64,000 nt of DNA. Origin: Streptomyces fildesensis (GTDB taxonomy: Bacteria > Actinomycetota > Actinomycetes > Streptomycetales > Streptomycetaceae). Each line of letters starts with the position of its first letter. Positions within the stretch are counted from its first letter, which is position 1. A program made the position numbers and the translations under genes. Below are positions 1 through 64,000 of the stretch, piece by piece. The stretch covers positions 372,001 through 436,000 of the forward strand of contig NZ_JAAIKO010000002.1 of the NCBI RefSeq assembly GCF_016107395.1, read 5' to 3'. The notes under the pieces are model-generated. The model saw nothing but the letters and a program-made list of their open reading frames with translations, was not told the origin of the DNA and did no database searches.

Positions 1-91
1 GCTCGGTGCCCAGCAGCGCCGCGACACGCCGTTCGATCCCGGCGAAACGGGCGGCGGTCAGCGGGGGCAGGTCCAGGAGGGGGTGCGTCAC
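1..91 (-). CDS. Probable PLP-dependent aminotransferase (N-terminal fragment)
   Basis: Only the first 30 codons lie in the window; the gene runs off the left edge. The reading starts at a GTG (base 91) preceded at about 7 nt by GGAAGAG. The peptide begins VTHPLLDLPPLTAARF and continues with an alternating Arg/Glu helix. This start resembles Streptomyces class V aminotransferases of the alanine-glyoxylate type, but no catalytic residue is visible, so the assignment rests on N-terminal resemblance alone. It is divergent from the amidohydrolase that starts at 196, with about 100 nt of shared upstream DNA. Confidence 0.45.
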   Translation of the reverse strand, partial: MTHPLLDLPPLTAARFAGIERRVAALLGTE

Positions 92-195
92 GATGTGTCT
101 CTTCCGTACGGATGAAGGTCTGGGGCATGCCCGGGGCCGTGTCGGGCCCGAGGGTGCCTTCGCGAGCGTACCTCCGACCTTTTAGGGTGCTGGGC

Positions 196-1296
196 ATGAG
201 TGTCATGGGTGATCGCGGTGCGCTGCACGTCAAGGGCCGGGTGCTGGTCGGCCCCGAGGACGTCAGGGACGAGGTGTGGGTGCTGGACGGCCGGATCTCG
301 TACGACCGGCCGGCCGGACCGCTCGAGGTGACCACCGTCGAGGGCTGGGCGCTGCCCGGCCTCGTCGACGCGCACTGCCACGTCGGCCTCGACACGCACG
401 GCCCGGTGGACGCGGAGACGGCGGAGAAGCAGGCGCTGACCGACCGCGAGGCCGGCACCCTGCTGCTGCGCGACGCCGGGTCGCCGTCCGACACCCGCTG
501 GGTCGACGACCGCGAGGACCTGCCGCGGATCATCCGCGCCGGCCGGCACATCGCGCGCACCCGCCGCTACATCCGCAACTACGCGCACGAGATCGAGCCG
601 GGGGATCTGACGGCGTACGTCCGCCAGGAGGCGCGGCGCGGGGACGGCTGGGTGAAGCTCGTCGGCGACTGGATCGACCGCGAGGCCGGTGACCTCACGG
701 CCTGTTGGCCGCGCGGCGCCCTGGAGGAGGCCATCGCCGCCGCCCACGAGGAGGGCGCGCGGGTCACCGCGCACTGCTTCGCCGAGGACTCGCTGCGTGA
801 CCTCGTGGAGGCGGGTATCGACTGCGTCGAGCACGCCACCGGGCTGACCGAGGACACCATCCCGCTCTTCGTGGAACGCGGCGTCGCCATCGTCCCGACC
901 CTGGTCAACATCGCGACGTTCCCGTCGATGGCGGCCGGCGGCGAGGCCAAGTTCCCGCGCTGGGCGGCCCATATGCGCCGGCTGCACGAGCGCCGGCACG
1001 CCACGGTGGGCGCCGCGCACGACGCCGGCATCCGGATCTTCGCCGGCACCGACGCGGGCGGCTCGCTGGCCCACGGCCTGATCGCCGACGAGATCGCCGA
1101 ACTCGTCACGGCGGGCCTGTCGCCGGTCGAGGCGCTGTCCGCCACGACCTGGGGCGCCCGCGCATGGCTCGGCCGCGACGGGCTCACCGAGGGCGCCTCC
1201 GCCGACCTCATCGTGTACGCCGCCGATCCGCGGGCGGACGTACGGGTGCTGGCCGATCCGCGGCGCATCGTGCTGCGCGGGCGGGTGGTGGGTTGA
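196..1296 (+). CDS. Metal-dependent amidohydrolase
   Basis: A 366-residue cytoplasmic TIM-barrel hydrolase of the amidohydrolase superfamily, subgroup of imidazolonepropionase and prolidase-like enzymes. The metal ligands are visible in order: HxH at His60/His62 (DAHCH), a candidate carboxylated Lys154 (WVKLVGD), His193 (TAHCF), His213 (VEHATG) and catalytic Asp286 (AGTDAGG). The C-terminus returns to the small beta-sandwich (ADLIVYAADPR). An open frame reaches back to 112, but the family N-terminus begins near ALHVKGRVLV, so ATG 196 (or ATG 205) is preferred; the RBS is weak. The substrate cannot be deduced and no neighbour suggests a pathway. Confidence 0.85.
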   Translation: MSVMGDRGALHVKGRVLVGPEDVRDEVWVLDGRISYDRPAGPLEVTTVEGWALPGLVDAHCHVGLDTHGPVDAETAEKQALTDREAGTLLLRDAGSPSDTRWVDDREDLPRIIRAGRHIARTRRYIRNYAHEIEPGDLTAYVRQEARRGDGWVKLVGDWIDREAGDLTACWPRGALEEAIAAAHEEGARVTAHCFAEDSLRDLVEAGIDCVEHATGLTEDTIPLFVERGVAIVPTLVNIATFPSMAAGGEAKFPRWAAHMRRLHERRHATVGAAHDAGIRIFAGTDAGGSLAHGLIADEIAELVTAGLSPVEALSATTWGARAWLGRDGLTEGASADLIVYAADPRADVRVLADPRRIVLRGRVVG

Positions 1297-1580
1297 CGCA
1301 GCGTTACGCGAAGCAGGTGCGGGTCGTTGAGCACCACCGCGTACTCCTCGGCGCGTCAACGGAGGTGGGGGCCGTCATCACGTGGCACGGGTGACGGGTG
1401 GGAACGGGCGTGCAGCAAGATTCGAAGATAATGCCGGAAACCACCCGTATGGGTGAACTCGCTTCAGGTAGTCGCCAGTTCACTCTCAGTGCGTAAATAT
1501 GGCGGGACCGAGGTCACCGGCGGTCGCGTTGTCCCCTCAAGCGGCGCCGCTGACTCCAAGCCACTCGTGGGGGTTCCACC
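1297..1580. other. Intergenic region upstream of the surface protein
   Basis: No convincing gene. The stretch is clearly less GC-rich from about 1410 to 1500 than its surroundings, as expected for a promoter. It holds a short palindrome CACCC-GTAT-GGGTG (1442-1455) and a spaced inverted pair GTGAAC/GTTCAC (1453-1458 and 1478-1483). A TAAATA hexamer at 1494-1499 could be a -10 element, but no matching -35 box is obvious. The frame open from 1453 to 1785 lacks an RBS and overlaps the real gene, so it is not accepted. Confidence 0.4.
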
Positions 1581-2771
1581 GTGTACAGCTCCAACTTCAG
1601 CCTGCCCGCACGCCGTTCGGCCGCCGCCGTCGGCGCGGCCGTCGCGCTTGCGGCAGGTGCGCTGGCCGTCGCCCCGGCGGCCCAGGCGCATCCCTCCGGA
1701 AACTCCGGGGGCACCTCCGGCGGCTCCGGGGGCGGCAGCTCGACCGCGACCGTCCTGCGCGCGGGTCTCGACGTATCGCTGGTGAACAAGACGGTCCATC
1801 TGCCGCTGAACGTCTCGCTCAACGATGTGAAGGCACCGGCCGACGCCGCCGAGACCGCGCTCACCGCCAAGCTGGACGGTGTCGACCAGGGCAAGCCGTT
1901 CAGCATGCTGCGGGCGGATGTCGCCACCGCGAAGGCGACGGCCGACGCGCACAAGGCGGAGGGCTACGCGAACCTGGCCCGCGCCGAGGTGCATCTGCCC
2001 GGCCTGCCGTACCTGTCCCTGATCAAGCTCGAGGCGGTCACCTCCAAGGCGACCTGCGAGGCGGGCCGGAAGCCGACCGCGTCGGCCACGCTGGCCGGCG
2101 TGTGGGTGCTCAACAAGAAGGTCACCCTGACCGCCACCGGGACGACCAAGGTCGCGGTGCCCGGAGTCGGCGAGGTCAGCCTCGACCTGACGAAGACCCG
2201 GACCACGTCGCGGACGGCCGCCGCCACCGGGCTGGAACTGAAGGTGAAGGTCAATCCGCTCAAGCTGAACGTCGCGGTCGTCAGCGGCACCGTGACCCTG
2301 GTCAAGGCGACCTGCGAGGCGCCGAAGGTGGTCGACCCGACGACCGGCGGCACCTCCAACGGCGGCGCCACCCACGGCGGTACCACCAACGGTGGAGCCG
2401 ACAACGGCGGTGCTACGAATGGCGGTGCCACGAACGGCGGCACCACCGGCGGCGGTGCCTCCACCGGGGGAGCGTCGTCCGGCGGGTCCACGACCGGTGC
2501 CGACTCCGGTGGCGCGTCGGGCGGTTCGGGCGGTAGCTCCGGCGGCAGCGGTGGTTCGAGCGGCGCGAGTGGTTCGGGGGGCACCGGCGGCAGTGGTGGG
2601 TCGGAGCCGCAGACCGGCCCCACCACCCAGAACCTCGCGGAGACCGGCAGCAGTTCCAACACCCCGCTGCTCGCCGCGGGCGCCGGTGCGCTCGTCGTGG
2701 TCGGCGGTAGCGCGCTGTATCTGACGTCCCGCCGCCGCAAGGCGGCGCAGGCTGCGGAAACCGACGCCTAG
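1581..2771 (+). CDS. SCO1860-family LAETG-anchored surface protein
   Basis: Secreted protein of 396 residues expected to be covalently attached to peptidoglycan by a class E sortase. Residues 1-36 form a signal peptide (RR, long Ala/Val core, cleavage after AQA). The middle (about 55-250) is a Thr/Lys/Val-rich beta domain with two short cysteine-containing stretches (KATCEA, twice), which could form a disulfide. It is followed by a long Gly/Thr/Ser/Asn linker (about 255-345). The sorting signal LAETG is at 352-356, then a hydrophobic helix and the basic tail SRRRK. The start is GTG 1581. The gene stands alone, ending at a hairpin (2832-2863). It sits beside the cobalamin cluster as in S. coelicolor, but nothing in the sequence links it to B12. 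Confidence 0.88.
   Translation: MYSSNFSLPARRSAAAVGAAVALAAGALAVAPAAQAHPSGNSGGTSGGSGGGSSTATVLRAGLDVSLVNKTVHLPLNVSLNDVKAPADAAETALTAKLDGVDQGKPFSMLRADVATAKATADAHKAEGYANLARAEVHLPGLPYLSLIKLEAVTSKATCEAGRKPTASATLAGVWVLNKKVTLTATGTTKVAVPGVGEVSLDLTKTRTTSRTAAATGLELKVKVNPLKLNVAVVSGTVTLVKATCEAPKVVDPTTGGTSNGGATHGGTTNGGADNGGATNGGATNGGTTGGGASTGGASSGGSTTGADSGGASGGSGGSSGGSGGSSGASGSGGTGGSGGSEPQTGPTTQNLAETGSSSNTPLLAAGAGALVVVGGSALYLTSRRRKAAQAAETDA
2346..2470 (+). repeat. Gly/Thr/Asn codon repeat in the surface-protein linker
   Basis: Tandem, imperfect 12- to 18-nt units encode GGATNGG-, GGTTNGG- and GGADNGG-type repeats. This is the flexible wall-spanning part of the LAETG protein. Such repeats can change copy number by slippage, so length may differ between strains. 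Confidence 0.7.
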
Positions 2772-2831
2772 ACGTCCGGTTCCGACCGGATGGGGACCCG
2801 AGGGGGGACTGAGGGTCCGAGGGGGAATGGG

Positions 2832-2863
2832 AGAGGGCGGCGCCGTTGTCGGCGTCGCCCTCT
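2832..2863. terminator. Hairpin after the LAETG gene
   Basis: AGAGGGCG pairs with CGCCCTCT, continued by CGCCG/CGGCG across one G-T position, with a TTGT loop. The hairpin lies 60 nt past the stop codon of the surface protein and is followed by TACTGTTGTGTT. No long U-run, as is usual in Streptomyces. Confidence 0.65.
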
Positions 2864-2964
2864 ACTGTTGTGTTCAGGGGAAAGCAGACAGAGTTCGCAG
2901 GGTTCGTTTCAGGGGTCACAGGGGTCACGGGGTCCGCTGGACGGGCCGGGGGTCGGGGGACGCG

Positions 2965-5778
2965 ATGGACAGCGCGCTGTTCGGGGGCAGGTACGAGATC
3001 CGGGAGCTGCTCGGCTCCGGAGGCATGGCACGGGTTCATCTCGCGTACGACACCCGGCTCGGCAGGACCGTCGCCGTCAAGACCCTCCTGCCGGAACTGG
3101 CCCGGGACGCCGAGGCCCGGCGCCGCTTCGCGCGCGAGGCCCGCGCCGCCGCCGGGCTCAACCACCCCGGCATCGTCACCGTCCACGACCAGGACGAGGT
3201 GCGGACGGACGAGGGCATCGTGCCGTACCTCGTCATGGAGTACGTGGACGGCAGCACCCTCGCCGAACTGGCCCGCAGCCAGGTCAGGCTGGACATCGAT
3301 CGGGCGGTCAGGATCACCTGCGACATCCTGGACGCGCTCGCCCACGCCCACGCCCGCGGGCTGGTCCACCGGGACGTCAAACCGTCCAACGTCCTGATCA
3401 CCTCGACGGGTTCGGTCAAGGTCGCCGACTTCGGGATCGCCCGGGTCGTGCACTCGCTGACCCGGATCACCGGCACCGGATCGGCCCTCGGCACCCCCGG
3501 CTACATGTCACCGGAGCAGATCGAGGACCGCGAGGTGGACGCGCGCAGCGATCTGTACGCGGTCGGCTGCATGCTGACCGAACTGCTCACCGGCACCGTC
3601 CCGTTCCCCGGCCCGACGCCGCTCACGGTGATGTACGCGCACATCCACTCCACCCCGGAGCCGCCCTCGGCGCGGAACGCGGCGGTACCGCCCGAGCTGG
3701 ACGTGATCGTCATCTCCGCCCTCTCCAAGAACCCCGCGCTGCGCCCGCGCAGCGCGGCCGCCATGCGCGACGACCTGAACGGCTGGCTCGCGGCACCCCG
3801 GGGCGGCGCCACCCCGGCCCTGCCGCCCGCCCCCGTCCCGCGGCCGGTCGTGCCCCTGCACCCGGCCTACAACCCGCCGCACACACCGCCGCACACCCCG
3901 GTTCCGCCGCCGCTGCCGATGCCACCGGCGTCGGGGCGGCCCGGCGAGGTGTACACGTCCCAGCAGTGGGGCACGGCGCCGGTCGATCCGCGCCGCGGCA
4001 AGGGACGGCGGCGCGCCCTCATCGCTGTTTCGGCGGCCGTGGTGCTGACGCTCGGCACGGTGCTCGCGGTCCGCCTCGGCTCCTCGCACGCCCCGTCCGA
4101 GCACACCGTCACGGCCCTGGACCTGATCGGCAAGCGGACCGTCGGCCGCGGCTTCGACGGGGCGGTCAACGGCACCGTCAACCCGTCCACGGCCAAGGGC
4201 GGCACGCTCAAGCTGATGTCGTACTACGCCCCCGACTCCCTGGACCCGGCGCGCTCCTACTCACCGCTCGCCTGGAACCTGGACCGGCTCCTGCTGCGCA
4301 AGCTCGTGGACTTCGCCCCCCAGCCCAGCGGGGCGGGCGCCGAACTCGCGCCGGACCTGGCCACCACCACCGGCACGGTCAGCGACGGCGGCCTCACCTA
4401 CACGTACACCCTCAAGAAGGGCGTGACCTTCGAGGACGGCACGGCCATCACGTCCAAGGACATCAAGTACGGCATCGAGCGGACGTTCGCGACCGATCTG
4501 TTCAGCGGCGGACCCACGCATCTGCGGGACCTGCTCGACCAGGGCCAGTCCTACCCGGGCCCGTACAAGGACACCGACCCGGACCAGCTGGGCCTGAAGA
4601 GCGTGCTCACACCGGATGACAGCACCATCGTCTTCCATCTCGACGCGCCGTTCGCCGACTTCCCGTACGTGCTCGCGCTGCCGATGTCCTCGCCCGTGCC
4701 GAAGGCCAAGGACACCAAGGACAACTACGAGAAGCAGCCGGTCGCCAGCGGACCGTACAAGATCGCCTCCTACGATCGCGACAAGAAGCTGCGGCTGGTG
4801 CGCAACGACGAGTGGGACCCGGCCACCGACGGCATCCGCACGGCCCTGCCGGACGCCGTCGACTTCACGGTCGCGGCCGGCTCCGACGTGGTCGACGCCG
4901 CGCTGCTCAGCGGAGAGGCCGACCTGGACCCGGCCCAGGCCGGTGTGCAGGACGCCACCCGCACCAAGATCCTCGGCAGCGACAGCCTCAAGGCGAACGC
5001 GGACTCCGCGCTGATCGGGGCCGTCCGGTACTTCTCCCTGCAGACCGCCGTCGCACCCCTGAACGACTACCGCTGCCGCTGGGCGGTGCAGTACGCGGCG
5101 AACCGGACCGCGCTGCGCGACGCGGGCGGCGGAAAGGACGCGGGGGACGTCGCGGGCGGGATGCTGCCGCCGACGGTCGGCGGCTACGACCCGCATCTGA
5201 ACACGTACGGCACGACCGCCGGCCGCACCTATCCCGACCTCGCCAAGCGCCAGCTGTCCGACTGCGGGCACGCGTCCGGCTTCTCGACCACCATCGTCAC
5301 GGCCACCGGCAACCCCCGGACCAAGGCCATCGTGGAGAATCTGCGCACCCAGCTCGCCGCCGTCGGGATCACCGCCAAGACCGAGTACCCCGAGGCCGCG
5401 GACCTGTACGCGACGCTGCCCGACCAGAAGAAGATCAAGGAGCGTGGGTGGGGCATCATCCTCACCACCTGGCAGTCCGACTGGCCCACCCCGGCCGGCT
5501 TCCTGCGCCCGCTGCTGCTGACCGGCAGCCCGTCCAACTACGCGGCCCTCGCCGACCAGCAGCTGAAGGACCTGATGGACGAGGCCGACGCCAAGACCGA
5601 CCGGAACTCCGCCGACAGCGTCTGGCGCACCGTCGACTCCACCTCGCAGGACCGGGGCACCCTGATCCCGTTCATGTACGTGCGGCAGCTCAACTACCGC
5701 TCGGCGCGGCTGACCAACGTCTATCTCCACCCGGCGCTGGGCGGTGTGGACATCCAGGCGCTCGGCCTCAAGAACTGA
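2965..5778 (+). CDS. Transmembrane Ser/Thr protein kinase fused to an oligopeptide-type substrate-binding domain
   Basis: A 937-residue fusion. Residues about 8-270 are a PknB-like kinase: G-loop GSGGMA from 17, Lys39 (AVK), HRDVKPSN with Asp137, DFG at 155-157 and an SPEQ activation-segment end, so catalysis looks intact. A Pro-rich linker (about 280-340) leads to basic RRGKGRRR and one membrane helix (348-370). The outside part (about 405-937) is a family 5 solute-binding domain (SBP_bac_5) of oligopeptide ABC transporters, starting GGTLKLMSYYAPDSLDP. No permease or ATPase gene is adjacent, so the domain probably senses a ligand rather than feeding transport. ATG 2965 is chosen because GGGGGA precedes it and the kinase fold begins at once; the frame stays open upstream to 2827. 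It converges with cobC, overlapping by 11 nt. Confidence 0.9.
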   Translation: MDSALFGGRYEIRELLGSGGMARVHLAYDTRLGRTVAVKTLLPELARDAEARRRFAREARAAAGLNHPGIVTVHDQDEVRTDEGIVPYLVMEYVDGSTLAELARSQVRLDIDRAVRITCDILDALAHAHARGLVHRDVKPSNVLITSTGSVKVADFGIARVVHSLTRITGTGSALGTPGYMSPEQIEDREVDARSDLYAVGCMLTELLTGTVPFPGPTPLTVMYAHIHSTPEPPSARNAAVPPELDVIVISALSKNPALRPRSAAAMRDDLNGWLAAPRGGATPALPPAPVPRPVVPLHPAYNPPHTPPHTPVPPPLPMPPASGRPGEVYTSQQWGTAPVDPRRGKGRRRALIAVSAAVVLTLGTVLAVRLGSSHAPSEHTVTALDLIGKRTVGRGFDGAVNGTVNPSTAKGGTLKLMSYYAPDSLDPARSYSPLAWNLDRLLLRKLVDFAPQPSGAGAELAPDLATTTGTVSDGGLTYTYTLKKGVTFEDGTAITSKDIKYGIERTFATDLFSGGPTHLRDLLDQGQSYPGPYKDTDPDQLGLKSVLTPDDSTIVFHLDAPFADFPYVLALPMSSPVPKAKDTKDNYEKQPVASGPYKIASYDRDKKLRLVRNDEWDPATDGIRTALPDAVDFTVAAGSDVVDAALLSGEADLDPAQAGVQDATRTKILGSDSLKANADSALIGAVRYFSLQTAVAPLNDYRCRWAVQYAANRTALRDAGGGKDAGDVAGGMLPPTVGGYDPHLNTYGTTAGRTYPDLAKRQLSDCGHASGFSTTIVTATGNPRTKAIVENLRTQLAAVGITAKTEYPEAADLYATLPDQKKIKERGWGIILTTWQSDWPTPAGFLRPLLLTGSPSNYAALADQQLKDLMDEADAKTDRNSADSVWRTVDSTSQDRGTLIPFMYVRQLNYRSARLTNVYLHPALGGVDIQALGLKN

Positions 5779-6877
5779 CCGCCGGGTCCTCCGGGCTCCG
5801 TCCGCTGCGCGCCTTGGCCAGCGCTTCGACGAAGGCGTCCGTCGTGGCCGCGTCGCGGACGGCGATCCGCAGCCACCGCCCGTCGAGACCGGGGAAGGTG
5901 TCCGCGCGGCGGACCGCGAAGCCGAGGTCGCGCAGCCGCTCACGGACGGCGGCCGCGTCCTGCAGTTCGACCAGGACGAACGGCCCGGCGGGCGTGCCTG
6001 CGACCTCCAGTCCGTCGAACTCGCCCAGCCGGGCGAGCAGATACGCGCGGCAGACCGCGATCTCGGCCGCGGCCCGGTCCGCCTCCGCCAGCGCGTCCGG
6101 TGCCACACACGCCTCGATGGCGGCCAGCCCCGGCGACGAGACCGCCCACAGCGGCTGCGCGCGCTCCAGCAGGGCGATGTGCTCGGCGCCGGCGAGCACA
6201 TAGCCGATCCGCAGTCCCGCCAGCCCCCAGGTCTTGGTGAGGCTGCGCAGCACGACGAGACCGGGTACGTCACGGCGGGCGGCCAGCGAGGCGGACTCGC
6301 CGGGTACGGCGTCCATGAACGCCTCGTCGACCACCAGGGTCCGGCCGGGCCGGGCCAGCCGTGCGACCACGTCGGACGGGTGGAGTGCCGACGTCGGGTT
6401 CGTCGGATTGCCGAGCACGACGAAGTCGGCGTCCTCGGGAACGGCCGCCGGATCGAGCCGGAAACCGTCGGCGGCGTCCAGGACCACCCGGTGCACGGCG
6501 TGTCCGGCGTCGCGCAGCGCCGCCTCGGGCTCGGTGAACTGCGGGTGCACCACGACCGCGTGACGCGGTGCGAAGGCCCGCGCCAGCAGCACGAACGCCT
6601 CCGCCGCGCCCGCCGTCAGCAGCACCTCGTCCACCGGCCGGCCGTGCCGCCGGGCGACGGCGGCCCGCGCCGCCCGCCCGTCGGGATAGGCCGCCAGGCC
6701 GTCGAGCGACGCGGCGATCGTCGCCTTCAGCCAGGCCGGCGGCGTACCGGCACGGACGTTGACGGCGAGGTCGGTCAGTACCCCGCCGTCGTCGCGCACC
6801 TCGGCGTCGCCGTGGTGCCGGAGGTCGTAGCCGTCCGTGCCGCCGGCACCGGAAGTGCCGTCAGTGGGAGTGGGCAT
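5768..6877 (-). CDS. cobC: Rv2231c-family PLP-dependent protein CobC (aminotransferase/threonine-phosphate decarboxylase-like)
   Basis: 369-residue fold-type I PLP enzyme, cytoplasmic. The nucleotide-loop side helix, the NPTNPTSAL motif and the Schiff-base lysine in SLTKTWGLAGLRIGY are present, as in histidinol-phosphate aminotransferase and CobD/CobC threonine-phosphate decarboxylases. Its place as last gene of the cobalamin operon supports a role in making the aminopropanol linker or a related step, although this actinobacterial subgroup (Rv2231c type) is not, to my knowledge, biochemically settled. ATG 6877 lies 17 nt inside the end of cbiX, so translation is probably coupled. The N-terminus carries a Gly-rich stretch of about 20 residues. 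Confidence 0.85.
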   Translation of the reverse strand: MPTPTDGTSGAGGTDGYDLRHHGDAEVRDDGGVLTDLAVNVRAGTPPAWLKATIAASLDGLAAYPDGRAARAAVARRHGRPVDEVLLTAGAAEAFVLLARAFAPRHAVVVHPQFTEPEAALRDAGHAVHRVVLDAADGFRLDPAAVPEDADFVVLGNPTNPTSALHPSDVVARLARPGRTLVVDEAFMDAVPGESASLAARRDVPGLVVLRSLTKTWGLAGLRIGYVLAGAEHIALLERAQPLWAVSSPGLAAIEACVAPDALAEADRAAAEIAVCRAYLLARLGEFDGLEVAGTPAGPFVLVELQDAAAVRERLRDLGFAVRRADTFPGLDGRWLRIAVRDAATTDAFVEALAKARSGRSPEDPAVSS

Positions 6878-7760
6878 GGTGACCGTGGTGGTGGCCGTGG
6901 TCGCCCGAGGGGTCGTCGGGGTGGTGGTGCGGCTGCTGCGGCATACCGACCCGGTCCTCGAAACCGGGCAGCTTGACGCGGTAGACGCAGGAGTCGCAGT
7001 TCATCCGCAGATCGCCCTTGAGGGTCTCGCGGTAGCGCTCCATCACCAGGTCGGCCAGCTCCGGCTCCGGGCCGATGACGGCCGCCTGCCGCACGTCGGT
7101 CGCCGGATGCGCGGCGGCCCATTCGGCGGCCTGGTCCCGGACCCGGTCCGGCAGGATGCCGGTGAACAGGAAGTACGGCAGCACGACGATGCGGCCGGCG
7201 CCCAGCTTGCGGCAGCGCTCAAGACCCGAGGGCACGTCCGGCGCGGCCAGCGACACGAACGCCGTCTCCACGCCCGCGTAGCCGCGGCCCTCCCACAGCA
7301 GCCGCGCGACCTTGTATATCTCGGCGTTGGCGTCCGGGTCGGTCGAACCGCGGCCGACGAGCAGCACCGTGGTGTCCGAGCGGTCGTCGTCGCCGAGCAC
7401 CTCGTCCAGCCGCCGCTCCAGGATCGTCAGCAGGCCCGGGTGCGGGCCCAGCGGCCGGCCGTAGGTGTACGTCGTGCCCGGGTGCCGCTGCTCCTCGCGG
7501 GCCAGGGCGGCCGGGATGTCGCCCTTCGCGTGCCCCGCGGAGACCAGCACCATGGGGACCGCCGCGAAGCTGCGGACGCCCTGCGCCACCAGTTCCGCGA
7601 CCGAGTCGGCGAGCGGCGGCGGCGACAGTTCGATGAACCCGCCGCCGACCGGCAGCCCGGGATTGTGCTCGCCGAGCTGCCGGACGAACGCACGGAAGGC
7701 TTCGGCTCCGGCCTCGTCACGGGTTCCGTGGCCGACGAGCAGGAGTGCGGGCGGGATCAC
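6861..7760 (-). CDS. cbiX: Long-form sirohydrochlorin cobaltochelatase CbiX with MxCxxC and His-rich tail
   Basis: 299 residues. The protein inserts cobalt into sirohydrochlorin (early-cobalt branch of B12 synthesis). It has two CbiX half-domains: the first starts LLLVGHGTRDEAG with the metal-binding histidine and the second starts VLLVGRGSTDPDAN. Near the C-terminus is MNCDSC (253-258), matching the MxCxxC motif that carries an Fe-S cluster in the long CbiX of Bacillus megaterium. The last 22 residues contain 11 histidines, a likely cobalt store. GTG 7760 overlaps the cobH stop by 4 nt. Its presence beside cobN/chlID, the late-cobalt chelatase, is discussed as a finding. Confidence 0.92.
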   Translation of the reverse strand: MIPPALLLVGHGTRDEAGAEAFRAFVRQLGEHNPGLPVGGGFIELSPPPLADSVAELVAQGVRSFAAVPMVLVSAGHAKGDIPAALAREEQRHPGTTYTYGRPLGPHPGLLTILERRLDEVLGDDDRSDTTVLLVGRGSTDPDANAEIYKVARLLWEGRGYAGVETAFVSLAAPDVPSGLERCRKLGAGRIVVLPYFLFTGILPDRVRDQAAEWAAAHPATDVRQAAVIGPEPELADLVMERYRETLKGDLRMNCDSCVYRVKLPGFEDRVGMPQQPHHHPDDPSGDHGHHHGHHAHSH

Positions 7761-8383
7761 AGCGAGTTCTCCTTGGTGAGGGGGGTGAGGGCTTCCGGGG
7801 CGGCGGGGCCGCCGGGACGTTCGGTGTAGAGCAGGGCGTTGAGCGCGGCGGACGCCACGGCGGAACCGCCCTTCTCGGAGATGTTGCTGACGGCGGGCAG
7901 ACCGGAGGCGCGCAGCGCGGCCTTGCTCTCCGCCGCTCCCACGAAGCCGACCGGCAGACCGATCACCAGCGCGGGCGCGGCGTCCAGCGTCAGCAGTTCC
8001 TCGAGCGCGGTCGGCGCGCACCCGATCACCCAGACGGCACCGGGACCGACCTGTTCGTAGGCCAGCCGGATCGCGTGCGCGCTGCGGGTCAGCCCGGGAC
8101 CCGACCGGCCGTCCTTGAGCCGGCAGACGACCGGCCGGGTGGTGATCCCGGCGGCGACCATCTCGACATCCGCGACGATCGGGGCGCCCGCGTGCAGCGC
8201 GGTGTGGGCGGCCAGCAACTCGGCCTCGTCACAGACGAGTTCCCCGGCGTACTCCAGATCGGCGCTGGAGTGGACGACCCGCTCGACCACGGCCCGCGTC
8301 AGCGGCGGGAAGTGCGAGGTGTCGAGCCGGGAGCGCAGTCTGCGGAACGACTCCTGCTCGATGGGGTGAACGGTGCGGGTCAC
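7757..8383 (-). CDS. cobH: Precorrin-8X methylmutase
   Basis: 208 residues, equivalent to CobH/CbiC, which moves the methyl group from C-11 to C-12 to give hydrogenobyrinate or its cobalt form. The catalytic histidine region is VVHSSADLEYA (His38), and the typical family patches GAPIVADVEMV and NISEKGGSAVA follow. Length is normal for the family. The start is GTG 8383 with GGGAGG about 6 nt upstream. It is separated from the preceding cbiG/cobJ gene by only 37 nt and overlaps cbiX by 4 nt. Confidence 0.94.
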   Translation of the reverse strand: MTRTVHPIEQESFRRLRSRLDTSHFPPLTRAVVERVVHSSADLEYAGELVCDEAELLAAHTALHAGAPIVADVEMVAAGITTRPVVCRLKDGRSGPGLTRSAHAIRLAYEQVGPGAVWVIGCAPTALEELLTLDAAPALVIGLPVGFVGAAESKAALRASGLPAVSNISEKGGSAVASAALNALLYTERPGGPAAPEALTPLTKENSL

Positions 8384-8420
8384 AGGGAACCTCCCGGTCG
8401 TCGGATGGGCTGCGGGCCGG

Positions 8421-10127
8421 TCATGCCTGCCACCGGTAGCCGCGCGGGGTCACCATGCGGCCGGCCACGTTGCGGGTGGCGGTGTTGCCGACGGTCACGA
8501 CGGTCACCATGTCGACCGTCGTCACATCCAGCGCCGCGATGGTCGTCACCTCGCTGCGCTCGTCAGGCCGGGACGCGGCGTGCACGACGCCGACCGGGGT
8601 GCCGGGCTCCCGGTGCTCCGCGAGCAGCGACAGCGCCTTCGGCAGCTGCCAGTCGCGGCCCCGGCTGCGCGGGTTGTAGAAGGTGACGATCAGATCGGAC
8701 TCGGCCGCGGCGCGGACCCGGCGCTCGATGACGTCCCACGGTGTGTGCAGGTCCGACAGGCTGATCGACACATGGTCGTGGCCCAGCGGCGCACCCAGGA
8801 TCGCGGCGGCGGCGAGCGCGGCCGTCACCCCGGGCACCCCGACGACGTCGATGTCGTCCGCGGCCTCGGCGAGCGCGGGGGAGGCCATCGCGTAGACGCC
8901 CGCGTCACCGCTGCCGATCAGGGCCACCGCATGGCCCGCGCGGGCCTGCTCCACAGCGGTACGCGCCCGCTCCTCCTCGGCACCCAGGCCGGATTCCAGG
9001 ATCCGGGTGCCGGGCCGCAGCAGGTCCCTGATCTGGTCGACGTACTGGTCCAGGCCGACGATCACCGATGCCCGGCGCAGCTCCTCGCGGGCCCGCGGCG
9101 TCAGCAGGTCACGTGCGCCGGGACCGAGCCCGACCACCGAGAGCCGGCCGCGCGGACGGCGCCGCGCCACGGCGGCGGTCGCCATCGCGGGACCCTCCTG
9201 CGGCGCGGACTTCCGCTTGGGCACCAGCAGTTCGCCGCCCGGTGCCGCCGCGAGCGCCGCCGCCTCGGCGACCGACGGGGTGCCGACGGCCGCCAGCGGA
9301 GCGTCCGACGGGTTCGGTACGTCGATCCCGGCGAGCCGGTCCGCGGTGTACGTCAGCAGCGGCACCCCGAGCCGCTCGGCGGCCTCGACGATCCCCGCCT
9401 CGTCCGCCTTCGCGTCCACGGTCGCCAGCGCCGCGACCGAGCGGGGCGAAAGACCCGCGTCGGCGAGCGCGCTCCCGATCAGCGTCAGCACCTCGTCGGC
9501 CGGCACTCCCCGGCTGCCGCCCACGCCGACGACCAGCGACGGCGGGCGCAGCAGCACGGTCCTGGCGGCTGTATCCGCTGCGGCCACACGGTCGGTGACG
9601 ATCAGTGAGACGTCACTGTCAGTGGCGGCGGTTACGTTGGGTGGCAGAGCAGGAAGGGGGTGGACGCCATGGGGGGTGTCCAGATGTACGGGGTCGCCGT
9701 CGAGGATCGCGCGGCTGACGGCCGCGACCGCGCCGTCGACGGGCCAGCCCAGCATGTCGAGTCCTGGCACCCCGGCGGCGTCGGTGGCGGTGCTGATCAC
9801 CGGACGGCAGCCCAGTGCGTCGGCGACGCGCTGCGCCAGCTCGTTCGCACCGCCGCCGTGGCCGCCCAGCAGCGCTATCGCGTGCTGATGCGTCTCGTCC
9901 ACCGTGACGACACCGGGATCGGTGTCCTTGCCCCGCAGCAGGGGGGCGATCAGGCGGACGACGGCGCCGGTGGCGAGGAAGCACACCAGTTGCTCGCATT
10001 CGGCGAACGCGCGACCGACCGCCTCGCGGACCGGCCCGTCGTAGACCCGGACCTCGTCGGGCCAGGCGGCGGCCAGGTGTTCGCAGCCGCGCTGCCCCGC
10101 CGAGGTGGCGGAAATCAGGCCGATCAC
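8421..10127 (-). CDS. cbiG-cobJ: Fused cobalt-precorrin-5A hydrolase and precorrin-3B C17-methyltransferase
   Basis: 568 residues in two parts. Residues 1-about 310 are CbiG (N-domain IGLISATSAGQRG, central LLGGHGGGANELA, C-domain VVGVGGSRGVPADE), which opens the delta-lactone and releases acetaldehyde in the anaerobic route. Residues about 330-568 are CobJ/CbiH, a tetrapyrrole methylase beginning LSVVGLGPGARDLLTPRA with the GSGDAGVYAMA and FYNPRS motifs. The linker carries a short Arg-rich run. GTG 10127 overlaps the cobL stop by 4 nt and has GAAGGAG at a good distance. The open frame continues upstream to 10589 but that part is antisense-type shadow of cobL. Confidence 0.92.
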   Translation of the reverse strand: MIGLISATSAGQRGCEHLAAAWPDEVRVYDGPVREAVGRAFAECEQLVCFLATGAVVRLIAPLLRGKDTDPGVVTVDETHQHAIALLGGHGGGANELAQRVADALGCRPVISTATDAAGVPGLDMLGWPVDGAVAAVSRAILDGDPVHLDTPHGVHPLPALPPNVTAATDSDVSLIVTDRVAAADTAARTVLLRPPSLVVGVGGSRGVPADEVLTLIGSALADAGLSPRSVAALATVDAKADEAGIVEAAERLGVPLLTYTADRLAGIDVPNPSDAPLAAVGTPSVAEAAALAAAPGGELLVPKRKSAPQEGPAMATAAVARRRPRGRLSVVGLGPGARDLLTPRAREELRRASVIVGLDQYVDQIRDLLRPGTRILESGLGAEEERARTAVEQARAGHAVALIGSGDAGVYAMASPALAEAADDIDVVGVPGVTAALAAAAILGAPLGHDHVSISLSDLHTPWDVIERRVRAAAESDLIVTFYNPRSRGRDWQLPKALSLLAEHREPGTPVGVVHAASRPDERSEVTTIAALDVTTVDMVTVVTVGNTATRNVAGRMVTPRGYRWQA

Positions 10128-11476
10128 AGAATTGCTCCTTCGGTGCCGGGCCGGGTGGCCCACAGGACGAATACGGGATTGTTGGCGGCGAGCCGGGTGA
10201 CGCCGCCCGGCAGCGGTGCCAGCCGGGAGGACTGCAGCAGCAGACCGTCCGGTTCGAGACCGGCCGCGGAGAGGGCGGCGCGTACGTCGCCGACGCGGTC
10301 GACGGCCGCGAGGGTCACGACCACGGTCCGCCGGGCGCGCCTGGCGCAGGCACCGACGATGGCGGGCAGGTCGCGCCCGCCGCCGCCGATGAAGACGGCG
10401 TCCGGGTCCGGGAGCTGGGACAGCACGGTCGGGGCGGCGCCGTGCACGATCTGCACGTCCACACCGTGGGCCGCCGCGTTCGCCCGGATCCGCTCGATGC
10501 CGTCGGGGGTCTGTTCGACGGCGACCGCGGCGGCGCCGAAGCGGGCGCACTCCACGGCCACGGAACCCGATCCGGCCCCTATGTCCCACACGAGGTCACC
10601 GGTGCGCGGGGCGAGCCGCGACAGGGCCAGGGCACGCACCTCGAACTTGGTGATCATCGAGTCGCGGTACCCGAACGCCTCCTCGGGCAGCGCCCAGCCG
10701 GCCGGCGCGGGCGGCGGACCGGCGACGATCCGCTGGACCGGTGACAGCACCCGCGCCTCGTCCAGACAGAGCACGACACTCACCCCGGTGCCGGTCCAGT
10801 CGCGGACGGCGGCGTCGGCGGGGGAGACCCGCTCGACGGTCTCGTCCGCCGTGCCGAGAGCCGCCGCGACCACCAGCGTGCGCTCGAGGCCGGTCCGGGC
10901 CAGTGCGGCGCCCAACTCGGCGGGACCGGCCCCGGGACCGGTCAGCACCGCGGTCTTGGGGTGCGCGCGGCACACGTTGACGGCCGTTCGCGGATCACGG
11001 CCGTGCGCGCTGACGACGACCGCGTCGTCCCAGGACAGCCCCAGCCGGGCGAAGGCCACCGCGATGGAGGGGGAGGACGGGCGGACGTCCAGGGTCTCGG
11101 GGCCGAAGCGCGCCCCGAGGGCCCGGACGATGCCGAAGAACCCGGGATCACCGGAGGCGAGCACGGTCACCCGCCGGTCCTGGTGCTCCGGCGAGCCGAG
11201 GTGCCGCTCGATGCCGTCGAGGGCCGGGGCGAGCGGGCCGAGGACGATCTGCTCCACGCCGGCCGGCAGCCGCGCCGCCTCCAGATGGCGCCGCGCGCCG
11301 ACGACGAGCGTGGCGCCTGCCGGAGCCGTCGCGGCGACGTCGGTACCGGTGCCCGTGCCGGTGGTGCCGGTGCCGATGACGGTGATCGCGCCGGGCGCGG
11401 GCGTGCCGGCGGTACGCGGCAGCTCAGGCTCGCGCGGGCCGGGCTGGGCGTACTGCTCGTACGGCGTCCGGCTCAA
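10124..11476 (-). CDS. cobL: Precorrin-6Y C5,15-methyltransferase (decarboxylating)
   Basis: 450 residues, a CbiE-CbiT fusion that methylates C-5 and C-15 and removes the acetate carboxyl at C-12. The CbiE half starts at AITVIGTG, with LASGDPGFFGI as the methylase active-site loop; the CbiT half is the Rossmann methyltransferase with VWDIGAGSGSVAVE as the AdoMet site. Residues 1-about 30 are a Pro-rich extension. The start is TTG 11476, chosen because AAGGAAGG lies just upstream and no better start precedes the CbiE domain; a later GTG is less well spaced. It lies 43 nt after cobM. Confidence 0.92.
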   Translation of the reverse strand: MSRTPYEQYAQPGPREPELPRTAGTPAPGAITVIGTGTTGTGTGTDVAATAPAGATLVVGARRHLEAARLPAGVEQIVLGPLAPALDGIERHLGSPEHQDRRVTVLASGDPGFFGIVRALGARFGPETLDVRPSSPSIAVAFARLGLSWDDAVVVSAHGRDPRTAVNVCRAHPKTAVLTGPGAGPAELGAALARTGLERTLVVAAALGTADETVERVSPADAAVRDWTGTGVSVVLCLDEARVLSPVQRIVAGPPPAPAGWALPEEAFGYRDSMITKFEVRALALSRLAPRTGDLVWDIGAGSGSVAVECARFGAAAVAVEQTPDGIERIRANAAAHGVDVQIVHGAAPTVLSQLPDPDAVFIGGGGRDLPAIVGACARRARRTVVVTLAAVDRVGDVRAALSAAGLEPDGLLLQSSRLAPLPGGVTRLAANNPVFVLWATRPGTEGAIL

Positions 11477-11519
11477 GGCCGTCCCTTCCTTCCGGGGTCG
11501 TGTCGCTGGTGGGGGCGGC

Positions 11520-12320
11520 TTACGCCTTGGACTCGCGCAACGCGCGCCGGGCCACCGGGTCCGCCCTGCGGAAACCGTGGAAGTGGCCCGGGTGGTACAG
11601 GTGCGAGCGGGTGCCGGACGCCGCGAGCGCCGGGCCGACGAGGAAGAGCGTGTGCTTCCAGAGCTTGTGCTCCTTGACCGTCTCCTCCAGCGTCGCGATC
11701 GTGCAGCGCAGCACGAGCTCCTCCGGCCAGGTCGCCTGATAGGCGATCACGACCGGCGTCTCCGTCGGATAGCCGCCCTCCAGCAGCTCCGTGACCAGCT
11801 GGCCCGACCGGGCGGCCGACAGGAACAGCGCCATCGTCGTGCCGTGCCGGGCGAACTCCCGTACCTCCTCGCCCGGCGGCATCGGCGTCTTGCCGCCGCC
11901 CAGCCGGGTCAGGATCACGGACTGCGCGACCTCGGGGATCGTCAGCTCGCGCTGCGCGATGGCCGCGACCGCGGAGAAGGACGAGACACCCGGGATGATC
12001 TCGACCTCGATGCCGAGCGTGTCGCACCGGTCGACCTGCTCCTGCGTACCGCCCCACAGGGCCGGGTCGCCGGAGTGGATCCGCGCCACCTTCAGGTCCT
12101 CGGCCTGCGCCCGCTCGTAGACCGCGACGACGTCCTCCAGCGACATCGTCGCCGAGTCCAGGATCTCCGCGCCCTCACGGGCGTGCTCCAGCACCTCCGC
12201 CTGCACCAGGCTCGCCGCCCAGATGACGATGTCCGCGGCCGCGATGGCGCGGGCCGCCCGGAACGTCAGCAGGTCGGCGGCGCCGGGCCCTGCCCCCACG
12301 ATGGTCACCTTGCCGGTCAC
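11520..12320 (-). CDS. cobM: Precorrin-4 C11-methyltransferase
   Basis: 266 residues, CobM/CbiF family, AdoMet-dependent tetrapyrrole methylase. N-terminal VTIVGAGPGAADLLTFRA and the second-domain motifs IHSGDPALWGG, IIPGVSSFSA and VILTRLGGGKTPMP are diagnostic. GTG 12320 is preceded by GTGGAGG and overlaps the cobI stop by 4 nt. The frame runs upstream to 12815 but conserved residues start only at this GTG. Confidence 0.94.
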   Translation of the reverse strand: MTGKVTIVGAGPGAADLLTFRAARAIAAADIVIWAASLVQAEVLEHAREGAEILDSATMSLEDVVAVYERAQAEDLKVARIHSGDPALWGGTQEQVDRCDTLGIEVEIIPGVSSFSAVAAIAQRELTIPEVAQSVILTRLGGGKTPMPPGEEVREFARHGTTMALFLSAARSGQLVTELLEGGYPTETPVVIAYQATWPEELVLRCTIATLEETVKEHKLWKHTLFLVGPALAASGTRSHLYHPGHFHGFRRADPVARRALRESKA

Positions 12321-13045
12321 AGCTTGCCTCCACGGGTGTCCCGGCGGGCGGGAGCGATCAGTGTCGAGAGATAGGGGAGCGGGCCTTCGAGCAGCTCGGA
12401 GGCGGGGCGGATGGACTCCTCGGGCAACCCGAGCGCGGAACCCCACACGGCGCCCTCGGTCCTGCCGGTCTCCCGCAGCGCGGTCGCGACCTCCGCCGCC
12501 AGCCGGCCGAACTTGTACGCCACGACGGTGCCCGGCCCCTCCAGGGCCTCCTTCAGCACCGCCGACCCGGCCGTGACGGGCACGAGCGTCAGCGGCTCGG
12601 TCCCCTCGGCCAGCACGGCACCGCTGCGCGCGGCGAGGTCCTGCATCGCGGTGATGCCGGGGACGGTCTCGACGGCGACGCCGTCGACCAGCTCCCCGAC
12701 GGTCAGCGCGAGATACGTGAACGTCGAGTAGACGTTGGGGTCGCCGATCGTCGCGAACGCCACCGTGCCGTGCGTCCGCAGCAGTTCGGCCACCTGCTCG
12801 CCCGCCGCGTCCCACGCGGCCTCACGCCGTGCCCGGTCGGTCCGCTCGTTCAGCGCGAACACGATCCGTACGATCTTCTCCTGCTCCACATAGTGCAGCA
12901 CCGTCGCCTCGGCCCTGCCGCGTTCGAGGGTGTCCATCACGGGGACGACCACGACCGCCGCCGCCCGCAGGGCGTTCACACCCTTGACGGTCACCAGCTC
13001 CGGATCGCCGGGGCCCACCCCGACCCCGATCAGCCGCCCGCTCAT
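12317..13045 (-). CDS. cobI: Precorrin-2 C20-methyltransferase
   Basis: 242 residues, CobI/CbiL family, which methylates precorrin-2 (or cobalt-factor II) at C-20. Motifs: LIGVGVGPGDPELVTVKG at the N-terminus, TIGDPNVYSTFTYLA in the substrate pocket, VETVPGITAMQDLAA after it. ATG 13045 has GGAGAGGTG at about 6 nt and overlaps the cobB stop by 4 nt. Longer frames to 13174 would add residues unlike the family. Confidence 0.93.
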   Translation of the reverse strand: MSGRLIGVGVGPGDPELVTVKGVNALRAAAVVVVPVMDTLERGRAEATVLHYVEQEKIVRIVFALNERTDRARREAAWDAAGEQVAELLRTHGTVAFATIGDPNVYSTFTYLALTVGELVDGVAVETVPGITAMQDLAARSGAVLAEGTEPLTLVPVTAGSAVLKEALEGPGTVVAYKFGRLAAEVATALRETGRTEGAVWGSALGLPEESIRPASELLEGPLPYLSTLIAPARRDTRGGKL

Positions 13046-14550
13046 TCGGAACACCTCTCCACCAGTCTTCGGGCCACGCTCGGAACGGCGGCCCAGTGCA
13101 CATGCAGATACGAGGCGTGCACGCCCCCGTGGACGAATCCTTCGACACGGCGCTCCGGCCGCGTCACCCCCCACGCGGGCGTGGCGCCCGCGCCCGGTTC
13201 GATGACCGTGCGGTGGAACTCATGCCCGCGCACGCGGGTGCCGGCCTCCGCCAGCACGCTGTCCGAGACCGCCACCGCCTCGCGGTACCCGAGGGTCAGC
13301 CGCTCCGACATCCGCGCGGTCGCGTCGAGCACGCCGCACATCGGCCTCCCGTCCAGCTCCCGCGCCAGGTAGAGCAGGCCAGCGCACTCGGCGGCGACCG
13401 GCGCCCCGGAGGCCGCCAGTTCCGCCACGGCCTTGCGCAGCGGCTCGTTCGCCGACAGTTCCGGCGCGTAGACCTCCGGGAAGCCACCGCCTATCACCAG
13501 CGCGGCGGTTTCGGCGGGGAGTTGCTCGTCGCGGAGCGGGTCGAAGGTCACGACCTCGGCTCCGGCCGCCGTCAGCAGTTCCGCGTGCTCCGCGTACGAG
13601 AACGTGAACGCGGGCCCGCCCGCGACCGCAACCACCGGGGCTTCGCCCCGGACCTGGTCCAGGTGCGGGCCGGTGGCCCGGTTGTGCCCACCCTCCCCCA
13701 ACCTTCGGCCGGGAGGTGCCCCCATCTCGCTTCGCTCGCCCTGCGGAACGCCTGCCCACAACTCGGGGGGTCCGGGGGGCGGAGCCCCCTGGTTTCGGGA
13801 AGGGGCGGGGCGGGGGAAGAGCCCCGTAGGGTTCCACGGGGCGGCGTCCAGGGGCGGGGCGCCGCGCGCCAGGCTCAGCAGGGCTTCCAGGTCGCAACCG
13901 GCACGGACCTGGGCGGCCATCGCGCGCACCGCGCCGACCGCGTCGGCGCTGCGTTCGGCGACCGGGACCAGTCCCAGGTGCCGGGAGGGGACGCTGACCT
14001 GTTCGGTGCGGCGCAGGGCGCCGAGAACCGGCACGCCGGACTCGTCCAGCGCCTCGCGGAGCAGAGCTTCGTGGCGGTCGGAAGCGACCTTGTTGAGGAT
14101 GACGCCCGCGACCCGTACCTCCGGGTCCCAGGACGCGAAGCCGTGCACCAGCGCGGCTACGGACCGGGACTGCGACGAGGCGTCGACGACCAGCACCACC
14201 GGGGCGCGCAGCAGCTTCGCCACCTGGGCGGTCGACGCCAGTTCGCCCTGCCCCGCGGCCCCGTCGTACAGGCCCATGACGCCCTCGACGACCGCCAGAT
14301 CCGCCCCGGCCGCCCCGTGCAGGAAGAGCGGGGCGATCAGTTCGGGGCCGCACATGAAGGCGTCGAGATTCCGGCCCGGGCGGCCGGTGGCGAGCGCGTG
14401 GTAGCCCGGGTCGATGTAGTCCGGGCCGACCTTGTGCGGGGACACGGCGAGGCCGGCCCCGGTGAAGGCCGCCATCAGCCCGGTGGCCACGGTGGTCTTG
14501 CCGCTGCCCGAGGAGGGCGCGGCGATGACCAGACGGGGGAGGGACGTCAC
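13042..14550 (-). CDS. cobB: Cobyrinate a,c-diamide synthase with an unusual inter-domain insert
   Basis: 502 residues. The N-terminal ATP domain has the P-loop APSSGSGKTT and PHKVGPDYIDPGYH; the C-terminal class I glutaminase has the nucleophile in AAECAGLLYLA and the histidine in GHEFHRT. Together they amidate the a and c side chains using glutamine and ATP. Between the domains, about residues 238-302 are a low-complexity Pro/Gly/Arg stretch (GLFPRPAPSRNQG through GGHNRATGP) that is not part of the family fold. It coincides with a repeat-like DNA element at 13681-13815 read in frame. Both domains look intact, so the protein is probably functional. GTG 14550 overlaps cobO by 4 nt. Confidence 0.92.
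   Translation of the reverse strand: MTSLPRLVIAAPSSGSGKTTVATGLMAAFTGAGLAVSPHKVGPDYIDPGYHALATGRPGRNLDAFMCGPELIAPLFLHGAAGADLAVVEGVMGLYDGAAGQGELASTAQVAKLLRAPVVLVVDASSQSRSVAALVHGFASWDPEVRVAGVILNKVASDRHEALLREALDESGVPVLGALRRTEQVSVPSRHLGLVPVAERSADAVGAVRAMAAQVRAGCDLEALLSLARGAPPLDAAPWNPTGLFPRPAPSRNQGAPPPGPPELWAGVPQGERSEMGAPPGRRLGEGGHNRATGPHLDQVRGEAPVVAVAGGPAFTFSYAEHAELLTAAGAEVVTFDPLRDEQLPAETAALVIGGGFPEVYAPELSANEPLRKAVAELAASGAPVAAECAGLLYLARELDGRPMCGVLDATARMSERLTLGYREAVAVSDSVLAEAGTRVRGHEFHRTVIEPGAGATPAWGVTRPERRVEGFVHGGVHASYLHVHWAAVPSVARRLVERCSE
13681..13815 (-). repeat. Streptomyces-type interspersed GC-rich element inside cobB
   Basis: The 82-nt core (13681-13762) is bounded by GTTGTG and CACAAC. It contains, on the minus strand, GCGAGCGAAGCGAGATGG, GGGCACCTCCCGGCCGAAGG and TTGGGGGAGGGTGGG. 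These strings are familiar from many intergenic spots in Streptomyces genomes (recalled, not searched). Directly beyond the core on the cobB-upstream side is GGGGCTCCGCCCC-type hairpin sequence (13764-13789) and a G/C-rich run. All of it is read through by cobB without a stop. Confidence 0.65.
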
Positions 14551-15143
14551 CACTCGATGCCCCTCTGGCCCTTCTGGCCCGCGTCCATCGGGTGCTTGAC
14601 CTTCGTCATGTCGGTGACGAGGTCGGCGGCCTCGACCAGCTTCTCCGGCGCGTTGCGGCCGGTGATGATCACATGCTGGGTGCCGGGGCGGTCGTTGAGG
14701 ACCTGGATCACCTCGTCGATGTCCACCCAGCCCCAGTGGATCGGGTACGCGAACTCGTCCAGCACGTACAGCTGGTACGTCTCGGCGGCCAGGTCCCGCT
14801 TGACCTGCTCCCAGCCCTCCTTGGCCGCTTCCTCGCTGTCGGCGATGTCGCGCTGCACCCAGGACCAGCCCTCGCCCATCTTGTGCCAGGCGACGGTGCC
14901 GCCCTCGCCGGAGTCGCCGAGGACCCGCAGCGCCCGCTCCTCGCCGACCTTCCACTTCGCCGACTTGACGAACTGGAACACCCCGATCGGCCACCCCTGG
15001 TTCCATGCGCGCAGCGCGAGCCCGAAGGCGGCCGTCGACTTCCCCTTGCCGATGCCGGTGTGCACGATGGTCAGCGGCCGGTTGCGGCGCTGGCGCGTCG
15101 TGAGCCCGTCGTCCGGCACGCTGCTCGGCTGTCCCTGCGGCAT
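14547..15143 (-). CDS. cobO: Cob(I)yrinic acid a,c-diamide adenosyltransferase
   Basis: 198 residues, CobA/CobO/BtuR-type P-loop enzyme that attaches the upper 5'-deoxyadenosyl ligand. The altered P-loop is TGIGKGKSTAAFG; VLDEFAYPIHWGW and VIITGRNAPEKL are family hallmarks. ATG 15143 shares one base with the chlID stop codon. Length matches other CobO proteins. Confidence 0.95.
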   Translation of the reverse strand: MPQGQPSSVPDDGLTTRQRRNRPLTIVHTGIGKGKSTAAFGLALRAWNQGWPIGVFQFVKSAKWKVGEERALRVLGDSGEGGTVAWHKMGEGWSWVQRDIADSEEAAKEGWEQVKRDLAAETYQLYVLDEFAYPIHWGWVDIDEVIQVLNDRPGTQHVIITGRNAPEKLVEAADLVTDMTKVKHPMDAGQKGQRGIEW

Positions 15144-17155
15144 TACGCGGCCCTCCGCACATCACGTACGAGCGCGGACACGGTGTCCGCGCGCAGTTCC
15201 TCCAGCGTCACGGCGGTCCCGGCGAGGTCGAGCGCCAGCGCGCCCGCCAGGCCGAGCCGCACGGGACCCGACTCGCAGTCGACGACGACCGACGCCACGC
15301 CCTCGGCGTTCAGCAGCCGCGCCGCCCGCGAGGCCAGCTGTACGGGCTCGGGTCCGCCGGTCGCCCGGCCGTCCGTCACCACGACCAGCAGCGGCCGGCG
15401 GGACGCGTCCCGCAGCCGCTCGATCCGCAGCACCTCGCGCGCCTTCAGCAGCCCGGCCGCCAACGGCGTCCGGCCGCCCGTCGGCAGCACCTGCAGCCGC
15501 GCCGCGCCCGCCTCGACCGACGACGTCGGGGGCAGCGCCAGTTCGGCGTCCGCGCCGCGGAAGGTGATCATCCCGATCTTGTCGCGCCGCTGGTACGCGT
15601 CCATCAGCAGCGACAGGACGGCGCCCTTGACGGCGGTCATGCGCTGCCGGGCGGCCATGGAGCCGGAGGCGTCGACGACGAACAGCACCAGATTCGACTC
15701 CTTCCCCTCCCGCACCGCCTGCCGCAGATCGTCCTTCCGGATCACCAGACCGGGACCGCTGCGCCCGCGGGCCCGCTGGTGCGGGGCCGCCGCGTGCACC
15801 GTCGCCGCCAGATGCAGCTTCGTCAACTGGCCCTGCGGCCGCCGCGCGCTCGTCGTCCTGCCGTGCGCGGTCCGCGCCCGCGACCGGCGGCCTGCCGCGC
15901 CCTCGCCCATACCGGGGATGGTGAACGCCTTGGTCTTGAACGGCTCGCCCGCCGGCGCGGCACTCTGCTCGCCACCGCCCGACGCCCCGCCCTGCTGCTG
16001 ACCGGCGGACTCGTCGGGTGCGGGAGTCTCCTCCGGACTCTCCTCGGGCCCGTCCTGCGGTCCGTCGTCAGGACCACCCTCCGGCGGCTGCCCGCCGCCG
16101 TCGTCGGGGCCGTCCGGATCCGGGTCGTCCTCCGGGTCCGGGCCGCCGCTGTTCTGCTCCAGCGTGTCGTCGAGCTTCGACTCGTCGAGGCCCGGCGCGT
16201 CGAAGGGGTTGCGGCGGCGCCGGTGCGGCAGCGCCAGCAGCGCCGCCTGCCGGACGTCCTCCGCGATGACCTCGGTCCGCCCGTCCCACGCGGCCAGCGC
16301 GGTCGCGGTACGCGCCATCACGATGTCCGCGCGCATCCCGTCGACCTCGAACGCCGCGCAGGTCGCGGCGATCTGGCGCAGCGCCCGGTCACCGAGCACC
16401 ACGGACGGCAGCAGCGCCCGCGCCGCCACTATCCGCGCCCGCAGCGCGTCCTCGTCGCCCGACCACTTCCCGGCGAACGCCGCCGGGTCCTCGTCGTACG
16501 CGAGCCGGCGCCGTACGACCTCGACGCGCTCGTCCGTCTCGCGGGACGCCGCGACCTCCACCGTCAGCCCGAACCGGTCGAGGAGCTGCGGGCGCAGCTC
16601 GCCCTCCTCCGGGTTCATGGTGCCGACGAGCAGGAAGCGGGCCGCGTGCCGTACGGAGACGCCCTCGCGCTCGACGTAGGAGGCGCCCATGGCGGCGGCG
16701 TCCAGCAGCAGGTCGACCAAGTGGTCGTGCAGCAGGTTCACTTCGTCGACGTAGAGCACGCCCCGGTGCGCGTCGGCCAGCAGCCCCGGTTCGAACGACT
16801 TCTTGCCCTCGGACAGCGCCCGCTCGATGTCCAGCGAACCGACCAGCCGGTCCTCAGAGGCACCGACCGGCAGCTCCACCATCCGCGCGGCGCGGGCGGT
16901 GCCCGCGCCGATCGCGTGCGGGCCGTCCGGGCACGCCGGGTCCGGCGCCGCCGGATCGCACGAGAACCGGCACCCGCCGACGACGGCGACGTCCGGCAGC
17001 AGCGAGGAGAGTGCCCGCACGGCCGTCGACTTGGCGGTGCCCTTCTCGCCGCGCACGAGCACACCGCCGACCGCCGGCGATACGGCGTTCAGCAGCAGCG
17101 CGAGCCGCAGGTCGGTCATCCCGACGATCGCGGTGAACGGATAGGGGGTGCTCAT
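15143..17155 (-). CDS. Cobaltochelatase ChlI/ChlD-type fused subunit
   Basis: 670 residues combining the AAA+ motor (BchI/ChlI type) and the von Willebrand A domain (BchD/ChlD type) in one chain. The AAA+ part has Walker A GEKGTAKST and Walker B VLYVDEVNLL; a Pro/Glu/Asp-rich acidic linker follows (about 345-425); the VWA domain has the MIDAS motif DASGSMAA. It is expected to act with CobN as the ATP-driven late cobalt chelatase, replacing the separate CobS/CobT. ATG 17155 overlaps the cobN stop by 4 nt. The linker DNA is strongly skewed (many GAC/GGC/CCG codons). Confidence 0.93.
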   Translation of the reverse strand: MSTPYPFTAIVGMTDLRLALLLNAVSPAVGGVLVRGEKGTAKSTAVRALSSLLPDVAVVGGCRFSCDPAAPDPACPDGPHAIGAGTARAARMVELPVGASEDRLVGSLDIERALSEGKKSFEPGLLADAHRGVLYVDEVNLLHDHLVDLLLDAAAMGASYVEREGVSVRHAARFLLVGTMNPEEGELRPQLLDRFGLTVEVAASRETDERVEVVRRRLAYDEDPAAFAGKWSGDEDALRARIVAARALLPSVVLGDRALRQIAATCAAFEVDGMRADIVMARTATALAAWDGRTEVIAEDVRQAALLALPHRRRRNPFDAPGLDESKLDDTLEQNSGGPDPEDDPDPDGPDDGGGQPPEGGPDDGPQDGPEESPEETPAPDESAGQQQGGASGGGEQSAAPAGEPFKTKAFTIPGMGEGAAGRRSRARTAHGRTTSARRPQGQLTKLHLAATVHAAAPHQRARGRSGPGLVIRKDDLRQAVREGKESNLVLFVVDASGSMAARQRMTAVKGAVLSLLMDAYQRRDKIGMITFRGADAELALPPTSSVEAGAARLQVLPTGGRTPLAAGLLKAREVLRIERLRDASRRPLLVVVTDGRATGGPEPVQLASRAARLLNAEGVASVVVDCESGPVRLGLAGALALDLAGTAVTLEELRADTVSALVRDVRRAA

Positions 17156-20100
17156 GAGTCGCCTTCCAGGTCGCCTTCGAGCTGCAGATAGATCTCGCGG
17201 AGCTGGTTCAGGGTCTCCGGGTCGGGCTCGGCCCACAGACCTCGGTCGGCGGCCTCCAGCAGCCGTTCGCTGATGCCGCGCAGCGCCCAGGGGTTGGACT
17301 TCTTCATGAAGTCCTGGTTCTCCTTGTCGAACACGTACTCCGCCGCGAGCCGCTGGTACATCCAGTCGTCCACGACGCCGGCCGTCGCGTCGTACCCGAA
17401 GAGGTAGTCGACGGTCGCGGCCATCTCGAAGGCGCCCTTGTAGCCGTGCCGGCGCATGGCCGCCATCCAGCGGGGGTTGACCACGCGGGCGCGGAAGACG
17501 CGGTGCGTCTCCTCGCCCAGGGTGCGGGTCTTGACCTGGTCGGTGGTTGCGCTGTCGCCGACGTAGGCGGCGGGGGAGACACCCGTCAGGTGGCGGGTCA
17601 TCGCCACCATGCCGCCGTGGTACTGGAAGTAGTCGTCGGCGTCGACGATGTCGTGCTCGCGGGTGTCGACGTTCTTCGCGGCGACCTGGATCCGGCGGAA
17701 CGCCTGCTCCATGTCCCCGCGCGCCGCGCGGCCGCCCAGGCCGCGCCCGTACGCGTAGCCGCCCCAGACCGCGTAGACCTCGGCGAGGTCGGCGTCGGAG
17801 CGCCAGTTGCGGGCGTCGATCAGCGGCAGCAGGCCGGCCCCGTAGGCGCCCGGCTTGGAGCCGAAGATGCGGGCCGTGGCACGGCGGCGGTCGCCGTGTT
17901 CTGCCGTGTCCTCGTCGGCGTGGGCGCGGACGTAGTTGGACTCGGCGGGCTCGTCGAGTTCCGCGACGGCCTGGACGGCGTCGTCGAGGAGCTGGATGAC
18001 GTGCGGGAAGGCGTCGCGGAAGAAGCCGGAGATGCGGACCGTCACATCGATGCGCGGGCGGCCCAGCTCCTCCAGGCCCACCACCTCGAACCCGGTGACG
18101 CGGCGTGAGGCGTCGTCCCAGACCGGGCGGCAGCCCAGCAGGGCGAGGATCTCGGCGATGTCGTCGCCCTGGGTGCGCATGCACGACGTGCCCCACACCG
18201 TCAGGCCGACGGACTTCGGGTACGCGCCGGTGTCGGTGAGGTGCCGCTCCAGCAGCGAGTCGGCCAGCGCCGTGCCGACGTCCCAGGCGAGCCGGGACGG
18301 GATGGCCTTCGGGTCGACGGAGTAGAAGTTGCGGCCGGTCGGCAGGACGTTGACCAGGCCGCGGGTCGGGGACCCGGACGGGCCGGCCGGTACGTAGCCG
18401 CCGCGCAGCGCCCGCAGGATGTTGTCGATCTCGTCGGTGGTGCGCTCCAGCCGGGGCACGACCTCCTCGGCGGCGAACTCCAGGATCCGCACGGCGTCCC
18501 GGACGGGCGAGCCGAGCACCTCCGTCACGATCCCGGGGGCCGCGGCCCGGCTCCAGCCGGACTCCTCCATCGCCCCGGCCAGCCGGCGCGCGAGTGTCTC
18601 CAGCAGGTCGACGGCGTCGGCAGCCGTTCGCGCCGGCCCGTCGGCCAGCGCGGTCAGTGAGGCCGGCACCGCGAGCCGGGCGCCGGGTTCGGCGAGCAGC
18701 GCCTTCTCGTCGAGGCCGAACGCCTCGGCCATCGCGGCCCGCAGTCCCGGCAGCGCGGCGCCGACGCCGCCCCACACCTGGGAGGAGCGCAGGATGGCGA
18801 GCACCAGGTTGACCCGGGCCCCGCCGACGGGGCCGCCGCCGAGGATGTGCAGACCGTCGCGGATCTGCACGTCCTTGATCTCGCAGAGCCAGCCGTCGAT
18901 GTGCATGACGAACTCGTCGAAGGCGTCCTCGTCGGGCTGGTCGTCCACGTGCAGGTCGTGATGGAGCTCGGCGGCCCGCACCAGCGTCCAGATCTGGCTG
19001 CGGACGGCCGGGGTCTTCGTCGGGTCCAGGTCCGAGACGAGCGCGTACTCGTCGAGGAGCTGTTCCAGCTTGGCGAGGTCGCCGTAGGTGTCGGCGCGCG
19101 CCATCGGCGGCACCAGGTGGTCGACGACGGTGGCGTGGCCGCGCCGCTTGGCCTGCGTGCCCTCACCCGGGTCGTTGACGATGAACGGGTAGACGAGCGG
19201 CAGTTCGCCCAGCACCGCGTCCGGCGCGCAGCCCGCCGACAGGCCGAGGCCCTTGCCGGGCAGCCACTCCATGGTGCCGTGCTTGCCCATGTGGACGATG
19301 GCGTCGGCGCCGAACGTGTTGTCGAGCCAGCGGTAGGCCGCCATGTAGTGGTGCGACGGCGGCATGTCCGGGTCGTGGTAGATCGCGATCGGGTTCTCCC
19401 CGAAACCGCGCGGCGGCTGGATCATGACCACGACGTTCCCGAACTGCAGGGACGCCAGGACGATGTCCTCGCCGTCGAGGTAGAGGGTGCCCGGCGGCTC
19501 TCCCCAGTGCTCCAGCATCCCCGCGCGCAGCTCGGGGTCGAGCGTCGCGAACCACCGCTGGTAGTCGGCGAGCGGAACCCGGGCCGGGGCGGCGGACAAC
19601 TGCTCCTCGGTGAGCCACTCGACGTCGTGGCCGCCGGCGGCGATCAACCGGTGGATCAGCTCGTCGCCGTTGTCCGGGTACCCGTCGACGGCGTATCCGG
19701 CGCCGCGCAGCGCGTCCAGCAGGCCGACGGCCGAGGCGGGGGTGTCGAGGCCGACCGCGTTGCCGACCCGCGAGTGCTTGGTGGGGTACGCGGTGAAGAC
19801 GACCGCGAGCTTCTTCTCCGGGTTCGGCTTGTGCTTGAGCGCGGCGTGCCGGACCGCGATCCCGGCGACGCGCGCGGCGCGTTCGGGGTCGGCGACGTAC
19901 ACCGGGACATCGCCCTCGCCGGTCTCCTTGAAGGAGAACGGGACGGTGATCAGCCGGCCGTCGAACTCCGGGATCGCCACCTGCATCGCCGCGTCCATCG
20001 GCGACAGCGCCGCGTCGGAGGCCGCCCAGGCCGCGCGGGACGAGGTCAGGCACAGGCCCTGGAGGACCGGGATGTCCAGATCGGCGAGCGCGCCGATGTC

Positions 20101-20799
20101 CCAGGCCTCGTCGTCCCCGCCCGCCGAGGCGTCGGAGGCGCGGGTGCCGCCGGACGCCAGGACGGTCGCGACCAGTGCGTCCGCCCGGCCCAGCAGTGCG
20201 TACAGGCCGGCGTCCGCGCCGCGCAGCGTCCCGCAGTACACGGGCAGCGCGTTGGCGCCCTTCGCCTCGATCGCGGCGCACAGCGTGTCCACGAAGCCGG
20301 TGTTCCCGGACAGTTCGTGGGCGCGGTAGAAGAGCACCCCGACGGTCGGGCGGCCCTCGGTGAACGGGTACGCGCCGTGCGTCCCGTACTGCGGCATGGT
20401 GGCCGGGGGTTCGAAGCCCTCACCGGTCAGCAGCACCGTGTCCGACAGGAAGCGGGCCAGCTCCACCAGGTTCGCCGAGCCGCCCTCGACCAGATAGCGC
20501 AGCGCCTCCGCGACGACGCCCGCCGGAACCGAGGACTCCGCCATCAGTTCGGCGTCCGGCACCGACTCCCCGCCGAGCAGCACCGTCGGGATGCCGGACG
20601 TGCGCAGCGCGGCGAGTCCGTCCTCCCAGGCGCGCTTGCCGCCGAGCAGCCGCACGACGGCGATGTCCGCGCCCTCGGTCAGCGCGGCCAGGTCGCCGGG
20701 GCCGACCCGGGTCGGGTTGCCGATCCGGTAGTCCGCACCGGAGGCGCGGGCCGCCAGCAGGTCGGTGTCGGCGGTGGACAGCAGCAGAACGGTGGTCAC
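17152..20799 (-). CDS. cobN: Cobaltochelatase large subunit CobN
   Basis: 1215 residues, normal for CobN/BchH-type large subunits, which bind the tetrapyrrole and insert the metal. Recognisable stretches: [55 protein letters not shown] (metal-site histidines) and [15 protein letters not shown]. The gene partners with the downstream chlID. GTG 20799 overlaps cobQ by 4 nt. Confidence 0.96.
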
Positions 20800-22355
20800 G
20801 GTGCCCCCGGAGCAAGGAAGGGTAGGCCGGCGGGTGCGCCGTCCTCGATGAGCCGCATGAGCGCGGCGGTGTCCGCGTGTTCTTCGATCAGGTCGCCGAG
20901 GCGGTCGAGCTGTTCCTCGCGCAGCGCCCCGAAGGAGGTGCCGGGTGCGGGGACGAAGCGGCGGCCGGCCTGTTCGGCGATCCGGCGCAGGAAGGCGCGG
21001 CGGAAGCCGTCGCTCTCCAGCGAGCCGTGCCAGTGGGTGCCCCAGACGGCGCCCGACCGGCAGCCGTCCAGTGCCCGACCGTTGTCGGCGGTCATGAACG
21101 GCCCGTCGCCGCCGAGCACTTCCGCGACCCCGTGGTGGATCTCGTACCCCTCGACCGGTTCGCCGAGCGCCTCGCCGACCGGCCGGGCCAGGGTCTTCTC
21201 CGCCGCGAACCGGACGCGGACGGGCAGCAGTCCGAGCCCGTCCACCCGGCCGGCGCGCGACTCGATCTCGTCCTCGATCGTCCCGCCGAGGATCTGGTAG
21301 CCGCCGCAGATGCCCAGCACCGGACGGCCCTCCGCGGCCCGCCGGACGATCGCGTCGGCGAGCCCGCGCTCGCGCAGCCAGGCCAGCGCTCTGACAGTGC
21401 CCCGGGTGCCGGGCAGCACCACCAGGTCGGCGTCGGCGAGTTCCTGCGGCCGGTCGACGAAGCGCACGACGACGCCCGGCTCGGCGGCCAGCGCGTCGAC
21501 GTCGGTGAAGTTCGACATCAGCGGCACGGCGACGACCGCGACCCGCAGGATGTCCTCGCCGTGCGGCGGGGTGACGACGGACTCCCGTACGGCGCCGCGC
21601 ATCGAGACCCGCAGCCCGTCCTCCTCGTCGATGCCCAGCCCGTGCGCGAACGGCAGCACGCCGTACACCGACCGGCCGGTCAGCCCGCGCAGCATGTCCA
21701 GGCCCGGCTCCAGCAGCGAGACGTCGCCGCGGAACTTGTTGACGAGGTAGCCGCAGACCAGTTCCTGGTCCTCGGGGCTGAGCAGCGCCGTCGTGCCGAA
21801 GAACGAGGCGAAGACGCCGCCCCTGTCGATGTCGCCGACCACCACGACCGGCAGCCGTGCCGCGCGGGCCAGGCCCATGTTCACGATGTCGTTGTGCCGC
21901 AGGTTGATCTCGGCCGGACTGCCCGCCCCTTCACAGATCACCGCGTCATACGTGCCCCGCAGTTCGGCCAGGCACTCCACCACGACGGGGAGCAGCGTGG
22001 ACTGTTTCCCACCGTGGTAACCGCGGGCGCTCATCTCTCCCACCGGCTTGCCGAGCAGCACCACCTGGCTGCTGCTGTCGCTGCCGGGCTTGAGCAGCAC
22101 CGGGTTCATCAGCGCCGTCGGCTCGACCCGCGCCGCCTGCGCCTGCATGGCCTGCGCCCGCCCGATCTCCGCGCCCTCGCGCGTCACGAACGAGTTCAGT
22201 GACATGTTCTGCGCCTTGAAGGGCGCGACCTTCACACCCTGCCGGACCAGCCAGCGGCAGATGCCCGCCGTGACGACGCTCTTGCCCGCGTCGGACGTGG
22301 TCCCGGCGACCAGCAGCCCTCCGCCGGTGCGGCTCGCGCCGCGCGTACTGCTCAT
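20796..22355 (-). CDS. cobQ: Cobyric acid synthase (adenosylcobyrinate tetra-amidation)
   Basis: 519 residues, CobQ/CbiP. It amidates side chains b, d, e and g of adenosylcobyrinate diamide. The N-terminal dethiobiotin-synthase-like domain has [11 protein letters not shown] and [14 protein letters not shown]; the C-terminal glutaminase has Cys in [12 protein letters not shown] and HHG followed by GTHWHG. ATG 22355 overlaps cobD by 4 nt. A frame open up to 22943 is a shadow of cobD. Confidence 0.96.
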
Positions 22356-23314
22356 CGGGTTCCCTTCTCGGTGGATGCCGACAGCGCGGTGACGGCCAGC
22401 CGCCCGCCGGCGCAGACCGCCAGCGCCAGCACGCCGACGCGGCGCGAGAGCCGTACGGCGCGGGCGATGTCGGCGACCTCGGGCGGCCGGTTGCCGGCGC
22501 CCAGCACGGCGCGGTGCTCCACGCGGCCGGCGTAGGCGAGGGTCCCGCCGAGCCGGACGCCCAGCGCGCCCGCGAAGGAGGCTTCCACCGGGCCGGCATT
22601 GGGGCTGGGGTGGCCGGCGGCGTCGCGGCGCCAGGCGCGCAGCGCGCCGCGCGGATCGGGTCCCGCGAGCGTGGCGAGGACGGCGGTCAGCCGGGCGCCG
22701 GGCCAGCCGGCGACGTCGTCGAGGCGGGCGGAGGCCCAGCCGAACCGGCGGTAGCGCGGCGACTTGTGGCCGGCCATCGCGTCCAGGGTGTTGACGGCGC
22801 GGAAGCCGACGAGCCCCGGGACACCGGCGGCCGCGCCCCACACCAGGGCGCCGACGACCGCGTCCGAGGTGTTCTCGGCCACGGATTCCACGACGGCCCG
22901 TGCGATCTGCGCGGCGTCCAGGGCCTGCGGGTCGCGGCCGCACAGGTTCGGCAGCCGCTCACGGGCCGCTGCGAGGTCGCCCGCCTCCAGCGCCGCGGCG
23001 ACCGCCAGCGCTTCACGGCCCAGCGAGGTGCCGCCCAGCACCGACCAGGTGGCGGCCGCGGTCAGGGCGACGGTGGCGGTGGGGGAGGAACGGACGGTCC
23101 GTGCGGCCAGCGCGGCGGCGGCGGTCGCGCCGCCCGCGCACAGCGCGGTGTACAGCGCGCCGTGGCCGCGGTGGTCGCGCCACAGCCGGCGTTCGGCGGC
23201 GGCCGCGGCGCGGCCGAACACGGCGACCGGGTGGCCGCGGCGTGGATCGCCCGCGATCAGGTCGCCGAGATGGCCGAGGGCGGCGCCGCACGCGAAGGCG
23301 TGTCCGGCTCGCAC
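22352..23314 (-). CDS. cobD: Adenosylcobinamide-phosphate synthase, membrane protein
   Basis: 320-residue CobD/CbiB protein with several hydrophobic helices. It joins aminopropanol (or its phosphate) to the f side chain. Motifs: [50 protein letters not shown]. The start is forced to GTG 23314 because an in-frame TGA lies six codons upstream. Its own RBS is weak; the stop of a short upstream ORF lies only 4 nt before, so coupled translation is plausible. First gene of the cobalamin operon. Confidence 0.94.
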
Positions 23315-23318
23315 GGCG

Positions 23319-23387
23319 TCAGCCCGCCGTCACGCCTCGACGGGACAGGGCCTGGGGATCCGGTGGAGTACGACGGCGGCCGGGCAT
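23319..23387 (-). CDS. Possible 22-residue leader ORF between riboswitch and cobD
   Basis: ATG 23387, preceded at 8 nt by AGGA, encodes 22 residues rich in Arg and Pro. It stops 4 nt before the cobD GTG. The SD-like GAGG sits in the loop of a small hairpin GAGT-GAGG-ACTC, just after the B12 aptamer. This would be a natural point for ligand-dependent translational control followed by coupling into cobD. Conservation is unknown; the ORF may be incidental. Confidence 0.4.
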   Translation of the reverse strand: MPGRRRTPPDPQALSRRGVTAG

Positions 23388-23430
23388 GGCAGGAGTCCTC
23401 ACTCAGGGTCCGCGCCCTGGTTCGACGTGA

Positions 23431-23580
23431 CCGGCGGTTGAGAGTCTCCTGGCTCCCGGGTCCGCGCACCCCGGACCGTCCGGCCGATCGCTCGGGCCTG
23501 ACGTTCGGGTTGGGGTGCACTCCCCGGTGACAGTGGCGGGACCGCGCCGGATTCACACCGGACTTCCTCTCCTACCGCCG
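23431..23580 (-). ncRNA. Cobalamin riboswitch
   Basis: On the minus strand the aptamer starts with ACGGCGGT and ends with ACCGCCGGT, which pair as the closing helix P1. The conserved core GTGTGAATCCGGCGCGGTC with the following CCGCCACTGTCA (about 23530-23560) and the B12 box GAGCCAGGAGACTC (within 23440-23455) are unmistakable. It lies about 115 nt before cobD and should reduce operon expression when adenosylcobalamin is plentiful. The mode is probably control of ribosome access, since no obvious intrinsic terminator follows. Confidence 0.93.
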
Positions 23581-23654
23581 TATGGCACCGGGCAGTCCAC
23601 CACGTGCCGCGAACCCCGTCAACTCGCTGTTGACCTGCGACGGAAGATGTGCGA

Positions 23655-23688
23655 AGGCCCACACCCGCGGGTTCGCGGATGCGGGCCT
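23655..23688. terminator. Hairpin between the phosphate-transport and cobalamin units
   Basis: Outer arms AGGCCC/GGGCCT and inner arms CCGCG/CGCGG around a GGTT loop, with a symmetrical 4-nt internal bulge. It lies after the stop codon of the small PiT-associated gene (minus strand) and before the riboswitch, so it probably ends the pit transcript. Confidence 0.65.
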
Positions 23689-23719
23689 GCGCCGTCGGCG
23701 CGCCGTGCGTCGCAGAGGA

Positions 23720-23953
23720 TCAGGCGACGATCAGGAAGATGCCGTACGCCACCGCCGCCGCGCAGAGCGCGAAGCACGCGTAGGCGCCGGTCCGGGTCAG
23801 GACGGCGGAACCGCCGGAGACGGCGGCTCCGTCCGTGCCGGACTCGCGCTTGGCGAGTCCGACGATGCCGAGGGTGAAGACGCCCACCAGCCCGATGGTC
23901 ACCGCGAGGGTGACGCCGAGGACGGTACCGAGGGCCTGCCAGTCGATCTGCAT
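23720..23953 (-). CDS. Small two-helix membrane protein encoded after the phosphate transporter
   Basis: 77 residues: MQIDWQALGTVLGVTLAV leads into a first membrane helix, then a KRESGTDG loop, then a second helix (CFALCAAAVAYGIFLIV). No catalytic motif. ATG 23953 is chosen because GGAAGG lies 10 nt upstream; the longer frame from 24106 overlaps pitH2. It is 25 nt after the transporter and surely in the same transcript, so it may be an accessory subunit; function unknown. Confidence 0.72.
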   Translation of the reverse strand: MQIDWQALGTVLGVTLAVTIGLVGVFTLGIVGLAKRESGTDGAAVSGGSAVLTRTGAYACFALCAAAVAYGIFLIVA

Positions 23954-23978
23954 GGTGCTGATTCCTTCCGTGCCGGGA

Positions 23979-25223
23979 TCAGGCCGTGGCCGGTGCGGCG
24001 TCGGCGGGGGAGGCGACGGCCGCGGGAGCCGGGATGGTCGCGGCGAGCGGGGCGACCGGTCCGGCGGGCGGCGGGCTGACGGCCGCGATGGCGGCGGTGA
24101 CCGCACCCTGCGACTCGACCGGGAGCTCGTTGACGTTGCTGTGGTCGATCGGCTTGCGGCGCGAGGCGAGCCAGATCGCGGTGCAGGCGGCGAGCGCCAG
24201 GACGGCGACCCCGGCGATGCCCCACGTGCCCTGGTCGGCCAGCAATGCGGCCCCTGCGGCCACCAGGCCGGCGGCGGGCAGCGTCAGGCCCCACGCGGCG
24301 ACCATGCGGCCCGCGGTGCTCCAGCGGACCACCGCGCCCTTGCGGCCGACACCGGAGCCCATCACGGAGCCCGAGCAGACCTGGGTGGTGGAGAGCGCGA
24401 AACCGAGGTGCGAGGAGGCCAGGATGGTGGCCGCGGCGCCGGTCTGGGCGGCGAAGCCCTGCGGTGCCTCGATGTCGGTGAGGCCCTTGCCCATCGTGCG
24501 GATGATGCGCCAGCCGCCGAGGTAGGTGCCGAGCGCGATGGCGGTGCCGGCCGAGACGATGACCCACATCGGCGGGTCGGCGTGCGGGGCGACGACTCCG
24601 CCGGTGATCAGCGCGAGGGTGATGACGCCCATCGTCTTCTGCGCGTCGTTGGTGCCGTGCGCGAGCGAGACCAGGCCGGCCGAGGCGATCTGCCCGGCCC
24701 GGTAGCCCTTGGCGGTCGCCTTCGGGTCGCTGTTGCGGCCGATCCGGTAGGTGAGCTTGGTGGCGAGCATCGCCGCCAGGCCCGCGACGACCGGGGCGGC
24801 GAGCGCCGGGATCAGGACCTTCATGACGACCTTGTCGCCGTTGACGCCATGGGCGCCGACGGAGACCAGGGTCGCGCCGATGAGGCCGCCGAACAGTGCG
24901 TGGGAGGAGCTGGACGGGAGCCCGGCCAGCCAGGTCAGCATGTTCCAGACGATGGCGCCGACCAGACCCGCGAAGATGACTTCCGGTCGGATCCCCGCGC
25001 TCTCGTCGATGATGCCGCCGGAGATGGTCTTGGCGACTTCCACGGACAGGAAGGCGCCGAGGAGGTTCAGCACGGCGGACATGGCCACCGCCGTCTTGGG
25101 CTTGAGCGCGCCGGTGGAGATGGTGGTGGCCATCGCGTTGGCGGTGTCGTGGAAACCGTTCGTGAAATCAAACACGAGAGCGGTCACGATCACGATTCCG
25201 ATCAGGAGCGTGATGTGTTCCAT
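23979..25223 (-). CDS. pitH2: PiT-family low-affinity inorganic phosphate transporter
   Basis: 414-residue integral membrane protein. The two inverted PiT signature regions are present: FDFTNGFHDTANAMATTISTG at the N-terminus and VSLAHGTNDAQKTMGVI in the second half, each followed by the SSHLGFALSTTQV or SSSSHALFGG-type patch. The C-terminal 60 residues are a Pro/Ala-rich cytoplasmic tail. A PHO box lies about 50 nt upstream, so phosphate control through PhoP is expected. The gene symbol follows the S. coelicolor homologue next to the cob cluster (recalled). Start ATG 25223. Confidence 0.9.
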   Translation of the reverse strand: MEHITLLIGIVIVTALVFDFTNGFHDTANAMATTISTGALKPKTAVAMSAVLNLLGAFLSVEVAKTISGGIIDESAGIRPEVIFAGLVGAIVWNMLTWLAGLPSSSSHALFGGLIGATLVSVGAHGVNGDKVVMKVLIPALAAPVVAGLAAMLATKLTYRIGRNSDPKATAKGYRAGQIASAGLVSLAHGTNDAQKTMGVITLALITGGVVAPHADPPMWVIVSAGTAIALGTYLGGWRIIRTMGKGLTDIEAPQGFAAQTGAAATILASSHLGFALSTTQVCSGSVMGSGVGRKGAVVRWSTAGRMVAAWGLTLPAAGLVAAGAALLADQGTWGIAGVAVLALAACTAIWLASRRKPIDHSNVNELPVESQGAVTAAIAAVSPPPAGPVAPLAATIPAPAAVASPADAAPATA

Positions 25224-25273
25224 TTACCCAGGCAATCGTTTGATCGGACAGTGGCGGTGGCGACCGTACGGAG

Positions 25274-25295
25274 CCTGAGTGAACGGAAGGTTAAC
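25274..25295 (-). promoter_or_regulatory. PHO box (two PhoP direct-repeat units)
   Basis: On the minus strand two contiguous 11-mers, GTTAACCTTCC (25295-25285) and GTTCACTCAGG (25284-25274), fit the Streptomyces PhoP repeat consensus close to GTTCACCCGGC, strongest in the first seven bases. They lie 51-72 nt upstream of the pitH2 start codon. Confidence 0.75.
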
Positions 25296-25411
25296 TGGCG
25301 GCGGCCGCATGGTGCCGGTGCCCGCGGACCGGATTCTTCAGGCCATGCCGGGTGTTGGGGCGACTGCGCTGCCGCCGGGGACCCGGCCCGGCACCGCCCC
25401 CGGAATTCGTT

Positions 25412-26803
25412 TCAGTGCCGCCCGGAGATCCGGTCCGCGACGCGTGCCACCGGGTCCGTTTCGCTGCTGCGCCCGGACAGCTCACGGCGGTCCGCGCCAC
25501 GGTAGGCCGCGTACATTCCGTGCACCCCGATCCAGCGGAACGGCTCAGGCTCCCAACGCCGCACCCGGTGGCCCACCCAGGGCAGCGCGGTCAGTTCGGT
25601 GCCGTGCCCCTGACCCGAGTCCAGCTGCACCAGATCGCGCAGCGTGCGCGCCGCCAGGTTCGCCGTCGCGACGCCGCTGCCGACGTAGCCGCCCGCCCAG
25701 CCGAGCCCGGTGGCCCGGTCCAGCTCCACGCTCGCACACCAGTCGCGCGGCACGCCCAGCACCCCTGACCAGGCATGTTCGATCGCCACCCCGGCGGTCG
25801 CGGGGAAGAAGCGGACCAGGATCTCGCGCAGCGCCTCGACCGTGGCCGGCTGCGTCCGTCCGTCGTTGTCCGTCCGCGAACCGAAGCGGTACGGCACCCC
25901 GCGGCCGCCCAGCGCGATCCGGTCGTCGGCCGTGCGCTGCGCGTACATGTACGCGTGCGCCATGTCGCCGAGCGTCTCGCGGCCCTCCCAGCCGATGGTG
26001 TCCCACACCTGCCGCGGCAGCGGCTCGGTGGCGATCATCGAGGAGTTCATCGGCAGCCAGGACCGCTTCTGCCCCTTGAGTGAGGCCGTGAAGCCCTCCG
26101 TGCAGCGCAGCACGTACGGGGCGCGCACCGTTCCGTACGGGGTGATCGCGTGTTTCGGCTTGATCTCGGTCACCGTGGTGGACTCGTGGATCACTACGCC
26201 CAGCGCCTCGACGGCCTTCGCCAGCCCCTGCAGAAGCTTCACCGGATGTATACGGGCGCCGTGCGGCGTCCAGGTGCCGCCGGAGGTCCCGGCGACCCGG
26301 ATCCGCTCCGCGGACTCGCCCGCGCCCAGCAGCAGCCGGTCCTTCTCGCCGAAGGCCACCTCCGCCGCGTGGAACGCCTTCAGCCGGGCGAGCTGCGCGG
26401 GGGAGTGCGCGACCTCCAGCACCCCGCCCTTGACGATGTCGGCGTCGATGCCCTCCTCGGCGGCGATCCGCACCACCTCGTCGACCGTCTCGTTCATCGC
26501 GTGCTGCAGCGCGACCGCGGCCTCATGGCCGTGCAGCTTCGCGTACCGGTCGCGGCCCGCGATGCCGTTGTACAGCCAGCCGCCGTTGCGCCCCGACGCC
26601 CCGTAGCCGCAGAACTTCTGCTCCAGCACCGTGATCCGCAGGAACGGCACGGCCTTCTTGAGGTAGTAGGCGGTCCACAGGCCCGTGTAGCCGCCACCGA
26701 CGATGCAGACGTCCGCGGTCGTGTCACCCGGCAGTGGCTCGCGCGGCGCGGGTACGCCGGTCTGCGAGTACCAGAAGGAGATGCCGCCGTTGACGGTGGT
26801 CAT
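25412..26803 (-). CDS. FAD-dependent amine oxidase-like oxidoreductase (DAO family)
   Basis: 463 residues, cytoplasmic. The FAD-binding Rossmann start is ADVCIVGGGYTGLWTAYYL, and GYGASGRNGGWLYNG is the second FAD patch seen in gamma-glutamylputrescine oxidases and related DAO enzymes. The C-terminal GYVGSGVATANLAARTL closes the FAD site. ATG 26803 is preferred over the longer frame (26902) because conserved sequence begins just after it. Divergent from the class II aldolase gene, with about 115 nt between starts. The amine substrate is not evident; gamma-glutamyl polyamine is one possibility. Confidence 0.82.
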   Translation of the reverse strand: MTTVNGGISFWYSQTGVPAPREPLPGDTTADVCIVGGGYTGLWTAYYLKKAVPFLRITVLEQKFCGYGASGRNGGWLYNGIAGRDRYAKLHGHEAAVALQHAMNETVDEVVRIAAEEGIDADIVKGGVLEVAHSPAQLARLKAFHAAEVAFGEKDRLLLGAGESAERIRVAGTSGGTWTPHGARIHPVKLLQGLAKAVEALGVVIHESTTVTEIKPKHAITPYGTVRAPYVLRCTEGFTASLKGQKRSWLPMNSSMIATEPLPRQVWDTIGWEGRETLGDMAHAYMYAQRTADDRIALGGRGVPYRFGSRTDNDGRTQPATVEALREILVRFFPATAGVAIEHAWSGVLGVPRDWCASVELDRATGLGWAGGYVGSGVATANLAARTLRDLVQLDSGQGHGTELTALPWVGHRVRRWEPEPFRWIGVHGMYAAYRGADRRELSGRSSETDPVARVADRISGRH

Positions 26804-26919
26804 GATGCCCCTGCAATCCGTGATGCGATCCGGTGGGCCGTGGTGTGCGGCCGGTGGTGTGCGGGACGGTACTGCGCCCCGCGAGGACGCGGCAACGCCC
26901 AACCTGTAAGGATCGACGG

Positions 26920-27567
26920 ATGCGCGATGCCATGGAGAAAGCCTGGTCGGAGCTGGTCGCCACGGCCCGGCGCAGTGTCACGGACGGCCTGGTGGTCGGT
27001 ACGTCCGGCAATGTCTCGGTCCGGGTGGGCGATCTGGTGCTGGTGACGCCGACCGGCGTCCCGTACGACCGGCTCGGCCCCGTCGACGCGGTCGCCGTCG
27101 ATCTGGACGGCCGGCAGGTCGCCGGACGGCTGCGCCCCACCAGCGAGCTGCCGATGCACCTGGCCGTCTACCGCGGCACGGGTGCGCGGGCCATCGTGCA
27201 CACCCATGCGGTGCACGCCACGGCCGTCTCGACCCTGGTGGACGAACTTCCGGCGATCCACTACATGGCGGCCGCGATGGGCGGCCGGATCCGGGTCGCG
27301 GGCTACGCCCCCTACGGCACGGACGAACTGGCCGCGCAGGTGTTGCGGGCGCTGCGCGACCGCAGCGCGTGCCTGATGCGCAACCACGGCACGCTCGTGT
27401 ACGGCGCCACACTCGATCAAGCGTACGACCGTACGGCGCAGCTGGAGTGGATGTGCCAGGTCTGGCTCACCGCCCGCTCGGTCCCCGGACTGACCCCCGC
27501 CCTGCTGTCGGACGCCGAGCTGGACGACGCGGGCGGGCGGCTGCGCGGCTACGGCCAGCCCGGCTGA
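26920..27567 (+). CDS. Class II aldolase/adducin-family protein
   Basis: 215 residues with the zinc-dependent class II aldolase fold: GTSGNVSVRVGDLVLVTPTG, zinc ligands in HTHAVHATA and a third histidine in MRNHGTLVYG. Relatives are L-fuculose-phosphate aldolase, ribulose-phosphate epimerase and methylthioribulose-phosphate dehydratase. ATG 26920 has AAGGA at 7 nt; the frame extends upstream to 26833 without an RBS. Substrate not deducible; the gene is not in an obvious sugar operon. Confidence 0.85.
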   Translation: MRDAMEKAWSELVATARRSVTDGLVVGTSGNVSVRVGDLVLVTPTGVPYDRLGPVDAVAVDLDGRQVAGRLRPTSELPMHLAVYRGTGARAIVHTHAVHATAVSTLVDELPAIHYMAAAMGGRIRVAGYAPYGTDELAAQVLRALRDRSACLMRNHGTLVYGATLDQAYDRTAQLEWMCQVWLTARSVPGLTPALLSDAELDDAGGRLRGYGQPG

Positions 27568-27649
27568 CACCGCCCGGCCGGAACCGCCGGTGACCCGGCC
27601 GGCCGCTGTCCACTGGCCGCATCGCGCCGCCCCGCCGACACTGGAACCG

Positions 27650-28765
27650 ATGCGTATACGAACCGTGGCGGCCGTGGCCGCCACCACCGTGCTCGGTGCC
27701 GGCGCGGCCGCTGTGGCGGCCGGACGGTACGTGTCCGACCTCGCCCTCAAACCGTCCACCGACGGCCCGGAGCCGGACGAGCGGGTCACCGTCCACGCCA
27801 CCGCGCCCGGCCAGGTCAGCATGACCCGCGCCCTGGCCTCCCTGCGGCCGGGCGTCTACGGGCTGTCCGGCGACGGCGTGCACGCCGCGGTCGGCGAGGT
27901 GCTGTGGACGACACCGGACACGGTGGCCCGGCGCCTGGACCGCGTCTACAGCGGCGCCCTCGACCCCGGCACGATGGTCCGGATGACGGCCCAGGTCCAC
28001 GCGGGCGACCCGCGCAGCGCCCTCGGTCTGGACTACGCCGAGGTGCTGGTGCCCGGCGAACTCGGTCCCCTGCCCGCCTGGTTCGTGCCCGGGGCCCGCT
28101 CGACGTGGGTGATCACCGTGCACGGCCTCGGCGCGACCCGCGAACTCCCGCTCAATGTCCTGCCGGCCCTGCACGGCCACCGTTTCCCGGTGCTCGACCT
28201 CGCCTACCGCAACGATTCCGGCGCCCCGCCCTCACCGGACGGCCTCGGACACCTCGGCGACACCGAATGGCGCGACCTCGACGCGGCGATGAAGTACGCC
28301 GCGGAGTACGGCGCCGAGCGGTTCGTCCTCTACGGGTGGTCGACGGGCGCCACGATGGCGCTGCGGGCCGCCGACCACTCGGCGCTCCGGGGCCGGATCA
28401 GCGGGCTGATCCTCGATTCACCCGTCCTGGACTGGAAATCGACCGTGCGCGCCGCGGCGTTTTCCCACGGCGTGCCGGGAGCGCTCGTACCGCTCGGGGT
28501 GCGCGCCGCGGAGGGCCGCACCGGGCTGCATGCGGAACGCATCGCGGACGCCGCGGACCCCGCCCGGCTGAGCGTTCCCGCACTGGTCGTGCACGGCCCG
28601 GACGACACCCTCTCGTCCTGGTCAGGATCGCGCCAACTCGCCGCGAGGCGACCGGATCTGGTCACGCTCCACACCGTCCCCGGCGCCTCCCACAGCGCTA
28701 TGTGGAACGTCGACCCGGCGTCGTACGAAGAGGCCCTGCGACGCTTCCTGACGCCTCTGATGTAG
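27650..28765 (+). CDS. Alpha/beta hydrolase with N-terminal membrane helix
   Basis: 371 residues. Residues 1-about 22 (VAAVAATTVLGAGAAAVAAG) form a signal anchor or signal peptide. The hydrolase core shows WVITVHGLGATRE, nucleophile elbow GWSTGA, an acid in VVHGPDDTLSSW and the catalytic histidine in GASHSAMW. Family 'alpha/beta fold, S9/dienelactone-like'. ATG 27650 is chosen because the charged-then-hydrophobic N-terminus starts there; ATG-less frame upstream reaches 27590. Substrate unknown. Confidence 0.82.
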   Translation: MRIRTVAAVAATTVLGAGAAAVAAGRYVSDLALKPSTDGPEPDERVTVHATAPGQVSMTRALASLRPGVYGLSGDGVHAAVGEVLWTTPDTVARRLDRVYSGALDPGTMVRMTAQVHAGDPRSALGLDYAEVLVPGELGPLPAWFVPGARSTWVITVHGLGATRELPLNVLPALHGHRFPVLDLAYRNDSGAPPSPDGLGHLGDTEWRDLDAAMKYAAEYGAERFVLYGWSTGATMALRAADHSALRGRISGLILDSPVLDWKSTVRAAAFSHGVPGALVPLGVRAAEGRTGLHAERIADAADPARLSVPALVVHGPDDTLSSWSGSRQLAARRPDLVTLHTVPGASHSAMWNVDPASYEEALRRFLTPLM

Positions 28766-28854
28766 CGCTCGGCACGGAGCCGGGAGCGCAGCGTGAGGGG
28801 CGCCGCCCCGGAGCGCGTTTGGGATTCTGGGGCCTCACCCGGGACACTGCTCCA

Positions 28855-30243
28855 GTGACGTCCCGTACTTCGCGAGACACGCCGCTCCGCCTTGTCCCCC
28901 GACGACCCTCCCTGGCCTTCGCGGTGGGGGGCTCCGCCGCCCGCCCCACGGCGACAGCGCGGCGCTCCCGCCCGCCGCGGCCGCCCGAGGGCACCCCCGC
29001 GCTGTCCGAGCTCGCCCGCCAGGCGCGCGCCGAACTCGCCGACACGGTCCGCCTCGCGCGGTGGGCCGAAGCGGGACCCGGTACCGCAGGTCCGACCGGG
29101 ATACTTCCGGACGCCGACGTCCAGCAGGCAGCCGCCGCGCTGGAGTTGACGGAACGGCAGATCCGGTCCGGTTGGGACCGGGCCCGGCTCGCGGGCCTGA
29201 TCGAACTCCATCAGGGCGCCGCCCGCCCCGGCTGGCGGCTGCGCGCCTGGGACCGCGACAACACCGCGGTGCTGCGCGGCTGGGTCGCGCTCTTCGACGC
29301 CTGGTCCCTCGCGCATCCGCCCGGCGACCCCGCCGAGGCGGATCCCTCGCTGGTGGCCGAGGTCATCGAGGCAACCCCTCAGCTGCTGTCCTTCCTGCAC
29401 CTCTCCTCGGGCCCGGTACCGGTCGACACCCTGCTGGACCTGCTGCGCCAGCGGGTCGCGGAGCTGCGGACCGAACGGCACGAGCCGCCCGCCGACGGCG
29501 CCCACGACCCGCTGCCCGCGCTCCTGAACTGGGTGCTCGACGCGGTCGCCGGGGTCGGGGCGCTGTATCCGCGCGACGCCTGCTCCGACACCCAGGAGGC
29601 CGCGCTCACCCCGCTCGGCAACTGGGCGGTCTGGGTCAAGCTGGAACAGATCTGTGTGGCCGCCCAGGGCCCGGCCGGCCATATCGAGCAGTCCGCGGAG
29701 AAGATGCTGCGCGCCTGCGCTCGGCTCTCCCCGGGCCCGGCCCGCGCCGAGTACCGCGCCTGGCTCGCCGCCCGGCCCGTCGGCCTGGCCGTCGCCGAAC
29801 TGCTGGAGACCGCCCGAGGTGAGGACGCGCTGCTGCGCGGTCTGGCCTTCGAGGCGCTCCGGGTGGTCGGCGCGCCCGCCGAGCCCGCCGTCCGCGCCTC
29901 CTCCGAGGAGCCGACGCTGCGCCCGTACGCGCTGCTGTGGCTGGCCGAGCAGGACGGCGGTGACCCGGAGGCCGTCGCGGGGCTGCTGACCCGCGAGGAG
30001 ACCGCCTGGCTGTGGGTGGACACCGCCGCGGCCGTCGCCGACCACGGCGAGGGGCAGCTGCTGGTCAGCCATCTCGACGCGGCGGTGGAGGGCTCGGTGC
30101 GGTCGCTCCTGGTGGAGATCCGCGGCGCGGGGCACCCCCGTACTGTCCAGGTGCTCGTGGCGCTGGCCGCCGCGCACCCGGACCCCGCGGTCGCCAAGGC
30201 CGTCCGCCGGGCCGCCTTCCAGGTGCACACCGGCGGCGCCTGA
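28855..30243 (+). CDS. Conserved actinobacterial protein with N-terminal winged-helix-like and C-terminal HEAT-like parts
   Basis: 462 residues, unknown function. After a basic, Pro/Arg-rich start, residues about 75-130 (ADVQQAAAALELTERQIRSG and onward) look like a DNA-binding winged helix. The rest is alpha-helical with repeated L..A..H/L..L patterns; the end (RTVQVLVALAAAHPDPAVAKAVRRAAF) is typical of HEAT-like repeats. GTG 28855 is the first start after the upstream gene's region that leads directly into conserved-looking sequence; it lacks a strong RBS. Ends at an 18-bp perfect hairpin. Confidence 0.68.
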   Translation: MTSRTSRDTPLRLVPRRPSLAFAVGGSAARPTATARRSRPPRPPEGTPALSELARQARAELADTVRLARWAEAGPGTAGPTGILPDADVQQAAAALELTERQIRSGWDRARLAGLIELHQGAARPGWRLRAWDRDNTAVLRGWVALFDAWSLAHPPGDPAEADPSLVAEVIEATPQLLSFLHLSSGPVPVDTLLDLLRQRVAELRTERHEPPADGAHDPLPALLNWVLDAVAGVGALYPRDACSDTQEAALTPLGNWAVWVKLEQICVAAQGPAGHIEQSAEKMLRACARLSPGPARAEYRAWLAARPVGLAVAELLETARGEDALLRGLAFEALRVVGAPAEPAVRASSEEPTLRPYALLWLAEQDGGDPEAVAGLLTREETAWLWVDTAAAVADHGEGQLLVSHLDAAVEGSVRSLLVEIRGAGHPRTVQVLVALAAAHPDPAVAKAVRRAAFQVHTGGA

Positions 30244-30270
30244 CCGCTCGGGCACCGGGACGACGACGAT

Positions 30271-30310
30271 CGGCGACGGCCCGGCGGGAACACCCGCCGG
30301 GCCGTCGCCG
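30271..30310. terminator. Perfect 18-bp bidirectional terminator hairpin
   Basis: CGGCGACGGCCCGGCGGG and its exact complement flank an AACA loop. It stands between two convergent genes ending at 30243 (+) and 30329 (-), and can serve both. Confidence 0.85.
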
Positions 30311-30328
30311 TCCCTCCCTGCTGAGGGG

Positions 30329-31246
30329 CTATCCGAACGTGTCGCAGCGCGCCGGGTCACCGGTCTGCAGACCGGTGGTGAACCACTGCTGGCGCTGCGC
30401 CGACGAGCCGTGCGTCCAGTTGTCCGGGGTCACCCGACCCTGCGCGCGGGACTGGATCGCGTCGTCGCCGACCGCGGCCGCCGCGTCCAGGCCGCGGGCG
30501 ATGTCGTCCGCCGTCACGGCGGTGATCAGCGGTCTGCCGGTGGCCGGGTTGATGGTCATGGTGGCGTTCTTCGACCACAGGCCCGCGTAGCAGTCCGCCT
30601 GCAGCTCGACCCGTACCGACTTGCTGGTGGCCCCGGTGCGCCCGTCCTGGGCGGCGCGCAGCGTCCCCAGCAGGTTCTGCACATGGTGCCCGTACTCGTG
30701 GGCGACGACGTAGCTCTCCGCGAACGGCCCGCCCTCGGCGCCGAACTGGCTCTGCAGCGTGGCGAAGAAGTTCAGGTCGATGTAGACCTTGCGGTCGACG
30801 GGGCAGTAGAACGGCCCGGTCCGCGGATCGGCGACGCCGCAGCCGGTGCGCATCGGCCGGTCGAAGAAGACGGTCGGCGCCGGCTGATAGGTGCCGCCAC
30901 GCTGCCGGAACTCGTTCGTCCAGTACGCCTGGACGCTGTTGACCACCGCGACGATCCGGCACTGCCCCTGGGTGTTGGCGTCCCGGCCGGTCGCGCAGGT
31001 CTGCGCCAGATCGGCGGCCGCGCCGGTGCGCGGCGCGGTGTCCGTGGCGCTGCCGGACAGGCCCATCTGGTTGGGGCTGATGCCCAGGACGATCCCGATC
31101 ACGACCACGATCAGGCCGACGATGCCGCCGCCGACCACCTTGCCGCTGGGAGCGCCACCACCGAACGGTCCGCCGCCGGACGAGCCGCCACCGCGCTGGT
31201 CCTGCACCTGTGACGTGTCCAGTTTCGCGTTGTCGTCGAACTGCAT
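30329..31246 (-). CDS. Membrane-anchored neutral zinc metallopeptidase (YpfJ type)
   Basis: 305 residues. The N-terminus is Gly/Ser-rich and cytoplasmic, followed by one membrane helix (VGGGIVGLIVVVIGIVLGI). The outside domain has the zinc motif HEYGHH, a downstream glutamate in VRVELQADCYAG as third ligand, and four to six cysteines (CATGRDANTQGQC, GCGVADPRTGPFYC) for disulfides. This matches PF04228 (putative neutral zinc metallopeptidase). ATG 31246 is the first start before the conserved MQFDDNAKLDTS; the frame stays open to 31453. Substrate unknown. Confidence 0.88.
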   Translation of the reverse strand: MQFDDNAKLDTSQVQDQRGGGSSGGGPFGGGAPSGKVVGGGIVGLIVVVIGIVLGISPNQMGLSGSATDTAPRTGAAADLAQTCATGRDANTQGQCRIVAVVNSVQAYWTNEFRQRGGTYQPAPTVFFDRPMRTGCGVADPRTGPFYCPVDRKVYIDLNFFATLQSQFGAEGGPFAESYVVAHEYGHHVQNLLGTLRAAQDGRTGATSKSVRVELQADCYAGLWSKNATMTINPATGRPLITAVTADDIARGLDAAAAVGDDAIQSRAQGRVTPDNWTHGSSAQRQQWFTTGLQTGDPARCDTFG

Positions 31247-31592
31247 ACGACGAGTATGGGTGATTTGCCCCACCCCGGCGCCCCAGGACCGAACGGGCGA
31301 AGCCCGCCCCGGCCCGCCCGTGTCGCCCGGCCGCCCTCCCGCGTGGTCCCCAGGGGCTCCGCGGTCGTCGTCGCCCAGCCGTGCGCGGATCCGCACACGG
31401 CCTGGACGGGTCAGCTGATCGCGGTCGACGGCCTCGGGCGCATAGCACCTCATCGCACTCCCCTGGGCAACAACCGGCTTGCCACACCCCGGTAGACTGG
31501 CTTGTATGGCAGTCCCTCTCGTTCATTAGCCGGCGGCGTACGACCTCCCCCGCGCCCCTTTCTGTCGTTCGCCATGCCCTGGAGCTTTTCCC
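31247..31592. other. Divergent regulatory region before the ABC-F gene
   Basis: No full-size gene. It contains a near-palindrome at 31381-31398 (GTGCGCGGA/TCCGCACAC, one mismatch per half). A TAGACT hexamer at 31493-31498 fits a -10 box and is followed 7 nt later by the ATG of an 8-codon ORF. Between that ORF and the ABC-F start are 63 nt of CT-rich DNA. Confidence 0.45.
31506..31529 (+). CDS. Possible leaderless micro-ORF (MAVPLVH) upstream of the ABC-F gene
   Basis: ATG GCA GTC CCT CTC GTT CAT TAG. The ATG lies where transcription would begin if TAGACT (31493-31498) is the -10 box, so it would be translated without a leader. Upstream peptides that respond to ribosome stalling are common before ABC-F resistance genes, which makes the position suggestive; there is no direct evidence for expression. 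Confidence 0.4.
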   Translation: MAVPLVH

Positions 31593-33191
<1,599 letters not shown>

Positions 33192-33236
33192 CCGCCGCGC
33201 CGCCCCGACCCGCCGGCCCGTCCGGCCGACCCGCCT

Positions 33237-33547
33237 GATCACTTGGCAGTGGATCATTCGGCCTACGGGTGATCCATCATCTGTGTGAGACGAGCTCATA
33301 CCGCGCCACCCGGTGGCGCGGTATGACCGCCGCCCTGAGTCGATCAGTGGCGTGACGTCGGGAAACTCCTTACCGACCATGGATGACCTGCCGCTTTTCG
33401 CGGCGCCCGGACAACTGTCCGGAAAGCGCCGGACGAAATCGGGGATCTTCGTGCGCCACCCGGCCGCCGGAAAAAGGTCTCCGGTTCAAATGTTGTCGTA
33501 CGGACCTTGCCGAATGGGTGGCCAGGAAGGCGCCTAGGGGTGATCAT
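33237..33547. promoter_or_regulatory. GATC-rich region upstream of the Gbn-like gene
   Basis: Six GATC tetramers occur at 33237, 33252, 33271, 33342, 33444 and 33542; those at 33252 and 33542 read GATCAT and that at 33444 reads GATCTT. At this GC content about one per 400 nt is expected. Because the next gene resembles the GATC-binding nucleoid protein Gbn, this may be a self-binding region. Confidence 0.5.
33297..33325. terminator. 14-bp hairpin after the ABC-F gene
   Basis: CATACCGCGCCACC and GGTGGCGCGGTATG form a perfect inverted repeat around one base (practical loop 3-5 nt). It follows the ABC-F stop by about 105 nt and precedes the HTH gene. Confidence 0.75.
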
Positions 33548-33583
33548 GAGAGTCCAGAGCGCACTTCCCTAGAGGAGGCACGG

Positions 33584-33808
33584 GTGGCCGAGACTCTGAA
33601 GAAGGGCAGCCGGGTAACCGGCGCCGCGCGCGAGAAGCTCGCGGCAGACCTGAAGAAGAAGTACGACTCCGGTGCGAGCATCCGGGCGTTGGCCGAAGAA
33701 ACCGGCCGCTCCTATGGATTCGTGCACCGGATGCTCAGCGAGTCCGGCGTGACCTTGCGCGGTCGCGGCGGTGCAACACGAGGTAAGTCGAAGGCCGCTA
33801 CGGCCTGA
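33584..33808 (+). CDS. gbn: Small helix-turn-helix nucleoid-associated protein (Gbn/SCO1839-like)
   Basis: 74 residues, highly basic. Three predicted helices: GAAREKLAADLKKKYDSG, SIRALAEETGRSYGFVHRML (the helix-turn-helix) and a short third part, ending in RGRGGATRGKSK. It fits the small actinobacterial protein SCO1839, described as the GATC-binding nucleoid protein Gbn. GTG 33584 has a perfect AGGAGG at 6 nt; the longer frame from 33383 is not used. The position between the ABC-F and enoyl-CoA hydratase genes agrees with the recalled S. coelicolor order. Confidence 0.82.
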   Translation: MAETLKKGSRVTGAAREKLAADLKKKYDSGASIRALAEETGRSYGFVHRMLSESGVTLRGRGGATRGKSKAATA

Positions 33809-33924
33809 CGGGCAGGGCATCTCCCGCGACCCGGATTCCCCAGCGTGCCCACCCGGTCGACGACTGTGTCGACCCAGTGGTTACTCTTCGGTAATCAATT
33901 CCGCGGTTCGCTCGGAGGTGCCCG

Positions 33925-34716
33925 ATGCCCGACCCCACCGTGCTGCTCGAGCGTGACGGAGTGCGGCTCACCGCCGACGACTCCGTCGCGACCGTCACAC
34001 TGTGCAATCCGGCCAAACGCAATGCCCAGTCGCCCGCCCTGTGGCGGGCCCTGGTCGAAGCAGGCCGGCTCCTGCCGGGCAGCGTGCGCGTTGTCGTGCT
34101 CCGCGGCGAAGGCCAGTCCTTCTCCGCGGGGCTCGACCGGCAGGCCTTCACGCCCGAGGGCTTCGACGGCGAGCCGTCGTTCATCGACCTCGCGCGCGGT
34201 TCCGACAAGAAGCTCGACGCGACGATCGCCGAGTACCAGGACGCGTTCACCTGGTGGCGGCGCAGCGACATCGTGACCATCGCCGCCGTACAGGGCCATG
34301 CGATCGGTGCGGGCTTCCAGCTCGCTCTCGCCTGCGATCTGCGGGTGTGCGCGGACGACGCGCAGTTCGCCATGCGCGAGACCAGCCTCGGACTGGTGCC
34401 CGACCTCGGTGGCACCAAGCCGCTGGTCGACCTCGTCGGCTATGCGCGGGCCCTGGAGATCTGCGCCACCGGGCGGTTCGTGCACGGGTCGGAGGCCGAG
34501 CGCCTCGGCCTCGCCAACCTGGTCGTCCCGGTCGCCGAACTCGACGCCACGGTCCAGGACCTCGCCGGGGCGCTGCTCGCCGCGCCCCGGGACGCCGTCA
34601 TCGAGACCAAGGCCCTGCTGCAGGGTGCCGCCGCTCGTTCGTACGAGGAGCAGCGCCCCGCCGAGCGCGCCGCCCAGGGCCGCCGGCTGCGCGACCTCGC
34701 CGGCGTCGGCGAGTAA
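33925..34716 (+). CDS. Enoyl-CoA hydratase/isomerase family protein
   Basis: 263 residues of crotonase fold, cytoplasmic. The oxyanion-hole segments are GEGQSFSAGLDRQAF and IAAVQGHAIGAGFQLALACDLRV, followed by FAMRETSLGLVPDLGGTKPLVDLVG. In the usual hydratase the second catalytic acid is Glu in the region EXXLG; here ETSLGLVPD leaves a candidate Glu and Asp. ATG 33925 with GGAGGTG at 5 nt. Substrate not known. Confidence 0.87.
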   Translation: MPDPTVLLERDGVRLTADDSVATVTLCNPAKRNAQSPALWRALVEAGRLLPGSVRVVVLRGEGQSFSAGLDRQAFTPEGFDGEPSFIDLARGSDKKLDATIAEYQDAFTWWRRSDIVTIAAVQGHAIGAGFQLALACDLRVCADDAQFAMRETSLGLVPDLGGTKPLVDLVGYARALEICATGRFVHGSEAERLGLANLVVPVAELDATVQDLAGALLAAPRDAVIETKALLQGAAARSYEEQRPAERAAQGRRLRDLAGVGE

Positions 34717-34756
34717 CTCCGTCCGGCAACTCCGTCCGGTCGATGTCCGGTCGTGG

Positions 34757-35539
34757 TCACCCGATGGCGGTGACCACGACCGCCGTCGTCACAGGGCCCG
34801 GGGAACCGGGCTCGGCGGCCTCGGTGACCGCCACGGCCACCGCGCGGGCCACGTCCAGCGCGCGGTGGCCGGGCATGACCGCGATCTGCACCCGGACCTC
34901 CCGGGCCGGCGGATCGCCGCCGTCGGCCGTGCGGATCCCGGACGCGAAGCCGCCGAGCCGTGACGTCACCCGGGCGACACCCGGCACCAGGAGCGCCGCG
35001 GCGACCACCCCGTTGCCGGCGGGCGGCGGCCCGGTCTCCGTCAGATCCTGGCCCGTCGCACCGGCCGGGCCCTCGACGGCGGCCACCGGAGCAGGTCCGG
35101 CCTGGGGATCGATCAGGCCCGTGACGTCGAGGTCCACCGAGGTGACGGCCAGCCCCAGCAGATCGTGGGCCGCACTCCACAGCGCGGTCCGCAACTGATC
35201 CGCGGTGGCGGGCAGCGGCCGGTCGATGGCGGCCTCGAAGGCCGCGGCCACGCACAGCGGGCCGTACGGCACCGCACTCGGCGGTACGAGCGGCAGATTA
35301 TTCGCATCCGTCGCCGGCTCCGTCGTCGGTTCTGCTTCCTGACGCGGCACCCGGACCGGCTCCGGGCCGATCCGCAGCGCGCCGACCCGCACGCCGGTGA
35401 GCCCGTTCACCGCCCCGCGCAGCGCGTCGGCCGCCGCGTTCTCGGTGATCCAGACACCGTCTCCCGCCCTGCCGAGCGGCAGCACGCGCCCGAACGCGAT
35501 CTGCTCCCGTACCGCACGGGCCAAACGGTCCACAGCCAC
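34757..35539 (-). CDS. Conserved protein of the Asp23/Gls24 locus, unknown function
   Basis: 260 residues, divergent from the Asp23/Gls24 gene cluster. N-terminal region RLARAVREQIAFGRVLPLG; middle low-complexity Pro/Thr; C-terminal VREVRVQIAVMPGHRALDVARAVAVAVTEA recalls the Asp23/Gls24 amphipathic segment, with Val-rich strands. GTG 35539 has AGGAGG at 9 nt. Frames extending to 36622 are antisense shadows. It is probably a further partner of the envelope-stress proteins encoded at 35676-38093, inferred from position only. Confidence 0.65.
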   Translation of the reverse strand: MAVDRLARAVREQIAFGRVLPLGRAGDGVWITENAAADALRGAVNGLTGVRVGALRIGPEPVRVPRQEAEPTTEPATDANNLPLVPPSAVPYGPLCVAAAFEAAIDRPLPATADQLRTALWSAAHDLLGLAVTSVDLDVTGLIDPQAGPAPVAAVEGPAGATGQDLTETGPPPAGNGVVAAALLVPGVARVTSRLGGFASGIRTADGGDPPAREVRVQIAVMPGHRALDVARAVAVAVTEAAEPGSPGPVTTAVVVTAIG

Positions 35540-35675
35540 CGGTCTCCGCCTCCTTCGCCGCGCGCCACCCGAACGGCGGCCCGCTCCACGCTTCCTGACC
35601 GCATCTCCACGGCACGGCAGGGCATGCGCACATAGTGTGGTGCATGGAGCAGCCCAGACGAAGGGACGACTCGCC

Positions 35676-36191
35676 ATGACCGAGGCGGCACAGCGCAACC
35701 TGTCCGAGCCGGAGGGCCCCGATTCCGTGGGCGAAGGCAGGACATTGGAGAAGGGCACGAGCGGGGGTGCCGGGACGCCCGGCCGGCGGGCGCCGCTGGG
35801 CGACCCCGCGACCCGCGGCCGGACCACCATCGCGGACGGAGTGGTCGAGAAGATCGCCGGGCTGGCGGCCCGTGATGTGCTGGGTGTGCACGCGATGGGC
35901 AGCGGCTTCGCCCGCACCTTCGGCGCCGTGCGTGACCGGGTGCCCGGCAGCAAGTCCGTCACCCGTGGGGTGAAGGCGGAGGTCGGCGAGGTGCAGACCG
36001 CGCTCGACCTGGACATCGTCGTCGAGTACGGGGTGTCCATCGTCGAGGTGGCCCGCGCGGTGCGGGAGAACGTGATCGCCGCGGTCGAGCGGATGACCGG
36101 TCTCGAGGTCGTCGAGGTCAATGTCGCGGTCGGCGACGTGAAGCTGCCGGACGAGGACGACGAGGACGACCGGGAGCAGAGGGTCCAGTGA
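35676..36191 (+). CDS. Asp23/Gls24 family envelope stress response protein
   Basis: 171 residues. An unstructured charged N-terminus (to about 45) precedes the Asp23 fold: GRTTIADGVVEKIAGLAARDVLGVHAMG, then KAEVGEVQTALDLDIVVEYGVSIVEVARAVRENVIAAVERMTGLEVVEVNVAV. The acidic tail EDDDEDDREQ is typical. Members coat the inner face of the membrane, held by AmaP. ATG 35676 has GAAGGGA upstream. First gene of a closely packed six-gene run. Confidence 0.9.
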   Translation: MTEAAQRNLSEPEGPDSVGEGRTLEKGTSGGAGTPGRRAPLGDPATRGRTTIADGVVEKIAGLAARDVLGVHAMGSGFARTFGAVRDRVPGSKSVTRGVKAEVGEVQTALDLDIVVEYGVSIVEVARAVRENVIAAVERMTGLEVVEVNVAVGDVKLPDEDDEDDREQRVQ

Positions 36192-36268
36192 CGACCGGGT
36201 GGACGGGTGGGACGGCGGCCGGCGGTGCCGGCGACAGCGGTGAGGCGAGGACGGTGAGCGGACGATGA
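36188..36268 (+). CDS. Possible 26-residue micro-ORF in the Asp23 operon
   Basis: GTG 36188 overlaps the Asp23 stop (GTGA), and its own TGA overlaps the next gene's ATG (ATGA). It encodes a Gly/Thr/Ala-rich 26-mer with no motif. The double overlap suggests ribosomes pass through it and carry on to the next gene. No family match is claimed; third-position GC is about 80%, slightly lower than neighbours. Confidence 0.3.
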   Translation: MTTGWTGGTAAGGAGDSGEARTVSGR

Positions 36269-36447
36269 GAATGTCGCTGGTCGGACTGATCGTGGGCATG
36301 GCGCTCGGATTCGCCGGGTACTTCGGCGGGTTCGGCGCGTTCCTGCTGGTGGCCGCGCTCGGCGCGGTCGGGTTCGTGGCCGGGAAGTTCGTGGACGGCG
36401 ATCTGGAGCCCGGAGAGTTCTTCCGCAGCCGCGACCGGCGGCGGTGA
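36265..36447 (+). CDS. Small membrane protein of the Asp23 operon (DUF2273-like)
   Basis: 60 residues: two hydrophobic stretches (LVGLIVGMALGFAGYFGGFG and AFLLVAALGAVGFVAGKFV) followed by DGDLEPGEFFRSRDRRR. Similar small two-helix proteins accompany Asp23 and AmaP in Gram-positive bacteria. ATG 36265, with the stop overlapping the next gene's start (TGATG). Confidence 0.75.
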   Translation: MRMSLVGLIVGMALGFAGYFGGFGAFLLVAALGAVGFVAGKFVDGDLEPGEFFRSRDRRR

Positions 36448-36818
36448 TGGCCGCTGCGGCCCCGGTCACCCTGCCGGCCGCGGAGCGGGGCGCGCTCAGG
36501 ATCGCGGACCGGGTGGTGGCGAAGATCGCCGCGCGGGCCGCGTCCGAGGTGCTCGCGGACATCCCGGAGTCCGGGCTCGTGCCGCCGGACCGTACGCCGC
36601 ACGCGTCGGTCTCGGTGCGCAAGGAGACCGCCCGGGTGCGGTTGTCGGTGGAACTGGGCTATCCGGGTGACCTCGGTGCGGTCTGCGGCTCGGTGCGCCG
36701 CCATGTCGCGGACCGGGTGACGTCACTGACGGGTATGGAGGTACCTGAGGTCGCCGTCGAGATCGAGCGGCTGCACTCCGCGACGGCGCGGCAACAGAGC
36801 GAGGGGAGGGTGCGGTGA
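36447..36818 (+). CDS. Second Asp23/Gls24 family protein
   Basis: 123 residues: ERGALRIADRVVAKIAARAASEVL, then SVSVRKETARVRLSVELGYPGDLGAVCGSVRRHVADRVTSLTGMEVPEVAVEIERL, the compact Asp23 fold without a long N-terminal tail. GTG 36444 is an equally close alternative start. Probably a partner or paralogue of the protein at 35676. Its stop overlaps the next start by 4 nt. Confidence 0.85.
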   Translation: MAAAAPVTLPAAERGALRIADRVVAKIAARAASEVLADIPESGLVPPDRTPHASVSVRKETARVRLSVELGYPGDLGAVCGSVRRHVADRVTSLTGMEVPEVAVEIERLHSATARQQSEGRVR

Positions 36819-37489
36819 CCGGGACCGGTGCGGAACCCGAACCCGAGGGCACGACACGGCAGCTGCCGGTCGTCGGGCCCTACGAACCGGACGAGCCCGA
36901 CGGATCCGGCGGGTCCGCCGCCGAGCGCCCCGCCGAACCGCCGGCCGGCCGCGCGGGCCGGTTCTGGTCGGAGCGCCGGGTACCGTCGGCGCTGACCGCG
37001 CTGGTGGTGCTGGGGGCCGCCGGGATCCTGCTCTACGACATCGCCGCGGTCCGCACCGACCGCGCCGCGATGAGCTGGCGGCCACGGCTGGCCCGTGAAC
37101 TGGCCACCCGGCCGCTGGACAACGTGCTCGTCATCACCGCCGCCGCGGCCGCCGTGGTGATCGGTCTGTGGCTGATCGTCCTGGCCGTCACCCCCGGCCT
37201 GCGCGACATCCTGCCGATGCGGCGCAGTGTCACCGGGGTGCGCGCGGGGCTGGACCGGCACGCCGCCGAACTCACGCTGCGCGACCGGGCGATGGAGGTC
37301 TCCGGCGTGCACACCGTCCGGGTCCGCGTCGGCCGCCGCCATGTCACCGCCCGCGCCGCGTCCCACTTCCGTGACCTGGACGAAGTACGGGCCGACCTGG
37401 ACGCCGCCCTGGCCGAGGGCGTCGTCCAACTCGGGCTGGCCCGCCCGCCCAGCCTGGGCGTCCACGTCCAGCGCGCCCAGAAGGGCTGA
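36815..37489 (+). CDS. DUF6286-type membrane protein of the Asp23/AmaP operon
   Basis: 224 residues. An acidic Pro-rich cytoplasmic N-terminus (to about 45) leads to two membrane helices (VPSALTALVVLGAAGILLYDIAAV and VLVITAAAAAVVIGLWLIVLAV). The C-terminal part (SVTGVRAGLDRHAAELTLRDRAMEVSGVHTVRVRVGRRHVTARAAS) is a small soluble domain similar to that of AmaP. GTG 36815. It appears to duplicate the AmaP layout. Confidence 0.8.
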   Translation: MTGTGAEPEPEGTTRQLPVVGPYEPDEPDGSGGSAAERPAEPPAGRAGRFWSERRVPSALTALVVLGAAGILLYDIAAVRTDRAAMSWRPRLARELATRPLDNVLVITAAAAAVVIGLWLIVLAVTPGLRDILPMRRSVTGVRAGLDRHAAELTLRDRAMEVSGVHTVRVRVGRRHVTARAASHFRDLDEVRADLDAALAEGVVQLGLARPPSLGVHVQRAQKG

Positions 37490-37496
37490 TCCGCCG

Positions 37497-38093
37497 ATGC
37501 GCAGTTCCCTCAACCGGACCCTGCTGGCACTGACCGGCCTGCTCCTGCTGATCGCCGGCCTCGCGGTGCTGGTCGGCAGCCTGGACCTGCAGCGCCGCTG
37601 GGGATTCACCCTGCCGGGCTGGTGGCCGTTCGACGGCCCCGGGGACGTGCTCCTCACGGCCCGCGACCGCACCCGCTACCGCGGCGACGGCTGGTGGTGG
37701 CCCACCGTCCTGGCCGTCCTGGGCGTGCTGGTGCTGACGGCCCTGTGGTGGTTCCTGGCCCAGTTCCGCAGCCACCGGCTGCGCCAGCTGCGCATCGACA
37801 GCCGCGACGGCCAGGACGCCGTGCTGCGCGGCCGGGCCCTGGAGGACATCCTGGTCACCGAGACCGAGGCACTGGACGGTGTGGACCGGGCCGGCGCCGT
37901 CCTGACCGGCAAGCGCTCCGCGCCCCGCGCGCGCCTCACCCTCGCCCTGGCGCCGCACGCGGCCCCGGACACCGTCGTCTCCCGGCTGGACACCGAGATC
38001 CTGCAACGGGCGGGCGGCTCGGCGGGACTCGACCACCTCCCGGCCGAGGCGCGGCTGCGCGCCGTCAAGCACCGCGCCAGCCGCGTCAACTGA
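37497..38093 (+). CDS. amaP: Alkaline shock response membrane anchor protein AmaP
   Basis: 198 residues with an N-terminal helix (LNRTLLALTGLLLLIAGLAVLVG), a periplasm-side loop and a second helix (PTVLAVLGVLVLTALWWFLA), then a soluble domain (VLRGRALEDILVTETEALDGVDRAGAVLTG) of the AmaP type. In Staphylococcus this protein holds Asp23 at the membrane. ATG 37497 follows DUF6286 after 7 nt. Last gene of the operon. Confidence 0.82.
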   Translation: MRSSLNRTLLALTGLLLLIAGLAVLVGSLDLQRRWGFTLPGWWPFDGPGDVLLTARDRTRYRGDGWWWPTVLAVLGVLVLTALWWFLAQFRSHRLRQLRIDSRDGQDAVLRGRALEDILVTETEALDGVDRAGAVLTGKRSAPRARLTLALAPHAAPDTVVSRLDTEILQRAGGSAGLDHLPAEARLRAVKHRASRVN

Positions 38094-38129
38094 CCGGCGT
38101 CCCAGGCGCCGTACGCAGCACGCCGTACG

Positions 38130-38891
38130 TCAGAAGCCGTGCCGGGCGCCGCCGTCGACCGGGAGCATGATGCCCGTCAGATACGAGGCGGCGGGGGAGA
38201 GCAGGAAGGCCGCGGCGCGGCCGAACTCCTCCGGGGTCCCGTAGCGGCCCAGCGGGATGGTGGCGCTGTGCCGGGCGCGGGAGGCCGCCGCGTCGCCGCT
38301 GAGGGCGTCGAGTTCCGCCACCCGCTCGGTGTCGATCCGGGAGGGCAGCAGGCCCACGACGCGGATGCCGCGCGGGCCCAGTTCATCGGCGAGGTTCTTG
38401 GCGAAGCCGGCCAGCCCGGGCCGCAGCCCGTTGGAGACCGCCAGGCCGGGGATCGGCTCGTACACCGACCCGGAGAGCACGAAGCCGATCACGCCGCCCT
38501 CGCCGAGCGCCGCCGCGGCGGCCCGGGCGAGCCGTACCGCACCGAGGAAGACCGTCTCGAACGCGTCCCGCCACTGGTCGTCCGTGATGGTCTCGGAGAG
38601 GCCGACGGCCGGGCCGCCGACGCTGATCAGTACGCCGTCCAGCCGTCCGAACTCCTCGCGGGCGGCGCCGATGAGCCGGTCGGGGGTGTCCGCGCCGGAG
38701 TTGTCGGCGGCCATCCCGATCGTGTTCCCCGGGCCGCCCAGCGCGGCGGCCGCCGCGTCCGCCGACTCCTGCGAGCGCCCGGAGACGACCAGCTTCGCAC
38801 CGTCGGCCGCCAGCTCACGGGCGGCCGCCATGCCCAGCCCGCGGGTGGCGCCGGTGACGACGTACACCCGGTCCTTCAGTCCCAGATCCAT
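38130..38891 (-). CDS. SDR-family oxidoreductase lacking the usual Tyr-Lys pair
   Basis: 253 residues with the Rossmann motif TGATRGLGMAAAR and the C-terminal TGIMLPVDGGARHGF, so it binds NAD(P). At the catalytic site the usual YxxxK reads SNGLR: Ser in place of Tyr, Arg in place of Lys. Several divergent SDRs have this SNxxR form. Activity could be altered, but a distinct subfamily is likely. It lies 4 nt after the GH15 gene on the same strand, so they are probably one unit; no functional link is evident. Confidence 0.82.
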   Translation of the reverse strand: MDLGLKDRVYVVTGATRGLGMAAARELAADGAKLVVSGRSQESADAAAAALGGPGNTIGMAADNSGADTPDRLIGAAREEFGRLDGVLISVGGPAVGLSETITDDQWRDAFETVFLGAVRLARAAAAALGEGGVIGFVLSGSVYEPIPGLAVSNGLRPGLAGFAKNLADELGPRGIRVVGLLPSRIDTERVAELDALSGDAAASRARHSATIPLGRYGTPEEFGRAAAFLLSPAASYLTGIMLPVDGGARHGF

Positions 38892-38895
38892 GCGC

Positions 38896-40683
38896 TCATG
38901 CTCCCTTACGGACTCCGGACAGGCTCAGTGCGGTGTTGACGAGCCCGATGTGGCTGAAGGCCTGCGGGAAGTTGCCGAGCTGGCGGCGGGAGACCGGGTC
39001 CCACTCCTCGGCGAGCAGCCCGACGTCGTTGCGCAGACTCAGCAGGTGCCCGAACAGCTCGCGGGCCTCCCGCTCGCGGCCGGTCGTGTGCAGGGCGTCG
39101 GCCAGCCAGAACGAGCAGGCCAGGAAGGCGCCCTCGTCGCCCGGCAGGCCGTCCACGGCCTTCTCGTCGAGGGTGTAGCGGCGGACGAGGCCGCCGTGGT
39201 TCAGCTCCCTGCGCACCGCGTCGACCGTGCCGATCACCCGCGGATCGGAGGGCGGCAGGAAGCCGACCTGGGGGATGAGCAGCGTCGCCGCGTCGAGCTG
39301 GGTGGAGCCGTAGAACTGGGTGAACGTGCTGCGCTCGTTGTCGTAGCCGCGCTTGCACACCTCCAGGTGCACCTGGTCGCGCATGGCCCGCCAGCCGGCC
39401 AGGTCGCCGCCGCGCTTCGGCTGCGCCTCCAGGGTGCGGACCGCGCGGTCCGCGGCGACCCACGCCATCACCTTGGAGTGCACGAAGTGCCGGCGCGGCC
39501 CGCGGACCTCCCACAGGCCCTCGTCCGGCTCGCGCCAGTTGGACTCCAGGAAGTCCATCAGGGCGCGCTGCAGGCTCCAGGCGTGCTTGTCGTCGGAGAG
39601 TCCGCTGTTCCGGGCCAGGTGGAGAGAGTCGAGCACCTCGCCGTAGACGTCGAGCTGCAGCTGCCCGGCCGCCGCGTTGCCGATCCGGACCGGGGCGGAC
39701 GTCTCGTACCCCTTCAGCCACGGCACCTCGTACTCGGGCAGCCGCCGCTCACCGGAGATCCCGTACATGATCTGCAGGTCGGCGGGGTCTCCGGCGACCG
39801 CGCGCAGCAGCCAGTCCCGCCACTTCGCGGCCTCCTGGAGATAGCCGCTGGAGACCATCGCGTTGAGTGTCAGGGTGGCGTCGCGGAGCCAGCAGAAGCG
39901 GTAGTCCCAGTTGCGCACCCCGCCGATCTCCTCCGGCAGCGAGGTGGTGACGGCCGCGGCGATACCGCCGGTCGGCGCGTACGTCAGTGCCTTGAGGGTG
40001 ATGAGGGAGCGCAGCACGGCCTCCCGCCAGGGGCCGTCGTAGGTGCACTGCGCCGACCACTTCTCCCAGTCCTCGATGGCGTGGGGCAGCGCATCGTACG
40101 GGTCGACCCGGCGCGGCCGGGTCTCGTGCGACGGGTGCCAGGTGAGGACGAAGGCGACGCTCTCGCCCGCCGAGACGGAGAAGTCGGCGTAGGTGCAGAA
40201 GTCCTTGCCGTACATCGGCACCTGCGGCGGATAGCTGCGCAGCCAGACCGAGTCGGGCCCCGCGACGGCGATGCGGTGGCCCTCGGCGCGCCGCATCCAG
40301 GGCACGATGCTGCCGTAGTCGAAGCGCAGCCGCAGCTCGCTGCGCATCTGCACGGTGCCGGAGACGCCCTCAACGATCCGCATGACATCGGGGGCGCGGT
40401 CGCGCTGCGGCATGAAGTCGATGACCTTGACGATGCCGGTGGCGGTCTCCCAGAACGTCTCCAGCACCAGGGTGTCGCCGCGGTACGCCCGCCGGGTGCA
40501 CTGGTCCGCGCCGGCCGGGGCGATCCGCCACTGGCCGTTCTCCTCGTCCCCGAGCAGCGCCGCGAAGCACGCGGCGGAGTCGAAGCGCGGCAGGCACAGC
40601 CAGTCGATGGAGCCGTCCTTGCCGACCAGCGCCGCGGTCTGCAGATCACCGATGAGCGCGTAGTCCTCGATCAGTCCTGGCAC
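38896..40683 (-). CDS. Glycoside hydrolase family 15 protein (glucoamylase/trehalase type)
   Basis: 595 residues, cytoplasmic (no signal peptide). Starts with the family pattern GLIEDYALIGDLQTAALVGKDGSIDWLCLPRFDS, and the (alpha/alpha)6 barrel has RNWDYRFCWLRDATLTLNAM with the catalytic acid region and LAEEWDPVSRRQLGNFPQAFSH at the end. This branch includes actinobacterial trehalases and glucoamylases; which of the two cannot be told. GTG 40683 has AAAGGCGG just upstream; an alternative GTG at 40704 adds seven residues. Confidence 0.88.
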   Translation of the reverse strand: MPGLIEDYALIGDLQTAALVGKDGSIDWLCLPRFDSAACFAALLGDEENGQWRIAPAGADQCTRRAYRGDTLVLETFWETATGIVKVIDFMPQRDRAPDVMRIVEGVSGTVQMRSELRLRFDYGSIVPWMRRAEGHRIAVAGPDSVWLRSYPPQVPMYGKDFCTYADFSVSAGESVAFVLTWHPSHETRPRRVDPYDALPHAIEDWEKWSAQCTYDGPWREAVLRSLITLKALTYAPTGGIAAAVTTSLPEEIGGVRNWDYRFCWLRDATLTLNAMVSSGYLQEAAKWRDWLLRAVAGDPADLQIMYGISGERRLPEYEVPWLKGYETSAPVRIGNAAAGQLQLDVYGEVLDSLHLARNSGLSDDKHAWSLQRALMDFLESNWREPDEGLWEVRGPRRHFVHSKVMAWVAADRAVRTLEAQPKRGGDLAGWRAMRDQVHLEVCKRGYDNERSTFTQFYGSTQLDAATLLIPQVGFLPPSDPRVIGTVDAVRRELNHGGLVRRYTLDEKAVDGLPGDEGAFLACSFWLADALHTTGREREARELFGHLLSLRNDVGLLAEEWDPVSRRQLGNFPQAFSHIGLVNTALSLSGVRKGA

Positions 40684-40732
40684 GGGGCCGCCTTTCGTCC
40701 ACACTCCTGCTCGTAGCGTGCCGGGGACGCCG

Positions 40733-41524
40733 TTACACCGCGACCGGAACGCTCTTCTGTGACTCCTGCCCGGAGACCCGCTCCTTGCGCTCGCGGCGCA
40801 CCAGGATGACCCAGCCGACCGGGACCATCGCCGAGAACAGCCACCACTGGATCGCGTACGCCATGTGCGGGCCGATGCTGGAGTCGTCCGGCTCGGGGAT
40901 CAGTTCGGGCTGGGCGCCGGAGGGCTTGGGGGAGGTGGTGGCCAGCTCCAGATAGCCGCCGAGCAACTGCCGCGGGCCGGTCTTCGCCAGGTCGGTGGAG
41001 TTGATGAGCATGATCATGCGGTCCGGCAGCCCGCTCTTGTTCCTGATCCCGGTGCTGGAACTCGTCTCGTCGGGGCGCAGCCGCCCGGTGACGGTGATCT
41101 CGCCGGACTCGGCGGCCGGGATCTTCGGCAGTGCGGTGAGCCCGCCGTCGGCGTCGATCCAGCCGCGGTTCACCAGGATCGCCCGGCCGTCGTCCAGCAC
41201 CAGCGGGGTGATGACGTGGTACCCGTTCTTCTGCCCGTCGGCCGCGGTGCGCTGGCGGGCGACGACCTCGTGCGCGGTGTCGTAGTGACCGGTCGCGCTC
41301 ACCGACCGGTACAGGTCCTTGCGGGGTACGGCCTTGCCGGGCGCGGCCAGCCGCTCGACCGGGACGGCGGCGGCCTTGACGTTCTGACTGATCAGGTGGT
41401 TGTTGGCCACCCGGTGCTCGTGACGGTGCAGCTGCCAGTAGCCCAGCTTGATCATCGTGGGAATCATGACCAGGCCGAGCAGCGTGAGGATCACCCACTG
41501 GCGGGAGAGCAGAAAGCGGTACAC
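40733..41524 (-). CDS. SURF1 family cytochrome oxidase assembly protein
   Basis: 263 residues. Two membrane helices frame the protein: WVILTLLGLVMIPTMIKLGYWQL at the start and MAYAIQWWLFSAMVPVGWVILV at the end, with a periplasmic domain between (LVNRGWIDADGG, VTGRLRPDE). SURF1 helps heme a insertion into subunit I of the aa3 oxidase. GTG 41524; an inverted repeat abuts the start. Confidence 0.9.
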   Translation of the reverse strand: MYRFLLSRQWVILTLLGLVMIPTMIKLGYWQLHRHEHRVANNHLISQNVKAAAVPVERLAAPGKAVPRKDLYRSVSATGHYDTAHEVVARQRTAADGQKNGYHVITPLVLDDGRAILVNRGWIDADGGLTALPKIPAAESGEITVTGRLRPDETSSSTGIRNKSGLPDRMIMLINSTDLAKTGPRQLLGGYLELATTSPKPSGAQPELIPEPDDSSIGPHMAYAIQWWLFSAMVPVGWVILVRRERKERVSGQESQKSVPVAV

Positions 41525-41549
41525 CCCACGACCGTACTCGGTCGTGGGG
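41524..41549 (-). promoter_or_regulatory. Perfect 10-bp inverted repeat at the SURF1 start codon
   Basis: CCCCACGACC and GGTCGTGGGG with a 6-nt spacer. The inner arm includes the GGGG that would have to act as RBS and the first base of the start codon. Folding of this hairpin would lower SURF1 translation, or the repeat may bind a regulator. Confidence 0.5.
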
Positions 41550-41581
41550 CGCCCTCCGGTAGGGGGTCGGTGGGGGACGGA

Positions 41582-41833
41582 TCAGGAGATCGGGACGGAG
41601 CCGACACGGTCGACGAGGCCGTGCACGCCCTCGGCCTTGGCACAGTGCGCACTGCAGTACCAGCGGCCGTCGGCCTCGACGCCGTGGCCGACGACCTGCA
41701 CCCGGCAGTGCTCACAGATGGGCGCCATACGGTGGATGGCGCATTCGAAGCTGTCGAAGACGTGCACCGCACCTTGGGCGTGCACCTCGAAGCTCATGAC
41801 GTAGTCGTTTCCGCACACTTCACATCGGGCCAT
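41582..41833 (-). CDS. Small zinc-ribbon-type protein
   Basis: 83 residues. It carries CEVCGNDY at the N-terminus, ECAIH, CEHC and CSAHC, about seven cysteines and several histidines, enough for two zinc sites of treble-clef/zinc-ribbon form. ATG 41833 is used because MARCEVCG is the natural start; the frame goes to 41869. Function unknown. Encoded 71 nt downstream of the DEDDh exonuclease on the same strand. Confidence 0.75.
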   Translation of the reverse strand: MARCEVCGNDYVMSFEVHAQGAVHVFDSFECAIHRMAPICEHCRVQVVGHGVEADGRWYCSAHCAKAEGVHGLVDRVGSVPIS

Positions 41834-41904
41834 GGGGCACAGATTGCGCGGCGCGGGGGCGGCGGGCAACAGGTCGCCGGGCGCGTCGTCGCCGCGCCAC
41901 TCGA

Positions 41905-42915
41905 TCAGCCGTGTACCCCGGGCGCCGGGGTCACCGCCTTGAGGAGTTCCGCGAAGCGCCGCTCGTCGATGACGGGGGTGCCGAACGCGCGGGCCTTGGC
42001 GGCCTTGCTCGTCGGGGAGTCCGGGTCGTTGGTGACGAGCAGGCTGGTGAGACGGCTGACGCTGGACGCGACATGCAGCCCGGCGTCGGTCGCGCGGTCC
42101 TCCAGCAGTTCGCGGTCGATCCCGGTGTCACCGGAGAACGCCACCCGCATCCCCTGCATGAGCGGGCCCTCGGGCGCCATCCGGCCCGGGTTGGGGTACG
42201 GGCAGGACGACCGCTTGCGCGCCGGGCGCCAGCTGCTGGGGCGGTAGGAGCCGTACGACCCGCCGGCCGGCGCGGGGCGGGCCGCCGGCACGCTGCCCTC
42301 GGTCCACTCGGTGAGCGGCCGGCAGGTGTGCAGCGGCAGCGGCAGGCCGGCCGCGGCCGCCAGGTGCAGGCTGGGGCGGAACGCCTCGGCGAGCACCCGC
42401 GCGTCGTCCAGGGCGTGGTGGGCGCGCTGCTGGACGACGCCGTAGTGCGCGGCGAGCGACTCCAGCTTGTGGTTGGCCAGCGGCAGCCGGAGCTCCTTGG
42501 CCAGCACGATCGTGCACAGCCGCTGTTCGACGGGGGCGGTGGACTTCGCCCGCGCGTACTCACGGGCCAGCATCGACCAGTCGAAGACCGCGTTGTGCGC
42601 GACGAGCACCCGGCCGGCCAGCCGCTCGGCGAGCTCGGCGGCGATGTCCGGGAAGAGCGGGGCGTCGGCGAGCATCGCGCTGGTCAGTCCGTGGATCCAC
42701 ACCGGGCCCGGATCGCGCAGCGGGTTGACCGGTGAGTACCAGTGGTCCTGGACCTCGCCCCGGGAGTCCAGCCGGTAGACGGCGGCGGACACTATCCGGT
42801 CGTCGCGGCCGAGACCGGTGGTCTCGACGTCGACCACGGCATATCCGTCCGGGTAGGCGGCGGGCCACGGGGACGGGGAGGCGGTCGGCTCGGTGCGGTT
42901 GTCCAGCATGGTCAT
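41905..42915 (-). CDS. DEDDh-family 3'-5' exonuclease with C-terminal BRCT-like domain
   Basis: 336 residues. The exonuclease fold shows Exo I (YAVVDVETTGL, Asp and Glu), Exo II (VLVAHNAVFDWSML) and Exo III (AHHALDDARVLAEAF with the DEDDh histidine). After a linker (about 215-245), the end (GMRVAFSGDTGIDRELLEDRATDAGLHVASSVSRLTSLLV) resembles a BRCT domain. Related to the DNA polymerase III epsilon/DnaQ proofreader. ATG 42915 (MTMLDNRTEP) is the usual actinobacterial start; ATG 42909 is the alternative. Confidence 0.87.
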   Translation of the reverse strand: MTMLDNRTEPTASPSPWPAAYPDGYAVVDVETTGLGRDDRIVSAAVYRLDSRGEVQDHWYSPVNPLRDPGPVWIHGLTSAMLADAPLFPDIAAELAERLAGRVLVAHNAVFDWSMLAREYARAKSTAPVEQRLCTIVLAKELRLPLANHKLESLAAHYGVVQQRAHHALDDARVLAEAFRPSLHLAAAAGLPLPLHTCRPLTEWTEGSVPAARPAPAGGSYGSYRPSSWRPARKRSSCPYPNPGRMAPEGPLMQGMRVAFSGDTGIDRELLEDRATDAGLHVASSVSRLTSLLVTNDPDSPTSKAAKARAFGTPVIDERRFAELLKAVTPAPGVHG

Positions 42916-42940
42916 TGAGAATAAGGGGCGCCGCTGACAC

Positions 42941-43558
42941 TCAGACACACAGCAGGGAGCCGACCAGGGCGCGCGTGGTGGTGGTGAAGAGGCGTTCGGG
43001 GTCGGGCGGGGCGGCCAGCGCGCGGGCCAGCGCCGGGTCGTGGCCGGCCGTGGCGGTGTCCCACAAGTCCTGTTCCGCGGGGCTCTGGGCGGGGGAACGT
43101 TCGCGGTTGCGTTCGACCAGAATGAAGCCGATGACGTGGAACTCGATGGCGCGCAGCGCCTCGGCGGCCCGCGCCCCGCGCAGCCCCGCGTCGTGCAGCT
43201 CATGGACCAGGGCCTGCTGGGCGGGGAGGAACATCAGCTCGGTGAGGCCGCGTTCGTGCACCATCGCGATCAGATGCGGCCGGTCGCGCAGCATCCGGCG
43301 CTGGGCGCGGGCGATGGACAGCACCCGGTCGAGCGGCCCGCGGCCGGTGGGCGCGATGGCGCCCATCTCCCGCACGGTACGGGCCACCAGTTCGTCGAGC
43401 AGCGATTCGCGGTTGCCCACATGCCAGTAGATCGACGTGACGGCGGTGCCCAGTTCGGCCGCGAGCTTGCGCATGGTCAGCGCCTCGGGGCCGAGCTGCC
43501 GGACAAGTGCGGCAGCGGCGTCGAGTACATCGTCGCGGGTCAGGGCGGTGCGCGGCAT
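42941..43558 (-). CDS. TetR/AcrR family transcriptional regulator
   Basis: 205 residues. The DNA-binding domain is TRDDVLDAAAALVRQLGPEALTMRKLAAELGTAVTSIYWHVGNRESLLDELV, with the helix-turn-helix at about 28-47. The C-terminal helical domain would bind a ligand. It is divergent from the ADC-like operon; a 15-bp palindrome between them is the likely operator, so it probably represses that operon and itself. ATG 43558. Confidence 0.87.
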   Translation of the reverse strand: MPRTALTRDDVLDAAAALVRQLGPEALTMRKLAAELGTAVTSIYWHVGNRESLLDELVARTVREMGAIAPTGRGPLDRVLSIARAQRRMLRDRPHLIAMVHERGLTELMFLPAQQALVHELHDAGLRGARAAEALRAIEFHVIGFILVERNRERSPAQSPAEQDLWDTATAGHDPALARALAAPPDPERLFTTTTRALVGSLLCV

Positions 43559-43609
43559 GGTGCTCCCATTGTGGACCGTGCACGCCTATTTACCCTTCGA
43601 GCGCGTCGG

Positions 43610-43624
43610 TGTAACTGTGTTACA
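43610..43624. promoter_or_regulatory. TetR-type operator palindrome
   Basis: TGTAACTGTGTTACA: half sites TGTAAC and GTTACA around TGT. It lies 51 nt from the TetR start and 63 nt from the ADC-like start, in an AT-richer stretch. It fits repressor control of the divergent promoters. Confidence 0.65.
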
Positions 43625-43687
43625 GAGCTCGTCCCGAATCTCTCATGACGCACCCGTGTGACTGACATGAACGAAGGGCGGCACGAC

Positions 43688-44482
43688 ATGGCGCGAGTAC
43701 GGTACGGCCCGCGGAGCGAAGCGGAAATGCAGGCGGCGAAGGCGGGCGGCGGCAAGCTCCCCGACATCTGGTCGACCGGGGTGGTGGCGGTCTGGGAGAC
43801 CGACCCCGACGTGGTGGCACAGGTCCTGCCGCCGCCGCTCAAGCCGGGGGAACGGCCCCTGGTGCGGGTGAACATCAGCCGCGTCGATCTGTTCGGACAC
43901 CCGCTGGGTGCCGGCTCGGTCGCGGTCTCCGCCCGGCACGACGGTGTCGAGGGCTGGTATCCGCTGGTGATGCCGATGACGACCGAACGGGCGCTGATCG
44001 GCGGCCGGGAGGTCTTCGGCGAACCGAAGAAGCTCGGCGAGGTCACCGTGGAGCGGGTCGGCGACGTCGTGATGGCGAAGCTCGCCCGGCACGGCATCGC
44101 GTTCGTCGAGGTCGCCGGCGCGGTCAGCGGCGCGCTGCCGCTGCCGGGAGTCACCGAGAAGACCGACTTCTACTTCAAGTTCCTCCCCGCGGTGGACGGC
44201 AACGGCTTCGACGGCGACCCGGTGCTGGTGCGCTGCAGCCGGCACGAACGGGTGCGCAAGCTCGAAGCGATGACCGGCAGCGTGGTGCTGCGCGAGTCCG
44301 CGTACGACCCGGTCGCCGACCTCTCGGTGCGCCGGCTCGTCGAGATCACCATCGGCGAGAAGACCAGCGACCAGTCGGGCCAGGTCGTCGAACGGGTCAG
44401 CGCGCAGGCGCTGCTGCCCTACATCCACCAGCGCTACGACGACGTCCAGCAGATCCTCGACGCGCCCCACCGGGAGGCCTGA
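43688..44482 (+). CDS. Acetoacetate decarboxylase-family protein
   Basis: 264 residues. The motif EPKKLGEV places Lys114 and Lys115 at the same positions as the Schiff-base lysine pair of clostridial acetoacetate decarboxylase, so the active site looks complete. VALARHGIAFVEV-type and FKFLPAVDGNG patches match the family. ATG 43688 has GAAGGG nearby; GTG 43658 and ATG 43667 are alternatives. First gene of a four-gene run; the next gene starts inside its stop codon. The substrate may be a beta-keto acid, not necessarily acetoacetate. Confidence 0.85.
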   Translation: MARVRYGPRSEAEMQAAKAGGGKLPDIWSTGVVAVWETDPDVVAQVLPPPLKPGERPLVRVNISRVDLFGHPLGAGSVAVSARHDGVEGWYPLVMPMTTERALIGGREVFGEPKKLGEVTVERVGDVVMAKLARHGIAFVEVAGAVSGALPLPGVTEKTDFYFKFLPAVDGNGFDGDPVLVRCSRHERVRKLEAMTGSVVLRESAYDPVADLSVRRLVEITIGEKTSDQSGQVVERVSAQALLPYIHQRYDDVQQILDAPHREA

Positions 44483-45366
44483 TGGACCTGCTGGCCGGAC
44501 AGACGGCCGTGGTGACCGGCGCCGCGAGCGGCATCGGCTACGCCATGGCGGAACGGTTCGCCGCGGACGGGCTGAAGGTGGTCCTCGCCGATGTGGAGGA
44601 GGGCGCGCTCGACAAGGCCGTCGGGCGGCTGCGGGAGAATGGCGCCGAGGCCGTCGGGCAGCTCACCGATGTGAGCGACCGCGCCTCCGTCGAAGCCCTC
44701 GCCGAGGCCGCGTACCAGGCCTTCGGCGCCGTCCATGTGCTGTGCAACAACGCCGGGGTCGGCTCCGGCGCCGAGGGCCGGATGTGGGAGCACGACCCCA
44801 AGGACTGGCAGTGGGCCTTCTCGGTCAACGTATGGGGCGTCTTCCACGGCATCCAGGCGTTCCTGCCCCGGATGCTCGCGGCCGGTGAGCCGGGACACGT
44901 CGTCAACACCTCCTCGGGAGACGGCGGGATCGCGCCGCTGCCGACCGCCTCGGTGTACGCCGTCACCAAGGCCGCGGTGGTGACGATGACGGAGTCGCTC
45001 TACGCCCATCTCAAAGCCGAGCGCGCGGCCATCGGCGCCTCCGTGCTCTTCCCGGGCCCCCACATGCTCCGCACCGGACTGTGGGAGTCGCACCGCAACC
45101 GGCCCGAGCGGTACGCCAAGTCCGCGCCCCGCCGCACCCCGTACCGCAGCCTCGACCAGTGGGAGGCCGCGATGAAGGAGGCCGGGCACGAGGTGGCGTT
45201 CACCCCCGTGGAGGAGGTCGCCGGCTTCGTGGCCGACGGCATACGGGCCGGCCGCTTCTGGCTGCTGCCCGCCAGCGACCGCACCGACGCCCAGATCAGG
45301 GCGCGTTCGCAGTCGATGCTCGACCGGGCCGACCCGGGCTATCTGGAGAACTTCATTCTCGACTGA
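44482..45366 (+). CDS. SDR family NAD(P)-dependent oxidoreductase
   Basis: 294 residues. Intact classical SDR: TGAASGIGYAMAERF (cofactor), CNNAGVGSG, Ser in VVNTSSGDGG, and Tyr159/Lys163 in YAVTK. The C-terminal 60 residues extend beyond short SDRs (AAMKEAGHEVAFTPVEEVAGFVADGI) and probably shape the substrate site. ATG 44482 overlaps the ADC-like stop (TGATG). Confidence 0.9.
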   Translation: MDLLAGQTAVVTGAASGIGYAMAERFAADGLKVVLADVEEGALDKAVGRLRENGAEAVGQLTDVSDRASVEALAEAAYQAFGAVHVLCNNAGVGSGAEGRMWEHDPKDWQWAFSVNVWGVFHGIQAFLPRMLAAGEPGHVVNTSSGDGGIAPLPTASVYAVTKAAVVTMTESLYAHLKAERAAIGASVLFPGPHMLRTGLWESHRNRPERYAKSAPRRTPYRSLDQWEAAMKEAGHEVAFTPVEEVAGFVADGIRAGRFWLLPASDRTDAQIRARSQSMLDRADPGYLENFILD

Positions 45367-45386
45367 ACGAGGGGACAGGAGACACC

Positions 45387-46673
45387 ATGACGGATCCGTA
45401 CCTGATCATCTCCTCGGACTGCCACGCGGGCCTGCCGACGGAGCAGTACCGGCCGTATCTCGACAGCAGGTTCCACGCGGACTTCGACGAGTTCCTCGGG
45501 CAGCGCCAGGCGCGCCGCGAGGCGATGACGCGGCTCGGGGTGCGCAACGAGGCGTTCGCGGAGAAGTGGTTCAGCGACAACGAGGAGGGGCTGCGCGGCG
45601 GCTGGGACAGCGCGCAGCGCGACAAGGAACTCGACGGTGACGGGGTGGCGGCCGAGGTCGTCTTCCCGGACGCCGACGCCGTCGACAGCCAGACCGCCGC
45701 GCCCTTCGGGGTGGGCCTCGGGCTCTCCGGCGACCAGGACCCGGCGCTGGGGATGGCGGGCGCGCAGGCGCACAACCGCTGGCTCGCGGAGTTCTGTGCC
45801 GAGCGCAGCCCGGAACGCCGCTGCGGGGTGGCGCTGCTGCCCATCACCGGCGACGTGGACGCGGTGGTGGCCGAGGTCCGCAGGGCGAAGGCGTCCGGCC
45901 TCGGCGCCCTGATGATCCCCGCCCGGTGGGTCGACAAGGCGGCGTACCACGACGCCCGTTACGACCCGGTGTGGGCGGTGGCGCAGGAGCTGGAGATGCC
46001 CATCGTGACCCACTCCGGATCGGCCCCGCACCACGAGTACGGGGACCATCTGGGCATCTACGTCAGCGAAGTGACGTTCTGGCCGTCCCGGCCGCTCTGG
46101 TTCCTGCTGTGGGCCGGGGTCTTCGAGCGCTTCCCCGGGCTGAAGTTCGGCATCGCCGAGTCCGGCTGCTGGTGGCTGCCGAACCAGCTGTGGTTCATGG
46201 ACCGGCTCTACCTCGGCGCCCACGGTGGCAAGAAGCTCTCGCCGTTCGCCGAGCTGAAGCGGCCGCCGAGCGAGTACCTGGACCGCCAGGTGTTCATCTG
46301 CGCGACCAACACCAAGCGCCGCGAGCTGGCCCAGCGCTACGAGATCGGGGTCGGCAACATCCTGTGGGGCAGCGACTTCCCGCACCCGGAGGGCACCTGG
46401 CCCGCGACCCGGGAGTGGCTGAAGAACACGTTCCACGACATCCCGGTGACCGAGACCCGGCAGATGCTGGGGCTGGCCGCCGCCGAGGCCTTCGGCTTCG
46501 ACACCGAGGCGCTGGCGCCGATCGCCCGCCGGATCGGCCCGACCCCGGCCGAACTGGGCCAGCCGGACGACCAGTCGGCCGTCGAGGCGTCCTGGGCGCG
46601 CGCCCGCGACACCGGACGGCACTGGCTGACCGGGCACGACTTCCCGTACGTGGGGATGGAGGCGGGCACATGA
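45387..46673 (+). CDS. Amidohydrolase family protein (ACMSD-like), first of a pair
   Basis: 428 residues. Metal-site patterns: ISSDCHAGLP at the start, VTHSGSAPHHEYG in the middle and WGSDFPHPEGTW near the end, as in amidohydrolase-2 proteins such as aminocarboxymuconate-semialdehyde decarboxylase and gamma-resorcylate decarboxylase. It lacks the strict HxH at the first site, having DCH. ATG 45387 with GACAGGAGA upstream. The next gene starts with a 4-nt overlap and encodes a related protein. Confidence 0.86.
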   Translation: MTDPYLIISSDCHAGLPTEQYRPYLDSRFHADFDEFLGQRQARREAMTRLGVRNEAFAEKWFSDNEEGLRGGWDSAQRDKELDGDGVAAEVVFPDADAVDSQTAAPFGVGLGLSGDQDPALGMAGAQAHNRWLAEFCAERSPERRCGVALLPITGDVDAVVAEVRRAKASGLGALMIPARWVDKAAYHDARYDPVWAVAQELEMPIVTHSGSAPHHEYGDHLGIYVSEVTFWPSRPLWFLLWAGVFERFPGLKFGIAESGCWWLPNQLWFMDRLYLGAHGGKKLSPFAELKRPPSEYLDRQVFICATNTKRRELAQRYEIGVGNILWGSDFPHPEGTWPATREWLKNTFHDIPVTETRQMLGLAAAEAFGFDTEALAPIARRIGPTPAELGQPDDQSAVEASWARARDTGRHWLTGHDFPYVGMEAGT

Positions 46674-47911
46674 CACCCTCCGGTCCCGACGACCGCTACA
46701 CGGTGATCTCGGCGGACTGCCACGCCGGCGCCGACCTGCTCGACTACCGGCCGTACCTGGCGGCCGGCCTCCACGAGGAGTTCGACGCGTGGGCGGCCAC
46801 GTACGTCAATCCGTACGAGGACCTGATCGCCCCCGAGGCGCCGCGCAACTGGGACTCCGGCCGCCGGCTCGCGGAGCTGGAGGCGGACGGCATCGTCGCC
46901 GAGGTCGTCTTCCCCAACACCGTGCCGCCGTTCTTCCCCAGCGGTTCGCTGCTGGCCCCCGCGCCCTCGAAGGAGGAGTTCGAGCTGCGCTGGGCCGGAC
47001 TGCGGGCCCACAACCGGTGGCTCGCCGACTTCTGCGCGCAGGCCCCCGGCCGGCGCGCGGGCGTCGCACAGATCCTCCTCAACGATGTGGACGCGGCGGT
47101 CCGCGAGGTGCGGTGGGCCAAGGAGCACGGGCTGACCGGCGGCATCCTGCTGCCGGGCGCGCCACCGGGCTCCGGCGTCCCCGAGCTGTACTCGGCGGTG
47201 TACGACCCGCTCTGGGCGGTCTGCGACGAGCTGGACGTACCGGTGAACCACCACGGCGGCTCGGCCTCCCCGCCGCTCGGCGACGAACCCGCGGCCCGCG
47301 CGGTGTTCATGGTCGAGACGACATGGTTCTCGCACCGGGCGCTGTGGCACCTGATCTTCGGCGGGGCGTTCCAACGGCACCCCGGGTTGCGGCTGGTGCT
47401 CACCGAGCAGGGTTCGGGGTGGATCCCCGCCGTGCTCGACATGCTGGAGTACTACCACGGGCGGCTGGTCAGCGCCGCGACCCGGGCGGCCACCGCCGAG
47501 GCCAAGTTCGGCACCGGGCTGGCGGACGCGATGGGCAAGGGACCGAAGGCCGTCTGGCGGGACAACTGCTTCGTCGGGGCGAGCTTCATGCGCCCCCACG
47601 AGGTGCCGCTGCGCGACCGGATCGGCCTGGAGAAGATCATGTGGGGCAGCGACTACCCGCATGACGAGGGCACGTATCCCTACACCAGGGAGGGGCTGCG
47701 GATCGCGTTCGCCGGGCTCCCGGCCGAGGAGGTCGCCGCGATGGTGGGCGGCAACGCGGCCCGTGTCTACGGCTTCGACCTCGGGCTGCTGGACGCGGTC
47801 GCCGCGAAGTCCGGCCCCACGGTGGCGGAGATCGCCGAGCCGCTGAAGGAGCCGCCCGCCGACGCGACCAGTCCGGCGTTCGCACCGGGAGGTTCGGTCC
47901 GCGTCTGGTGA
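46670..47911 (+). CDS. Amidohydrolase family protein (ACMSD-like), second of a pair
   Basis: 413 residues, same fold and motifs as its neighbour: ISADCHAGADLLDYRPYL, VNHHGGSASPP, WGSDYPHDEGTYPYTREG. The two proteins share the beginning and end patterns, so they arose by duplication and may act as a heteromer or on successive intermediates. ATG 46670 in an ATGA overlap. Last gene of the operon, followed by a strong hairpin. Confidence 0.87.
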   Translation: MTPSGPDDRYTVISADCHAGADLLDYRPYLAAGLHEEFDAWAATYVNPYEDLIAPEAPRNWDSGRRLAELEADGIVAEVVFPNTVPPFFPSGSLLAPAPSKEEFELRWAGLRAHNRWLADFCAQAPGRRAGVAQILLNDVDAAVREVRWAKEHGLTGGILLPGAPPGSGVPELYSAVYDPLWAVCDELDVPVNHHGGSASPPLGDEPAARAVFMVETTWFSHRALWHLIFGGAFQRHPGLRLVLTEQGSGWIPAVLDMLEYYHGRLVSAATRAATAEAKFGTGLADAMGKGPKAVWRDNCFVGASFMRPHEVPLRDRIGLEKIMWGSDYPHDEGTYPYTREGLRIAFAGLPAEEVAAMVGGNAARVYGFDLGLLDAVAAKSGPTVAEIAEPLKEPPADATSPAFAPGGSVRVW

Positions 47912-47947
47912 CGGTGGCGGGGCGGTGATGACGGCCGGCGTGTTACC

Positions 47948-47987
47948 TCCGGCGGCGGGGAATACGGGGGAGAACCCCGCCGCCGGA
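47948..47987. terminator. 13-bp hairpin after the amidohydrolase operon
   Basis: TCCGGCGGCGGGG pairs perfectly with CCCCGCCGCCGGA across a 14-nt loop. It lies between the convergent genes ending at 47911 (+) and 48017 (-). Confidence 0.8.
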
Positions 47988-48016
47988 AGACCGGGTGGAC
48001 CGCGGTGTGCCGCGGT

Positions 48017-48211
48017 CTAACGCGATGACACCGTCCTGAACAGGGCGGACAGTGCCGCTCCGGGCCGCGCCGTGGAGGCGTGCCCGGACGGATCCTGGGT
48101 CGGTGACGGACGTGCGGCGTCCTTGGAGCCGCCGCCCGCCGTCACCAGCACGAACACGGAAAGGGCAAGCACGGCCAGGCTTACCGCGGTGGGCAGGCTC
48201 GGCCTGTGCAT
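48017..48211 (-). CDS. Small secreted or membrane-tethered protein
   Basis: 64 residues: MHRPSLPTAVSLAVLALSVFVLVTAGGGSKDAA is a signal-anchor-like start (basic, then 18 hydrophobic residues). The rest is a short Pro/Ser/Thr tail. No lipobox cysteine. ATG 48211 is preceded by GGGGGAA. It is divergent from the LuxR gene. Function unknown; it might be a short exported peptide. Moderate confidence that it is a gene. Confidence 0.5.
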   Translation of the reverse strand: MHRPSLPTAVSLAVLALSVFVLVTAGGGSKDAARPSPTQDPSGHASTARPGAALSALFRTVSSR

Positions 48212-48346
48212 GAGGGTTCCCCCGGTGGATCGGCTACAGGCTCCACAGTGCCCGGGGCGGGGGTACCCGGCCATCGTGGACCACCACGAGATCAACCACG
48301 ACAACACCACGGCATATCCTGGGACCGCGGCGGCGGAAGGGGTGCG

Positions 48347-51130
48347 GTGGCCACGGTGGGGGAGCAGCTCGGTCTGCGCGAACGGGACGGCCAGCTGGCC
48401 GTCGCGGCACGCCTCGCGGAACGGGCCGAGGCGGGCGCGGGCGCCCTGCTGGTGGTGCGCGGCGGCACGGGCAGCGGCCGGACCGCCCTCCTGGACGCGG
48501 CGGCCGAACTCGCCCGGCGGCAGGGCCTGGACGTCCGCCGTACCCGCTGCGCGCAGCACGACCAGGACGCCGGCAGCGTGCCGTCCGTCGTGCGGCGGCT
48601 GCTGGACGGCGCCCCCGAGGCCGCGTCCATCGACGAGCTGCCGCCCGGCGGCATACCGCTCGCACTGGCCGTCGACGACGTCCATCTGGCGGATCCGGCC
48701 TCCCGCGGCTGGTTCGGCCGGCTGGTGCCCCGGCTCGACCGGCTGCCGGTCCTGCTGATCCTGACCGAGCGTCACCAGTACGACATGACGCCGGCCCCGC
48801 GCGGCATCGCCTGGGGCCTGGCCCCCTCGCTCGTCCACACGGTGCGGCTGCCGCCGCTGAGCGGGCCGTCCGTCGACGCGATCGCCCGCGAACGGCTCGG
48901 CGGCGACCCGCCGCCCGGCCTCGCCGCGGCGACCGCGGGCAACCCGCTGCTGCTGCACGCCCTGTTGCAGGACCTGGCCGAGCTGCACCCCGGCGGCCCG
49001 CCGGAGCGGACCCCGTCGAGCGTCGCCGAACTCCACCCCGGTGCCTACGCCGACGCCGTCGCCTGGCTGCTGGCCGCGGCGGGCCCGCAGACCGCCGACG
49101 CCGGCTGCGCGCTCGCCCTGGTGCAGGACGAGCACGACCCGCTCGGCCTGCTGGCGGAATGGCAGCGCGGCGAGCGCCGCCGCACCGGGCGGAAGGGCTT
49201 CACGGTGCCGGGGCACGTCGGCGCGGGGCCGGCGCGCGGCGAGCCGGAGACCGCCGATCCCGCACGGCTGGCCGGCTGGGCCGCCGCGCTGCGGCACCAC
49301 GGCTTCCTGGCCGCAGGAGGCGGCGAAGCCGGCGGGCCGGCCATGTTCGCCCACCCGTTGCTGCGCGACGCGGTGCTGCACACCCTGCCCCGCGAACGCC
49401 GGGACGCGGCGCACCGCACCGCGGCCCGGCTGCTGCACGAGCGCGGCGACCGGGCCGGCGCCGTCGCCGGGCATCTGCTGCCGGTCCCGCCGGTCGGCGA
49501 GGCGTGGGCGGCCGATGTGCTGCTCGCCGCCGCGCAGGAGACCCGCTCGGAACCGGCGGGCGTTCCGCGGGCCGTCGCCCACTTGCGCCGGGCGCTGGAC
49601 GAGCCTCTCACCACCGAGCGGCGCGGCAGCGTGCTCACCGAACTGGGCTGCCTGGAGGTCCGGATCGACCGGGCGGCGGGGGTCCGGCGGCTCGCCGAGG
49701 CGCTGCGCGTGCAGCAGGACGGGCACGGCCGGGTGCGGGTGGCCAGCGCGCTGGGCACGGCGCTCGCCGCGCACGGCGAGGTGCCCGCGGCCATCGCCGT
49801 ACTGCGCGAACTCGCCGACGGCTTCGCCGGCCGCCCCGACCTGCTGAGCGCGGTGCAGGCGGCGACCGCGCTCATCGCCTCGCACGACGGGGAGAGCTGG
49901 CGGCAGATGATCTCCGAACTGCTGCGGCTGCGGCATCTCGGCGACCCGGACCCGATGGCCGAGATGATGCTCACCGAGTACGAGTCGGCCGCCGGGCTGC
50001 TCTCGGCGGAACAGGCCTGGGAGCAGGTGCGTCCGCTGCTCGCGCACGGCTCGGTGGACCCGCTGCTGGAGCCGTACGTCCTGGGGTCGGTCGCCACCAT
50101 CGCGCAGTGGGCCGACCTGCTGGACGAGGCGGAACGGTACGCCGCCCGGATCCCGCTCGGCGAGCCGGTGCTGCATCCGGGCCATGAGTGCCTGGTGAGC
50201 GTGCGGGCCGAGGCCGCCGTCATGCGGGGGGACTTCGCGCGGCTCGTCGACGACCAGGACCCCGCCGCCAATGTGCACGTCGGCGCCCAGACCATGATCG
50301 CGCTCACCGAACTCGACCGGCTGGACGAGGCGGCCGGGCTCGCCGGGAAGCTCGCGGGCCCCGGTCCCGACAACTCCTGGCAGTGGTGCGAGTTCCTGTA
50401 CGCGCGCGGTCTGCTGCGCGCTGCGCGGGGTGATGACGGGGGCGCGCTGGAGGACCTCACCGACTGCGGCCGGCGGCAGGTCGCCCGCGGTGTGGTGAGC
50501 CCGGTCGTCACCGCCTGGCGCTCGGCGGCCGCCGACAGTCTGGTGCGGACCGGCCGGGCCGGCGAGGCGGTGCCGCTCGCCGCCGAGGAGCTGCGGCTGG
50601 CCAGGATCTGGGGCACGGCCCGTACCGAGGGTCGCGCCCTGCGCGCGCTCGGCTCGGCCACCGGCGGCCGGCGCGGCATCGAACTGCTCGAGGAGGCCGT
50701 CACCCGCCTGCGCGAGGAGCCGGCCGCCGAGCCGGAACTGATCGCCGCGCAGCTCGGCCTGGGCCGCTCCCTCACCGCCGCCGGGCGCTCAGGACAGGCC
50801 CGCGACGTGCTGCGGGAGGCCGCCGCGCGCGCCGAGCGGCTCGGCGCCGTACGCCTGGGCCGGCTCGCGCGGCAGGCGCTGCGGGACGGCGGCGCCCGCC
50901 CGCGCCGGATCCCGCACACCGGAACCGGCGCCCTGACGGGCAGCGAGCGGCGGATAGCGGAGCTTGCCGCCGCGGGCCACGGCAACGTCGAGATAGCGGA
51001 GCTGCTGCATCTGGCCCGCCGGACCGTCGAGACCCATCTGACCAGCACCTATCGGAAGCTCGGCATCCGGCAGCGGGCCGATCTGCCGACGGCGCTGGCG
51101 GCGGCTCCGGGGGACCCGGCCGGACGGTGA
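48347..51130 (+). CDS. Large LuxR-family transcriptional regulator with N-terminal AAA/STAND-like ATPase
   Basis: 927 residues, LAL-like layout. An N-terminal NTPase region has GGTGSGRTA (39-47) at the P-loop, with Arg where Lys is usual, and LALAVDDVHLAD as Walker B. The middle (about 400-840) is helical repeat (TPR-like). The end has the LuxR helix-turn-helix: LTGSERRIAELAAAGHGNVEIAELLHLARRTVETHLTSTYRKLGI. GTG 48347 with GAAGGGG at 5 nt; the frame continues to 48206 but that part overlaps the divergent promoter. It may control the adjacent genes, unproven. Confidence 0.85.
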   Translation: MATVGEQLGLRERDGQLAVAARLAERAEAGAGALLVVRGGTGSGRTALLDAAAELARRQGLDVRRTRCAQHDQDAGSVPSVVRRLLDGAPEAASIDELPPGGIPLALAVDDVHLADPASRGWFGRLVPRLDRLPVLLILTERHQYDMTPAPRGIAWGLAPSLVHTVRLPPLSGPSVDAIARERLGGDPPPGLAAATAGNPLLLHALLQDLAELHPGGPPERTPSSVAELHPGAYADAVAWLLAAAGPQTADAGCALALVQDEHDPLGLLAEWQRGERRRTGRKGFTVPGHVGAGPARGEPETADPARLAGWAAALRHHGFLAAGGGEAGGPAMFAHPLLRDAVLHTLPRERRDAAHRTAARLLHERGDRAGAVAGHLLPVPPVGEAWAADVLLAAAQETRSEPAGVPRAVAHLRRALDEPLTTERRGSVLTELGCLEVRIDRAAGVRRLAEALRVQQDGHGRVRVASALGTALAAHGEVPAAIAVLRELADGFAGRPDLLSAVQAATALIASHDGESWRQMISELLRLRHLGDPDPMAEMMLTEYESAAGLLSAEQAWEQVRPLLAHGSVDPLLEPYVLGSVATIAQWADLLDEAERYAARIPLGEPVLHPGHECLVSVRAEAAVMRGDFARLVDDQDPAANVHVGAQTMIALTELDRLDEAAGLAGKLAGPGPDNSWQWCEFLYARGLLRAARGDDGGALEDLTDCGRRQVARGVVSPVVTAWRSAAADSLVRTGRAGEAVPLAAEELRLARIWGTARTEGRALRALGSATGGRRGIELLEEAVTRLREEPAAEPELIAAQLGLGRSLTAAGRSGQARDVLREAAARAERLGAVRLGRLARQALRDGGARPRRIPHTGTGALTGSERRIAELAAAGHGNVEIAELLHLARRTVETHLTSTYRKLGIRQRADLPTALAAAPGDPAGR

Positions 51131-51252
51131 CCGGCCGCGGCGCAGCACCTGCCGGCCGGTGCCCTGACCAGCCGTGACCCGCGGAGTGCGGCCCCCGGAC
51201 CGCTGGCGTACCGTGAAGTCACCCCATTGAGCTGAGCAGCAAGGACACCCCC

Positions 51253-52296
51253 ATGCGCGCCACCGCCATCCACGCCCCGTTCGACATCAGGGTGGAGGAC
51301 GTGCCCGACGCCGCGATCCGGCAGCCCGGCGACGCCGTCGTCCGGGTGGTCCGCGCCTGCATCTGCGGCAGCGACCTGTGGGCGTACCGCGGCGAGGCCG
51401 CCCGCGAGCCGGGGCAGCGCATCGGCCACGAGTTCCTCGGCGTCGTCGAGGAGACCGGCTCCGAGGTGTCGGGACTGACGGCCGGCGACCTGGTCGTCGC
51501 CCCCTTCATGTGGTCCGACGGCGTCTGCGAGTACTGCGCCGACGGCCTGACGACCTCCTGTGTGCACGGCGGCTTCTGGGGCTCGGTCGGCTCCGACGGC
51601 GGCCAGGGCGAGGCCGTCCGGGTGCCCTTCGCCGACGCCACCCTGGTCAAGCTGCCCGCCGAGGCGCTCTCCGACGACCGTCTGCTGTCCGCGCTGCTCG
51701 CGCTGTCCGACGTCATGGGCACCGGCCACCACGCCGCCATCGGCGCCGGGGTCGGCCCCGGCACGACGGTGGCGGTCGTCGGTGACGGCGCGGTCGGCCT
51801 GTGCGGTGTGCTCGCCGCCAAGCGGCTGGGCGCCGAGCGGATCATCGCGCTCGGCCGGCACACGGCGCGCACCGACATCGCCCGCACGTTCGGCGCCACC
51901 GACGTCGTCGCCGAGCGCGGCGAGGCCGCCGTCGCGGCGGTCCGCGAGCTGACCCGCGGGCAGGGCGCGCACGCCGTCATCGAGGCGGTCGGCACCGAGC
52001 AGTCCATGCGGACGGCCGTCGGCATCACCCGCGACGGCGGCGCGATCGGCTACGTCGGCGTCCCGCACGGCAGCGGCACCGGCCTGGACCTCGGCGAGAT
52101 GTTCAACCGCAACATCGCCCTGCGCGGCGGCGTCGCCCCGGTCCGCAGCTACATCCCGGAGCTGCTCCCCGACATCCTGTCCGGCGCCATCGACCCGTCC
52201 CCGGTCTTCGACCACGCGGTCGGCCTGGAGGGCGTCCCCGGCGGCTACAAGGCGATGGACGAGCGCACCGCCCTGAAGGTCATCGTCAAGCTCTGA
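51253..52296 (+). CDS. Zinc-dependent alcohol dehydrogenase family protein (MDR)
   Basis: 347 residues. Catalytic zinc site: Cys38 in ACICGSDLW and GHEFLG with His/Glu; a cysteine-containing loop (GVCEYCADGLTTSC) where the structural zinc sits, with three cysteines rather than four. The Rossmann motif is VAVVGDGAVGLCGVLAAKRLGAERI. ATG 51253, AAGGA upstream. Ends at a 16-bp hairpin shared with the convergent subtilase. Substrate unknown. Confidence 0.87.
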   Translation: MRATAIHAPFDIRVEDVPDAAIRQPGDAVVRVVRACICGSDLWAYRGEAAREPGQRIGHEFLGVVEETGSEVSGLTAGDLVVAPFMWSDGVCEYCADGLTTSCVHGGFWGSVGSDGGQGEAVRVPFADATLVKLPAEALSDDRLLSALLALSDVMGTGHHAAIGAGVGPGTTVAVVGDGAVGLCGVLAAKRLGAERIIALGRHTARTDIARTFGATDVVAERGEAAVAAVRELTRGQGAHAVIEAVGTEQSMRTAVGITRDGGAIGYVGVPHGSGTGLDLGEMFNRNIALRGGVAPVRSYIPELLPDILSGAIDPSPVFDHAVGLEGVPGGYKAMDERTALKVIVKL

Positions 52297-52303
52297 CGAT
52301 GCA

Positions 52304-52340
52304 ACGCCGGGCGGGCCCGTCCATCGGGCCCGCCCGGCGT
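52304..52340. terminator. Perfect 16-bp bidirectional terminator hairpin
   Basis: ACGCCGGGCGGGCCCG and its complement around a TCCAT loop, between the ADH stop (52296, +) and the subtilase stop (52357, -). Confidence 0.85.
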
Positions 52341-52356
52341 CATCGGCAGCCGTTCG

Positions 52357-53895
52357 TTACTTGGTGACGGCGTCCAGGGCGTCGACGATGCCGTACCCGT
52401 AGAAGCTGTTCAGCCGCTTCGGGCCGGTGCAGGTGGCGTCCTGCACTCCGTTGCCGTCCGGGTCGTACAGGCCCGTCGGGCAGCCGGGGTTGTCGGCCTC
52501 GGCCTTGAGCAGCCACTGGATCTGCTCGGGCGTGGCGTGCGGGTGCCTGCTCTTGATGAGCGCCGCGACGGCCGCCACGTGCGGGCTGGCCATCGAGGTG
52601 CCCTGCAGGTATCCGTAGGTGTTGCCGGGCAGCGTGGCCAGGATCCGGCCGTTCTTGTCCGGGGTTCCCGGGATCTGGTACTTGTCCCCGCCGGGGGCGG
52701 CGACGTCGATGACGCCCCGGCCGTAGCTGGAGTAGTACGACTTGAGGTTCTGCACGCCGGTCGCGGAGACCGTGACGACGCCGGGCAGCTGGGTCGGGAT
52801 GTCGAAGCACTTGTGCGGGTCGACGGTGCGGTCGACCGGGGTGCCGTCGTCCGGGCTGGACGCGTCGGAGAGCGCGTTCGAGTCCAGGTCGTCGTTGGAG
52901 TTGCCGGCCGACGCGACGTTCAGTACGCCCTTGCGCTCGGAGTACTTCGACGCGCGGTTGACCGCGTCGACGATCGCGCGCTGGTCGGGGTCGTCCAGGC
53001 AGTTGTAGAGCCACGGGTCGATGTAATAGCTGTTGTTCGTCACGGAGATGCCGTGGTCGGCGGCGAAGACGAACGCGCAGACCACGCTCTCCGGGTAGAA
53101 CAGGCTGGTGACGGGGTCGCTGACCTTGATGGCCGCGACCTTGACGTTGGGTGCGACACCGGCCACGCCGATGCCGTTGCGCGCCGCGGCGATCTCGCCC
53201 GCCACATGCGTGCCGTGGTAGTCACTGGCCGGGTCGTACGGGCGCCAGGCGCCCGGGGTGGTGTCGGCCACTCCGCCCACGCAGTTCGCGGACTGCGAGG
53301 CGGAGAAGTTCGCGGCGAGATCCGGGTGGGTGTCATCGATACCGGTGTCGATGACACCGACCGTGACCTTCCGGCTGCCCGGGTTGATCTTCGCGGCCTT
53401 GTCGGCCTTGATGGCCACCAGGTCCCACTGGTTCGCCTCCAGCGGTTCCTGCTCGGTGCCGGCCTTCGCGTTGGCCGCGGTCGCCGCGGCGACCTGTGCG
53501 GCCGTGAGCCGCTCCGGCGCACCCAGTTCGGTGGTCGAGGCCGGGGCGATGGCGGCGGTGCGGGTGGCGCCCGCGGTCTGTACTCCATGGGCCTTGCGTA
53601 TCGCGGCGGCGAAGCCCGGGTTCGCCGAGTGCACGACGATGACGCCGATCTTCTCGTACGAGATGACCACCTGGCCGCCGGCCCGGGATATCGCGTGTTC
53701 GACGCTCTTGACGGTGCCGTGGTCCACGTTGGTGTTGACCACGTAGGACAGCAGCGGGCCGTCGGCCGCCACCGTGCTGTCCGCCGCCGACGCCGAAGCG
53801 GCGCCCGGCAGTACGGCGACGGCTGCCGCCAGCGCCATCCCGACGGTCGCCGCGAGCATGCGGCGCCGTCCGGACCGTCTGTGAAGAGGAACCAT
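52357..53895 (-). CDS. Secreted S8-family (subtilisin-like) serine protease
   Basis: 512 residues. Signal peptide: RRSGRRRMLAATVGMALAAAVAVL, cleavage likely after ASASA. Residues about 45-150 may be a pro-region. The catalytic triad is intact: Asp183 (VGVIDTGIDDTHPD), His230 (DYHGTHVAGE) and Ser434 (GTSMASPHV). The C-terminus holds DPDGNGVQDATCTGP, a calcium-binding-like loop. ATG 53895 has GGAGAT just upstream. The frame to 54123 is not used. Likely an extracellular protease. Confidence 0.92.
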   Translation of the reverse strand: MVPLHRRSGRRRMLAATVGMALAAAVAVLPGAASASAADSTVAADGPLLSYVVNTNVDHGTVKSVEHAISRAGGQVVISYEKIGVIVVHSANPGFAAAIRKAHGVQTAGATRTAAIAPASTTELGAPERLTAAQVAAATAANAKAGTEQEPLEANQWDLVAIKADKAAKINPGSRKVTVGVIDTGIDDTHPDLAANFSASQSANCVGGVADTTPGAWRPYDPASDYHGTHVAGEIAAARNGIGVAGVAPNVKVAAIKVSDPVTSLFYPESVVCAFVFAADHGISVTNNSYYIDPWLYNCLDDPDQRAIVDAVNRASKYSERKGVLNVASAGNSNDDLDSNALSDASSPDDGTPVDRTVDPHKCFDIPTQLPGVVTVSATGVQNLKSYYSSYGRGVIDVAAPGGDKYQIPGTPDKNGRILATLPGNTYGYLQGTSMASPHVAAVAALIKSRHPHATPEQIQWLLKAEADNPGCPTGLYDPDGNGVQDATCTGPKRLNSFYGYGIVDALDAVTK

Positions 53896-54452
53896 GGGAT
53901 CTCCAATCGTCCAACGACCCGCCCTGACGGCACGGTTGCCGTTGGACGGGTACATGACGATGGAAGCTATCGTCGTACCGGTGGCGCCATCAATGGATTG
54001 CGGTGGAAATCCCGGATTCCTACCGGATTCCCGTTCGAACCGGTGGCGCGTCAGCCACCGCTGTGGCCGGACCGCAGCGCCTCGATGCTCAACAGGGGTA
54101 TGACCACCCGCGGTCCGTACCACCGCCCGGGCGCCGCGCGGCCGGCCGGCTGCGGTGCCGCGGCCACCGGGACGGTCAACCGGACGGCCCCGTAGGGCAG
54201 TCGGTGCGGACCCGGGGGCGGGGAACTCGGCGGGGTGTTCACGGGCGATGTCCTCGGTGCTGCGTCACGGCCGCGTCCGGGCCGCTTCGTGGCGGTGCTG
54301 GGCACTCTGTACAACGAAGCGCCCCGGTCCCGGTGTCGGCCCTGATCCGGATGGCGGCAGATTTCACCCATGGCCTGTTGAACACCCGCCGTCACACCTC
54401 TAACATGCGGTCTCCGATCATCGACGTGACGCAGATCACTCATGGAGGCACC
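53896..54452. other. Intergenic region between the subtilase and DUF485 genes
   Basis: 557 nt between divergent starts. Frames are open in several directions but lack RBS and typical protein features. A short inverted repeat GACGAT-GGAAGCT-ATCGTC occurs at 53957-53975 in the subtilase promoter area. No terminator or RNA seen. Confidence 0.4.
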
Positions 54453-54878
54453 GTGGATCCCGCACCACCGTCCGCCACCCCGGGCCCGCCGACCCCCGCC
54501 TCGTACTCCGAGGTCGAGGCGAGCCCGGAATTCGGCGAACTACGGCACTCCTACCGGGTGTTCGCGTTCCCGGTCACCGTCGCCTTCCTCGCCTGGTACC
54601 TGCTGTACGTACTCCTGTCGAGTTACGCGGGCGGGTTCATGGCGACCAAGGTCGTCGGGCACATCAACGTGGCCTTCGTCTTCGGCCTCGCGCAGTTCCT
54701 CACCACGTTCCTCATCGCGTGGATATACGCCAGGTACGCGAATGCCCGGCTCGACCCGGGGGCCGAGGCCCTCAAGGCGCGGCTGGAGAACCGCACCGCG
54801 TCGGTCGGCCTCGACCCGGCGGCCGAGGTTCCCGGGGCGCGGCTGGAGAACGACGCTACGTTGGAGGACCGCTCATGA
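54453..54878 (+). CDS. DUF485 membrane protein with a duplicated C-terminal tail
   Basis: 141 residues. Two membrane helices (VFAFPVTVAFLAWYLLYVLL and VAFVFGLAQFLTTFLIAWIYARYAN) make up the DUF485 domain, typically co-encoded with acetate/solute symporters. After it come two copies of a 20-residue unit (LDPGAEALKARLENRTASVG and LDPAAEVPGARLENDATLED). GTG 54453 with GGAGG at 5 nt. The symporter start overlaps its end by 4 nt. Confidence 0.85.
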   Translation: MDPAPPSATPGPPTPASYSEVEASPEFGELRHSYRVFAFPVTVAFLAWYLLYVLLSSYAGGFMATKVVGHINVAFVFGLAQFLTTFLIAWIYARYANARLDPGAEALKARLENRTASVGLDPAAEVPGARLENDATLEDRS

Positions 54879-56503
54879 CCACCGGCACGATCAACCTGGC
54901 GGCCGAGGCGGCGGCGTCCGAGCACCGCACCCTGATCATCACGCTCTTCTCCGTGTTCGTCGTCATCACCCTCGGCATCACCGTCTGGGCCGGCCGCCAG
55001 ACGAAGGACGCCACCGACTTCTACGCGGGTGGCCGCGGCTTCACCGGGTTCCAGAACGGTCTGGCGATCTCCGGCGACTACATGTCCGCCGCGTCGTTCC
55101 TCGGTATCGCCGGCGCCATCGCGCTCGTCGGCTACGACGGCTTCCTCTACTCGATCGGCTTCCTGGTCGCCTGGCTGGTCGCCCTGCTGCTGGTCGCGGA
55201 ACCGCTGCGCAACTCCGGCCGCTTCACCATGGCCGACATGCTCGCGTACCGGCTGCGCCAGCGACCGGTGCGCACCGCCGCCGGCACCTCGACCATCGTC
55301 GTGTCGATCTTCTATCTGCTGGCCCAGATGGTCGGCGCGGGCGCCCTGGTCTCGCTGCTGCTCGGTGTCACCGGCGAGGGCCCGAAGCGGCTGATCGTGG
55401 CGCTGGTCGGCATCGTCATGGTGCTGTACGTGACGATCGGCGGCATGAAGGGCACGACCTGGGTGCAGATCATCAAGGCCGTGATGCTGATCCTCGGCAC
55501 CCTGCTGATCACCATCCTGGTGCTCAACAAGTTCCACTGGAACCCGTCCACGCTGCTGGGCGCCGCGGCCGAGAAGAGCGGCCAGGGGCACAAGTTCCTG
55601 GAGCCCGGCCTCAAGTACGGCATCGACAGCACCAGCAAGATCAACTTCATCTCGCTGGGCCTGGCCCTCGTCCTGGGCACCGCCGGGCTGCCGCACATCC
55701 TGGTGCGCTTCTACACCGTGCCGTCCGCGAAGGTCGCCCGTAAGTCCGTGAACTGGGCGATCGGCATCATCGGCGGCTTCTATCTGATGACCATCGCCCT
55801 CGGGTTCGGTGCGGCGGCGCTGGTCGGCGCCGCCAAGATCAAGGCGAGCGACAAGTCCGGCAACACCGCGGCGCCGCTGCTCGCCGAGTACGTCGGCGGC
55901 GGCCCCGGCACCACCGGCGGCGCGATCCTGCTCGCGGTGATCTCCGCGGTGGCCTTCGCCACCATCCTCGCCGTCGTCGCCGGCCTCACCCTCGCCTCGT
56001 CGGCCTCGTTCGCGCACGACCTGTGGGCCAACGTGATCCGCAAGGGCAAGGTGAGCGAGAAGAACGAGGTCATCACCGCCAAGATCGCCGCGGTCGCGAT
56101 CGGCGCGGTCTCCATCGGGCTCGGCATGTACGCCACCAAACTCAACGCGGCGGCCCTGGTGGCGCTCGCCTTCGCGGTGGCCGCCTCCGCCAACCTGCCG
56201 ACCATCCTCTACAGCCTGTACTGGAAGAAGTTCACCACCTCGGGAGCGACCTGGTCGATCTACGGAGGACTGGTCTCCTCGGTCGCCCTGGTGATCTTCT
56301 CGCCGGTCGTCTCCGGCGCCCCCGACTCCCTCTTCACCGGCAGCGACTTCCACTGGTTCCCGCTGGGCAACCCGGGCATCGTCTCCATCCCGCTGGGCTT
56401 CCTGCTCGGCTGGCTGGGCACGGTCCTGTCCAAGGAGGAGCCGGACCTCGAGAAGTACAAGGAGCTGGAGGTCCGCTCCATGACCGGCGCCGGGGCACAC
56501 TGA
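54875..56503 (+). CDS. Sodium/solute symporter, acetate permease (ActP/MctC) type
   Basis: 542-residue integral membrane protein of the SSS family with about 13 helices. Typical patches: TDFYAGGRGFTGFQNGLAISGDYMSAASFLGIAGA, NFISLGLALVLGTAGLPHILVRFYTVPSAKVARKS. ActP-type members import acetate, pyruvate or similar monocarboxylates. ATG 54875, GGAGG upstream. Partnered with the DUF485 gene before it. Confidence 0.9.
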   Translation: MTTGTINLAAEAAASEHRTLIITLFSVFVVITLGITVWAGRQTKDATDFYAGGRGFTGFQNGLAISGDYMSAASFLGIAGAIALVGYDGFLYSIGFLVAWLVALLLVAEPLRNSGRFTMADMLAYRLRQRPVRTAAGTSTIVVSIFYLLAQMVGAGALVSLLLGVTGEGPKRLIVALVGIVMVLYVTIGGMKGTTWVQIIKAVMLILGTLLITILVLNKFHWNPSTLLGAAAEKSGQGHKFLEPGLKYGIDSTSKINFISLGLALVLGTAGLPHILVRFYTVPSAKVARKSVNWAIGIIGGFYLMTIALGFGAAALVGAAKIKASDKSGNTAAPLLAEYVGGGPGTTGGAILLAVISAVAFATILAVVAGLTLASSASFAHDLWANVIRKGKVSEKNEVITAKIAAVAIGAVSIGLGMYATKLNAAALVALAFAVAASANLPTILYSLYWKKFTTSGATWSIYGGLVSSVALVIFSPVVSGAPDSLFTGSDFHWFPLGNPGIVSIPLGFLLGWLGTVLSKEEPDLEKYKELEVRSMTGAGAH

Positions 56504-56531
56504 CCGGCCTGCCCCCCACGAGAGACCACGA

Positions 56532-56549
56532 TTCAACAAACTGTTGCAA
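56532..56549. promoter_or_regulatory. Near-palindrome upstream of moaA
   Basis: TTCAACAAACTGTTGCAA: arms CAACA and TGTTG with a 3-nt spacer and TT/AA flanks. It is followed by an AT-rich CAATAT that could serve as -10. Position is 100-120 nt before the moaA start. May be an operator or part of the promoter. Confidence 0.45.
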
Positions 56550-56650
56550 TATGGGGCCCATCGCGTACGCTGCGGCGATACGCGGTGGGTCACCGTGGTC
56601 CTAAGCTGGAGTGGCGGGCGCACCTGGTGCCCGCGAGGGAGGCGGAACGC

Positions 56651-57640
56651 GTGCTGATCGACACCTACGGACGCGTGGCCACCGATCTGCGGGTCTCGCT
56701 GACCGACCGGTGCAATCTGCGCTGCACGTACTGCATGCCCGAGGAGGGCCTGCAGTGGCTGGCCAAGCCCGAGCTGCTCACCGACGACGAGATCGTCCGG
56801 ATGGTACGGATCGGCGTCACCGACCTCGGCGTCAAGGACGTCCGCTTCACCGGCGGCGAGCCGCTGCTGCGCCCGGGCCTGGTCGGCATCATCGAACGCG
56901 TCGCGGCCCTCGAACCCCGCCCCCGGATATCGCTGACCACCAACGGCATCGGCCTCGGACGCACCGCAGCCGCGCTGCGCGACGCCGGCCTGAACCGGGT
57001 CAACGTCTCCCTCGACACCCTGCGCCCCGAGGTCTTCCAGGCCATGACCCGGCGCAAGCGCCACCACGACGTCATCGGCGGGCTGGAAGCGGCCCGCGCC
57101 GCCGGCCTGGCCCCGGTGAAGGTCAACGCGGTCCTCATGCGCGGCGTCAACGACGACGAGGCCCCGGACCTGCTCCAGTGGGCCGTCGAGAACGACTACG
57201 AGCTGCGCTTCATCGAGCAGATGCCGCTGGACGCGCAGCACGGCTGGCAGCGCAGCGACATGGTGACGGCCGAGGAGATCCTGGAGAGCCTCAGGACCCG
57301 CTTCACGCTCACCCCCGAGCCCAACGGGGCCCGCGGCTCCGCGCCCGCCGAACGCTGGCTGGTGGACGGCGGCCCGGCCCGGGTCGGCGTCATCGCCTCC
57401 GTGACCCGCCCCTTCTGCCGCGCCTGCGACCGTACCCGGCTCACCGCCGACGGCCAGGTCCGCGACTGCCTCTTCGCCCGCACCGAGTCCGACCTGCGCG
57501 CCCCGCTGCGCTCCGGTGCCACCGACGCGGAGATCGCCGCGCTGTGGAAGACCGCGATGTGGGGCAAGAAGGCCGGCTCCGGGCTCGACGACCCGTCGTT
57601 CCTGCAGCCTGACCGCCCGATGTCGGCGATCGGCGGCTAG
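56651..57640 (+). CDS. moaA: GTP 3',8-cyclase MoaA
   Basis: 329 residues, radical-SAM enzyme of molybdopterin synthesis. It has the N-terminal cluster motif Cys21-x3-Cys25-x2-Cys28 (CNLRCTYC) and the C-terminal second cluster cysteines in PFCRACDRTRLTADGQVRDC, and ends in GG as MoaA proteins do. GTG 56651 has GGGAGG at 8-9 nt. No other molybdopterin genes are nearby, so the rest of the pathway lies outside the window. Confidence 0.95.
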   Translation: MLIDTYGRVATDLRVSLTDRCNLRCTYCMPEEGLQWLAKPELLTDDEIVRMVRIGVTDLGVKDVRFTGGEPLLRPGLVGIIERVAALEPRPRISLTTNGIGLGRTAAALRDAGLNRVNVSLDTLRPEVFQAMTRRKRHHDVIGGLEAARAAGLAPVKVNAVLMRGVNDDEAPDLLQWAVENDYELRFIEQMPLDAQHGWQRSDMVTAEEILESLRTRFTLTPEPNGARGSAPAERWLVDGGPARVGVIASVTRPFCRACDRTRLTADGQVRDCLFARTESDLRAPLRSGATDAEIAALWKTAMWGKKAGSGLDDPSFLQPDRPMSAIGG

Positions 57641-57648
57641 TACCCGCC

Positions 57649-57700
57649 CGACCCCGGAGTCCGACCCCGGAATCCGACCCCGGAATCCGGGGCCGGAGTC
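57649..57700 (+). repeat. Four tandem 13-nt units after moaA
   Basis: CGACCCCGGAGTC, CGACCCCGGAATC (twice) and CGGGGCCGGAGTC. The third and fourth give CCCCGGAATCCGGGG, an inverted repeat able to act as a weak terminator between convergent moaA and the next gene. Confidence 0.7.
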
Positions 57701-57742
57701 TGCGTCTGGTCCCGATGGGCCGGACCGCGGTTCCGTCCGCTA

Positions 57743-58015
57743 TCAGGACGCCGCCGGGCTCCCCGGTGCCGCGGGATTCTCCGGCGCGACGGGGTCCGCG
57801 GGGTCCGCAGGGTCCCGCCAGTCCGCGAACGGCACGACGTCCTTCAGGAACCCCCGCAGGTCCAGGAACTGCGACAGGTGCTCCCGGTGCTCGTCACAGG
57901 CGAGCCAGGTCTTCCGGCGGTCCGGGGTGTGCAGTTTGGGGTTGTTCCACGCCAGCACCCACGCGGCGGTGGTGCGGCAGCCCTTGGCCGAGCAGATCGG
58001 CGTCACGTCGTTCAT
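57743..58015 (-). CDS. Small conserved cysteine-containing protein, unknown function
   Basis: 90 residues. N-terminal CSAKGCRTTAAWVLAWNNPKLHTPDRRKTWLACDEHREHL has paired cysteines and CDEH, resembling a small metal-binding domain; the C-terminal third is Pro/Ala/Asp-rich. ATG 58015; RBS is weak. Conserved next to moaA in Streptomyces as I recall. Function unknown. Confidence 0.7.
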   Translation of the reverse strand: MNDVTPICSAKGCRTTAAWVLAWNNPKLHTPDRRKTWLACDEHREHLSQFLDLRGFLKDVVPFADWRDPADPADPVAPENPAAPGSPAAS

Positions 58016-58034
58016 AGCTGCCAGTAAACATGGC

Positions 58035-58070
58035 GACGCCGGGCAGCCACGGGGGGAGCCGCCCGGCGTC
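58035..58070 (-). terminator. Strong hairpin just before the 57743-58015 gene
   Basis: GACGCCGGGC pairs with GCCCGGCGTC, with a further GC pair across one mismatch, and a G/C loop. Could end the DUF3099 transcript or act as attenuator in the 5' leader of the small gene. Confidence 0.55.
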
Positions 58071-58192
58071 GGTCCGTCGCTCCGACGGGGGATGCGGAGC
58101 GCGTACGAAGTATGTCACGCGTGCACCCCGGTCGAGGAGTGGATCCTCATGATTGATCTGAGCTTTTCTTGAGGTTTCCGGCCAGCCGCGGC

Positions 58193-58555
58193 TCAGTTTC
58201 GACTGCTGTACGGACCCTCCGGATATTCCGTTCCGGGCTCCACGTGACCCTCCAGGACGACCGGTTCCAGCATCGGCCGGGTCGGCGGCGGGACGAAGGA
58301 CGACGGCAGCGACGGCGCGTTCGCCCGTCCCGCGTTGGCGATGACCACCGCGACATAGGGCAGCAGCGCGCCCAGCACCAGCGCGACCCAGGCCAGCGGC
58401 CGCTGTACGTTCCACAAGGTCACGGTCGCGATGACCGAGGCGGTACGGACCAGCATCGAGATGACGTAGCGGCGCTGCCTGCCCTGTACATCCTGAGTGA
58501 GACCGGTCCGGGCTCCGGTGATCCGGAAGACCTCGCCGTCACTGTGCTTCCGCAT
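58193..58555 (-). CDS. DUF3099 membrane protein
   Basis: 120 residues. MRKHSDGEVFRITGARTGLTQDVQGRQRRYVISM is the conserved start, followed by two membrane helices (LVRTASVIATVTLWNV and PLAWVALVLGALLPYVAVVIANAG) and a Pro-rich tail. ATG 58555; GTG 58558 is also possible. Function unknown. Confidence 0.8.
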   Translation of the reverse strand: MRKHSDGEVFRITGARTGLTQDVQGRQRRYVISMLVRTASVIATVTLWNVQRPLAWVALVLGALLPYVAVVIANAGRANAPSLPSSFVPPPTRPMLEPVVLEGHVEPGTEYPEGPYSSRN

Positions 58556-58793
58556 CACATTCCACCGCCTGCTCGGCCCACCGGGCCGTACCGAATTCTG
58601 TTGCGGGGACCCGCCCCAGGCCCTTCTCACGGTACGCCGCGGGTCCGCCGCATTCGAGACCGGGGCCGCCCCGCGAGTGGCGTGCCGACCCCGTCGTACG
58701 GCGTATGGACGCCCCCGACATGCGGCGTAGCCCACCCCGGATCAGACTGACGTCACGAGTGCATCGTCACTCGAACGCGAGGAGGCGTGTGAC

Positions 58794-59069
58794 ATGAGTT
58801 GGTTGTGGGCGATCATCGTCGGTCTGGTTCTGGGTCTGATCGCGAAAGCGATCCTGCCCGGCAAGCAGTCCATCCCGCTGTGGCTGACCGCGATCTTCGG
58901 CATGCTCGGCAGCATCCTGGGCAACGCGGTGGCGACCTGGATCGGCGTCAACGACACCAGTGGCATCGACTGGACCCGGCACCTGCTGCAGTTGCTCGGC
59001 GCCATCGCGGTGGTGGCCGTCGGCGACGGACTGTGGGCGGCGATCCGAGGCAAGAAGGAAGCCGCCTGA
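58794..59069 (+). CDS. GlsB/YeaQ/YmgE family stress-response membrane protein
   Basis: 91 residues with three hydrophobic stretches: WLWAIIVGLVLGLIAKAILPG, IPLWLTAIFGMLGSILGNAVA and LLQLLGAIAVVAVGDGLWAAI. Typical small transglycosylase-associated protein. ATG 58794 with GAGGAGG at about 8 nt. An inverted repeat CGAGTG/CACTCG (58756-58773) just upstream may be an operator. Convergent with kptA. Confidence 0.88.
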   Translation: MSWLWAIIVGLVLGLIAKAILPGKQSIPLWLTAIFGMLGSILGNAVATWIGVNDTSGIDWTRHLLQLLGAIAVVAVGDGLWAAIRGKKEAA

Positions 59070-59075
59070 CGACCC

Positions 59076-59636
59076 TCAGACCGGGCGCTGTCGCAACCGC
59101 GCCGGCGGAACCCGGTCGGTCAGCCACACGCCGTTGGCGCTGACCCGGAACACATGGCCCTCGGCGGCCAGCCCGGCAGCGTCCACCTCCAGCACCACCG
59201 GACGGCCGTGCCGCGCACCCACGCGCACGGCCGTCTCCACGTCCGCCGACAGATGGACGTCCTGACGGGACATCGGCAGCAGCCCGTCCCGGAGGATCAG
59301 CGGCAGCGTCGTGGTCGCGGTGCCGTGGAACAGCACGTCGGGCGGCGGCGCGGCCGCCAGTCCGAGGTCCACCGGGACCGAGTGCCCCTGGCTGGCCCGG
59401 ATGAGCCGGCCGTCCGGCGAGTACTCGTACCGCTTCTTGTTGTTCGTCGCGACGACATGGTCCAGCTCGGCGCGCGAGAAGCGGCGGCCCGCCCGGTCGC
59501 AGGCGGCGATCAGCTCGTCCACCGCCACCCAGCCGCCCTCGTCGAGGGTCACCCCGACCGCTCCCGGATCGTGCCGCAGCACCAGGGCCAGGAACTTCGA
59601 GACCTTGACCGTCCGCTTCTCGTCCACCGTCGTCAT
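59076..59636 (-). CDS. kptA: RNA 2'-phosphotransferase (KptA/Tpt1)
   Basis: 186 residues. Family patterns: KVSKFLALVLRHDPGAVGVTLDEGGWVAVDELI (KptA N-domain with conserved Arg-His), KKRYEYSPDGRLIRASQGHSVPVDLGL and FHGTATTTLPLILRDGL (ADP-ribose-transferase-like site). In yeast Tpt1 removes the 2'-phosphate left by tRNA splicing using NAD+; the bacterial role is uncertain. ATG 59636, GGAGG upstream; encoded 13 nt after pmbA. Confidence 0.92.
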   Translation of the reverse strand: MTTVDEKRTVKVSKFLALVLRHDPGAVGVTLDEGGWVAVDELIAACDRAGRRFSRAELDHVVATNNKKRYEYSPDGRLIRASQGHSVPVDLGLAAAPPPDVLFHGTATTTLPLILRDGLLPMSRQDVHLSADVETAVRVGARHGRPVVLEVDAAGLAAEGHVFRVSANGVWLTDRVPPARLRQRPV

Positions 59637-59649
59637 CCTCCTGGCAGGG

Positions 59650-61044
59650 TCAGACGCCCTGGCTGACCGAACTCATGTTGAAGTCCGGGATCCGCATGGC
59701 CGGTGCCGCGGCCCGGGTGAAGTAGTCGCTCCACTCGCGCGGCAGCGTCCGCTCGGTGCGGCCGGTCTCGGCGACCCGGCCGAGCAGGTCCACCGGCGAC
59801 TCGTTGAACCGGAAGTTGTTCACCGCGCCCGTCACCTCGCCGTTCTCGACCAGGTAGACCCCGTCCCGGGTGAGGCCGGTGAGCAGCAGCGTCGCCGGAT
59901 CGACCTCGCGGATGTACCACAGGCAGGTCAGCAGCAGCCCGCGGTCGGTGGCCGCGACCATCTCCTCCAGCGACTTCGTGCCGCCGCCGTCCAGGATCAG
60001 GTTGTCGCCGGCCGGGGTCACCGGCAGGCCGGTGAGGCCCGCGCTGTGCCGGGTGGTGGGCAGCCGGTTGAGGACCCCGTCCCGGATCCAGTCGACCGGA
60101 CCGACCGGCAGGCCGTTGTCGAACACCGAGGAGTCGTCGCCCGAGGCGTGCGCGATGACGAACGGCGCCGACTCCAGACCGGGCGCCTGCGGGTCGCTGC
60201 GCAGCGTCAGCGGCAGGTCGGAGAGTTTCTCCCCGACCCGGGTGCCGCCGCCGGGCTTGCTGAAGACGGTGCGGCCCTCGGCCGCGTCCCGGGCTCCGGA
60301 CGACCACAGCTGGTAGATCGCCAGGTCCGCGACGGCGGTCGGCGGCAGCAGCGTCTCGTAGCGGCCGGCGGGCAGCTCGATCCGGCGCTCCGCCCAGGCG
60401 AGCCGCTGCGCGAGCTCCGCGTCGAGCGCCGCCGGGTCGACGTCCTTGAAGTCCCGGGTCGAGGCACCGGCCCAGGCGGACCGGGAGCGGTCCGGCGACT
60501 TGGCGTTGAGTTCCATGGTGCCGGTCGGCTGGTCGTGCCGCAGCCGCAGCCCGGTGGAACTGCCCAGGTAGCTGGAGGTCACCGAGTGGAAGGCGAAGCC
60601 GTACAGCTGCCGTCCGCCGGCCCGCGCGGTCGCGAAGGACTCGCCCAGCGCCGGTGCGAACGACCCGAAGACCTCGGAGGAGGTCTCGGCGGGCGGCTCG
60701 GTGAAGGCGGCGGAGTGCGCGGTCCCCTCGACGAGCGGCTGCGCGTCCTCGGCCGGTCCCGCGGCGCGGGCCGCCTCCTCAGCGGCCCGGACCAGCGGCT
60801 CCAGATCGTCGGTGGTCACCGCGGAGCGGGACACCACACCGGAGGCGGCGCCCTGCGAGCCGTTCACCGTCGCGATGACGGTGAGGGTGCGGCCCCGGGT
60901 CACGCCGTTGGTGGTCAGCGCGTTGCCCGCCCAGCGCAGGTTGGCGCTGGACTCCTCGTCCGCGATGACGACGCAGCCGTCGGCGCGGGACAGTGCCAGG
61001 GCGCGCTCGACGATCTCGTGCGGAGCGGTGCTGCGGGGGCTCAT
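59650..61044 (-). CDS. PmbA/TldD family metallopeptidase, PmbA-like
   Basis: 464 residues. Contains the PmbA pattern [26 protein letters not shown] and [17 protein letters not shown], but not the TldD HExxxH motif, as expected for the non-catalytic partner. Together with TldD it makes a heterodimeric protease (E. coli: microcin B17 maturation and CcdA turnover). ATG 61044 overlaps the tldD stop by 4 nt. Confidence 0.88.
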
Positions 61045-62564
61045 CGGCCGGCCTCCTGGGTCGTGTTCAGGATGTTGACACCGCGGAACAGCGCGGACGG
61101 GCAGCCGTGGCTGACCGCCGCGACCTGGCCGGGCTGGGCCTTGCCGCAGTTGAAGGCGCCGCCGAGCACATACGTCTGCGGGCCGCCGACGGCTTCCATC
61201 GAGCCCCAGAAGTTGGTGGTCGTGGCCTGGTAGGCGACGTCCTTGAGCTGGCCCGCGAGCCGGCCGTTCTCGATCCGGAAGAACCGCTGGCCGGTGAACT
61301 GGAAGTTGTAGCGCTGCATGTCGATGGACCAGGAACGGTCGCCGACGATGTAGATCCCGCGCTCGACGCCGCCGATCAGCTCCTGCGTCGACGGTCCGTC
61401 CGGCGCCGGCTGGAGCGACACGTTCGCCATCCGCTGCACCGGCACATGGCCGGGGGAGTCGGCGTACGCGCAGCCGTTGGACCGCTCGAAGCCGGTGAGC
61501 TTCGCGATCCGGCGGTCCAGCTGGTACCCGACCAGGGTGCCGTCCTTCACCAGGTCCCAGGTCTGCCCGGCGACGCCCTCGTCGTCGTAGCCGACCGTCG
61601 CGAGGCCGTGCTCCGCGGTGCGGTCCCCGGTGACGTTCATCAGCGCGGAGCCGTACTTCAACGTGCCCAGCTGGTCGAAGGTCGCGAAGGAGGTGCCCGC
61701 GTAGGCCGCTTCGTAGCCCAGCGCCCGGTCCAGCTCGGTGGCGTGGCCGATCGACTCGTGGATCGTCAGCCACAGGTTGGACGGGTCGACGACGACGTCG
61801 TACGAACCGGCCTCCACGGTCGGCGCGAGCATCTTCTCCGCCAGCAGCTCCGGGATCTCCGCGAGTTCGGCGTCCCAGTCCCAGCCGGTGCCCGTCAGGT
61901 ACTCCCAGCCGCGGCCGGCCGGCGGGGCCAGGGTGCGCATGGAGTCGAAGTCGCCGCTGCCGGGGTCCACCGCGACCGCGGTGAGCTGCGGGTGCAGCCG
62001 CACCCGCTGCTGCGTGGTGCTGGTGCCCGCGGTGTCCGCGTAGAACTTGTTCTCCTGGACGGTCATCAGGGACGCGTCCGCGTGCGCGACGCCCTTCGCG
62101 GCGAGCAGCCGGCCGCTCCACTCGGCGAGCAGCGCCGTCTTCTCCGCGTCCGGGACGTCGAAGGGGTTGGTCCCGTACTCGGAGACCCACACCTTCTCCG
62201 CGTGCACCGGCTCGTCCGCCAGCTCGACCCGTTCGTCGGATCCCGCGGCGGCGATCACCTTCGCCGACAGCTTCGCCATGGCGACCGCCTGGCCGGCGAC
62301 CCGCGCCGCCGCGTCCATCGTCAGATCGACGCCGGACGCGAAGCCCCAGGCGCCGCCGTGCACGACCCGGACCGCGTAGCCGGTGTCCGTGGTGTCCGAC
62401 GTGCCGGACGGCCTGGCGTCCCGTAGCCGGTACGTGGCGCTGCGGATCCGTTCGAAGCGGAAGTCCGCGTGCTCGGCTCCGAGCGCCCTGGCCCGGGCGA
62501 GTGCCGCGTCGGCCAGCGCCCGCAGCGGCAGTGCCAGGAATGACTGATCGACCTCGTGAGGCAC
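61041..62564 (-). CDS. tldD: TldD-family metallopeptidase
   Basis: 507 residues. The metal motif HESIGHATE (HExxxH) is present with downstream CAYADSPGHVPVQRMANVSL and the GAFNCGKAQPGQ glycine-rich loop. Forms the catalytic half with PmbA. GTG 62564 has GGAGGAGG at 5 nt; an upstream in-frame ATG at 62642 is less likely. First gene of tldD-pmbA-kptA; its promoter faces the LPMO promoter. Confidence 0.9.
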   Translation of the reverse strand: MPHEVDQSFLALPLRALADAALARARALGAEHADFRFERIRSATYRLRDARPSGTSDTTDTGYAVRVVHGGAWGFASGVDLTMDAAARVAGQAVAMAKLSAKVIAAAGSDERVELADEPVHAEKVWVSEYGTNPFDVPDAEKTALLAEWSGRLLAAKGVAHADASLMTVQENKFYADTAGTSTTQQRVRLHPQLTAVAVDPGSGDFDSMRTLAPPAGRGWEYLTGTGWDWDAELAEIPELLAEKMLAPTVEAGSYDVVVDPSNLWLTIHESIGHATELDRALGYEAAYAGTSFATFDQLGTLKYGSALMNVTGDRTAEHGLATVGYDDEGVAGQTWDLVKDGTLVGYQLDRRIAKLTGFERSNGCAYADSPGHVPVQRMANVSLQPAPDGPSTQELIGGVERGIYIVGDRSWSIDMQRYNFQFTGQRFFRIENGRLAGQLKDVAYQATTTNFWGSMEAVGGPQTYVLGGAFNCGKAQPGQVAAVSHGCPSALFRGVNILNTTQEAGR

Positions 62565-62715
62565 AGCGGCCTCCTCCTTCGCCCGATTCGACAGGTCTGA
62601 TGCGACAGGTCTGCGCAGTGAATCATGCCGCTCGGACAGCACGGACGGCCACGGTATATCCGGCGCGTTCCGGGAATTGATGATGCTCCGTCAGAAGCCG
62701 GTAGCCGCAGGCCTC

Positions 62716-62744
62716 TTGTCGTTGGTCCAGACCAATCCTATGCT
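62716..62744 (+). promoter_or_regulatory. Promoter with DasR-like operator (dre) in the spacer
   Basis: -35 TTGTCG (62716-62721), spacer of 17 nt, -10 TATGCT (62739-62744). The spacer contains TTGGTCCAGACCAAT (62722-62736), close to the DasR responsive element whose core is TGGTCTAGACCA. Binding would block polymerase. DasR responds to N-acetylglucosamine metabolites, consistent with the downstream chitin-type LPMO. Confidence 0.78.
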
Positions 62745-62812
62745 CAGTTCTGCTGTCCCCCCACGCCCCTGTCCGCGCAGTCACCAGCCACAGCACGACA
62801 AGGAGCCCCCAC

Positions 62813-63739
62813 ATGTCAGCCCCCCACCTGCCGGCACTCCGTGTACCCCCGCCGCGGCTTCCCGCGTTCCGCCATGCCGCGGCCGTCGGCGCCGCGGGCG
62901 CCGCGGCACTGGCGCTCGTCGCCCTCACCCCGGTGTCCGCGAGCGCGCACGGCGCCCTCAGCAGCCCCGTCAGCCGGATATCCGCCTGCTACGCCGAAGG
63001 CCCGGAACACCCGCAGTCGCAGGTCTGCAAGGACCTGGTCGCCATGAGCGGCACCCAGCCGCTCTACGACTGGAACGAGGTGAACATCGCCAACGCCGAC
63101 GGACACAGCCGGGACATCATTCCCGACGGCAAGCTGTGCTCGGCCAACCGCGACAAGTACAAGGCCCTCGACATGGCCCGCACCGACTGGCCCGCCACCA
63201 GCGTCGCCACCGGCTCGTTCAACGTCGGCTTCCGTGTCACCGCGCCCCACCGCGGCGTCATGACCCTGTACATCACCAAGGCCGGCTACGACCCGACGAA
63301 ACCGCTCAAGTGGTCCGACCTGGACGCCACTCCGATCGCCACCTACACGACCAGCTCCACCGCGACGAGCGGCTACTACAACTTCACCGCGAAGCTGCCC
63401 AGCCGCTCCGGCCGCCACCTGATCTACCAGGTCTGGCAGCGCACCGACAGCCCCGAGGCGTTCTACGGCTGCTCCGATGTCGTCTTCGGACAGGGCGCCG
63501 CCGCCAAGGCCCCGGCCGCGCCCAGCGACCAGCAGATCGCCGCCGGGGCGAGCCGGTCGACGGTCAGCCACCAGGGCCACGGCGGGGACACCACTCTCGT
63601 CACCCAGAACACGGCAGCGAGCGGCCAGGCCGCCGGCACCCTGAAGACGGCACTCGGCGGCAGCGCCGTTCTCGCCGCGGGAGCCGTCGGAATGATCCTC
63701 CGCGGCCGCCGCCGGACCGCAGCCCGCACACAGGCGTAA
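62813..63739 (+). CDS. AA10 lytic polysaccharide monooxygenase with C-terminal membrane anchor
   Basis: 308 residues. Signal peptide ends at ASA, leaving His46 as mature N-terminus (HGALSSPVSR), which together with His146 (VTAPHRGVM) forms the copper-binding histidine brace. Cysteines (SACYAEG, SQVCKD, LCSANR, GCSDVV) fit two disulfides. Family AA10 cleaves chitin or cellulose oxidatively. After about residue 235 there is a Ser/Thr/Gln linker and a hydrophobic helix (GGSAVLAAGAVGMILRG) with RRRR, so the enzyme is held at the cell surface. ATG 62813, AAGGAG upstream. Confidence 0.92.
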   Translation: MSAPHLPALRVPPPRLPAFRHAAAVGAAGAAALALVALTPVSASAHGALSSPVSRISACYAEGPEHPQSQVCKDLVAMSGTQPLYDWNEVNIANADGHSRDIIPDGKLCSANRDKYKALDMARTDWPATSVATGSFNVGFRVTAPHRGVMTLYITKAGYDPTKPLKWSDLDATPIATYTTSSTATSGYYNFTAKLPSRSGRHLIYQVWQRTDSPEAFYGCSDVVFGQGAAAKAPAAPSDQQIAAGASRSTVSHQGHGGDTTLVTQNTAASGQAAGTLKTALGGSAVLAAGAVGMILRGRRRTAARTQA

Positions 63740-63757
63740 CTCCGCCGACTGTAGGGA

Positions 63758-63789
63758 CCCGACAGGGACAGCTGGATGCCCCTGTCGGG
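63758..63789. terminator. Hairpin after the LPMO gene
   Basis: CCCGACAGGG pairs with CCCTGTCGGG across a 12-nt loop; GGGA and TCCC just outside may extend the stem. Located 19 nt past the LPMO stop. Confidence 0.75.
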
Positions 63790-63862
63790 GCCGGTTCCCT
63801 GTATCGCTGCCCGGACCGATAGTTTCGTGGTGATAGCCACAACTATGGGAAAGGGTGATCCG

Positions 63863-64000
63863 TTGAGCCGCTCGGTTCTCGTCACCGGAGGAAACCGGGG
63901 CATCGGCCTCGCCATCGCCCAGGCCTTCGCCGACGCGGGTGACAAGGTCGCCATCACCTACCGCTCGGGCGAGCCACCAGCGGGCTTCCTCGCGGTGCGG
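63863..64000 (+). CDS. fabG: FabG-like 3-oxoacyl-ACP reductase (N-terminal part)
   Basis: First 46 codons; the gene runs off the right edge. SRSVLVTGGNRGIGLAIAQAFADAGDKVAITYRSG is the SDR cofactor site of FabG/MabA proteins of fatty-acid synthesis, matching the Streptomyces FabG upstream of the InhA-type enoyl reductase. TTG 63863 is preferred since GGGAAAGGGTG precedes it; ATG 63845 is in frame but would include that SD. Catalytic Tyr/Lys lie outside the window. Confidence 0.85.
   Translation, partial: MSRSVLVTGGNRGIGLAIAQAFADAGDKVAITYRSGEPPAGFLAVR

Follow-up and report, generated by a model that had tools for sequence, protein, structure and literature searches.

A one-chain receptor Ser/Thr kinase with an oligopeptide-type solute-binding ectodomain in Streptomyces

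The signals of bacterial Ser/Thr kinases are mostly unknown and have been called an outstanding question (PMC6069109, in the portion available). A close analogue comes from a 2005 survey, the accessible part of which lists an S. coelicolor protein as a 'kinase + bacterial extracellular solute binding protein' of the Glu/Gln-binding kind (PMC1262709). The protein described here is likewise a streptomycete Ser/Thr kinase that carries a solute-binding domain of the ABC-importer type, and with kinase, membrane helix and SBP-type ectodomain in one chain it belongs to the type outlined in that part of the survey; by description, the S. coelicolor kinase (gi|21223285) is set apart by its Glu/Gln-binding SBP, as against the large oligopeptide-type SBP_bac_5 domain here. 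According to the accessible sections of a 2022 survey, many domains with an SBP signature serve as the sensors of other receptors, and the predicted ligands of SBP_bac_5 members are almost all peptides (PMC9602780). A similar arrangement, with an extracellular SBP governing an intracellular Ser/Thr kinase, has been proposed for the PknG-GlnX-GlnH system, which, in the part of the paper available, comprises three separate proteins with an Asp/Glu-binding SBP (PMC6069109), whereas the present receptor is one chain. In its kinase and membrane part this receptor resembles PknB with PASTA domains, but it has SBP_bac_5 as ectodomain instead. OppA2/Orf15 (2wok) is the best solved sequence relative of the ectodomain, but it is a free protein with neither a kinase nor the Cys pair described below; its gene is located in the operon gcaS-orf16-oppA2 (PMC6382702, excerpt).

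Among the matches listed from the open-licence literature, we found no description of Pkinase and SBP_bac_5 in one chain; the text that names the two together, in its accessible part, is a table of separate protein families. The original prediction was also to be checked against a broad description of the same domain pair with a known ligand, and none was found in the open-licence literature, the close analogue in print being the S. coelicolor kinase (PMC1262709, accessible part). A kinase with a solute-binding sensor is therefore an already known kind, of which the oligopeptide-type variant seems to be undescribed in the literature searched.

The gene was studied in the window (the whole 64,000-nucleotide stretch of Streptomyces fildesensis DNA that was analysed), where the following features were assigned:

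2832..2863, + strand, terminator-like hairpin with a weak T tail between the SCO1860-type gene and the kinase gene (mean 0.0 in shuffles)
2965..5778, + strand, receptor Ser/Thr kinase gene, 937 aa, kinase - linker - TM - SBP_bac_5 (translation, Pfam, phmmer, genus-wide fusions)
2992..3768, + strand, Pkinase domain, residues 10-268 (Pfam E 8e-49; catalytic residues 25/25)
3469..3477, + strand, putative activation-loop T169 and T171, aligned with a PknB Thr pair (T169 25/25, T171 21/25)
3769..4011, + strand, proline-rich, putatively cytoplasmic linker (fusion alignment)
3859-3870, + strand, HPAY motif in the linker, residues 299-302 (invariant in 25/25 fusions)
4015..4071, + strand, single transmembrane helix, residues 351-369 (Kyte-Doolittle mean 2.48; best elsewhere 1.2)
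4132..5769, + strand, oligopeptide-type solute-binding ectodomain, residues 390-935 (match to 2wok)
5074..5265, + strand, pair of Cys704 (5074-5076) and Cys767 (5263-5265), subfamily-specific (alignment)
5479..5481, + strand, D839, aligned with E. coli OppA Asp445 (S. enterica 419)

The frame 2965-5778 is open throughout and reads as one chain of 937 codons. Translation, Pfam, phmmer and hydrophobicity all agreed with the original prediction of a kinase, one membrane helix and a full-size SBP_bac_5 domain in a single chain. The start at 2965 was favoured over the in-frame ATG at 2827, since orthologues whose start lies within the fetched locus have Met at that place or a few residues off, and since the terminator-like hairpin occupies 2832-2863.

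A chain of this kind might be an artefact in which a frameshift or misassembly fuses two genes, and in one of the 35 genus genomes (G023) the kinase and the SBP are indeed split into two overlapping frames. However, the SBP-domain search with domain checks recovered the intact fusion from 25 of the 35, with identity to the window protein down to 50%, and a joining of two genes by error was rejected on this ground. GC3 remained at 0.92-0.96 across the kinase, linker and SBP parts, and in comparison with the orthologue L017 of Streptomyces sp. PH10-H1 the differences at codon positions 1/2/3 were 65/53/161 over 935 codons, with the third-position excess seen in each of the three parts (L017 and G021 are probably one assembly and were counted once). 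The check for a frameshift that the original prediction had called for thus found one gene, and the artefact retains virtually no probability. As to the remaining genus genomes, a contig end falls inside the fusion gene in two (G016, G032), and the seven without the receptor (G002, G009, G012, G013, G015, G022, G034) gave no match at 1e-125 or a free SBP only.

The kinase half was assigned to the Hanks-type Ser/Thr kinases of the PknB group, with full catalytic motifs and PknB-like nearest kinases. G19, G20, K39, E58, HRD (135-137), K139, N142, DFG (155-157) and E184 were invariant in all 25 aligned fusions, and M. tuberculosis PknB was the best solved relative (residues 7-271, E 1.5e-78, phmmer against the PDB). 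The two PknB threonines aligned with T169 and T171 are those which we take to be its activation-loop residues. R9 (kept in 23 of 23 rows with a letter), D75 (25/25) and L32 (Leu in 8, Met in 17) of the fusion alignment fall on residues that presumably form the back-to-back dimer interface of PknB.

The NCBIfam PknB_PASTA model NF033483 covers residues 5-389 with 385.7 bits, below its cut-off of 450, and no PASTA repeats were matched by Pfam in the window protein, which therefore stands outside the Stk1/PknB PASTA kinases. The nearest kinase of its own genome is a PASTA kinase (L169, 52%), and two others reach 51-52% (BLAST, 30 own-genome loci of 54 Pkinase rows); the kinase tree joins L169 with the window type at a support of 91, under the star threshold. 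By these comparisons the kinase looks like a PknB-type kinase in which the PASTA ectodomain was replaced. The original statement that most membrane kinases carry PASTA or propeller sensors held in part: among 11 other own-genome kinases scanned (of 54 Pkinase rows), two had PASTA and one PQQ, but one had TPR, one MFS and six were without a named sensor domain.

A basic stretch and the proline-rich linker precede the hydrophobic stretch 351-369. The position of the only membrane helix after a basic run would place the N-terminus and the kinase in the cytoplasm and the SBP domain outside the cell. The HPAY motif is constant though the rest of the linker is variable.

The SBP_bac_5 domain is full-length, being matched by Pfam at residues 460-854 over profile positions 1-364 of 368 (E 4.7e-66, 223.8 bits against a cut-off of 32.4), and a search of the PDB with phmmer returned OppA2 of the clavulanic acid cluster (2wok) at residues 390-935 with E 7.7e-117. 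In OppA, an Asp forms a bond with the amine group of the first ligand residue (PMC5736914, available part). The window protein has this Asp of the Opp/Dpp proteins at D839, which also aligns with Asp436 of DppA; NikA has Pro there. In a larger alignment, Asp was found at the 839 position in all 41 fused rows (a set that takes in the split copy and both contig-cut copies but leaves out the plasmid type), in the caspase fusion described below, in all 46 near free relatives and in eight of nine distant ones. Given this invariance, the ectodomain probably remains a peptide receptor.

Cys704 and Cys767 possibly form a disulfide. The pair is present in the 41 fused rows, the caspase row and the 46 near free rows and in none of the nine distant free SBPs, a split by identity (near >=37%, distant <=35%) that was made with the Cys pattern already known in five of those rows; OppA, DppA and NikA lack it as well. 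This distribution indicates a distinct SBP subfamily. The free relatives checked are located within or next to importer gene sets: the nearest own-genome free paralogue has an OppC-type permease gene on one side and an OppB-type permease gene on the other, genes for an oligopeptide-type ATPase and an M1 aminopeptidase come next, and all four other free relatives checked lie immediately downstream of an OppC-type permease gene. D839 and this importer context would argue for a peptide ligand of the ectodomain, as grounds and not as proof. Structure prediction for the ectodomain (two sequences) gave a mean pLDDT of 32 and a pTM of 0.28 and was left unused. Viral contigs, when searched, yielded no SBP relatives.

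Since the free relatives serve importers, and importers are present in the genome (15 further SBP_bac_5 matches, one of them partial), the receptor might double as an importer part, its SBP passing the ligand to a distant Opp permease in addition to signalling. Against such a double role, the SBP is tethered to a kinase: it lies C-terminal to the kinase and the membrane helix, and the own signal peptide or lipobox and the adjoining permeases of an ABC-importer SBP are missing. The scanned neighbours in the window, an amidohydrolase gene and an SCO1860-type gene on one side and cobC-, cbiX- and cbiC-type genes on the other, are not transporter genes, which fits the earlier claim that such genes are absent beside the kinase gene. 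We thus consider a function in import very unlikely. The two immediate neighbours are as follows:

1581..2771, + strand, left neighbour, SCO1860-family LAETG-anchored surface protein, syntenic flank
5768..6877, - strand, right neighbour, cobC-type aminotransferase, convergent, syntenic flank, with an 11-base overlap with the kinase gene end

The adjoining cobalamin genes would fit a non-peptide ligand, for example a nickel or cobalt chelate or a corrinoid, and nickel-binding SBP models do match the ectodomain weakly (one nickel-binding family at E 4.4e-13). The SBP_bac_5 family also includes nickel and other non-peptide binders. The SCO1860-type gene and cobC enclosed the fusion in 15 of the 16 loci examined (all 16 genus loci with flanks contained cobC, and 15 each contained the SCO1860-type gene and the amidohydrolase), with about 2 kb of other sequence separating it from cobC in G025 and G007. 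In the receptor-less genus genomes the SCO1860-type gene and cobC stand side by side in five of seven, either with an end gap of about 85-151 bases (G002, G009, G013, G034) or with overlapping frames (G012); G022 gave no SCO1860-type match, and the region of G015 stops at a contig end. No kinase or SBP match at 1e-10 was obtained in 20 cobC-side regions without the window-type receptor (7 from the genus, 13 from other genera of the family). The same fusion also occurs in G055, where cobC- and SCO1860-type genes flank it, and in G041, where its flanks are cbiX- and amidohydrolase-type genes; both genomes belong to another genus.

The pairing of cobC with the SCO1860-type gene thus exists without the receptor, so the cobalamin neighbourhood is independent of it, and a cobalamin-linked function was judged unlikely. 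The Asp that is kept in the window protein and missing in NikA, together with the Opp/Dpp-type gene sets of the checked free relatives, one with an aminopeptidase, likewise speaks against a non-peptide ligand, which we regard as quite improbable.

SBP_bac_5 domains were also found in four further kinase types, and in one relative the SBP subfamily of the window protein has a caspase-like domain as its partner. In the family search, 394 genomes were queried with the SBP domain at an E limit of 1e-125, the best three candidates per genome were taken and frames of >=845 aa were checked, so that the counts of fusions are lower bounds. The window type occurred in at least 28 genus genomes (split and cut copies included) and in at least two genomes outside, while the same SBP subfamily was joined to a second kinase type in at least six genomes of genus code g14 and to a third in at least three of genus code g9 (Pfam was run on the proteins of three of these nine genomes). 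A fourth kinase type was found in two genomes of code g80 (BLAST; 394 class genomes, limit 1e-110). Pfam confirmed the kinase fusion in the window protein, L108, L130, L133, L135, L146, L261 and L262, the others being recognized by BLAST to the two halves. Frame length alone was not trusted as a sign of fusion and each long frame was checked: 20 frames fetched in this way comprised 11 kinase fusions, one caspase fusion and eight apparently ordinary lipoprotein SBPs whose frame extends upstream, and 14 fetched in the class search contained two kinase fusions. Because the searches started from the SBP of the window, fusions with other SBP subfamilies are under-sampled.

The caspase fusion (L144 in G300, g9) was assigned to the EACC1-associated type NF047832 with 148.8 bits against a cut-off of 140, and its order is caspase, proline-rich linker, TM-like stretch and SBP. 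The caspase is putative, as the Pfam caspase model stayed under its cut-off, and what we take to be the usual caspase His-Gly motif was not evident by eye in L144. Of 3059 plasmid records with a match, two had one covering at least 80% of the query. These gave WP_168720682.1 and WP_329468636.1 on the Streptomyces plasmids NZ_CP016083.1 and NZ_CP109497.1, each a single CDS with Pkinase and SBP_bac_5 and each annotated as an ABC transporter substrate-binding protein; like the window receptor they are one-chain fusions, but their SBP is of another subfamily, with the Cys pair and the docking motif absent.

The plasmid-type fusions bear on the possibility that the ectodomain has lost ligand binding and serves for dimerisation or for contact with the cell wall, with some other input acting on the kinase. 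In L261 and L262 the SBP belongs to a different subfamily, the Cys pair is absent and the WxxD docking motif is lost, with Trp and Asp both replaced; a kinase-fused SBP_bac_5 ectodomain therefore need not bind peptides, and the lack of importer genes among the scanned neighbours is consistent with such a loss. In the window lineage, however, the docking Asp and Trp are invariant (25/25 fusions, and 30/30 rows in the larger alignment), and a mean column identity of 60% over the 25 fusions is kept along the whole chain. A loss of binding is thus unlikely for the window receptor.

The origins of the fusions were followed in trees of both halves. In the SBP tree, the free label requires four changes, all forced by starred branches and one of them the caspase row, and five once the plasmid type is added. 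In the kinase tree, the fusions fall into four separate groups; kinase types 2 and 3 lie in starred clades with SBP-less kinases of their own genomes, and the window type does likewise at a support of 91. A single origin of all fusions was rejected (p-AU 1.5e-7 in the SBP tree, p 1e-97 in the kinase tree). The SBPs of types 2 and 3 are sisters (support 98), yet a joint clade of their kinases was rejected (p 2e-41), which suggests an exchange of partners between them. Joining the window type with types 2 and 3 in the SBP tree was rejected weakly (p 0.032), and joining it with type 5 was not rejected in the kinase tree (p 0.063) but was rejected in the SBP tree (p 0.0005); pairs other than 'all fusions' were picked after the trees had been seen. 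The trees were of the 'quick' kind with SH-aLRT support and flagged long branches that meet, L144 being a long branch. L001, L003 and L015 (too distant) and identical duplicates were dropped before the SBP tree, and the later trees with type 5 used chosen subsets of 48 rows (kinase) and 45 rows (SBP). As far as sequences can tell, this pattern suggests that SBP_bac_5-kinase hybrids arose more than once.

A peptide-gated, one-chain transmembrane receptor kinase is the most likely reading, with a probability of roughly 0.6. The outer SBP_bac_5 domain would bind a peptide from outside the cell, or else a molecule that resembles a peptide and has a free amino group, and would shut on it like a flytrap, altering the pairing of receptors in the membrane. 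The altered pairing would bring together or re-orient the PknB-type kinase domains for mutual phosphorylation of the activation loop (T169/T171), and the activated kinase would then phosphorylate its target proteins. Such a receptor may have originated when a PknB-like kinase with its membrane anchor was fused to a binding protein taken from a peptide importer of the Opp/Dpp type. From the original idea of a peptide-reading sensor, the oligopeptide-type outer sensor stands on architecture, conservation, catalytic residues and the docking Asp, and the direct reading of peptides is what we infer.

The input of this receptor is directly testable, because its sensor class has ligands that can be screened in vitro. 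This sensor class was apparently joined repeatedly to different kinases, and in one case to a caspase-like domain, which would be a route from nutrient-uptake parts to receptors, and automatic names can conceal such receptors, as the two plasmid genes exemplify. More tentatively, it is possible, though short of probable, that Actinobacteria have repeatedly made the binding proteins of peptide importers into sensors of transmembrane receptors, mostly Ser/Thr kinases and at least one caspase-like protein, so that extracellular peptides would gate phosphorylation or proteolysis directly. If this is true, the gating peptides would be the organism's own signals, cell-wall fragments or peptides of rivals, and the receptors would be the bacterial equivalent of peptide-receptor kinases, concealed in part by the naming of genes after one half.

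In the cytoplasmic, proline-rich linker of the kinase-SBP_bac_5 receptor, the four residues HPAY were kept in all 25 aligned intact fusions, the rest of the linker being variable. This motif and further loci of note are as follows:

window 3859-3870, forward strand: HPAY, residues 299-302
L154 (G023:C2:1653000-1667000): split orthologous receptor
L251:565-5799 (G561:C532), reverse strand: 1744-aa open frame entering SBP
L196:1336-3765 (own genome, C470): Ser/Thr kinase plus full MFS_1 transporter, single 810-aa frame
L175:148-2403 (own genome, C204): Ser/Thr kinase plus TPR repeats, single 751-aa frame
L144:613-4074 (G300:C1), reverse strand: caspase, proline-rich linker, TM-like stretch and SBP_bac_5, one frame

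In the split orthologue, kinase and SBP were found to occupy two overlapping frames rather than one, which reflects either genuine decay or a sequencing error. The upstream part of the long frame at L251 resembles an M16-type peptidase, as judged by eye from an HLFEH motif, and this frame may represent a fusion, a misassembly or a chance read-through.

The caspase domain of L144, from a genome of another genus of the same family, is of the EACC1-associated type, with an NF047832 score exceeding the cut-off. From its domain order, the L144 product is predicted to be a receptor whose inner domain is caspase-like.
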